DNA of 32,388 nt, taken from assembly GCA_003602605.1 (NCBI GenBank), contig QQRW01000045.1:1-32388 (forward strand). The letters are read 5' to 3'. The notes beneath the pieces are model-generated. The model was not told the origin of the DNA. It was given only the letters and a program-made list of their open reading frames with translations, and searched no databases. The position numbers and the translations under genes were made by a program. Source of the stretch: Candidatus Poseidoniales archaeon. GTDB lineage: Archaea; Thermoplasmatota; Poseidoniia; Poseidoniales; Poseidoniaceae. Below are positions 1 through 32,388 of this stretch, one piece after another (position 1 is the stretch's first letter; every line of letters begins with the position of its first letter).

Positions 1-752
1 CCACACTGATGGCACGGTCGGTCATTACGAGTGAACACCCAGTGCCTTGCCCGACCTCGTGACAAACCAATATCTCTCAGCTGCTCATAGAGTTCCAAAT
101 CAACGGTGATGCCCGGAACTTTGTAGGATTGGCGCGAAAGGAACAGTGCTTGCTCAGCAAGCCTTCTTTTTTCATCTTCATCGAGAGAGGAAACGGTTCG
201 GTCGGGATGGAGTTTGGCAGTAAAAAGCACCTCACTTCGCAGATAATTACCAATCCCCGCAAAGAATCCCTGGTCGAGCAGCAGCGTTTTCAGCCGTTTC
301 CTCTGAAATCGCTTGTGGTTCATGTGTTCAATCAACTCGTCCGTTGTCGTCTCATCGATGACAACATCGGGGCCAAGCTTGGCGATGTACTGGTGGCCGG
401 AGACTTCCCAAGGCTCGAGCATGAGAATATCTGTGGCAGACCACAAGCGGCAAGTGTGCGTCTTGGTTGACAGCGCAATCCGTAACGAGCGGTTCCATTT
501 TTTGGCTTCAGTTGCTCTGCGATTAACGGTCCATCGTCCATACAACTGATTGTGACTGTAAAGAACAAAGGTGTCAAAGTGAATCAACATGGCCTTTCCT
601 CTCGCCTCGACTTTGAGAACGGTCTTGTCGAGAAACTCGTTGGTACGTTTTTCGTAGCGCGGTAGTGTGATCTCAATGTCCTCGATGGTCTTACCCTCAA
701 GCGCATTGCGAATCTTCGACGCAGCGCGATGTATCTCTGGACCTTCCGGCAT
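1..752 (-). CDS. nei: Endonuclease VIII-like DNA glycosylase (Nei/MutM family), 3' end cut off by window edge
   Basis: Base-excision repair glycosylase/AP lyase that removes oxidised pyrimidines from DNA. The start ATG at 752 gives MPEGPEIHRAA, where the N-terminal Pro becomes the Schiff-base nucleophile and Glu3 the general acid. RGKAML carries the conserved beta-hairpin lysine, and LYSHNQLYG is a Nei-specific signature. The helix-two-turns-helix region is visible around LLDQGFFAGIGNYLRSE. Translation is open to base 1 (about 250 residues) and ends inside the C-terminal zinc finger, of which only the first CxxC pair (CHQC) is in view. The family is mainly bacterial, and the match here is closer to E. 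coli Nei than to MutM. It lies 69 nt downstream of purP on the same strand and may be cotranscribed with it. Family call is secure; substrate range is inferred. Confidence 0.9.
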   Translation of the reverse strand, partial: MPEGPEIHRAASKIRNALEGKTIEDIEITLPRYEKRTNEFLDKTVLKVEARGKAMLIHFDTFVLYSHNQLYGRWTVNRRATEAKKWNRSLRIALSTKTHTCRLWSATDILMLEPWEVSGHQYIAKLGPDVVIDETTTDELIEHMNHKRFQRKRLKTLLLDQGFFAGIGNYLRSEVLFTAKLHPDRTVSSLDEDEKRRLAEQALFLSRQSYKVPGITVDLELYEQLRDIGLSRGRARHWVFTRNDRPCHQC

Positions 753-821
753 GGTAACAACCCAAGCCCTGCTCAAGAGATTATCAATGTCTGTATGGCG
801 AGCTGAGAGGGGAATACGGTA

Positions 822-1979
822 TCATGTGAGGACTTCGAGCAAACGGTCTTGCTCAGCAGCCATACGCAGTTCCATAGCAATGCGTCGTCCACTGGACATT
901 GGCTTTCTCCATGTTGCGTTTCCATACGGGTGTCCAACGCTGACGTGGACGTTTGTGCCACCACCCAAACGAGGGGCAACGTCGTAGATGTAGTAATTCA
1001 TATCCTTGTCAATACAGGTTTGCAAACAGAACGGTCCGATGATGCCTGGGTCGTAATGCTCTTTGCTTGCAGTGATGAATCTCTCTCCGAGTTCAAACGC
1101 TTTCTCAAGCAGTGATTCTCGAATCGTTGCGGTGTTGTGACCAACAACGGTCATCTCAGGGATTTGTTGGTGAGCAGGCATGGTCATTTGCTGAGGAGCG
1201 GGAAGACGAACGTGACCGTCAAGAGAGGACTCAAATCTCCAGTCGACACCGAGCAATTCGAGTTTTTCACCCTCTTCAGCCAACGGACTATAGAAAAAGT
1301 TGAGATTGAAAACTGGGCCGATAACGTAGCGTTCAATCCGTGCGCCAGCAAGTGATTCTTCATCGATGACGCCTTCCGCAAGTAGGGTTTGCGACTTCTC
1401 TTGGTATTCGGCATAGGATGCACAGGTGAAGAATCCACGCTCAAGTTTCTTCTGAGCGTGGTGCAGTTTGACGATAACCAGACAATCGATGTCTTGAGGG
1501 TCGGCAATGGCTTCTGGATACGGCAATCCAGCCTTGTCCAAAATCCAGTAGTAGTCTTGCTCTTCGGTTCGCTCTTCCATACGGAGCATGTTTCGAGAAC
1601 CGAACAGCGGCACCTTGAATGTGTCTTCAACATCGGCAATCGAAGAGTACGAGGTGAACGATCGGTTCGGGATGTAGACCACGTTACGCTTGCGCATTTG
1701 TTCCTGCATCTCTTCCTTCATGACATCGTTGAACGAAGGCATGACAATGGCCTTATCGACCATTCCACGAACCACTCGGCCGGATTGTGAGCGGTGCGCT
1801 TTGAAGTAATTGGCGTAGGTCTTGTGACGGCCCTCTTTGCAATAAGCAACGGTTGGGAATCCTTCCTCAATGGCTCCGTCGCAGATGTCCAATGCCGAAT
1901 GCGAGGCGGTCATCCCGATTCTGAGTTTCATTCGGTCGTAATCTTCGACGATGGATGCGATATCTTCTTTCGACAGCAT
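822..1979 (-). CDS. purP: Formate-dependent FAICAR synthetase PurP
   Basis: Catalyses the archaeal ninth step of purine synthesis: ATP- and formate-dependent formylation of AICAR to FAICAR, without a folate cofactor. The 385-residue length is usual for PurP. The N-terminal region has the family hallmark TASHSALDICDGA (about residues 24-36) followed by EGFPTVAYC. The middle and C-terminal parts have the ATP-grasp pattern, including YDVAPRLGGGTNVH near residue 345, a stretch that supplies metal/ATP-binding residues in this family. The ATG at 1979 is preceded by a GAGGGA ribosome-binding site 6 nt upstream. It lies between a coiled-coil gene and nei on the same strand. No other purine gene is in view. 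Confidence 0.95.
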   Translation of the reverse strand: MLSKEDIASIVEDYDRMKLRIGMTASHSALDICDGAIEEGFPTVAYCKEGRHKTYANYFKAHRSQSGRVVRGMVDKAIVMPSFNDVMKEEMQEQMRKRNVVYIPNRSFTSYSSIADVEDTFKVPLFGSRNMLRMEERTEEQDYYWILDKAGLPYPEAIADPQDIDCLVIVKLHHAQKKLERGFFTCASYAEYQEKSQTLLAEGVIDEESLAGARIERYVIGPVFNLNFFYSPLAEEGEKLELLGVDWRFESSLDGHVRLPAPQQMTMPAHQQIPEMTVVGHNTATIRESLLEKAFELGERFITASKEHYDPGIIGPFCLQTCIDKDMNYYIYDVAPRLGGGTNVHVSVGHPYGNATWRKPMSSGRRIAMELRMAAEQDRLLEVLT

Positions 1980-2023
1980 GGTGTTCCCTCGATAATGTAA
2001 GTGTAGAAGGGGGGGTCTTTCAT

Positions 2024-2040
2024 CTCATCGGATTGATGAG
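2024..2040 (-). other. Short perfect inverted repeat just after a coiled-coil gene
   Basis: CTCATC and GATGAG form a perfect 6-bp stem around a 5-nt loop. It starts two bases past the stop of the coiled-coil gene ending at 2043 and precedes a run of seven C on the minus strand. There is no T-tract, so it is not a classic archaeal terminator. It could be a small 3'-end or intercistronic RNA hairpin upstream of purP, or chance. Confidence 0.3.
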
Positions 2041-2042
2041 GT

Positions 2043-2930
2043 TCAGTCGTAGCGCTGAAGTTGCATCAATTCCTCGGTAGAGAGTGTCTCTCCTGACATC
2101 AACTTGCCCATCAGGTCTTGGACCTCAACCCGTGCATTTGGCCGTTGTCCGGCACCTGCACTTGCGCCACGCATTGCACGGAGCATGTCTTGAATCGAGT
2201 GCAAGCATCGCAAGGAAACGATGTAGGCACGGTGGTTCTTGTCAGCTTCTTTCTTCGAAGTTCGCAACTTGCGGTGAGCAGATTCTGCCTTTTCACGTTG
2301 GTTGTCGACTTCTTTATTCCATTGGAGCATCAAATCGTGTGCTTCTTGAGCAGCCTCAGCGGCTTGTTCGACAGCAGCGTGTGCTGTTTCTTGTGCTTCC
2401 ATAGCAATGCGGAGTGCTTCTCGGGATTCTTTGAGGTCGGTGTTGGAATCTTCTGAAATTTTCATCTTCTGAATCTTCGCGCTGATTTCCTTCATGCGCT
2501 TCATGACCTTTGTTTCGTTCTTGCCGGTGTGGCGTCCCATTTCGAATTCGTTTTCCAGACGAATCAATTCACGGCGGAGGGAGTGGATGGTATCTGGGCG
2601 GTCTCTTCGACCACGTCGCCCTTCTTCGCGTTGAGGAGCGGCATCTGGCCCCTTTGCTTGATTAAGAGCATCCTTTGCTTCGCGAACTTTCTTGTTTGCT
2701 TCAAGTCGGACGCTCTTCTTTTCTCGAACAATTTCGTTCATTTGCTCACGGATTTCACGTTGTTCTCGAACTTGAACAATAAGTTCCCGAACTTCGCCGT
2801 TCATCTCGTTTCGTGTTGCGGTGAATTTCTTGGAGTTTTCATTACACTCGTCTCGAAGAGTACGGTATTTTGTAGCCTTTTCATCGACCATCTTTCGTCG
2901 TTCTTCGAGTTGAGGTTTTAGTTCATCCAT
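2043..2930 (-). CDS. COG1340-like coiled-coil protein, paralogue A
   Basis: A 295-residue, highly charged, almost entirely helical protein with long heptad-like stretches and no signal peptide or membrane segment. It has the COG1340 layout: an N-terminal helix, a hinge rich in Arg/Gly/Pro (about residues 95-112), and a central block (LENEFEMG, then KVMKRMKEI) that recurs in the coiled-coil proteins at 6091 and 11822. The tail is a canonical GETLSTEELMQLQ motif (residues 280-292). The function of COG1340 proteins is not established; a structural or RNP-associated role is a guess. The ATG at 2930 follows a GGTGAG ribosome-binding site. The gene is 125 nt downstream of the Roadblock-like gene. 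Confidence 0.85.
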   Translation of the reverse strand: MDELKPQLEERRKMVDEKATKYRTLRDECNENSKKFTATRNEMNGEVRELIVQVREQREIREQMNEIVREKKSVRLEANKKVREAKDALNQAKGPDAAPQREEGRRGRRDRPDTIHSLRRELIRLENEFEMGRHTGKNETKVMKRMKEISAKIQKMKISEDSNTDLKESREALRIAMEAQETAHAAVEQAAEAAQEAHDLMLQWNKEVDNQREKAESAHRKLRTSKKEADKNHRAYIVSLRCLHSIQDMLRAMRGASAGAGQRPNARVEVQDLMGKLMSGETLSTEELMQLQRYD

Positions 2931-3055
2931 TCGTATCTCACCTGTTCGTGGAAGACTCCCATCTTCTCACTGGCCTTGCGACCGACCCTTTACATTTAAT
3001 CTCTTCACTTGGAAAACTAGAGCAAAGCAACCCATTTTTGACTCAGAATTCGTCT
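2931..3055 (-). promoter_or_regulatory. Probable promoter and 5' leader of coiled-coil gene A
   Basis: This 125-nt gap holds the minus-strand AT-rich element AGATTAAATGTA (3002-2991), a plausible TATA box that would start transcription near 2970 and give a leader of about 40 nt. GAAGA/TCTTC (2951-2966) could form a weak hairpin within that leader. GGTGAG at 2938-2943 is a Shine-Dalgarno site. Assignment is by position and composition only. Confidence 0.4.
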
Positions 3056-3418
3056 CTAAGGTATGAGCGCATTGAATCGAACCGTTGCTTCATCCAGCAT
3101 GTGGCGAAGTTGGCCAAGGTTTGAGGAGACCGCGCATCGAACCACAAGTACACGGTTTCCAGAGAGTTCTTGGACGATTACGGTGCCGTTTTCAGCGTTC
3201 AGTGTTACTCTTCCGTTCGAAAACGACGGATCAAGAAGTGCAATAGCCTTGGCCAAATGTTGGACACTGTCATCGTGTTGGGGTTCACTGAACAAGACGA
3301 AGCCTTCACCGTCGAGTAGAGCAGCACCGGTGACGCCGGATTGCGCTGCTATGTCACGAAGTAAGAGAGGTTCCACACATCGTCGAAGCATCGGGGGGGC
3401 ATAACCTTTGACCCTCAT
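3056..3418 (-). CDS. Roadblock/LC7-like (MglB-fold) small protein
   Basis: A 120-residue protein with the Roadblock/LC7 pattern: an N-terminal helix, then VTGAALLDGEGFVLFS (about residues 29-44, first beta-hairpin), a helix with HLAKAIALL, three beta strands (RVTLNAENG, TVIVQELSG, RVLVVRC) and a C-terminal helix. In bacteria and archaea such proteins commonly dimerise and often regulate small Ras-like GTPases, but no GTPase gene is in this window. The ATG at 3418 lies about 25 nt downstream of a minus-strand TATA-like GATATAA (3446-3440), which suggests a leaderless mRNA. A 7-G run (3393-3399) lies in the N-terminal codons; an internal ATG at 3391 is an alternative start. Fold call is moderate. 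Confidence 0.65.
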   Translation of the reverse strand: MRVKGYAPPMLRRCVEPLLLRDIAAQSGVTGAALLDGEGFVLFSEPQHDDSVQHLAKAIALLDPSFSNGRVTLNAENGTVIVQELSGNRVLVVRCAVSSNLGQLRHMLDEATVRFNALIP

Positions 3419-3439
3419 GGGCTTTTGAGAATTTGCAAC

Positions 3440-3446
3440 TTATATC
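3440..3446 (-). promoter_or_regulatory. TATA-like element of the Roadblock-like gene, overlapping a stop codon
   Basis: The minus-strand heptamer GATATAA is centred about 25 nt upstream of the ATG at 3418, the spacing expected for a leaderless archaeal transcript. It overlaps the TAA stop of the upstream acetyltransferase gene. Identified from sequence and spacing only. Confidence 0.45.
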
Positions 3447-3916
3447 GGCCCCTTCATCAGATATCCGAGACCGGATGCATAATAGTTTGAAAGATGACGA
3501 ATCACCTCGAGGTTTCTTGATGTATAGAATTTCTGAGCGCGAATGTTTTCCGCTTTTACTTCGAGTTGAATGGATTTCTTTCCTTGGGCAATTGATGCCT
3601 CGACCAAGTGTTCCCATGCCTTTGCACCCCATCCAGCTGATTGGTACTCGGAATCAATGACGAAGGCTGCGATTCGAACTCCATCAATTTCGTGTGGTAA
3701 GGCCCACATGAGTCCAAGTAATGCATCTGGATGAGGGTACTTACTGTTATCGAGCAGGAGCATGTTGCCAGCCCACTGAGGAATTGGTAGGTTCGATATC
3801 GAATCCAATGTGTACTGTTCTCCGGTCTCTTTTAGAAATAAGGAACGAACTTTTTCTTTCCATTCATCCGACAGCGACTTTGGTTCAAAACCGTACACCC
3901 ACTGGATGTTATCCAT
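3440..3916 (-). CDS. GNAT-family N-acetyltransferase
   Basis: Predicted acetyl-CoA-dependent acetyltransferase of about 158 residues. Motif A is visible as the strand RIAAFVID followed by QSAGWGAKAWEHLV, which matches the Q/RxxGxG/A pyrophosphate-binding turn. Motif B is LEVKAENIRAQKFYTSRN, the usual N-x-x-A-x-x-[FL]Y element. The acceptor is unknown; RimI-like protein acetylation is possible but unproven. It begins 9 nt after the stop of the terminal nucleotidyltransferase gene and so probably shares its mRNA. ATG at 3916 was chosen; a TTG two codons upstream (3922) is the alternative. Its position in the tailing-enzyme operon makes an RNA- or RNP-related substrate conceivable. Confidence 0.85.
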   Translation of the reverse strand: MDNIQWVYGFEPKSLSDEWKEKVRSLFLKETGEQYTLDSISNLPIPQWAGNMLLLDNSKYPHPDALLGLMWALPHEIDGVRIAAFVIDSEYQSAGWGAKAWEHLVEASIAQGKKSIQLEVKAENIRAQKFYTSRNLEVIRHLSNYYASGLGYLMKGPI

Positions 3917-3925
3917 CGGCAAACC

Positions 3926-6094
3926 TCATTCTTTGCGACCCTTTTTCGATTGAGAGCGCTCGCCACGTCGTACGGTCAAGTTACGATTTTGCTTCTTCTT
4001 CCGTTCTGCCCTGCGGGTTGATTTTGGTGTTGGTTTCGATGTACCTACCGATGCAAGCCCGCCGCTGTTGAGCAACACGTCAAGGTCAGAAAGAGAAAGA
4101 GCCCCGCCGGTTGCAGCACGCTGTTGAACATCTTCAGGCTTCGGTCCTTTATTGCGAGGTTTCCAATCCGCTTGACCGGATTTTTTCTTGCGTGCTCGGT
4201 CTTTGTTGCCAGATTTTCGGTTTGAAGTTCCCTTGGCTGAAATACGAGCCCATGCGTCCAACCGTCCCTTCTCACGTCGTAATTGTCGCATCTCTCTTCG
4301 ACGCTCTTGAATCACTTTGTTGAGTGAGTGGGCGTTCTGATCAAATTGTCTAGCTTCACTGAATTCAGTGGTGATGTTAGCGAGTATTGGCTCAGAATTA
4401 ATCAATTCTGCACGAACTTCGGATTGCTTGTTCTCAGTTATTTTCAAGTCTTTGACCGCTTTTTTCTGTTCACGGACCAGTGAGATAAACTCCTTGTGAG
4501 CAGCATCGGCTTGGAGGGCAACTTCATGCATAGCTTGCAATTCAAAGAACCATGCAAACTGGTCCTCTTCACGCTGGAGTGACGGCACTTGGAAGAAATC
4601 CACATCATCGGTAAGGTTGTTGTAGACTTCAACAAGAAGTTCTCGTATTCTGTAGAGAGGGATTCCTATTTTTTGATTGAGTTGGTCACGCTTTTCCTGC
4701 AATGCATTCATCCGTTCACTGCGGGGGCGAAGACTGCGTACAATCTTGCGATGTTCGTTGCGTAAGTCGCTGGTTTCTTCGAAAAGCCCCCGAAGGGCTT
4801 GTGAGATTTTGATGTTGTTTTGTCGTTCCTGTTGAAGCATTTCGATGCGTCCATCAAGATCTGTGAGCTGTTCGTTATTCGCCTTAACTTTCAATTCAAA
4901 GTCCGCCTTCGAAAGTGGGCGCAAGTCCTCAAAGAGATCTTTCTCTTCGATTGTTGGGAAACGTTCGGGGTTCTTGAGTTCGCACAAATCCTTCCAGGGT
5001 TTCCCTTCGTTAAGTGCCAGCCAGAATCGGAAAAGTTCCTCTTGAATGTCAAGTGCCCCCTCAGGGCGCAGGACGCGGCTCAAGTCATGTTCATGATTGA
5101 ATGGGTCTTCAACCGGGAACGAGTGCAACCCAAGCCGTGTCTTTCCTCCGGTTACAACGGCGGTTGAAGCATGGGGTTTGCCGTACTTCCATTTCTTTTC
5201 TTTGCGACCGATGGGTTGTCCACTTCGAATCGAGATGACATGTTCTTCCCAAGGACGCTCAAGAACCAATTGCTTGATGAAATGGGCAAAGATTTCTCCA
5301 ATCGATTGAGTGTTCTTTTCCTTGAGCAACTGTTCGGGGTTGTCCGACATTGTAAGGTCGTACTCTATTCCGTCGACTTTGAGGTGCGTGCGCTCTTTGC
5401 CTGACTGAATGTTTGGCGCGACCGGTGGAGTCGTGGTCTGAAGTGCTTGAAGCATAATCAGGCTCCAAGCATACGATGAGAATGTTCCTCGAGCAGCGTC
5501 ACCTACATCGCGTTGCGATGCCCAATATTTGACGGCCAGAATGCTGTTTTGAATGCGCTCATCCATCTCTGCATAGCGCTTGAGCAGTGTGGTGTTGTGC
5601 AACGCCAACGTGTTGTTGATGGATATGTCCACTGGGATTTTCGTACGTTCATCGGTGAATTTGATGATTGGTACTTTTGCAGAAGAAATCACTTGGATAT
5701 CTTCCATGTCTTGATTTCTCAGCGTAGTTGAAATCGAGCGAAGAATTTTCTTTGGCTTTTGGTCATTAAACAAGAGGCAGAGATCCATATCACCGCTTGA
5801 GAGGGAGAGGCCTGAAGCAGATGATCCAAACTGTCGCAACGAACTGCCCTTGAATCGACGTTCGACGGTTCTCTTCAAGTGTTCAAACAACCCTTTTCGC
5901 TTTTTGAGCATCACGGAAGATGGTCGTTGTTCAAAAAGTGTCTTTTCAATGTCCTTCGACAGTTGATCGATAGCAGATGCTTCCAAGTCCTCACCGGTTG
6001 GCAACTCAAGTTTGTCGCAGAGGTACTGATGAACAAGTGGCCACCGATGTTGCTGAGCGTTGTCAAAACCCGTGATTGGGCATTCGTCGCTCAT
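3926..6094 (-). CDS. Cid1/TUTase-like terminal nucleotidyltransferase fused to a COG1340-like coiled coil
   Basis: A 722-residue protein. Residues about 60-220 are a DNA-polymerase-beta-like nucleotidyltransferase core of the eukaryotic Cid1/TRF4/TUT group. QFGSSASGLSLSSGDMDL has catalytic Asp102 and Asp104; IPVDISINNTLALHNT has the third, Asp156; then come KYWASQRDV and GTFSSYAWSL. Residues about 225-365 fit the PAP-associated domain: PPVAPNI, SIGEIFAHFIK, then PVEDPFNHEHDLSRVL, with His336 where Cid1 has its uracil-reading His. Known relatives add U or A tails to RNA 3' ends. Residues about 400-650 are coiled coil; GGALSLSDLDVLLNSGG (about 663-679) is followed by a strongly basic tail, suited to RNA or RNP contact. 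Its start overlaps the upstream coiled-coil gene by ATGA. It does not look like an archaeal CCA-adding enzyme. Family call is firm; UTP preference is inferred. Confidence 0.88.
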   Translation of the reverse strand: MSDECPITGFDNAQQHRWPLVHQYLCDKLELPTGEDLEASAIDQLSKDIEKTLFEQRPSSVMLKKRKGLFEHLKRTVERRFKGSSLRQFGSSASGLSLSSGDMDLCLLFNDQKPKKILRSISTTLRNQDMEDIQVISSAKVPIIKFTDERTKIPVDISINNTLALHNTTLLKRYAEMDERIQNSILAVKYWASQRDVGDAARGTFSSYAWSLIMLQALQTTTPPVAPNIQSGKERTHLKVDGIEYDLTMSDNPEQLLKEKNTQSIGEIFAHFIKQLVLERPWEEHVISIRSGQPIGRKEKKWKYGKPHASTAVVTGGKTRLGLHSFPVEDPFNHEHDLSRVLRPEGALDIQEELFRFWLALNEGKPWKDLCELKNPERFPTIEEKDLFEDLRPLSKADFELKVKANNEQLTDLDGRIEMLQQERQNNIKISQALRGLFEETSDLRNEHRKIVRSLRPRSERMNALQEKRDQLNQKIGIPLYRIRELLVEVYNNLTDDVDFFQVPSLQREEDQFAWFFELQAMHEVALQADAAHKEFISLVREQKKAVKDLKITENKQSEVRAELINSEPILANITTEFSEARQFDQNAHSLNKVIQERRREMRQLRREKGRLDAWARISAKGTSNRKSGNKDRARKKKSGQADWKPRNKGPKPEDVQQRAATGGALSLSDLDVLLNSGGLASVGTSKPTPKSTRRAERKKKQNRNLTVRRGERSQSKKGRKE

Positions 6095-6939
6095 TCTTCT
6101 TCACTTCCTTTGGTTTGCTTCTTTTTCGAGCGACGAGTGTAGGTCGGTTTTGATTCCTTCTTCATGTTGTTCGCCCGTCGCCGTGCGTGGCTTGACGGTT
6201 CGCCTTTTTTGACGCGCTGGGCGTTTTCGAGGAGTGAGTCAAATCCCTTGTCAATGTGGTTTTGCCAGTGTTCAATGCCTTTCTGGCTGCTATCAAGGGC
6301 GAGAGCAAGACGTTTTGTTCGTGCATCTGCTCGTCGTCGATGAGCCTCCTGTTCAAGGTAAGTGTTGTGAAAATATTCGTTTTCAGATGCGTGGTCGAGC
6401 AGTGCATTGTGTGCCTTTTCGGACAACGAAAGTTGCTTACGTGCCTCTTGGTACAACTTCTTCATCGTCGCTTGCTCTTCCAGATTGTCTTTTCTTTTCG
6501 ACACCCATTCCTCATGCTGTTGAAGCAATGTCTTCATCTCTTTGATGTATTTTTGCTCGGTTTTGTGGTTGCCGGCATTGGTTTCCAATTCGTGTTCAAT
6601 CTTTTTGAGCTTGTCCTCAAGTTTGGATTGAGCCCATTCAGGGTTTGCTTGCTTGACGCCTCCTGCGTTGGCGATTGTTTCACGAACTTTGCCAGCCTCT
6701 TTGAAAAGGTCTTGAGCTTTTTTTCGAGCAGCATTTCTTTCCTTTTTGAGATTTGCAACTTTGGCGTTCACTGCATCCCTTTGTTCTTTGGCACTTCGAG
6801 CCAAAGGTTCTGCCGCACGTAGTTCATCTTGGCGTGCATCGAGTTGTTCGGGTATGGTCTCTGCAAGGCGTTCGCGCCGGTGCAAAATGGACTTTGCCAG
6901 TAAGGCAGGAGTCATTTCCAGCAACTCGTCAGGACCCAT
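6091..6939 (-). CDS. COG1340-like coiled-coil protein, paralogue B (partner of the tailing enzyme)
   Basis: About 282 residues, nearly all charged helix. A short N-terminal segment (GPDELLEMTPALLAKSI) precedes long heptad-rich helices, and the tail is basic (RRRANNMKKESK, then RRSKKKQTKG). The central HELETNAGNHKTEQKYIKEMK block parallels the coiled-coil proteins at 2043 and 11822. The stop overlaps the start of the terminal nucleotidyltransferase gene by 4 nt (ATGA), implying translational coupling and probably a physical complex. ATG at 6939 was chosen because a minus-strand TTTATTG (6971-6965) would place transcription initiation almost on this codon, giving a leaderless mRNA. TTG at 6960 would add seven residues. 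No catalytic motif is visible. Confidence 0.82.
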   Translation of the reverse strand: MGPDELLEMTPALLAKSILHRRERLAETIPEQLDARQDELRAAEPLARSAKEQRDAVNAKVANLKKERNAARKKAQDLFKEAGKVRETIANAGGVKQANPEWAQSKLEDKLKKIEHELETNAGNHKTEQKYIKEMKTLLQQHEEWVSKRKDNLEEQATMKKLYQEARKQLSLSEKAHNALLDHASENEYFHNTYLEQEAHRRRADARTKRLALALDSSQKGIEHWQNHIDKGFDSLLENAQRVKKGEPSSHARRRANNMKKESKPTYTRRSKKKQTKGSEEE

Positions 6940-6960
6940 ACAGTGTGCGCCAGTCTCCAA

Positions 6961-7030
6961 CCTTCAATAAACATGGCGTAGTGTCTTCATTAGGCGAGAA
7001 AGTGAAGAACCCCCGTGCAGAGGGTGAAGC
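6961..7030. promoter_or_regulatory. Divergent promoter region between paralogue B and the zinc-ribbon membrane protein
   Basis: Seventy bases separate two outward-facing genes. The minus-strand TTTATTG (6971-6965) fits a TATA box for the coiled-coil/tailing-enzyme operon. On the plus strand GAGGGTGA (7020-7027) is a good Shine-Dalgarno site for the ATG at 7031. No clear plus-strand TATA box was found. Confidence 0.45.
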
Positions 7031-9523
7031 ATGGGCAGGGGTGAGGGCAGTCAATCGAAGTGTTTGGCGCTTTGCATCACTGCTCTGTTTTTGACTTGCC
7101 TTTTGCCATTGGTCAGTGCGACTGGAGGTGGCGCAGTGTTGGATGTAAGCAGTTTCTCACTTGCAGACTTTGAGACCACTGAGGACTCAACATACGATTT
7201 GCAGTTTGACATCATCGAACTCCTCTCAAGCGATGCAGAGGTCGAGGTGCAAGTTGAACTCTCTACCCTTGATGGTACCCAATTCGCAGTGTTAAGCCAG
7301 AATCTCACCGTCGCAGCGGACTCAGTTTTGCCCGTCCAATTTTCGCTCACATCGCTTCCATACGGGTACACAAATGTCGATGTAGAGCTTCTTGGCGAAA
7401 TCGGCTCTCCAAACTCAACTCAAGCGATTACGCTCTCTCGAACCCTTCATCGACTTCAACCCGCAGACATTTCCTTAGCGACTTCCGGCCAGATTCTACT
7501 CTCTGGCTTGACTTCAAATGGCGCGGCAACTGGAAATGTTTCAATCCATGACGGTGATTATCTTCGTACAGAAGTTGCCATCATCAACGACGGTGATTTT
7601 TCTTGGACAGGTACACTTTCCCAATCGCTGAATGTGGGCTCGGTCTATGAGAATCAAACATCTTCAGAGGTTACGGTTGATGCTCAATCAAGTTTCATTG
7701 TCTTCTTCACCAGCACATTGCAGCTAACAGAGGGCTCAGCAAGTCTCGAACTTGCACTCAACGATACCGGTGATGGTGATTCGAGCGACGAAACACGATC
7801 CATCATTTTTGAAGTGTCTCCTCCACCTTTACCGCTGATGACACTTGCTTTTTCTTCAGACTTGGGCGAACTCACTGCCGGAGACGCAATCGAATGGAAT
7901 CTTTCAGTCTCCAACACTGGCACGCTTGATTTCGATGGACAACTTGTATGCATGTTCGGGCAGGAAACGCTGTATGATGCCCCATTTACTCTTTCAATAG
8001 ACTCCATGACAAATCTATCTCTTCAATCAACAGCTCGACCAGACCTGTTGTCTTGCAGTGTGCTTGGTATGCGTATCTCGACCTTATCGACTTCCACGGT
8101 CTCGCTTGCTTTTGATATTGAATCTGCAGCATTTGAGTTTGCAGGCTCAAGTATTCCTGCAGTTCTAAACGGCCCTTGGCATGAAGGTGATACGGCTGTG
8201 TTCTCGATGCTCGTTCGCAACCATGGCGAGAAGATGGGTCATGTGATGCTGGTATGTGAAACACTTGGCATTGAATATGCAAGCAATGCATTGTTGCTGG
8301 ATGTTGACGCTGCGGGTGAGGTCAGTGTATCTTTGCCAATGTCGACGGTTGGCGATCAAGCCGTTAACTGGTCACTCTCCTCGACGGATGGTTCGATAGA
8401 TTCAGGTCTCAACGGTACTGTAATGGTGCCTGTAGCTGCCCAGCAAACATTGACGCCCAAGATTACATCGGTAGCTTGGGATGCGGTAAACGGTGTCACT
8501 TTCGAATGGTCTGTTGAGATGAGTGAAGGTATTGACAGACCCGTCCGAATTCGTCTGGGTTACACTGAATCAGGGTTGGATATCTATCCCATGGACTACG
8601 AAGTCACGCTTTCTGCAGGTACGACAAGCGGCGCATTCACCGTTGGATTTGTTGATTCCGAACGAGTTTCTATCCGTGCAACACCACTCAACTGGACCAC
8701 TGGTTTCGGCTTTTCCAGTTTCAGTTTGAGCATTCCCGACGAGCGCCCATCGTATTCTGTCGACTTCAACCCTCTTTCTACGCCAAACAGGCCACTGCCT
8801 GGCCAAACCGGTTCTGTGACCGTTCAGGTCCGAAACTCCGCAGATGTTGCAGGCGCAGAAGGGTACCTTGTCGTCTCAACACAGGGTGGTCTTTTCCTTG
8901 GTGAGAAGCAAACCGATGCTTTAGGTGCAAACTCAGATTCGAATTATCAATTCTCATTTGAGTGGCCGGACTTGGATTCTGCCCCTCTCAAGGTGACATG
9001 GGTTGTTGGCGACAGCAGTTTCACTGCGACAAACACGTTCCAGTCCGGAGTTGTCGTGGTTGAAGAGGCATCGTTTGAATTCCCATGGGTTGGTGTCATT
9101 GGTGGGGTGATGCTTGCTGTTGTAATCGGTGCAGTCGTTCGAATCTATCAAAACCGGAGTACAGATTCGTCCGTTGCTAAGCCGGAGAACTCGTCCTCCT
9201 CGAAGAAGAAGAAAAAAGCAGCAAAAGCAACCAAAGTTGAGAAAATCCAAATTGGTTGTCCTGAATGTGAACGTCAACTTCGGGTGCCTGCAGATTACGG
9301 TGGGCAAGTCCGTTGCCCCGACTGCTCGAATCGCTTTGATGTGACACCACGTATCGATTCATCACGGCAGGAAGTCGAGGAAGAGCCAGCCGTTGAATCG
9401 GACGGTAAGATCGAGATTCACTGCCCAGAATGCACACAATCGCTCCGAATTCCCGAGGATTATACCGGTTCAGTTCGCTGCCCTGCTTGTGAGGAAGTTT
9501 TTTCTGCTGTACAGACTGAGTAG
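7031..9523 (+). CDS. Secreted multi-domain protein with C-terminal membrane anchor and two cytoplasmic zinc ribbons
   Basis: An 830-residue protein. Residues 1-31 form a signal peptide (LALCITALFLTCLLPLVSA). About 32-675 is Ser/Thr/Asp-rich beta-sheet sequence with repeated Ig-like modules (for example WNLSVSNTG and FSMLVRNHG) resembling CARDB or related adhesion domains. One transmembrane helix follows (VGVIGGVMLAVVIGAVVRIY, about 686-706), then a Lys-rich cytosolic stretch. Two zinc ribbons end the protein: CPEC...CPDC (about 742-780) and CPEC...CPAC (about 796-830), each in the MJ0042-like pattern CPxC-x(14-16)-CPxC. Outside adhesion or sensing coupled to a cytosolic zinc module is inferred from topology. 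The DtxR-type regulator starts 14 nt downstream. Function unknown. Confidence 0.8.
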   Translation: MGRGEGSQSKCLALCITALFLTCLLPLVSATGGGAVLDVSSFSLADFETTEDSTYDLQFDIIELLSSDAEVEVQVELSTLDGTQFAVLSQNLTVAADSVLPVQFSLTSLPYGYTNVDVELLGEIGSPNSTQAITLSRTLHRLQPADISLATSGQILLSGLTSNGAATGNVSIHDGDYLRTEVAIINDGDFSWTGTLSQSLNVGSVYENQTSSEVTVDAQSSFIVFFTSTLQLTEGSASLELALNDTGDGDSSDETRSIIFEVSPPPLPLMTLAFSSDLGELTAGDAIEWNLSVSNTGTLDFDGQLVCMFGQETLYDAPFTLSIDSMTNLSLQSTARPDLLSCSVLGMRISTLSTSTVSLAFDIESAAFEFAGSSIPAVLNGPWHEGDTAVFSMLVRNHGEKMGHVMLVCETLGIEYASNALLLDVDAAGEVSVSLPMSTVGDQAVNWSLSSTDGSIDSGLNGTVMVPVAAQQTLTPKITSVAWDAVNGVTFEWSVEMSEGIDRPVRIRLGYTESGLDIYPMDYEVTLSAGTTSGAFTVGFVDSERVSIRATPLNWTTGFGFSSFSLSIPDERPSYSVDFNPLSTPNRPLPGQTGSVTVQVRNSADVAGAEGYLVVSTQGGLFLGEKQTDALGANSDSNYQFSFEWPDLDSAPLKVTWVVGDSSFTATNTFQSGVVVVEEASFEFPWVGVIGGVMLAVVIGAVVRIYQNRSTDSSVAKPENSSSSKKKKKAAKATKVEKIQIGCPECERQLRVPADYGGQVRCPDCSNRFDVTPRIDSSRQEVEEEPAVESDGKIEIHCPECTQSLRIPEDYTGSVRCPACEEVFSAVQTE

Positions 9524-9537
9524 TTTTGGGTGAGTGC

Positions 9538-10209
9538 ATGAATGGACATTTTCGAGAGTTTGAGGACGAGTACCTCGAGACCATGTATGAGTTTCACGAG
9601 AAACAACCCGGTGTCCCGGTTCGTAACGGTGACCTCGCCGGTTCTCTCGGTATTTCACCCGCTTCGGCAACAGAAATGATTCAACGTTTGGCTGGCAAGG
9701 GCATGGTTGACTACGTGCCTTACAAAGGAGCGACTCTTACAGAAAAGGGTATGATTCACGGACAGAAAATGAAGCGTCGGCATCGTCTAGCCGAAGTTTT
9801 TCTGGAAAGCGTTTCGTTCCAAGGAGATACTCACGCAACTGCCTGCCGATTAGAACATGCCATCGATGACGATTTAGAAGTCGCACTCACATTGTTGCTT
9901 GGTGAGCCTGTTCTTGATCCGAGCGGCCGAGACATTCCGCTTGCCTCAACTGATATTTCGGAGCGCATTGAATCTACAAGGTCACGATTATGCTCACTTG
10001 CCAATCTCTCCGTGGACGCGAGTGGAACCTTGGAAGCCATGTTCCTCAGTGCTTCAGAGGTGGACTTGTTGGAGTCTCAGGGATGCAAAGTCGGTATTCA
10101 AATTACCCGTTTGGTCGACGGTTATTCGCTTTCAGACCAAACGAATCTCGTAATGTCTCCGGAACTTGCCTCTAAACTCCTCGTTCGCATTCATCCGGCT
10201 TTGAACTGA
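9538..10209 (+). CDS. DtxR/MntR-family metal-dependent transcriptional repressor
   Basis: About 223 residues. An N-terminal winged helix (DEYLETMYEFHEK, then LAGSLGISPASATEMIQRLAGKGMV) is followed by the DtxR dimerisation/metal domain. RRHRLAEVFL supplies a metal-site His, and ACRLEHAIDDD contains the CxxEH arrangement typical of iron-sensing DtxR/IdeR rather than manganese MntR. The C-terminal portion (IQITRLVDG to MSPELASKLLVRI) has the FeoA/SH3-like pattern. It is expected to bind DNA when loaded with Fe(II) or Mn(II) and repress metal uptake. ATG at 9538 was chosen because GGTGAG lies just upstream; TTG at 9526 is possible. It is sandwiched between two membrane-protein genes on the same strand, possible targets or accidental neighbours. 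Confidence 0.9.
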   Translation: MNGHFREFEDEYLETMYEFHEKQPGVPVRNGDLAGSLGISPASATEMIQRLAGKGMVDYVPYKGATLTEKGMIHGQKMKRRHRLAEVFLESVSFQGDTHATACRLEHAIDDDLEVALTLLLGEPVLDPSGRDIPLASTDISERIESTRSRLCSLANLSVDASGTLEAMFLSASEVDLLESQGCKVGIQITRLVDGYSLSDQTNLVMSPELASKLLVRIHPALN

Positions 10210-10245
10210 TGTAACACTTTAGTGCAAGAGCCGGGTGGACTGTAT

Positions 10246-11769
10246 ATGGTTGAGGAGCAGGTTGATTCATCAGACGATGAAAATCAACAATCCACTTCAG
10301 AAGAAAGCATTCTCACCTCTGAGCGTTTTTGGTTCGCCATCGACCGCCAATTACTCGGCTCTGGATTGCGACTTGTCCTGATTTTACCGGCATTTTCGTT
10401 CTTCACTTACTTTGGAGCACTCGCCTTTTCTGCAACATCTCCCCAATGGTGGTCACAAATCGAACCGACGGTTGGAATAAGCTTCGCAATGGCTTTGACT
10501 GCTCTTACTTTTGTTCTCCTGCTCGGATACATTCTTGCCCAGACGTTCCATCGACATCGAGTCGAATTGTCTCTCAACAACTTCGAGAAGGAAGTTGAAC
10601 GGCTGAACGGTGAACATCTTTCGGTTCAGTCCTTGCACGGTTATGAAAGCCTCGCTGACCAGTTGTCGGGAGCGAAATCCAAACACACGTGGTCGCTTTC
10701 TTTTGGTATTCTTTCAAGTCTGCTTTTACTCGTTATTTTCTTTGTAGATATCGCTTCTTTGAATGGACGTATCATGCTTTTGCTTTCCTTCTCAACGCTC
10801 ATGCTTTCCCTTTCACAGCATTTCCTGACACGTTCCTATCCGTTCAATATGGATGAGCGTACTGGTTTGTTGAAGGCGTACAACCCACCTATTCACCCTT
10901 CGACTCTGGAGATGGTGTTTGACGACCTCGTGAAAACACATATGGACCCATTGCTGCGCTCGGTCTATGAGATCTATTCGAAGGAATTGGAACAGTGCCT
11001 CAAGCGAGGAACGGATCCACAGTACGCACGGGAAAAAATCTTGATGACGCTGTATCGACACTCGAAAGGTCTTGATTTTAAGACAATGGAATCTGAACTT
11101 TCCGAAGTACTGACCAAGAAAGGAATGGATATCGTTCGTAGCCATCCAGTCTTTACGATCGAGGAATGGCTTTCGATTATAGACCATATCGAGCATGCTT
11201 GTCCGGCATTCTTCCGAATGATTGGTCGAATCGAAGAAGACCTCGGTGCTGGCCGCGCAGCTACAAACTCTGATATTGTGTTTGAAGTGGACATGGAGAA
11301 CGTCGTTCATGAACGCGCGAACCTTTTCACGCTCATTCACAATCTTTCTGACACTCCGAGGAACGTCGTTCTTCGAGTTCAATCGCCTGATTTCAGGCCA
11401 CACGACATTGCCATGACATACCGGCTTAATCCAGGTGAACAACATTGGTGGTCTGCCAAGGCTCTTCCACTGGCAGCAGAGGGTGATGAGGATGTTCTTG
11501 GGCTCATGTCCGGCCTTCTTAGAGACGGTACAGTCGCATGGCAATCCCTGCTCCCTGAGCGCTTTGGAGAGGCAACCGTCTCCGTTCGTCTTGAGGAACA
11601 AAGCGGCGACCTCATCATTGGACGACAGATTAACGTCCGTGTTCGAACGAAGTTCCTCGAACGCATCCTGGGTTTCTCATCGGTCACTACAGGCCTACTC
11701 GGCATTCTGGGAATATCGATTGCAGTGTTCATTAAAATCAGCGATATACTCGGTAATATCAGTGTGTAA
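10246..11769 (+). CDS. Five-helix integral membrane protein of unknown function
   Basis: About 507 residues; I do not recognise the family. After an acidic Ser-rich N-terminus (about 30 residues) come two transmembrane helices (LVLILPAFSFFTYFGALAF and FAMALTALTFVLLLGYILA), a charged loop, and two more (FGILSSLLLLVIFFVDI and IMLLLSFSTLMLSLSQHFL). A soluble region of about 270 residues follows: helical at first (MDPLLRSVYEIYSKELEQCL), then beta-rich (FEVDMENVVHERANLFTLIHN, VVLRVQSPDF). A last helix (TTGLLGILGISIAVFIKI) is near the C-terminus. The beta-rich segment could be an Ig-like domain. ATG at 10246 has GGGTGGA 7 nt upstream; GTG at 10222 is the alternative. It follows the DtxR-type regulator by 36 nt. 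Confidence 0.75.
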   Translation: MVEEQVDSSDDENQQSTSEESILTSERFWFAIDRQLLGSGLRLVLILPAFSFFTYFGALAFSATSPQWWSQIEPTVGISFAMALTALTFVLLLGYILAQTFHRHRVELSLNNFEKEVERLNGEHLSVQSLHGYESLADQLSGAKSKHTWSLSFGILSSLLLLVIFFVDIASLNGRIMLLLSFSTLMLSLSQHFLTRSYPFNMDERTGLLKAYNPPIHPSTLEMVFDDLVKTHMDPLLRSVYEIYSKELEQCLKRGTDPQYAREKILMTLYRHSKGLDFKTMESELSEVLTKKGMDIVRSHPVFTIEEWLSIIDHIEHACPAFFRMIGRIEEDLGAGRAATNSDIVFEVDMENVVHERANLFTLIHNLSDTPRNVVLRVQSPDFRPHDIAMTYRLNPGEQHWWSAKALPLAAEGDEDVLGLMSGLLRDGTVAWQSLLPERFGEATVSVRLEEQSGDLIIGRQINVRVRTKFLERILGFSSVTTGLLGILGISIAVFIKISDILGNISV

Positions 11770-11821
11770 TTGCCTTTTCACCCATGGGTAGATTTGAAAT
11801 GGGTCACTCTGTGCAGTAGCC
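11770..11821 (+). other. Short intergenic region with a 10-bp palindrome
   Basis: Fifty-two bases between the membrane protein and coiled-coil gene C. It contains the perfect palindrome ACCCATGGGT (11780-11789) after TTGCCTTTTCA, a weak T-rich termination-like stretch. No clear TATA box or Shine-Dalgarno site was seen. Confidence 0.3.
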
Positions 11822-12829
11822 ATGCGCGGAAGACCAGATGATGCGACTCCAAGTCCTGATGCTGAATTGCGAGAAGAATTACAGGGCATGGAAGCACGTG
11901 TTCGAAAAATGCGAAACACTCGTAATTCATTCAGCGAACAAGCTCGTACTGTTGCGGACAAGCGCAATGCAGTTCAGGGACAATACAAGGAACATCGAGA
12001 GAAGGTCGACCTCGTGCTTACTGAGATCAAAGCAATCCGTGCAGAAATCAAGATGTTCAAGGAGAAGCGTAATGCTCTACAGCAACAGCTTCGTGAAGTC
12101 ATCAATCAGGTGAAGGGTCGCCGTGATGAAAAGGGTGAAAAGAAGTCAGCAACCGCTGAATATGCGAAGTTGCAACAAGAAGTCCAATCGCTCGAAAAGA
12201 CCTTCGAGACCTCCTCTGTAGGTCAGAAGAAGGAAAAGGAAATGATTAAGAAAATCAAGGAAATGAAAATCCGAATCAAGGAATTAGCTCCAGAAGTTAC
12301 TCAGTTTGAAATAATTAATGTTGACCTCAGCGACATGGATTCAGCAATCAAGTTGCTTCGTTCTGAAGCTGACGCAGCACACCAAGATATGCTTGAGGCA
12401 GTTGGCCGTGCTGATGCAATTTCCAAGGAAGTTGATGAAGCATTCACCCACCGTGACTTCCTCAAAGCGGAAGGCGATCGCTTCCACAACGAATTTTTGG
12501 AATTGCGTCAAAAGTCTGACGACATGCACAACAAGATTACAGAGTTGATGGTCGATGTCAATAAAGTTCGAGACAAGTTGAACATGGCTCGTGATGAGCG
12601 AAAGTCATGGATGACCGACCACAATGCATCCGTCAAGGCCGAGATGAAAACCGGTGCAGAATCTGAAGAAGTCGCAGACGAACTTGTTTCACAACTTCTC
12701 AATTCAGGCGGAATTACCTTCGGTGGAATTGGTCAAGGTGATACTGGAAACTCCAGTAAGCGAAAGTCCAAGTCCGGTAAGAAGAAGTCAATGCGCAAGA
12801 TCGACATGCGTGCATCACGCCGGCGCTGA
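11822..12829 (+). CDS. COG1340-like coiled-coil protein, paralogue C
   Basis: A 335-residue charged coiled-coil protein. It is the third COG1340-like protein in the window and shares the central block (EKTFETSSVG, then KEKEMIKKIKEMKIRIKEL) with the genes at 2043 and 6091. Its C-terminal ELVSQLLNSGGITFGG (residues about 287-302) nearly matches the LLNSGGL tail of the terminal nucleotidyltransferase at 3926. A basic Ser/Lys/Arg end follows (KRKSKSGKKK). No enzymatic motif, signal peptide or membrane helix is present. It precedes a sugar nucleotidyltransferase by 9 nt and may be cotranscribed, but the shared tail ties it more to the tailing-enzyme locus. Function unknown; a scaffold for a ribonucleoprotein or ribosome-linked complex is speculation. 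Confidence 0.83.
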   Translation: MRGRPDDATPSPDAELREELQGMEARVRKMRNTRNSFSEQARTVADKRNAVQGQYKEHREKVDLVLTEIKAIRAEIKMFKEKRNALQQQLREVINQVKGRRDEKGEKKSATAEYAKLQQEVQSLEKTFETSSVGQKKEKEMIKKIKEMKIRIKELAPEVTQFEIINVDLSDMDSAIKLLRSEADAAHQDMLEAVGRADAISKEVDEAFTHRDFLKAEGDRFHNEFLELRQKSDDMHNKITELMVDVNKVRDKLNMARDERKSWMTDHNASVKAEMKTGAESEEVADELVSQLLNSGGITFGGIGQGDTGNSSKRKSKSGKKKSMRKIDMRASRRR

Positions 12830-12838
12830 GGTTTGAAC

Positions 12839-13900
12839 ATGTACGGGGTCATCATGGCAGGTGGCCAAGGCTCTCGTCTTCGCCCACTCACACTCACTCG
12901 ACCTAAACCAATGGTAGAGATTCTCGGTCGCCCAGTGATTGATTTTGTCAAAGACGCAATGCAAGATGCTTCCATCGACACCATTGTTGTCACGACTGGC
13001 TACCGTGGAGAACAACTCGAACATCATGTTGAGTCCTGGACGCAGGGAGAACAACCAATTCATGCATGGGTTAACCAAGAATCAACACCTATGGGTACCG
13101 CAGGTAGTGTTCGCCTCCTTTCAGAGCACTTGACTGAAACATTCGTTGTAGGTTCTGGCGACTCTGTTGCCTCGTTCGACATTGGCGCGCTTCTTGCATC
13201 CCACCGCCGAAGTGGGGCAAAAGTTACAATGGCGCTTTGGGAAGTCGAAGATCCGACTGAATTTGGAATCGTTGGACTGTCAGTCTCACATCTCGGCGAA
13301 CTCGACGGGCAACTCCGTGAAGGCTACATTTGTAAGTTCAAGGAAAAACCCACGGCAGATGAAGCCTTTAGCAACGTGATTAACGCTGGACTCTACATCA
13401 TTGAACCTGAAGTCTTGGCCCTAGTCCCTGAGGGTGAGAAGTTTGATTTTAGCAAGCAACTCTTCCCGATGGTGCTTGAAAAGAACTGGCCTATGTATGC
13501 GAAAACCATCGACGGTGTTTGGTTTGATGTTGGGCATCCCTCAGAACTTATCCGAGCTCAACACACGCTCATAGAAGAACGTAATTCTCTTCCTTTTCCC
13601 CTCCCCGATGGTGATTTTACTGGGGACAGTTTCATTTCGTCCTCGGCTGAAATTCATGGTGAGATTGAAGGCTCAGTCGTATCGTCGATGAGTGTCATTG
13701 GGTCAGGTAGCACTCTGAAGAATGTTCTCGTAATGTCGGATTCGAAAATAGGAACGGATTGCAAAATCACCAACACTGTCGTTGGTGAAGGCGTTGTTAT
13801 CGGCTCACAGTGTACCTTGCAGAATGTGATACTTGGTGACGGAGTGGTTGTCGATGCAGGTAGCGTTCTCAAGGATTGTCGAATTCCGAATCCGAACTAA
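12839..13900 (+). CDS. Sugar-phosphate nucleotidyltransferase with left-handed beta-helix domain
   Basis: Transfers a nucleoside monophosphate to a sugar-1-phosphate to make an NDP-sugar, as in GDP-mannose or dTDP-glucose pyrophosphorylases. The first 20 residues hold the Rossmann-like signature GGQGSRLRPLTLTRPKPM. GSGD near residue 105 supplies the expected metal-binding Asp, and FKEKP is the conserved catalytic-lysine region. GVWFDVGHPSELIRA is typical of the family. From about residue 260, hexapeptide repeats (VIGSGSTLKNV, KIGTDCKITN, VIGSQCTLQNV) form a beta-helix used in oligomerisation or a second acyl/acetyl-transfer activity. ATG at 12839 follows GAGGT at 12828-12832. The product could feed surface glycosylation; substrate cannot be read from sequence. 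Confidence 0.88.
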   Translation: MYGVIMAGGQGSRLRPLTLTRPKPMVEILGRPVIDFVKDAMQDASIDTIVVTTGYRGEQLEHHVESWTQGEQPIHAWVNQESTPMGTAGSVRLLSEHLTETFVVGSGDSVASFDIGALLASHRRSGAKVTMALWEVEDPTEFGIVGLSVSHLGELDGQLREGYICKFKEKPTADEAFSNVINAGLYIIEPEVLALVPEGEKFDFSKQLFPMVLEKNWPMYAKTIDGVWFDVGHPSELIRAQHTLIEERNSLPFPLPDGDFTGDSFISSSAEIHGEIEGSVVSSMSVIGSGSTLKNVLVMSDSKIGTDCKITNTVVGEGVVIGSQCTLQNVILGDGVVVDAGSVLKDCRIPNPN

Positions 13901-13902
13901 TC

Positions 13903-14187
13903 ATGTTGGCGTTTGACTCAAATACCTTGGGTTATCGCATTTGCGATATGTCCTCTCGTGCTACACCCGCTCGGAGCTATGACCGCACTTGGGAAGAGAT
14001 TGAGGATATGCTCAATCGAGCCGAAGCAAAGCGGGCTGAATGGAAGGTTTGGTTTGATGAATGCCGAAAAAACGAGGACCGTGACGGCATGAAAGAAGCG
14101 GCACGAAATCACAAGGCATTGGACGGTGTCGTGAAGACGCTCAGGTGGGCTCTCGGTGAAGAGGGAATTTCCAATCCTTTGGAGTGA
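13903..14187 (+). CDS. Small charged helical protein, unknown function
   Basis: About 94 residues; no family recognised. The sequence is helical and rich in Glu, Arg and Trp (RTWEEIEDMLNRAEAKRAEWKVWFDECRKN, in two helices), and cytosolic. ATG at 13903 directly follows the sugar nucleotidyltransferase stop; an upstream TTG at 13876 would overlap that gene, and ATG at 13948 would shorten it by 15 residues. Its stop abuts the end of convergent pdxS with no spacer. Codon use resembles its neighbours, supporting a real gene. Confidence 0.6.
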   Translation: MLAFDSNTLGYRICDMSSRATPARSYDRTWEEIEDMLNRAEAKRAEWKVWFDECRKNEDRDGMKEAARNHKALDGVVKTLRWALGEEGISNPLE

Positions 14188-15180
14188 TTACCAACCACGC
14201 TGGTCCATTCGGACTTCGAGTGTTTCTAACTCATCGCCCTTCATTGGATCTCCAACTGTCATTGCCATGGCTTCGGTAACCTTTGCAGCATCATCATAAT
14301 GCGCAGTTGCAAGGACAATGGCATCAGCCATCGTTTTTGGGTCGGACGACTTGAAGATTCCAGAACCGACAAAGATGCCATCCATGCCGAGTCTCATCAT
14401 GTGGGATGCGTCAGCAGGGGTTGCTATGCCACCTGCTGAGAAAGTAACCACTGGTAGTCTTTCCATGTTTTTGACTTGATTGAGAATCTCAAGAATATCG
14501 TTGTCCATGTTATCGTCAATCGCACCAAAGGGGGTCATTGGGTAGTTGCCTGGAAGTTCCGATGTGTCTGCAAGAACACGGTATCTGTCGACTATGATGT
14601 TGGAGACTTTTTCCAGGCCTGCATCATCCAATGATTGGATTTGACGGATTTCTTGGTCGATGAGCCTTGCGTGGGTTACTGCTGCAACGAGGTTTCCCGT
14701 ACCTGCCTCACCCTTGGTTCTGATCATTGATGCGCCTTCGTATATACGACGAACTGCCTCACCAAGTCCTGTGGCTCCGCATACGAACGGAATGGAATAG
14801 TCGTTCTTGTTGATGTGGAAGAAGGGGTCGGCAGGAGTCAAAACTTCTGATTCGTCGACCATGTCTACGCCCATTGACTCAAGGATTCGTGCTTCACCTT
14901 CGTGTCCAATACGTGCTTTGGCCATCACTGGGATGGAGGTACAATCGAGAATACCTTGAATCATGTCGGGGTGGCTCATGCGGGCAACTCCACCGTCTCT
15001 TCGGATGTCTGCAGGAACGCGTTCAAGAGCCATCACGGCAACAGCACCAGCATCTTCAGCGACTGCTGCCTGTTCGGGGTCTACGACATCCATGATGACG
15101 CCGCCCTGTTGCATACGAGCGAAACCTCGCTTGAGTAAATCGCTGCCGTTCCGCAGTTGTGAAAAATCTGTTCGAACCAT
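14188..15180 (-). CDS. pdxS: Pyridoxal 5'-phosphate synthase subunit PdxS
   Basis: Makes PLP from ribose 5-phosphate, glyceraldehyde 3-phosphate and ammonia, normally with the glutaminase PdxT, which is not in this window. About 330 residues form a TIM barrel. GGVIMDVV gives the early barrel Asp (about residue 31). [10 protein letters not shown] carries the first Schiff-base lysine (about K88), and [11 protein letters not shown] the second (about K156). [12 protein letters not shown] is the phosphate-binding loop. ATG at 15180 was chosen because GGATGAG lies about 9 nt upstream; upstream ATGs as far as 15219 would add up to 13 residues with poor PdxS character. The ferredoxin gene is just upstream on the same strand. 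Confidence 0.95.
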
Positions 15181-15250
15181 TGTAATCATCTCATCCTGAA
15201 GCGCGACCTTCATGAACATTAGTTTAGGTCATGAAGTACACAATGCGAGT

Positions 15251-15529
15251 TCAGTCGCTCGCAAGTACCGGGGAATCGCCTTCTGCAATTTCTGCACCAA
15301 CGGCTTCTTCTGCGTTGCGATCAATCCAATGTTCTTCTTCATCAGGTACATCTGTATCTGCAAAAATAGCGTCAACTGGGCATTCTGGAATGCATGCTCC
15401 ACAGTCTATGCATTCGTCAGGGTCAATGACCAAGTAAGTTTCAGCTTCTCTAAATGCTTCGACAGGGCATACTGCAACGCATTCTTGGTATTTGTGATCG
15501 ACACAGGTGCTTGTTACGACGTGGGTCAT
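15251..15529 (-). CDS. 7Fe [3Fe-4S][4Fe-4S] ferredoxin
   Basis: A 92-residue cytosolic electron carrier. The Cys pattern matches bacterial FdxA/Azotobacter FdI-type 7Fe ferredoxins. C9 and C17 (CVDHKYQEC) plus C50 would hold the [3Fe-4S] cluster; C40, C43, C46 (CIDCGAC) and C21 (VCPVEAF) would hold the [4Fe-4S] cluster. The position corresponding to the extra FdI Cys11 is His, consistent with a 3Fe site. An acidic C-terminal extension (EEEHWIDRNAEEAV) is also typical. A TGAGGAA ribosome-binding site lies upstream of the ATG at 15529. The redox partner cannot be read from its neighbours. Confidence 0.92.
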   Translation of the reverse strand: MTHVVTSTCVDHKYQECVAVCPVEAFREAETYLVIDPDECIDCGACIPECPVDAIFADTDVPDEEEHWIDRNAEEAVGAEIAEGDSPVLASD

Positions 15530-15613
15530 GGATATTCCTCAGCCATCCCAAGAACTCGCTATACATGAAGGCTTTGAAACAAAATCCAAACAAAATGTAT
15601 CTTAAACTTGAAC
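15530..15613 (-). promoter_or_regulatory. AT-rich promoter region of the ferredoxin gene
   Basis: Eighty-four bases, clearly AT-rich on the side of the arylsulfotransferase end. On the minus strand AAGTTTAAGATACATTTTG and, closer in, ATGTATAGC (about 40 nt before the ATG) are candidate TATA elements. Which one is used cannot be decided from sequence. Confidence 0.35.
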
Positions 15614-17743
15614 TTAATCCTTTGATTTTTGAGATGAAATGCGGAAATAGAGGCCTATCAGGATGGTCGAAACCACTACCGTTCCTATTGCTACTTTTGC
15701 TACGAATGCATTGGTGTTAGTTGATGTGGTATCTGAATCTTGAGTTTGTGAATCGCCAGTTTGCGGATTTGTTGAATTGCTGCTGCTCAAATTGTTCGCT
15801 TCGGTGGTTGATTGTTCACTCGATTGATTGGTAGAATTGTCAGAATTATTCGCTGAGATCTCATCACCGCTCGGAGTATCGTCGCATCCATCGGGTGTGC
15901 CGTCCATGTCTGCATCTATCGAATCGTCACTTCCTTCACACACATCGTCTTGGTTTGAGATTCCATCCGAATCATTATCCAAGAGGTCATCGCATCCATC
16001 TGCAATTGAATCGTTGTCGATGTCGATGGAATCATCAAACCCTTGGCACACGTCGATTTCATCGACAATTCCGTCTCCATCCGAATCAACATAATCATCG
16101 CAACCATCCGGCAAAGAATCGTCGTCAAGATCAATTTTGTCGTCATGCCCACGGCATATGTCGGACGGGTCCTTCGTTCCGTCTTCATCTGAGTCGTCGA
16201 TACAGCCATCGCCATCGCTGTCCCAGGGAAGTGCATCTTCATCGGGGCAGGCATCCAATGAATGTTCAATATAGGTGCCTGGCGTCATGTTTTTGTCACC
16301 AAACGCCGAAAAATCGGGGGCATATCTTCTGGCTTTGAACAGGGCATTCCCAAGTGCAACGGACACATTTCCAACCGGTATATCTTCACCTTGTGTCATT
16401 GTGCCTTGATTTGAAACGGGACTCACGTATTTCCACACAATTTCACCGCTCAAATCTACCTCATACAGTGTTCCTGTTGTGCCATCGGTGACCAGTGTGT
16501 TACCGTTCGGTAACCTTTCGGCACCGGAGACTACCTGAGCATTCATTTCACTGCCTTGATTCCACGACCAGTTTGGCTGTTGAGGTCCCCAAGTGTTGTT
16601 GCTTAGCAGCGGATAAGTTCCGTTGGAGCCAGGCAGGCTGAGTACGTCGACTGAGGAGTATCCGTAGTTCAGTCCGCCACCGTTGTTAAACACGATGAGG
16701 TCTCCTTCACCAGGCCGGCCCTGTTCAATCCATTGGATATCGTGTTGGCCAAACAATTTCTGGCTGTTGGATAGGCCTGCATCGTAGACTTGTGGATTTC
16801 CCCAACGATAGAGAAGGTCTCCTCCTTTGCCGGAATTGCCACCGGTATGCCCTGCAGCCTCCTCCGTTGTCGTACTGTGGTCAATGATGTAGATTTCATT
16901 CATGTTTTTGCATGAGATGGCGATTTGGTCGAGAAATTCGTTGTAATCAATACCGTTGCAGTGCATCCAATCAGCACGGCCGGCTTGGTTACCAGTTGCA
17001 CCTACATAGTTGATATCAAGTAACTCCGGATGGTCTCGAACGACACCATAATTGTCCTTTGAAGCATCGTAATCTTGGATCAGGTGGTCCCAAGCGTGCC
17101 ATTCCCAAACGATGTTCGCTTCATTGTTTTCAAGAGGTTCAATCTCGATAATGAAATCCGGCCACACATTCGCATTACCGCCAGGTGAATCGCTCGCTAT
17201 GGCAGGATTTCTTCCTGCTTGCAGAGCCTCAGCCTCTGATTTATCTTCCCATGCAATTGCCAAGATATTGCCGTTTGGCATTGGTTCAATGTCATGGTGC
17301 GTGATGTAAGATGTCGAGGAAAACTCCCATGACCATTCAGCTGTTCCGTCCCATCCTATCCGTTCAATTTTACCTGCAGTTCCCCCGCCGCTGAAGTTAC
17401 CTATTGCTTGCTGAGAGATATCAGCGCTACGCAGCAGATCTCCGTCGGGAAGAAGGTAAGATGTCATTCCCGGACGATGTTTACCAGGTGAGTCCCAACT
17501 GTGTACTTCTCTACCTTCGTGGTCGATGAGGTAACTTTCGGTTGAAGAAAACGGTGAAAACAGTGTGTATCCAATGTCGATTGAATCGGTGCAGTATACA
17601 AGACCCACCGTCCATGTCAAATTACGGTCTGCATTGCACACAGGTGGCTCATTCATGCTCGGCTGATGTTCGGCAGAAATTGGCATGGTAAGGCTGAGCA
17701 GCATAAGAGTGGTAAGTACAACCGCCCTCAACCTCATACTCAT
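15614..17743 (-). CDS. Secreted arylsulfotransferase-like protein with thrombospondin type 3 repeats and C-terminal anchor
   Basis: A 709-residue exported protein. A signal peptide (AVVLTTLMLLSLTMPISA) occupies residues about 7-24. Residues about 60-480 resemble the arylsulfotransferase (ASST) beta-propeller: LPDGDLLRS, THHDIEPMPNGNILAIAWE, ADWMHCNGIDYN, GQHDIQWIEQG and ERLPNGNTLVTDG, with several His at blade positions like the catalytic His of ASST. Residues about 495-630 hold Asp-rich Ca2+-binding thrombospondin type 3 repeats (DSDGDGCIDD, DSDGDGIVDEIDVCQG). A Ser/Thr/Asn linker and one transmembrane helix (VAKVAIGTVVVSTILIGLYF) anchor it, with a short RISSQKSKD tail. Sulfuryl transfer is inferred; a non-catalytic propeller is possible. 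Confidence 0.82.
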   Translation of the reverse strand: MSMRLRAVVLTTLMLLSLTMPISAEHQPSMNEPPVCNADRNLTWTVGLVYCTDSIDIGYTLFSPFSSTESYLIDHEGREVHSWDSPGKHRPGMTSYLLPDGDLLRSADISQQAIGNFSGGGTAGKIERIGWDGTAEWSWEFSSTSYITHHDIEPMPNGNILAIAWEDKSEAEALQAGRNPAIASDSPGGNANVWPDFIIEIEPLENNEANIVWEWHAWDHLIQDYDASKDNYGVVRDHPELLDINYVGATGNQAGRADWMHCNGIDYNEFLDQIAISCKNMNEIYIIDHSTTTEEAAGHTGGNSGKGGDLLYRWGNPQVYDAGLSNSQKLFGQHDIQWIEQGRPGEGDLIVFNNGGGLNYGYSSVDVLSLPGSNGTYPLLSNNTWGPQQPNWSWNQGSEMNAQVVSGAERLPNGNTLVTDGTTGTLYEVDLSGEIVWKYVSPVSNQGTMTQGEDIPVGNVSVALGNALFKARRYAPDFSAFGDKNMTPGTYIEHSLDACPDEDALPWDSDGDGCIDDSDEDGTKDPSDICRGHDDKIDLDDDSLPDGCDDYVDSDGDGIVDEIDVCQGFDDSIDIDNDSIADGCDDLLDNDSDGISNQDDVCEGSDDSIDADMDGTPDGCDDTPSGDEISANNSDNSTNQSSEQSTTEANNLSSSNSTNPQTGDSQTQDSDTTSTNTNAFVAKVAIGTVVVSTILIGLYFRISSQKSKD

Positions 17744-17795
17744 GAGGCTTGGTTGCTTGAACTCGACTTCAACTTAGCGTTGTGACGGCTTCGTG

Positions 17796-18245
17796 TCAAC
17801 TGGACATTTTTTGGCATAGATTCAATGCCTGTTCAATGACCTTTGTGCACTCTTCTTTCGAATCTTGCCCAGGATAGACTTCAACCTTGGTGTGGCATTT
17901 TATGGTTGAGGCATGTCCCGGTGATGCTAGAACAGCTACGCCGTTGACGAAGGAATGGAACTCAAGTCGGAAGTGTAAGGTATTGTTCTCATCGTAGCGT
18001 TGTTCGACTTCTTGGGCAAGTATCTTCAGATTGTCTTTTCCAATTTTTGCAAGAGATGCTAAGGACTGTTTCTTCTTTTTGCAAACTCCGGTTACCATGT
18101 GGATTTCCGAGCCATGGTAGGATGTTGTACGTTCAATATCGACCAGTTCAGGGTCACCCACCAACCAAGCAATAGCCTCTGCAACCACCGTTTCATCTTC
18201 AACAGCGCCAACGGTTGCACGCCAAGTGATGTGGTGTAGGCTCAC
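17796..18245 (-). CDS. COG1325-family RNA-binding protein (exosome-linked)
   Basis: A 149-residue cytosolic protein. The N-terminal LHHITWRATVGAVEDE and the later NNTLHFRLEFHSFVNGVAVL fit the archaeal COG1325 family, described as RNA-binding proteins associated with exosome-type operons and having a ribosomal-protein-like fold. The Cys/Lys-rich GVCKKKKQS loop may contact RNA. A GTG start at 18245 follows GGAAGG. It is divergent from eS1, so both could share the 172-nt control region. Exosome association is family knowledge, not visible here; no Rrp41, Rrp42, Rrp4 or Csl4 gene is in the window. Confidence 0.75.
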   Translation of the reverse strand: MSLHHITWRATVGAVEDETVVAEAIAWLVGDPELVDIERTTSYHGSEIHMVTGVCKKKKQSLASLAKIGKDNLKILAQEVEQRYDENNTLHFRLEFHSFVNGVAVLASPGHASTIKCHTKVEVYPGQDSKEECTKVIEQALNLCQKMSS

Positions 18246-18417
18246 ACCCTTCCGTGCCCCTTCATGCTCAAGAGTTTACCGAACCATCATGGATTAGATT
18301 GCCACGAATTGGTATGTCCTCGTTTAGGCGAGCGAAGAGACTTCTTCAAATAGGGGAGGGAGGTCGCCAACCTGCAAGTGGGGTAGCCCCCGCAAACACA
18401 CACCCCGAGATGATACC
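18246..18417 (+). promoter_or_regulatory. eS1 promoter and GC-rich structured leader
   Basis: Divergent control region of 172 nt. TTCAAATA near 18345-18353 is a possible TATA box for eS1. Downstream the leader can form a weak AGGT/ACCT hairpin (about 18370-18382) and a stronger GGGG-TAG-CCCC hairpin (about 18389-18400), then GAGATGAT, a near-complete Shine-Dalgarno match ending about 5 nt before the ATG. Ribosomal-protein leaders are often autoregulatory; that this one is has no direct support. Confidence 0.45.
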
Positions 18418-19401
18418 ATGGCAAAAAAGATTAGTGTAAAGGCACGTGCAGCAGCACGTAAGCAACGTGACAAGTGGAAGAACAAGATTTGGTACACCAT
18501 TCGTGCCCCACGAACGCCATGGGATTTTAAGAAAATAGGAGAGACTCTCGGGGAGTCCGATGAACGCATTATCGGCCGTGTGTACGAAATGACACAACAA
18601 GAATTCAATGGCGACTTTACTAAGATGCACGTAATCCTCCGATTCCGTGTTCACGAATGTGTTGGGCAAGACGCTCTAACCACATTCATCGGTCACCATC
18701 ACCAAACCGACCACATCCGTCGACAGATTCGTCGTTACCGGGGTAAAGTCGATGACGTCGTCGATGTCGTTTCGACCGACGGTTACTTGATTCGACTCAA
18801 GCCACTAATTATTACTCAAAAGCGAGTTCAGACTTCCATCAAGCAGGCTATGCGTGCTAAGGCTCGAGACATGATTATCGCTTTTGCTTCCAAGGCCACC
18901 TACTCCAAGATTCAAACTCAGATTCTTGACGGAACCCTTGAAGAAGAAATCCGAAAGGCAGTCAAGCCAATCTACCCAGTGAAGTCTGTCGCTATCCGTA
19001 AGAGCCAACTTCTCCAAGCTGGTGTCGTTGCTGACAAAGGAAAGACACTCGATGAGATTCACGCTGAAGAAGCTCGCAGTGATGCTGAACTTAAGGCAAA
19101 GAAGGCTGCAGCTCTTGCTGCAGCAATGGAAGATGAAGAGGAAGAAGAATCCACTCCGTCGATTATTGATGCTGCTGAAGCTATGGAACCTGCATCTGAT
19201 AAGGCTCCTGCTGCCGAAGAGGCACCTGCCGAAGAAGCACCTGCCGAAGAAGCACCTGCTGAAGAGGCACCTGCTGAAGAGGCTGCACCAAGTGCAGACT
19301 ACGATTCGATGAAGGTCGCAGAACTCAAGGAACTTCTCAAGGCAGCAGGAAAGCCAGTATCTGGCAAGAAAGCAGACTTGATCGCTCGCCTCAACGAGTG
19401 A
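18418..19401 (+). CDS. rps3ae: Ribosomal protein eS1 (S3Ae) with APAEE-repeat linker and C-terminal SAP domain
   Basis: Small-subunit ribosomal protein. Residues 1 to about 215 match archaeal eS1: a basic N-terminus (KARAAARKQRDKWKNK), WYTIRAPRTPW, HVILRFRVHECVGQD and YPVKSVAIRKSQL. The usual protein ends near 200-220 residues; this one has 327. The extra part is an acidic, Ala-rich helix, then four APAEE units (residues 269-288) in near-identical 15-nt repeats, then a SAP motif (about 294-327: KVAELKELLKAAGKPVSGKKADLIARL). SAP domains bind DNA and sometimes RNA. The start ATG has a strong GAGATGAT Shine-Dalgarno site. A methylthioadenosine phosphorylase gene follows by 94 nt. Confidence 0.93.
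   Translation: MAKKISVKARAAARKQRDKWKNKIWYTIRAPRTPWDFKKIGETLGESDERIIGRVYEMTQQEFNGDFTKMHVILRFRVHECVGQDALTTFIGHHHQTDHIRRQIRRYRGKVDDVVDVVSTDGYLIRLKPLIITQKRVQTSIKQAMRAKARDMIIAFASKATYSKIQTQILDGTLEEEIRKAVKPIYPVKSVAIRKSQLLQAGVVADKGKTLDEIHAEEARSDAELKAKKAAALAAAMEDEEEEESTPSIIDAAEAMEPASDKAPAAEEAPAEEAPAEEAPAEEAPAEEAAPSADYDSMKVAELKELLKAAGKPVSGKKADLIARLNE
19222..19281 (+). repeat. Four tandem 15-nt repeats encoding APAEE in eS1
   Basis: Four in-frame units, two reading GCACCTGCCGAAGAA and two GCACCTGCTGAAGAG, preceded by one degenerate copy (19204-19221, APAAEE). Each unit encodes Ala-Pro-Ala-Glu-Glu in the eS1 linker. The near identity suggests expansion by slippage or unequal recombination; copy number may vary between strains. 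Confidence 0.9.
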
Positions 19402-19495
19402 ATGAACCTCGGTCATATCAACCACCTCTGCGAAAGCAAGGTCTAACCGTCGTACGAGCCGTAGGTTTGACAAGGTTTGAGCGTCAGGGTCCGCT

Positions 19496-20284
19496 ATGAA
19501 TCGACTCGGAGTCATTGGCGGAACAGGTCTCATCAACATGGCCGTTGGTGAGGAAATGAAACAATCTGGCATCGAATTGTTGAGACGGGATGATGTGAGT
19601 GTCGAAACTCCATGGGGCGATGTTCCACTTACGTGTATGCGACTTTCAAACGGAACCGAAGAAAAAGAATTGTTCTTCTTACAACGCCACCACAACGGTG
19701 GCGAAGCCAGCAAACCGCCTCACATGATCGAGCACAGAGCCAACATGCGTGCGCTCGCTGATGCTGGATGTGAAGCAGTCATGGCGGTTTGCTCAGTCGG
19801 AGCAATACCAGAGGATTTCCCGCCAGGAAAAGTTGCGTTAGCCGAACAGTACATTGATTTCACTGGAAAAGCTTCGACCTTTCACGATGATGCAGCTGTT
19901 TTCACATCGGTGACCGAACCGTTTGATGCTACCATAAATCATCAGTTGAGCGAAGTGCTGCGCTCGGTTCAAGAGTTTCCAAGCAGTGAGCGCATGTTCT
20001 ACACCTACTGGCTCGCTCAAGGACCACATTTCGAGACCAAAGCCGAAATCGACGCAATCGATACACTTGGTGGTCACATGGTTGGGATGACGATGCCACG
20101 TGAGGCAAAACTTGCCCGGGAACTCAAACTTCCGTATGTCGCCGTTTGTATTTCGTCCAATTGGGCGGCAGGTCGTGAACCTGGCGATTCGGGTGCAGAC
20201 CTTGATCATCATTCAGTTTCATCTCAAGCAAACCGTCGCTTGATGCCAGTTTGGGCGTGCATGGTCAAATTGCTGAAGGAATAA
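19496..20284 (+). CDS. S-methyl-5'-thioadenosine/thioinosine phosphorylase family protein
   Basis: A 262-residue purine-nucleoside phosphorylase-fold enzyme of the MTAP/MTIP group. It starts with the phosphate-binding GVIGGTGL and continues with FLQRHH, PPHMIEHRANMRALADAGC, AVCSVGAI, then PPGKVALAEQYIDFT, all in family order; TYWLAQGPHFETKAEI matches the substrate/phosphate segment and GMTMPREAKLARELKLPY the C-terminal motif. The enzyme salvages methylthioadenosine or methylthioinosine formed by polyamine synthesis, giving methylthioribose-1-phosphate and a base. The CAGGGT ribosome-binding site precedes the ATG. Adenosine versus inosine preference was not resolved. Confidence 0.85.
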   Translation: MNRLGVIGGTGLINMAVGEEMKQSGIELLRRDDVSVETPWGDVPLTCMRLSNGTEEKELFFLQRHHNGGEASKPPHMIEHRANMRALADAGCEAVMAVCSVGAIPEDFPPGKVALAEQYIDFTGKASTFHDDAAVFTSVTEPFDATINHQLSEVLRSVQEFPSSERMFYTYWLAQGPHFETKAEIDAIDTLGGHMVGMTMPREAKLARELKLPYVAVCISSNWAAGREPGDSGADLDHHSVSSQANRRLMPVWACMVKLLKE

Positions 20285-20306
20285 CTTCCATTAGGCACTC
20301 ATCCGG

Positions 20307-20313
20307 TTTATAT
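20307..20313 (+). promoter_or_regulatory. Isolated strong TATA-like element
   Basis: TTTATAT, followed at once by CTCGATTCGAG (20314-20324), a small inverted repeat suited to a regulator. The expected start would be near 20337. No annotated plus-strand gene follows for 450 nt; the only nearby candidate is a 20-codon ORF (20349-20411). Confidence 0.4.
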
Positions 20314-20392
20314 CTCGATTCGAGTTTACTTTCAGGGATTTCGTCGTGATGCATCGACGTTCACATCGTCCCAAAAATTACTGCCTTGCTCT

Positions 20393-20707
20393 TCAGTCTA
20401 TAATTTTCTGAATGGATAATGAGGCTCCGTCATGACCCCATGTAAGGTGTCCAGGACGTGTGTCATCGAACATGAAGTATTTTGTTGACAATTCGAGGCC
20501 TAAAACTGGGTGAGGTGAATCGAATTGAATGACAAGTCGTGTACTGTAATTGCCGAATGAACCAACACCGGCATTCGCTGGCCAACCATCGACCAGAACT
20601 TTGTGCATTGTTGGCTGTACATGAGCGTCTTTTGCTTCAAATCCATGGGTGTCGTTCTCGACGAACAAATCTCGTTCAGTTGCAGGTATTGTGGTTGGTA
20701 CTGTCAT
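20393..20707 (-). CDS. Small protein of unknown function, probably leaderless
   Basis: About 104 residues; I recognise no family. The body looks like a compact alpha/beta or beta protein (VLVDGWPANAG, STRLVIQFDSPHPVLGLELST, GHLTWGHDGASLSIQKIID) with no signal peptide or membrane helix. ATG at 20707 was chosen because a minus-strand AGATTTAAGA (20740-20731) is at TATA distance, giving a leaderless transcript. A TTG at 20776 would extend it by 23 residues and crowd the divergent MazG-like gene. Codon use is like the neighbours. Function cannot be assigned. Confidence 0.6.
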   Translation of the reverse strand: MTVPTTIPATERDLFVENDTHGFEAKDAHVQPTMHKVLVDGWPANAGVGSFGNYSTRLVIQFDSPHPVLGLELSTKYFMFDDTRPGHLTWGHDGASLSIQKIID

Positions 20708-20785
20708 GGCATTGCGTAGCAGTCCACTGTTCTTAAATCTCTCCGGCGGTCGTTTTGGGAGTTCATACAAGTTCAAAGCCCGGCG

Positions 20786-21172
20786 ATGATAGGCGTCAAT
20801 ATGGATGGAATGTCAGTGGCAGATTGGATGGCCCATGAAGCAACGAATGAATGGGAAGTTATGATGAAAAAAATCGCAGTTTTTCATGACAAACACAATT
20901 TCGAAGAAAACAACGGCCATGACATGGGTTACCGAATTGCCCTTACCGTCGAAGAGTTAGGTGAATTGGCTGCTGCTGTTACCAAGGGCAAACCTCTCTC
21001 TGAATGTGCCGAGGAAATGGCAGACATTTTACTCCTCTTGATGGGCCACTCCCTCGCCATGGAAATTGATTTGAAGGCTGCATTTGAAAAGAAATACGCC
21101 AAAATCATGCAGCGTCCATCACGGCAAGGGCGGCTCGGTTTGCGAGTCACCGAATATCAGCCTGACGAGTAA
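20786..21172 (+). CDS. MazG-like all-alpha NTP pyrophosphohydrolase
   Basis: A 128-residue helical protein of the MazG/dUTPase-like all-alpha superfamily. VEELGELAAAVTKG supplies the first ExxE metal-binding pair, and ECAEEMADILLLLMGHS the second ExxD element, both about where MazG-type enzymes bind Mg2+. Such enzymes hydrolyse nucleoside triphosphates (canonical, damaged or dUTP/dCTP-like) to monophosphates and pyrophosphate. ATG at 20786 is used; ATG at 20801 or 20810 is equally possible. It converges on the DHFR gene with no spacer. A dUTP- or dCTP-clearing role beside thymidylate genes is suggestive but unproven. Confidence 0.72.
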   Translation: MIGVNMDGMSVADWMAHEATNEWEVMMKKIAVFHDKHNFEENNGHDMGYRIALTVEELGELAAAVTKGKPLSECAEEMADILLLLMGHSLAMEIDLKAAFEKKYAKIMQRPSRQGRLGLRVTEYQPDE

Positions 21173-21640
21173 CTATCGAATCCAATGCTGGAATACCATA
21201 TCGTGTTCATCGCGTGGGCCGGCATTGACAAATCGTTCTCCAATCATGTGAAAACCTTCTCCATCCATCGATGGTGCAAATGCATCAGCGTTCTCAACTC
21301 TCGTGTTGATGATGGTCTTGTGGATTTCTTTCGTGTGCTCCATGAACAGTTGGTATATTTCCCCGCCACCAATGATCATTAATTCCTCTGATTCACCAAG
21401 TTCCAAGACCGACTCATACGACATCACTTCCACATCATCTCGTGGTGTTCTGGAAAGCACGATGTGTCGACGTCCCGGTAATTTACCGGGAAGACTTTCC
21501 CAGGTTTTTCGCCCCATGACCATTGTCTTAGACATCGTAACTCGTTTGAAATGTTGCAGATCGGTTGACTGTCGCCATGGCAAGTCACCGTTTTTTCCAA
21601 TGGCACCGTTTAAGTCGCAAGCGAAAATCATTGTGAACAT
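21173..21640 (-). CDS. folA: Dihydrofolate reductase
   Basis: Reduces dihydrofolate, the product of ThyA, to tetrahydrofolate with NADPH. About 155 residues. MIFACDLNGAIGKNGDLPW has the Met20-loop region and the conserved Trp, followed by MVMGRKTWESLP with the NADPH/substrate signature and LMIIGGGEIYQLF for the cofactor-binding GG. The acidic residue after LPW that protonates the substrate (Asp27 of E. coli DHFR) is present as D in STDLQHFK. The start chosen is ATG at 21640, 6 nt after GAGGCGA, which itself spans the ThyA stop codon, so translation is coupled to thyA. A TTG at 21655 and ATG at 21631 are alternatives. Confidence 0.93.
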   Translation of the reverse strand: MFTMIFACDLNGAIGKNGDLPWRQSTDLQHFKRVTMSKTMVMGRKTWESLPGKLPGRRHIVLSRTPRDDVEVMSYESVLELGESEELMIIGGGEIYQLFMEHTKEIHKTIINTRVENADAFAPSMDGEGFHMIGERFVNAGPRDEHDMVFQHWIR

Positions 21641-21651
21641 GAAAACTCGCC

Positions 21652-22446
21652 TCAAACTGCAATCGGTGCGGATATGTGCGGGTGATGCTCGTATCCAATG
21701 ACTTCAATGTCTTCGAATGTAAACGAGTCAATCGTCGTGCATTCCGAATTGAGTTTCAAACTCGGTAAAGCCATTGGTTCTCGAGTGATTTGCAAGTTGG
21801 CTTGTTCAAGATGATTTGTGTACAAGTGAGCATCGCCGAGGGTATGTACAAATGTGCCAGCCTTCAACCCACAGACTTGAGCCATCATTTCAGTGAGTAA
21901 TGCGTACGATGCAATGTTGAACGGAACGCCGAGGAATACATCTGCGCTGCGTTGGTAGAGTTGGCAGTTCAATTTGCCATTTGCGACGTGGAACTGGAAA
22001 AAAGCATGACAGGGCATCAAGGCCATATCATCAAGCTCGCCGACGTTCCACGCAGAAACGATAATTCTTCGACTGTTTGGGTTATTTTTGATCATGTCAA
22101 TCGCCTGTTCGACTTGGTCGATGATTCGACCGTCTTTTGCTTCCCACTTCCTCCACTGCTTGCCATACACAGGGCCCAAGTCGCCGTTTTCGTCAGCCCA
22201 TTCGTTCCAGATACGAACGCCGTTTTCCTGTAGATATTTGACGTTGGTATCTCCTTTGAGGAACCACAACAGTTCGTGAACAATAGAGCGTAAGTGGAGT
22301 TTCTTTGTGGTGACCATCGGGAATCCTTTGGAGAGGTCGAAATGCATTTGGTGTCCAAAGACAGAAAGGGTGCCTGTACCTGTTCTGTCACCCTTTTCTT
22401 CACCTTCGTCAAGAATGCGCTGTATTAGGTCATGATAGACTTCCAT
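21652..22446 (-). CDS. thyA: Thymidylate synthase (ThyA)
   Basis: Makes dTMP from dUMP with methylenetetrahydrofolate, releasing dihydrofolate. The 264 residues equal the E. coli ThyA length and the sequence is very close to it: [14 protein letters not shown] near the start, [17 protein letters not shown], then catalytic Cys146 in [28 protein letters not shown] for dUMP contacts, and DAHLYTNH. This is not the flavin-dependent ThyX used by many archaea. GGTGAG precedes the ATG at 22446. It is followed immediately by DHFR, an arrangement known in bacteria. Similarity suggests acquisition from bacteria, which only phylogeny could confirm. Confidence 0.97.
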
Positions 22447-22505
22447 TCACTCACCGAACAATTGTCGTAACCGGCAGCACTTGAGCATTCTTGAGCGATT
22501 CTATC

Positions 22506-23180
22506 TCACGGAGTGAGGAAAAGAACATCGGTTTCTTCATCTGGATGTTGAATATAGGTTTGAACTTCAGCATCTGTGAAGTTTTCGAGGATGGGTTGGA
22601 GAGCCAAACGTATTTTGTCGAAATGCCAACATCTACATACATACAAACGCCGAGCCATTTGAGCGAGTACCGATAATCCAGCATGAGTAAATCCTTCTTG
22701 ATGGAGGTGAAGGGCAGACTGCATTTGGTTGTGATCTGACTCCAAAAGTCGGCCGAAGTTTTCGATTTTTGCATGCGATGAAGAGAGTGATTTCTTCCTG
22801 AGAGTTTTGGGTGTTGAATCGTATGGCCACCCGGCAATTCCCAGCAACACAAGTGATACGAGTGAGTCTGTAGAAGGTGTGTCAACAACATCGCTGTCAC
22901 GCAGGATGCACACCGGTCGTTGCGACATGTAGACCGTGATGTGCGGGTCTCCTTCGCATACCTTCTTGCGAATGCTCTCAAAAACATCGATGAGAATGGT
23001 CGGTCCGTTGTCGTTGGAAATGATGAATGGTTTTTCCGACCCCATCTCCATACTCCAAATCGGTGTAGAATTGACAATTGAACACAACAGCTCTAGACCT
23101 CGAAGTTCTGCCTTCAGACGCTTTGGACAAACAATGTCTCCAAGGATAAGTGTTCCAAGTTGGGTGTCTATACGCTTCAC
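22506..23180 (-). CDS. Protein of unknown function in the plsC-thyA run
   Basis: A 224-residue protein with no family I can name. Mixed alpha/beta composition: TLILGDIVCPKRLKAELRGLELLCSI at the N-terminus, hydrophobic VDTPSTDSLVSLVLLGIAGW near residues 98-117 (too short and polar for a certain membrane helix), and a helical C-terminus (GLSVLAQMARRLYVCRCWHFDKIRLAL). Start is GTG at 23180, without a clear Shine-Dalgarno site. A competing frame (22451-23077) has a Ser/Lys/Arg-rich composition unlike a folded protein, so this frame was preferred. It lies between plsC (29-nt gap) and thyA (59-nt gap). Confidence 0.65.
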   Translation of the reverse strand: MKRIDTQLGTLILGDIVCPKRLKAELRGLELLCSIVNSTPIWSMEMGSEKPFIISNDNGPTILIDVFESIRKKVCEGDPHITVYMSQRPVCILRDSDVVDTPSTDSLVSLVLLGIAGWPYDSTPKTLRKKSLSSSHAKIENFGRLLESDHNQMQSALHLHQEGFTHAGLSVLAQMARRLYVCRCWHFDKIRLALQPILENFTDAEVQTYIQHPDEETDVLFLTP

Positions 23181-23209
23181 GTAGGGGTAAGCGGTCGACA
23201 GTACATCAA

Positions 23210-23995
23210 CTATGGAGCACCGAGTGCCGAAATGCTCGACATTATTTGGTCGGTGAATTTTCTATAGAGTTTGGCAAGAGAGGAACGAATCTCATGGTCT
23301 TCCATCTCGGATAACCCAATCAGTTGCTCTGATGTCATGCCGCCTCCGTTCTCATGTTCCAACCATTGCATCCATGTTATGCCGGCACCTGCCGAGAGTC
23401 CAATTCTCCTCCAGAGCCTCGGGAATTTATGGTCTTGAGGTTTCATCATGTTTCGTGTGCCGGTGAGTGCAATTGGTACAATCACTGCGTTCGGATACGA
23501 TGCAGCGAGACGAGCAATTCCTGTTTTACCGGGCAGTAGGAACGGTTCTTCCGTTCTTTTCGAGCGTGTTCCCTCTGGGAATATTCCAAGTGCTTGACCC
23601 TCTGAAAGTACGTCTGCAGCACTCGATAAGGCCCCTTCTCCACCTTCGTCTCTTTTGGTTTCTATTTGGCCAGTTGCTCGCATGACGATTCGAAGTGGCC
23701 CGTTTTTGAAATGCCCGTCTTTCGCAAGATAGTGGGTTGTTCGCCGTGCAGCAGCAATGACAAGAATTGGGTCGACGTGTGACAAATGGTTGGCTGCAAG
23801 TATGACCGCACCTTTTCGAGGAATGTTGTGCAATCCGAGAAATTTAGCGTTCAACACTGGGCGTAAAAAAGGCGAAAGAAACATTCGAAGAAAACTGTAA
23901 CTTGGGGTTTTCTGAAGTACCTCGCCTGTTGGAGGAATGAACCAATGCGGTTTGAGTGATTGCCATGCTTGCTCGTAGGATGGCACCTCTGTCAT
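23210..23995 (-). CDS. plsC: 1-acyl-glycerol-3-phosphate acyltransferase-like protein (PlsC family)
   Basis: Predicted membrane-associated acyltransferase that moves a fatty acyl group to lysophosphatidate or a similar acceptor. Family motifs in order: NHLSHVDP (block I, catalytic His and Asp), GQIETKRDEG (block II), and GIFPEGTRSK (block III, acceptor phosphate binding), then AVIVPIALTG (block IV). About 261 residues from ATG 23995, where GGAGGG lies about 12 nt upstream. An upstream start at 24082 or 24142 would add an unconvincing Arg-rich or Cys-rich segment. In archaea such genes are unexpected because their membrane lipids are ether-linked isoprenoids; Marine Group II genomes are reported to carry them. 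Confidence 0.87.
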   Translation of the reverse strand: MTEVPSYEQAWQSLKPHWFIPPTGEVLQKTPSYSFLRMFLSPFLRPVLNAKFLGLHNIPRKGAVILAANHLSHVDPILVIAAARRTTHYLAKDGHFKNGPLRIVMRATGQIETKRDEGGEGALSSAADVLSEGQALGIFPEGTRSKRTEEPFLLPGKTGIARLAASYPNAVIVPIALTGTRNMMKPQDHKFPRLWRRIGLSAGAGITWMQWLEHENGGGMTSEQLIGLSEMEDHEIRSSLAKLYRKFTDQIMSSISALGAP

Positions 23996-24124
23996 ATCAA
24001 AATCCAACCCTCCACGGGTTTTGACTGTTCCCTTCCTTTGGAGGCGAAGATACCACTTTCTCCTCCCTCTAAACCCAGTCATGTTCATACAAACCATCAA
24101 AGCATTCCTTCTACAGCACATTCC
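23996..24124. promoter_or_regulatory. Divergent region between plsC and a secreted protein gene
   Basis: About 130 bases between outward-facing starts. It includes GGAGGG on the minus strand for plsC. I see no convincing TATA box on either strand; pyrimidine-rich stretches dominate on the plus strand. If the longer upstream starts were real the two genes would overlap here. Confidence 0.3.
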
Positions 24125-25402
24125 ATGGCAACAGCCTCCCAAGGTCGGTTCCTCAGGTGGTTTGTTGTCACCGTTTTACTTTGCCTCATGTCCTCAACAT
24201 TCAGTCCTGTAGCGATGGCTGAAGTTCGATGGGAAGAGGACGGTTGGCTTCGAACAGCTCTAGCGCAAGAACGCCTGGATAACGGTGATGAATTCGGATG
24301 TTATGGAATGCCGCATCTCTCATGGAATGCGGACCCTGGCGCTGTCGCACTTGAATGCCAAAATTACATCACAGGACGAATCAATGCGAGCCACTGGGGT
24401 GCTAATCCAGTCTCCACTTTCACACCTCCGGGTTTGACGATGAGCCAACATACGACGATTGCAGGGCAAGGTTTCCCAATTCATGGCGACATGAACGGTT
24501 TGACATCGACTGCATGGCATACTTCCGAGGATGCTCCAGTCGATGACTGGGATTGGTACAATCTTGGACGCAGGGGTGGAAGCCTCGAGCAGGTTATCGG
24601 TTCAAAGGAGCAGGTACAAACTGCGGTCGAGGAAGGCGGTCTTGTGAACTTATACTGGGTTGGAAGAGTCAATGACGCGACGATTCGACATGACAGGGAC
24701 ATCGCCGAATACCTCGGTCTTGAAGCACAAGCCTGGATGACTACATGGGGCGAAGCATGGTCGTATTGGACCGTTCACGACTGTTATGAGATCGCTCACT
24801 CCAGTTCGGTTGTTGCGAACCAAACAATCATTCAATTTGAATCACTTTTGACCGAGCAATGTACTGCCGTGGCACCCTTAGCTTGGAATGTTCCAATGAC
24901 ATGGATTCTCGATGTCGGCACTGAATCTGTTGTCGAGGTTCGCAGCGGAAGTGGCACATTGCAGTCGCTTGAAGGGGTGAAGAAAACCTCGGAGGGTTAT
25001 ACGCACATCGATTCGCAATACCTCCACCTTTCGGTAGTACGAGGGCACAATGTTTCCATTGTTGTCAACGGTACGGTCGACTATGATGTTGTAGGTCGTT
25101 CGCAGTTTTGGAACAATTATTCTTCGGCCGTGACCATCGCCGCACACGATACGACGGACCTTTTCAAATGGTCAAAACGCTTTACGGATGAATCCAGCCT
25201 CGTTTTTACATGGCTTGTCCAGCCTCGTGACGGACTGGGTGAAGCACCTTGGCTTCCGTATTTGGCTGTCATCATTACGGTTTCTACAATCACCGGAATG
25301 ATGTATATTCTCAAACGAGAAGGACTCGGTCCTTTTGCTCGTAAAAATTCTGATAGTGGCACGTATGATGGGTCTCGGCAATCGATGTTTGAAGCAGAAT
25401 AA
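24125..25402 (+). CDS. Secreted, C-terminally anchored protein of unknown function
   Basis: About 425 residues from ATG 24125. A signal peptide (FLRWFVVTVLLCLMSSTFSPVAMA) decides the start; the longer frame from 23960 lacks a credible N-terminus. The mature part is rich in Trp, Asp and Gly and has scattered Cys (FGCYGMPHL, LECQNYI, VHDCYEI, TEQCTAV) that could form disulfides. A single transmembrane helix (YLAVIITVSTITGMMYIL) near residue 385 leaves a short tail. No family recognised. It is divergent from plsC and 53 nt before trpS. Confidence 0.72.
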   Translation: MATASQGRFLRWFVVTVLLCLMSSTFSPVAMAEVRWEEDGWLRTALAQERLDNGDEFGCYGMPHLSWNADPGAVALECQNYITGRINASHWGANPVSTFTPPGLTMSQHTTIAGQGFPIHGDMNGLTSTAWHTSEDAPVDDWDWYNLGRRGGSLEQVIGSKEQVQTAVEEGGLVNLYWVGRVNDATIRHDRDIAEYLGLEAQAWMTTWGEAWSYWTVHDCYEIAHSSSVVANQTIIQFESLLTEQCTAVAPLAWNVPMTWILDVGTESVVEVRSGSGTLQSLEGVKKTSEGYTHIDSQYLHLSVVRGHNVSIVVNGTVDYDVVGRSQFWNNYSSAVTIAAHDTTDLFKWSKRFTDESSLVFTWLVQPRDGLGEAPWLPYLAVIITVSTITGMMYILKREGLGPFARKNSDSGTYDGSRQSMFEAE

Positions 25403-25455
25403 GGGCGAAGCCTTGATGCTATGAAGTCTTCACCGATGTTTGAGAGGAACTGAAC

Positions 25456-26841
25456 ATGGCTGGAGAAGATGTTGTCATTGACCCCTGGGGGAGTGCTCAA
25501 TCGACGGATTATTCTCGCATCATCGAACAGTTTGGACTGTCCTCAATGGATTCAGTCTCACTCCCGCAACCATCTCGTCTTCATCGACGAGGTATTGTGT
25601 TCGCACACCGTGAACTTGAAACCGTTCTTGATGCACAACGGCAAGGAGATTCATTCGGAGTCCTCACCGGTCTTATGCCAAGTGGTCAAATGCACATGGG
25701 CCATTCAATGGTCATCGACCAGGTCAAATGGTTCCAACAGCTTGGTGGCGATGTGACAATCGCAGTTGCCGATCTCGAAAGCCAAGCAACCCGTGGTGTA
25801 TCGTTGGAAAAAGGTCGACGTATCGCTCTTGAAGAATATATTTCTCACTATGCGGCTCTTGGCTTGGACCCAGAAAAGACCAATGTTTACTTCCAATCTT
25901 CACGTCCAATCGTGCAAAGGCTAGGATTCCAACTCGGCAAGCGAACTAACCTCAACGAATTTGAATCGATTTACGGTTTCAACGGTGAAACCAATTTGGC
26001 TCATGTTCAGGCTCCTTTGGTTCAAGTGGGTGATATCCTTCATCCACAGACCGACGATTACGGCGGTCTTCGGCCAATTGTGGTGCCTGTTGGGGTCGAC
26101 CAAGACCCACATTTGCGCCTCACTCGAGGTCTTGCATCGAAAACCAACTGGTTTAACGTGAACGACGGTAAATCATCTGGCGTTGTCATTACGCTATCGG
26201 TACAAGATGACAACGCAGAAGTGCTGGGTCAATTACCAAACGGTCGCCTTGACAAGGAACGCCTGAATGCCGTCTTTAGTGGAATTGTCGAGTGTCTAGA
26301 ACATCTTGGGTACTCCGATATTCTGTCGAATCCCAAGCAGGGGACGGTCCGTGTTCCAAGCGCAACTGCGAAAGATAAATCGAAAATCCGCATGAAGTTG
26401 CTTGAATTCGAACGTTCACTCGGTGGCATGGGTCTTCTTGCACCTTCGTCGACTTACCATCATTTCGCAGTCGGACTCACTGGTGAGAAGATGAGCAGCA
26501 GCAAGCCCAAAACCACTCTATTCCTTGGTGACGATCTTTCAGTTGTGGAAAAGAAAATCAAACGTGCGTTCTCCGGAGGTCAATCGACCGTTGAAGAGCA
26601 CAGACGATTGGGTGGAAATCCCGATATCGATGTCGCATACCGTTACATGATGTATTTCTTCGAAGACGATGACTCCTTCCTTGCCGAAATCAATGCTGAT
26701 TATCGTTCGGGGAAGATTCTTGCAGGCGAAATGAAACAAATGTGCATTGAGCGAGCAACGACATGGCTTGGTGAATTGCATGAGATGCGTGACCAAACTG
26801 CCCACCTTGTCGAGGAGTTCCTTGCTTTCGATGCCCGTTAG
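25456..26841 (+). CDS. trpS: Tryptophanyl-tRNA synthetase with a roughly 90-residue insertion
   Basis: Class I aminoacyl-tRNA synthetase charging tRNA-Trp. Archaeal/eukaryotic-type features: VIDPWGS and DYSRIIEQFGL at the N-terminus, the HIGH-equivalent PSGQMHMGH (residues 75-83), PVGVDQDPHLRLTR for substrate binding, and KMSSSKP (345-351) as the KMSKS loop. The length, 461, is well over the roughly 390 residues of archaeal TrpRS such as that of Pyrococcus. The surplus lies between the DQDPH motif and KMSSS: residues about 231-329 (NWFNVNDG through ERSLGGMG) replace a normally short connection. ATG at 25456 follows GAGAGGAA. Its stop overlaps that of the convergent ZPR1-like gene. Confidence 0.93.
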   Translation: MAGEDVVIDPWGSAQSTDYSRIIEQFGLSSMDSVSLPQPSRLHRRGIVFAHRELETVLDAQRQGDSFGVLTGLMPSGQMHMGHSMVIDQVKWFQQLGGDVTIAVADLESQATRGVSLEKGRRIALEEYISHYAALGLDPEKTNVYFQSSRPIVQRLGFQLGKRTNLNEFESIYGFNGETNLAHVQAPLVQVGDILHPQTDDYGGLRPIVVPVGVDQDPHLRLTRGLASKTNWFNVNDGKSSGVVITLSVQDDNAEVLGQLPNGRLDKERLNAVFSGIVECLEHLGYSDILSNPKQGTVRVPSATAKDKSKIRMKLLEFERSLGGMGLLAPSSTYHHFAVGLTGEKMSSSKPKTTLFLGDDLSVVEKKIKRAFSGGQSTVEEHRRLGGNPDIDVAYRYMMYFFEDDDSFLAEINADYRSGKILAGEMKQMCIERATTWLGELHEMRDQTAHLVEEFLAFDAR

Positions 26842-27464
26842 TTCGCAACATCGTCAGAAGAAAACACCGCAGGGTCCGGGCCGATTGGCAACTCTTCGAG
26901 TTCCTCTGCGGTAAGTTCTCTCTCGTCCGCATCTTCATCAAGAATCATTGAATGACCGTTTGGGTCGAGAAAGTCGACGGTAAATTCTGTTGAATTACCG
27001 GCGTTCTCGATGGAATGGAGCAAACCATCGAGCGTTTGCAGTGATTGCATGAGTTCTTCTTGCTCTGCATCAGGACTGGATAAATCTCGGACAACATCTC
27101 TTCGGACCATATTGATGATGTCAATAAATCTGTTGAGAACACCTTCGATGTTACTGACATAACCTGTTGAATTGGTACCTGGCATGACTTCGAGTTCCAA
27201 TTCAGGTATCCGAACAGTACATGAGGATGAGCGAACGACTCGACTTCGTAATTTTTTCACATCGTCAATACGAAGTGACCACGCACCAGCTTTACGGCCT
27301 TCAGCCGGAATGAAATCGGTTTGTCTCCATCCGCATGCATGGCACATCACCGTCACTTGAGTGTGCTCGCCGAAGTAAGGGATTTCGTCAACATGAGCGA
27401 CCATTCGTAGTTTCCCTTCTTGCTGGCATATGGGGCAAGGAATGTTGATGTCTTGTTCGTCCAT
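26838..27464 (-). CDS. ZPR1-like zinc-finger protein
   Basis: A 208-residue protein of the ZPR1 zinc-finger family. CPICQQEG and VMCHACGW form a C4 zinc site, followed by the ZPR1-specific GAWSLRIDDVKKLRSRVVRSSSCTVRIPEL and GYVSNIEGVL. Eukaryotic ZPR1 has two such modules and acts with elongation factor 1A; archaeal homologues have one and are largely uncharacterised. An acidic C-terminal tail follows. ATG at 27464 overlaps the stop of the upstream SepF-like gene, so translation is likely coupled. The 3' end overlaps trpS by 4 nt in convergent orientation. Confidence 0.85.
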   Translation of the reverse strand: MDEQDINIPCPICQQEGKLRMVAHVDEIPYFGEHTQVTVMCHACGWRQTDFIPAEGRKAGAWSLRIDDVKKLRSRVVRSSSCTVRIPELELEVMPGTNSTGYVSNIEGVLNRFIDIINMVRRDVVRDLSSPDAEQEELMQSLQTLDGLLHSIENAGNSTEFTVDFLDPNGHSMILDEDADERELTAEELEELPIGPDPAVFSSDDVAN

Positions 27465-28093
27465 CACAATCCCTGCCTACCGAGTTCTTTGGCGTCAACA
27501 GCAAATGCTTCCATGTCGACACCTCGGACACCCCTGCATCCGGGTGGAAGCAGCATAAGCCGGGTATCGGTCATCTGGATAATTTGCCCACCTAAATCAG
27601 TATCAATGAAGGTATTGAGCCGAGCAATGGCACTGTTGAACTCGACAGTCTTTTTCATCAATCGGCTCATTTCGACGATAACGGCGTGGTCATCAGCAAC
27701 CCAATCCATGAGTTGGCCGCATCCTGTGATGTCGTTGAGCACAGCACGATGCAGCACCAGTCCATGTTGTGAATCGATAATGGGGGCGTGGGGGTACATT
27801 TCGCCAAGTTTGTGGTAGATGACTTCTGCCTCAGGAATCGCTACGGTAGGTTGCTGATCCATACTTGGCATATTGAACGTCCGCAATGGTTGGCTGCTTT
27901 CGGGTTCAAGGACAGGCGAATCAACATCAACGCTTGTTTCCCGTGCTTTTTCATCAGCGCGCGTCAATGCATCGAGGTCCGGCATCGAAGGGACGATGGT
28001 TGGCATCTCTGCTTCAGAATCTGGTCCGAGATTGGTGAAAGCATCGAGAGAAGACTGTGCATCGTCCTTCTTGCCTTTTCTCCTCCGGCGCAT
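27464..28093 (-). CDS. SepF-like (DUF552) candidate protein
   Basis: A 209-residue protein. The first about 90 residues are basic, then acidic and disordered. The C-terminal half has the pattern of the SepF core: AVIVEMSRLMKKTVEFNSAIARLNTFIDTDLGGQII, in two segments, then QMTDTRLMLLPPGCRGV, with the DUF552 beta-alpha-beta layout and the terminal ...PPxxR/G. Archaeal SepF tethers FtsZ to the membrane through an amphipathic N-terminal helix; here the N-terminus reads MRRRRKGKK and lacks an obvious one. It is therefore a candidate, not a certain SepF. A strong GGAGG-containing ribosome-binding region precedes the ATG. It is coupled to the ZPR1-like gene by a short overlap. Confidence 0.55.
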   Translation of the reverse strand: MRRRRKGKKDDAQSSLDAFTNLGPDSEAEMPTIVPSMPDLDALTRADEKARETSVDVDSPVLEPESSQPLRTFNMPSMDQQPTVAIPEAEVIYHKLGEMYPHAPIIDSQHGLVLHRAVLNDITGCGQLMDWVADDHAVIVEMSRLMKKTVEFNSAIARLNTFIDTDLGGQIIQMTDTRLMLLPPGCRGVRGVDMEAFAVDAKELGRQGL

Positions 28094-28265
28094 ATTTTAC
28101 CCTCACAACCTCCACCTCAAGAAGACTCGCATGAATCCAAGTGATTGTGGTCTTTTTTGTTGCATTATCGGCGCTAGCCGTCGGCTCGTGGGGTTGATAA
28201 GGGTCCGCTGATACCTAGCAATTGCGCCTCAAGGTTCAAGAGGTGTCGACTAAAACGATGGATTG
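28094..28265. promoter_or_regulatory. Divergent region between the SepF-like gene and proteasome beta
   Basis: About 170 bases between outward-facing genes. GGTGGAGGTTGTGAGGG on the minus strand serves the SepF-like gene. On the plus strand CCTCAAGGTTCAAGAGG (about 28227-28243) can form a 4-bp hairpin and resembles a T-arm by chance, and GAGGTG lies about 22 nt upstream of the start. No TATA box was found with confidence. Confidence 0.3.
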
Positions 28266-28892
28266 ATGACAATGGAAGCACACCAGAATGTATTGAAAAC
28301 CGGAACAAGCACAATAGGCATCACTTTCGATGGCGGTGTCGTCGTTGGAGCAGACCACAGAGCGACCATGGGTCATTTCATCGCTAACAAGAGTGTTCAA
28401 AAACTCTTCAAAATCGGTGAAAACTTGGCACTCACAACTGCTGGACTGGTCGGACACGCTCAATCACTTTCTCGAACACTCTCGGCGGAAGTGGCTCTTT
28501 TCCAACTGCGCCGTCAACAACAGATGACTGTGCGCGGTGCTGCAACCCTCACTGCAAACATTCTCTCTGGACGCCCTCATTGGGTTCAATTGTTGATTGT
28601 TGGCGTTGATGATGAAGGCGGACATGTCTATTCTATAGATTCTGCCGGTGGCTCAATCCCTGACTTGTATTGTGCTACAGGTTCAGGCTCTCCTTACATG
28701 TACGGTGTTCTCGAAGACGGCTTTAGCGAAGGTATGTCTCGGACCGATGCATTGAAACTCGCGGCCCGTGCCCTACACGCATCGGGGCAGCGTGACGCCG
28801 CCTCCGGCAACGGCATGGATTTGGCAGTTATTACCGCTAAAGACGGCTACGTGGCCATTTCCCAAGCAGAGATCAACAAACTTCTCGCTTGA
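28266..28892 (+). CDS. psmB: Proteasome beta subunit
   Basis: Catalytic subunit of the 20S proteasome, an N-terminal nucleophile hydrolase. A short propeptide (MTMEAHQNVLKTG) precedes the autocleavage site G-T; the Thr of TSTIGI becomes the nucleophile. GADHRAT provides Asp17 and NKSVQKLF the Lys33 equivalent, and GGSIPD and GSGSPYMYGVLE follow in family order. About 208 residues. ATG at 28266 is used; ATG at 28272 and TTG at 28263 are close alternatives. The next gene, aCPSF1, follows by 83 nt, a neighbourhood seen in other archaea. Confidence 0.95.
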   Translation: MTMEAHQNVLKTGTSTIGITFDGGVVVGADHRATMGHFIANKSVQKLFKIGENLALTTAGLVGHAQSLSRTLSAEVALFQLRRQQQMTVRGAATLTANILSGRPHWVQLLIVGVDDEGGHVYSIDSAGGSIPDLYCATGSGSPYMYGVLEDGFSEGMSRTDALKLAARALHASGQRDAASGNGMDLAVITAKDGYVAISQAEINKLLA

Positions 28893-28975
28893 TTCACTTT
28901 CCCGCAGCTCATCTGCGCTCCCTCTGGGAGAGTCTGTGCACATTGTTGTGCGAGCGCGGGACACGGTGAATTATA

Positions 28976-30880
28976 ATGCGTTTAACGTTTAAAGAATTGA
29001 AAGACCAAGTGCAAAAGATTGTCCCAAGAGACATCCCCTACACTGTTGAGCTTGAAGCGGGTAACATCGCTCTTGTTACTCCAGAACCGAACCGAATCCT
29101 TGGGACGGATGGACTGCTTGCTAAGCTCTCTCAGAAGGTAAAAAGAAAGATTGTACTTCGACCTGACGCTTCAATAATGAAATCTGAAGAAGAGGCTACA
29201 AAGATTGTCAAAGAAATCATTCCGGAAACTGCTGGTATCAATCAAATCTACTTCGATGCGTGTTACCGTGAAATCACAGTTCAATGCGAGAATCCTGGAG
29301 AAGCAGTTGGTCGAAGGGGAATTAATTTGCAACAAATCCGTGACCAATCTGGATGGTTGGTCACTGTTGAGCGAACTCCACCGTTGATCTCGAAGACGGT
29401 CCACGACATTCGGGGATATCGACATGCTAACGCTGACGAACGGCGCAAGTTGCTCAAGGATTTCGGTTTGAATATCCACCGGCCGCAACGACCTGGTGCT
29501 GCATGGGCTCGTGTCACTGCTCTTGGCTCATACCGTGAAGTCGGAAGAGCTTGTCACTTCGTTACGACAAACGAATCCCGTGTCATGATCGACGTCGGTG
29601 TCAACATTGCTTCGGATACAGACCCTATGCCTTACTTCACGGCGCCTGAGGCGTTACCACTGGAAAAGCTGGATGCTGTTGTGCTGACTCATTCTCACCT
29701 CGACCACGCTGGAATGCTTCCAGTGTTGTTCAAGTATGGCTACCGTGGTCCTGTTTACTGTACGCCTCCTACTCGTGATCTCATGCTCTTGCTCCAAACT
29801 GACTACCTCAAGGTTGGTGGTGCGGAAGGAAAGCGGGCACCCTATGATATGGAGGACATTCGCACCTGCATGAAGCACGTTGTTGACGTCAACTGGGATG
29901 AAACAACTGACATTGCTCCAGACATCAAACTTACTTTTTCGAATGCGGGTCACATTCTCGGATCATCTGCAGTACACCTCCACATTGGAGATGGAAAGCA
30001 TAATATCGTGTTCAGTGGCGATCAAAAGTATGAGAAATCATGGTTGTTTGATGCAGCTAACACGCGTTTCCCTCGAGTCGAAACGCTCGTTATCGAATCC
30101 ACGTACGGCGCCTCGGGTGATTATCAACCCTCAAGGCAAGAAGCAAATCAAGAATTGCAAGACATTGTTTCAAGGACTATTGCTCGTGGCGGTAAACTGA
30201 TTTGTCCGGTTTTCGCTGTTGGTCGAAGTCAGGAAGTGATGATTGCAATCGACGAATTGTTCCGCTCTGGAAATGTGAAACCAGTACCAGTCTGGTTGGA
30301 TGGAATGATACAGGAAGCGACCGCAATACACGCCTCGCACCCCGACTACCTCACCAGCAGTTTGCGTAAGTCGCTGCTCAAGGATGACGGAGAAAACCCA
30401 TTCACAAGCGATTGGTTCCGTCCCGTGAAGGGTCGAGAATTACGTGAAAGCATCATTATGGATAATTCTCCTTGCATCGTACTTGCAACCTCTGGAATGC
30501 TCAACGGTGGACCGGTTATGGAATACTTCAAGAATTGGGCTCACGAAGACCGAAACTCGTTGTGTTTTGTTGGATATCAGGCTGAAGGAACTCTTGGTCG
30601 TCGTTTGCAGAAAGGGTTCGGCGAAGTGCCAATGATCATCAACGGCAAAACCGAAATCGTCAAGATTGGCTGTGAAATGGTAACCATCGATGGCTTTTCG
30701 GGACACTCTGACCGGCGTCAATTGCTCGAGTTCGTCGACCAAATCTCGCCGACCCCTCGCAACATTATCTGCCACCACGGGGATTATCACAAGTGCAATG
30801 AACTTGGAAAAACTCTGCGTGAACGGTACAAGTGCAGAACATATGCGCCTCAGAATCTTGAAACAGTCCGTTTGATGTGA
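28976..30880 (+). CDS. fttA: aCPSF1 / FttA, KH-domain beta-CASP ribonuclease and transcription termination factor
   Basis: A 634-residue archaeal CPSF73-like factor. In other archaea it cleaves nascent RNA and terminates transcription. Residues about 1-140 hold two KH-like domains, the second with the GRRG loop (PGEAVGRRGINLQQIRD). The metallo-beta-lactamase fold follows with HSHLDH at residues 239-244 as the two-zinc site, then IVFSGDQKYE and later CHHGDYHKC. The beta-CASP insert is present, including EEPLF-like VGRSQEVMIAIDELF and GFSGHSDRRQL. ATG at 28976 follows GGTGAA. Length and order match the family. Its 3' end is 2 nt from a convergent gene. Confidence 0.95.
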   Translation: MRLTFKELKDQVQKIVPRDIPYTVELEAGNIALVTPEPNRILGTDGLLAKLSQKVKRKIVLRPDASIMKSEEEATKIVKEIIPETAGINQIYFDACYREITVQCENPGEAVGRRGINLQQIRDQSGWLVTVERTPPLISKTVHDIRGYRHANADERRKLLKDFGLNIHRPQRPGAAWARVTALGSYREVGRACHFVTTNESRVMIDVGVNIASDTDPMPYFTAPEALPLEKLDAVVLTHSHLDHAGMLPVLFKYGYRGPVYCTPPTRDLMLLLQTDYLKVGGAEGKRAPYDMEDIRTCMKHVVDVNWDETTDIAPDIKLTFSNAGHILGSSAVHLHIGDGKHNIVFSGDQKYEKSWLFDAANTRFPRVETLVIESTYGASGDYQPSRQEANQELQDIVSRTIARGGKLICPVFAVGRSQEVMIAIDELFRSGNVKPVPVWLDGMIQEATAIHASHPDYLTSSLRKSLLKDDGENPFTSDWFRPVKGRELRESIIMDNSPCIVLATSGMLNGGPVMEYFKNWAHEDRNSLCFVGYQAEGTLGRRLQKGFGEVPMIINGKTEIVKIGCEMVTIDGFSGHSDRRQLLEFVDQISPTPRNIICHHGDYHKCNELGKTLRERYKCRTYAPQNLETVRLM

Positions 30881-30882
30881 TT

Positions 30883-31185
30883 TCACATCAATGGAATCTC
30901 GAACCCAGCTTCGAGTGGGTCAGGGAGTTCTTTATCGTGATCGCTTGATGCAAATTTGTTCTCTGTTTTGCCGGATGCATAGTTCGCTTTAATTGGCGAA
31001 GAGCCACGTTCTTTCGATCGAGATGACGCCTCGAAGAGAAACCAAGAAAACACGACCATGATGAGTCCGAATCCAAATATTGCCACTGTGAGAACGCTTC
31101 CACCAGTTGAAATGTTTAACCCTATGGCTGCAAGTAAAATCAATATTGCTGCTGATGGAAGAAGCCTTCGAGAAAGCGTCGCCAT
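30883..31185 (-). CDS. Small two-helix membrane protein, unknown function
   Basis: About 100 residues from ATG 31185. Two transmembrane helices (LLPSAAILILLAAIGLNI and VLTVAIFGFGLIMVVFSWFLF) are joined by the short STGGS turn; a charged cytosolic tail (ASSRSKERGSSPIKANYASGK) follows. No family recognised. A longer start at 31236 would run into the divergent arginine decarboxylase promoter and add a Gln/His-rich segment without helix character. It converges on aCPSF1. Confidence 0.62.
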   Translation of the reverse strand: MATLSRRLLPSAAILILLAAIGLNISTGGSVLTVAIFGFGLIMVVFSWFLFEASSRSKERGSSPIKANYASGKTENKFASSDHDKELPDPLEAGFEIPLM

Positions 31186-31237
31186 GAGTGTCTCACAACC
31201 ATGTTCTTCATGAACCCGTTGCATCTGTAGTGACACT

Positions 31238-31897
31238 ATGTACTCCGCCGACGGAAAACATGGCTCATCTGCAAAATGCCCTGGCTGGTTAATGACAGCT
31301 GTAGCGCCATGGGGCGAAAACAGTGAGGATGCTTACGACCAAGGTTTGGTCGAACTTGGGCTTGGAGATTCTCGTTTGATTGAAATGAAAGGTGCCATGT
31401 TGCCTCTTGGTTTTGGTGCAACCCCCCCTCAACCATTGCCTATGGGTTCTCTCGTGGAATGCCATTTGGCAACTGCATACGCTTGGAACGGTTCATCAGC
31501 CTGTGCTGGGGTGGCCTGGGCATCGTGCGTGACACCTGAAGGCGATAATTGTGCCATCGTAGCAACCGTTTCAACCGAGATGGATTATGAAGAAACGACA
31601 TTGCTGCTACGTCGGCACCTCCAACGGAAACTCGCGAGCCGTGACCTTGAAGTCATTTCATTCGATGTTGCTGTCGACGAAGTAACGGCTGCTGCGGACC
31701 ACTACGGTGTTGCAATGGCAGCACTTATTTTACCAAACTCACTTTCACTGGGTGCTCGCACAGGTACAGGACCTGTTCGAAAGGCCTTGACGCGGCAAGC
31801 TGCTGAACCTCCTCAAAAGCGAGTAGATGTCAAAGCACCTGCCGCACCAGCATTACGCCCTGGCGGTCGCAAGTCCAGCACCGATTTTTCTCTTTGA
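31238..31897 (+). CDS. Pyruvoyl-dependent arginine decarboxylase (PvlArgDC)
   Basis: Decarboxylates arginine to agmatine for polyamine or agmatidine synthesis. About 219 residues. WGENSEDAYDQGLVELGLGDSRLIEMKGAMLPLG matches the N-terminal half of the family, and GSLVECHLATAYAWNGSSAC reaches the expected self-cleavage site, a Ser-Ser step where the second Ser becomes the pyruvoyl group. GVAWASC, IVATVSTEMDYEE and GVAMAALIL continue the fold. The last about 40 residues (KALTRQAAEPPQKRV onward) are a basic extension not usual in the family. ATG at 31238 is used; ATG at 31292 is an alternative. A zinc-ribbon protein overlaps the stop. Confidence 0.78.
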   Translation: MYSADGKHGSSAKCPGWLMTAVAPWGENSEDAYDQGLVELGLGDSRLIEMKGAMLPLGFGATPPQPLPMGSLVECHLATAYAWNGSSACAGVAWASCVTPEGDNCAIVATVSTEMDYEETTLLLRRHLQRKLASRDLEVISFDVAVDEVTAAADHYGVAMAALILPNSLSLGARTGTGPVRKALTRQAAEPPQKRVDVKAPAAPALRPGGRKSSTDFSL

Positions 31898-32373
31898 GAA
31901 GCGTTGAAGTACCGTTGCCTAGAAGAAGAACTGTGTCTGGTCGTGGATGGAACGTTCTCCGTTGCAATGCTTGCAACACCTGTCATGGTCACCGTGGCAC
32001 TGGCAACTCATGCCCACATTGCGGTCAGAAAATGGGCAAGAACCCAACCATCGTTTGTACGGTGCAAAGCGCTGCCGATTTACGCATCGAAGTTGCTTTG
32101 GCCAACACTCCCGAGGAATTGCGAGATTCGTTGCGTAAACGGCTCGTCAAAAATGAGCAATTGTTTCAATCGGAGGACCAAGTTTCGTTTACTGGTCTTC
32201 CTCAAATTCTCCACCGAGCTGCAGATGAGGATGGCGTTTTTACCGTCAAGCAATTGGAACCAGTACTTCAAAAAAGTGGACAATCTATAGATGTTCAAGA
32301 CCTCATTGATCTTGCAGAATCGCAGGGATTGCTTGTTCGGCTGGACACGAATCGCTGGCAAGTTCTTGAGTGA
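31894..32373 (+). CDS. Zinc-ribbon protein with a C-terminal helical domain, unknown function
   Basis: A 159-residue protein. A basic N-terminus (RRRTVSGRG) is followed by a C4 zinc ribbon (CNAC and CPHC, residues about 24-45), then a middle helix (NTPEELRDSLRKRLVKNEQLF) and a C-terminal winged-helix-like segment (VFTVKQLEPVLQKS, IDLAESQGLLVRLDTNRW). Small zinc-ribbon proteins with a similar architecture are known in haloarchaea (for example DUF5817-like), but I cannot confirm the family. Start is TTG at 31894, whose TTGA overlaps the decarboxylase stop; a GTG at 31936 is possible. The gene ends 15 nt before the window edge. Nucleic-acid binding is plausible. Confidence 0.65.
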   Translation: MRSVEVPLPRRRTVSGRGWNVLRCNACNTCHGHRGTGNSCPHCGQKMGKNPTIVCTVQSAADLRIEVALANTPEELRDSLRKRLVKNEQLFQSEDQVSFTGLPQILHRAADEDGVFTVKQLEPVLQKSGQSIDVQDLIDLAESQGLLVRLDTNRWQVLE

Positions 32374-32388
32374 ACTTCATAGGTAAGA

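Follow-up and report, generated by a model that had tools for sequence, protein, structure and literature searches.

A Cid1-type terminal nucleotidyltransferase domain, most likely of eukaryotic origin, fused to an archaeal coiled-coil protein in Marine Group IIa

The uridylation of RNA 3' ends is regarded as a eukaryotic process, and the tailing of archaeal RNA is attributed to the exosome. The described enzymes of the Cid1/TUTase type include TUT4 and TUT7 of animals, URT1 of plants, Cid1 of fission yeast and CutA of filamentous fungi. In Cid1, H336 selects UTP, and its replacement by Ala or Asn yields a poly(A) polymerase (PMC4357723). In CutA, the change of Arg557 to Ala shifts incorporation towards A and its change to His shifts it towards U; that Arg557 is the equivalent of position 336 was deduced from the remark on the histidine at this site in the same paper (PMC7498324). 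Tailing of 3' ends in archaea is known from the exosome (PMC4227792); in contrast to a TUTase, the exosome acts by reverse phosphorolysis, makes A-rich tails and has an unrelated fold. We found no paper on archaeal TUTases among the openly licensed literature. The enzyme class presented in this work is known, while its archaeal occurrence, its fusion at a fixed locus to an archaeal coiled coil and the existence of a dead derivative appear to be new within the literature searched.

The window, that is the whole stretch of 32,388 nucleotides analysed here, carries on its minus strand an open reading frame of 722 amino acids (3926..6094) with an ATG start and without internal stop. A preliminary description made from the sequence had claimed a Cid1/TUTase and quoted the motifs FGSSASGLSLSSGDMDL (residues 89-105), D156 and VEDPFNHEHDLSR (residues 328-340), all of which are present. 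Pfam, PDB matches and the predicted structure agree with this identity and reveal a complete core; it is limited to residues 1-380 (4955..6094), whereas residues 384-722 form a coiled coil and a basic tail, a family of its own that the description did not reach. In Pfam, the palm domain matched MTPAP-like_central (residues 45-175, 5570..5962, 3e-33) and NTP_transf_2 (2.4e-8), and the PAP-associated domain with its nucleotide recognition motif (residues 281-336, 5087..5254) matched PAP_assoc barely above the cut-off (8.7e-5, 23.2 bits vs 22.6). Comparison with PDB chains by phmmer gave TUT4 (4.8e-48), TUT7 (5.3e-46), URT1 (2.4e-39), CutA (4e-36), Cid1 (8e-32) and GLD2 (4e-31), with a far weaker match to Poly(A) RNA polymerase protein 2, the yeast Trf4 (4.6e-8). 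The view that this is not a CCA-adding enzyme also held, the top profile matches in Pfam and NCBIfam being of the Cid1 type; CCA-adding and kanamycin nucleotidyltransferase families gave no match in Pfam (E<=1) or NCBIfam (E<=0.1), and a CCA-adding or antibiotic nucleotidyltransferase identity was rejected. Structure prediction, which had been proposed as a check, was performed on residues 1-380 with AlphaFold2 from an alignment of 17 archaeal sequences (pLDDT 91.6, pTM 0.91). Foldseek ranked TUT7 (4.3e-24), Cid1 (4.7e-24), CutA and URT1 at the top, with TM values of roughly 0.75 (query) and, for most of them, 0.84-0.89 (target) at 27-29% identity, and the match to TUT7, Cid1 and URT1 spans the whole core including the PAP-associated domain. 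With a Pol-beta palm bearing GS...D.D and a third Asp, a PAP-associated central domain and a predicted Cid1/TUT7 fold, the assignment of residues 1-380 to the Cid1-type terminal nucleotidyltransferases is supported by sequence and by predicted shape.

TUT4 and TUT7 are the best matches in sequence and structure, and share the palm, the PAP-associated domain, the catalytic triad and the UTP-type histidine; they differ in that the archaeal protein, 27-28% identical, continues into an archaeal coiled coil and gave no match to a zinc knuckle or Lin28-binding module. URT1 gave the longest match to the profile of the 17 archaeal sequences (positions 26-364, 252 bits) and its EDPF...HDL.RV motif is nearly identical, but it is eukaryotic and carries other accessory parts. 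Cid1 resembles the archaeal module as a single-module TUTase, in its fold and in its H336 position; it stands alone, in contrast to the archaeal protein with its 340-residue coiled-coil extension. CutA shares the fold and, with seven archaeal members, an Arg at the base-reading position, whereas most archaeal members including the 722-aa protein have His.

The window comes from a Poseidoniales genome, and the distribution of the domain is narrow. It was detected in 105 of the 293 genomes of the class, all belonging to the family Poseidoniaceae (Marine Group IIa, here f1) and to 8 of 25 genera; among the same 293 genomes there was no match in the sister family f2 (Marine Group IIb). A survey of Marine Group II had been suggested at the outset, and the group was rightly named but too broadly drawn, since no domain was found in the other Poseidoniales family. 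A search of the rest of the phylum with the Pfam palm model returned weak, short matches only. In a scan of 84,980 species genomes, limited by its motifs, the 80 listed loci were all, by record title, from Poseidoniales or unclassified Euryarchaeota except one (L144, CALDQY010000113.1); this record bears the title Rhodobiaceae bacterium, yet its TUTase gene is of the Poseidoniaceae type, and the bin is probably mislabelled or chimeric. The 80 loci include one on the closed chromosome CM001443.1 and those of AG-404-K16 and AH-273-O19, whose names have the form used for single-cell genomes. Signs of carriage by viruses or plasmids were sought and not found: none of 16 motif matches in IMG/VR was confirmed as a relative, no relative was found in phages or plasmids, a viral scan seeded with URT1 found nothing, and viral structures resemble the predicted module weakly.

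Gene order was kept in all 18 loci examined, read as far as each contig extends and representing eight genera (g1-g5, g7, g8 and g11): PurP, CC1, a GNAT gene, the TUTase gene, CC2, a zinc-ribbon membrane protein, MntR, a membrane protein and CC3. The base composition of the TUTase gene resembles that of its neighbours. CC2, the upstream coiled-coil partner (6091..6960, minus strand), overlaps the TUTase gene by four bases (ATGA), and the downstream RimI-like GNAT acetyltransferase (3440..3922, minus strand; TIGR01575, 1.2e-11, under the curated cut-off of that model) lies 3 bases past the TUTase stop. Given this overlap and this short gap, the three genes probably form one operon.

Active-site residues were counted in 88 distinct relatives, excluding genus g11. 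D102 and D156 (codon 5627..5629) are invariant, and D104 is conserved in 87 of 88, the remaining one being X; the D102 and D104 codons lie within GDMD (5783..5791). N161, N167, K189, Y208, E329, D330 and P331 are also invariant. H336 (codon 5087..5089) aligns with the histidine of URT1 (IEDPFETSHDLGRVV) and with the UTP-selecting one of Cid1 (IEDPFEISHNVGRTV), so that the 722-aa protein has the residue by which the UTP-selective subgroup is recognized. Of 87 relatives, 78 have His, 7 Arg, 1 Ile and 1 Leu. In view of the Cid1 and CutA mutants, the 722-aa protein is predicted to prefer UTP, which may not be true of a minority of its relatives. An Arg at position 336, as in CutA, was seen in L078, L114, L116-L119 and L062; nucleotide preference may therefore differ between lineages, and by analogy these relatives may tail with C or A.

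Genus g11 retains the fused domain and has lost all three catalytic aspartates. In 5 of 5 sequences GGIE replaces GDMD, placing G and E at D102 and D104, and Arg replaces D156, and Pfam scarcely detects the TUTase domain. The predicted structure is still Cid1-like (pLDDT 87.8, Cid1 1.5e-17), active sequences having been in the alignment. The dN/dS ratio is about 0.09-0.12 for the g11 domain and about 0.03-0.04 for the active core of close relatives, indicating purifying selection on both, strong in the latter. TUT4 and TUT7 likewise have a second, inactive TUTase module, to which the dead g11 domain is parallel.

The C-terminal half consists of a coiled coil (residues 384-625, 4220..4945) and a basic tail (residues 626-722, 3929..4219; 29 K/R, 9 D/E) with a conserved LSLSDLDVLLNSGG motif. 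Coiled coil and tail make up the entire protein in Marine Group IIb and in some IIa genomes, where short homologues of 225-436 aa fill the same slot: in f2 (L166, L167, L168), g9 (L170), g6 (L165), g10 (L164) and a g2 subclade (L159-L163). These match only residues from about 384 on (384-717), with phmmer values of 6e-52 (g10), 2.5e-34 (best f2 member) and weaker ones in the others, and the TUTase core profile found nothing significant in their genomes. Since a coiled-coil-only protein occupies the same slot in IIb and in some IIa, the most likely course is that an archaeal gene already in place received the TUTase domain by fusion within Marine Group IIa. In a tree of nine syntenic markers, f2 falls outside and g9 branches next; g11 then groups with (g6, g10), at a support of only 65, next to a clade of g7, g4, g5, g8, g3, g1 and g2. 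Read most simply, the domain was gained once in IIa, after the divergence of g9, then inactivated in g11 and lost from g6/g10 and from part of g2. The TUTase domain is thus dispensable, being missing from the g2 subclade, g6, g9 and g10. Residues 384-722 have no Pfam match over the cut-off, DUF7121 included, and are tied to the DUF7121-like neighbours by profile-profile comparison only. CC3 (11822..12829, plus strand) is the nearest relative found (HHalign 97%, E 4e-10, score 78, vs 16 for a reversed profile and <=37 in 20 heptad-block shuffles). CC1 (2043..2930, minus strand; DUF7121 by Pfam, 1e-15) is a weaker match (HHalign E about 1e-6 to 1e-5), and CC2 is unsupported as a homologue (HHalign 5-6%). 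The C-terminal half is thus related to archaeal coiled-coil proteins of the DUF7121 kind, from which it differs in lacking a Pfam match of its own.

We consider it quite probable that the protein works as a terminal nucleotidyltransferase of the Cid1 family, with uridylation as its most likely activity, which would add nucleotides to RNA 3' ends without template in Marine Group IIa, and that its domain, most likely derived from a eukaryote, was joined to an archaeal coiled coil. GLD2 and CutA likewise match strongly, and seven members share with CutA the Arg at the base-reading position (PMC7498324), as would be expected if the enzyme were of the Cid1 family but not specific for U, making poly(A) or mixed C/U/A tails such as GLD-2 or CutA; the UTP-selecting histidine in 78 of 87 relatives and the EDPF...HDL.RV surroundings in common with URT1 make this rather unlikely. 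The module might also serve mainly as a non-catalytic RNA-binding scaffold, as it must in g11, with the essential function residing in the coiled coil. Although g11 keeps the predicted fold and purifying selection without its three aspartates, and several lineages retain the coiled coil only, outside g11 the active-site residues are invariant down to 36% identity, which would be needless for a scaffold, and we hold such a role to be very improbable.

The origin of the domain was judged by score ranking and distribution, with few eukaryotic sequences compared. Against URT1, the archaeal core scored 138 bits, next to 139 for GLD2, whereas Poly(A) RNA polymerase protein 2 (85), mtPAP (83) and TUT1 (72 bits) scored lower. 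This ranking and the narrow distribution favour a eukaryotic donor, from which Marine Group IIa would have received the domain; this is the likeliest origin on these comparisons. Alternatively, the domain could be ancestral in archaea, eukaryotes having inherited it from an archaeal forebear while most archaea lost it; beyond this phylum, archaea were covered by the motif-limited scan only, which leaves this reading some room. However, the URT1 ranking is that expected for a core inside the eukaryotic radiation and neither IIb nor the other sampled members of the phylum yielded the domain, so that we regard archaeal ancestry as improbable. The nearest solved relatives are all eukaryotic, and eukaryotic DNA contamination or misbinning was therefore considered. 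It is refuted by the in-frame fusion to an archaeal protein, by archaeal flanking genes at a locus that is the same in every case examined, and by the presence of the domain in 105 genomes of one family and in single-cell and closed genomes; the chance that it explains the gene is negligible.

In the mechanism that we propose, IIa archaea would, after their split from IIb, have gained a Cid1/TUTase domain, with a eukaryote as the most likely donor, and joined it in frame ahead of an archaeal DUF7121-like coiled-coil protein that they already had. The N-terminal module would perform two-metal nucleotidyl transfer by D102, D104 and D156 and read uracil by H336. Recruitment to RNA or ribosomes would probably be the task of the C-terminal half and of CC2, whose translation is coupled to that of the enzyme. 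RNA tailed in this way would pass to 3'-5' exonucleases, namely the exosome and, in some genera, RNase R. The genome that bears the TUTase gene gave three matches to the RNase PH family, of which two are neighbours, the arrangement expected of Rrp41/Rrp42; RNase PH subunits of the exosome, itself a 3' tailing activity, are thus encoded in the same genome, as is one RNB exonuclease nearest to bacterial RNase R. Among 24 relatives, the RNB gene was found in g1, g2, g3, g5 and g8 and was not found in g4, g6, g7, g9, g10, g11 and f2. A strict pairing of TUTase and RNase R was rejected, g4 and g7 having TUTase without RNase R and the g2 subclade RNase R without TUTase; the two distributions overlap and are not paired. 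An example of the RNase R-type exonuclease of these five Marine Group IIa genera is L173:826-3189. U tails are usually read by an Lsm protein. Lsm/SmAP (PF01423) gave no match in 25 Poseidoniales genomes including a closed chromosome, with three control archaea positive, and Lsm was discarded as the U-tail reader; Poseidoniales may lack SmAP or carry a strongly diverged form of it. This result and the failure to find RNase R in g4 and g7 count against the mechanism that we propose.

Marine Group IIa are among the most abundant archaea of the surface ocean, and the domain, as read from its sequence and model, would imply U tails on archaeal RNA 3' ends. If so, archaea would have a second tailing route beside the exosome, and the locus would show clearly how gene fusion has built an RNA enzyme of eukaryotic type into the RNA metabolism of archaea. 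More tentatively, we envisage a IIa uridylation pathway built from a captured eukaryotic TUTase and an archaeal coiled coil that may act on ribosomes or RNA, with g11 having turned the enzyme into a non-catalytic RNA-binding protein; as a whole this is possible but somewhat doubtful. The series found in nature at one locus (no domain, active, dead, lost) might help to probe what tailing does.

Four coiled-coil protein regions lie within 11 kb of the window (2043-2930, 3926-4945, 6091-6960 and 11822-12829), several of them interrelated by profile comparison. Elsewhere in the window, ribosomal protein S3Ae (18418-19401, plus strand) ends in a SAP domain (Pfam 1.1e-12), which is preceded by an acidic linker rich in Ala, Glu and Pro.
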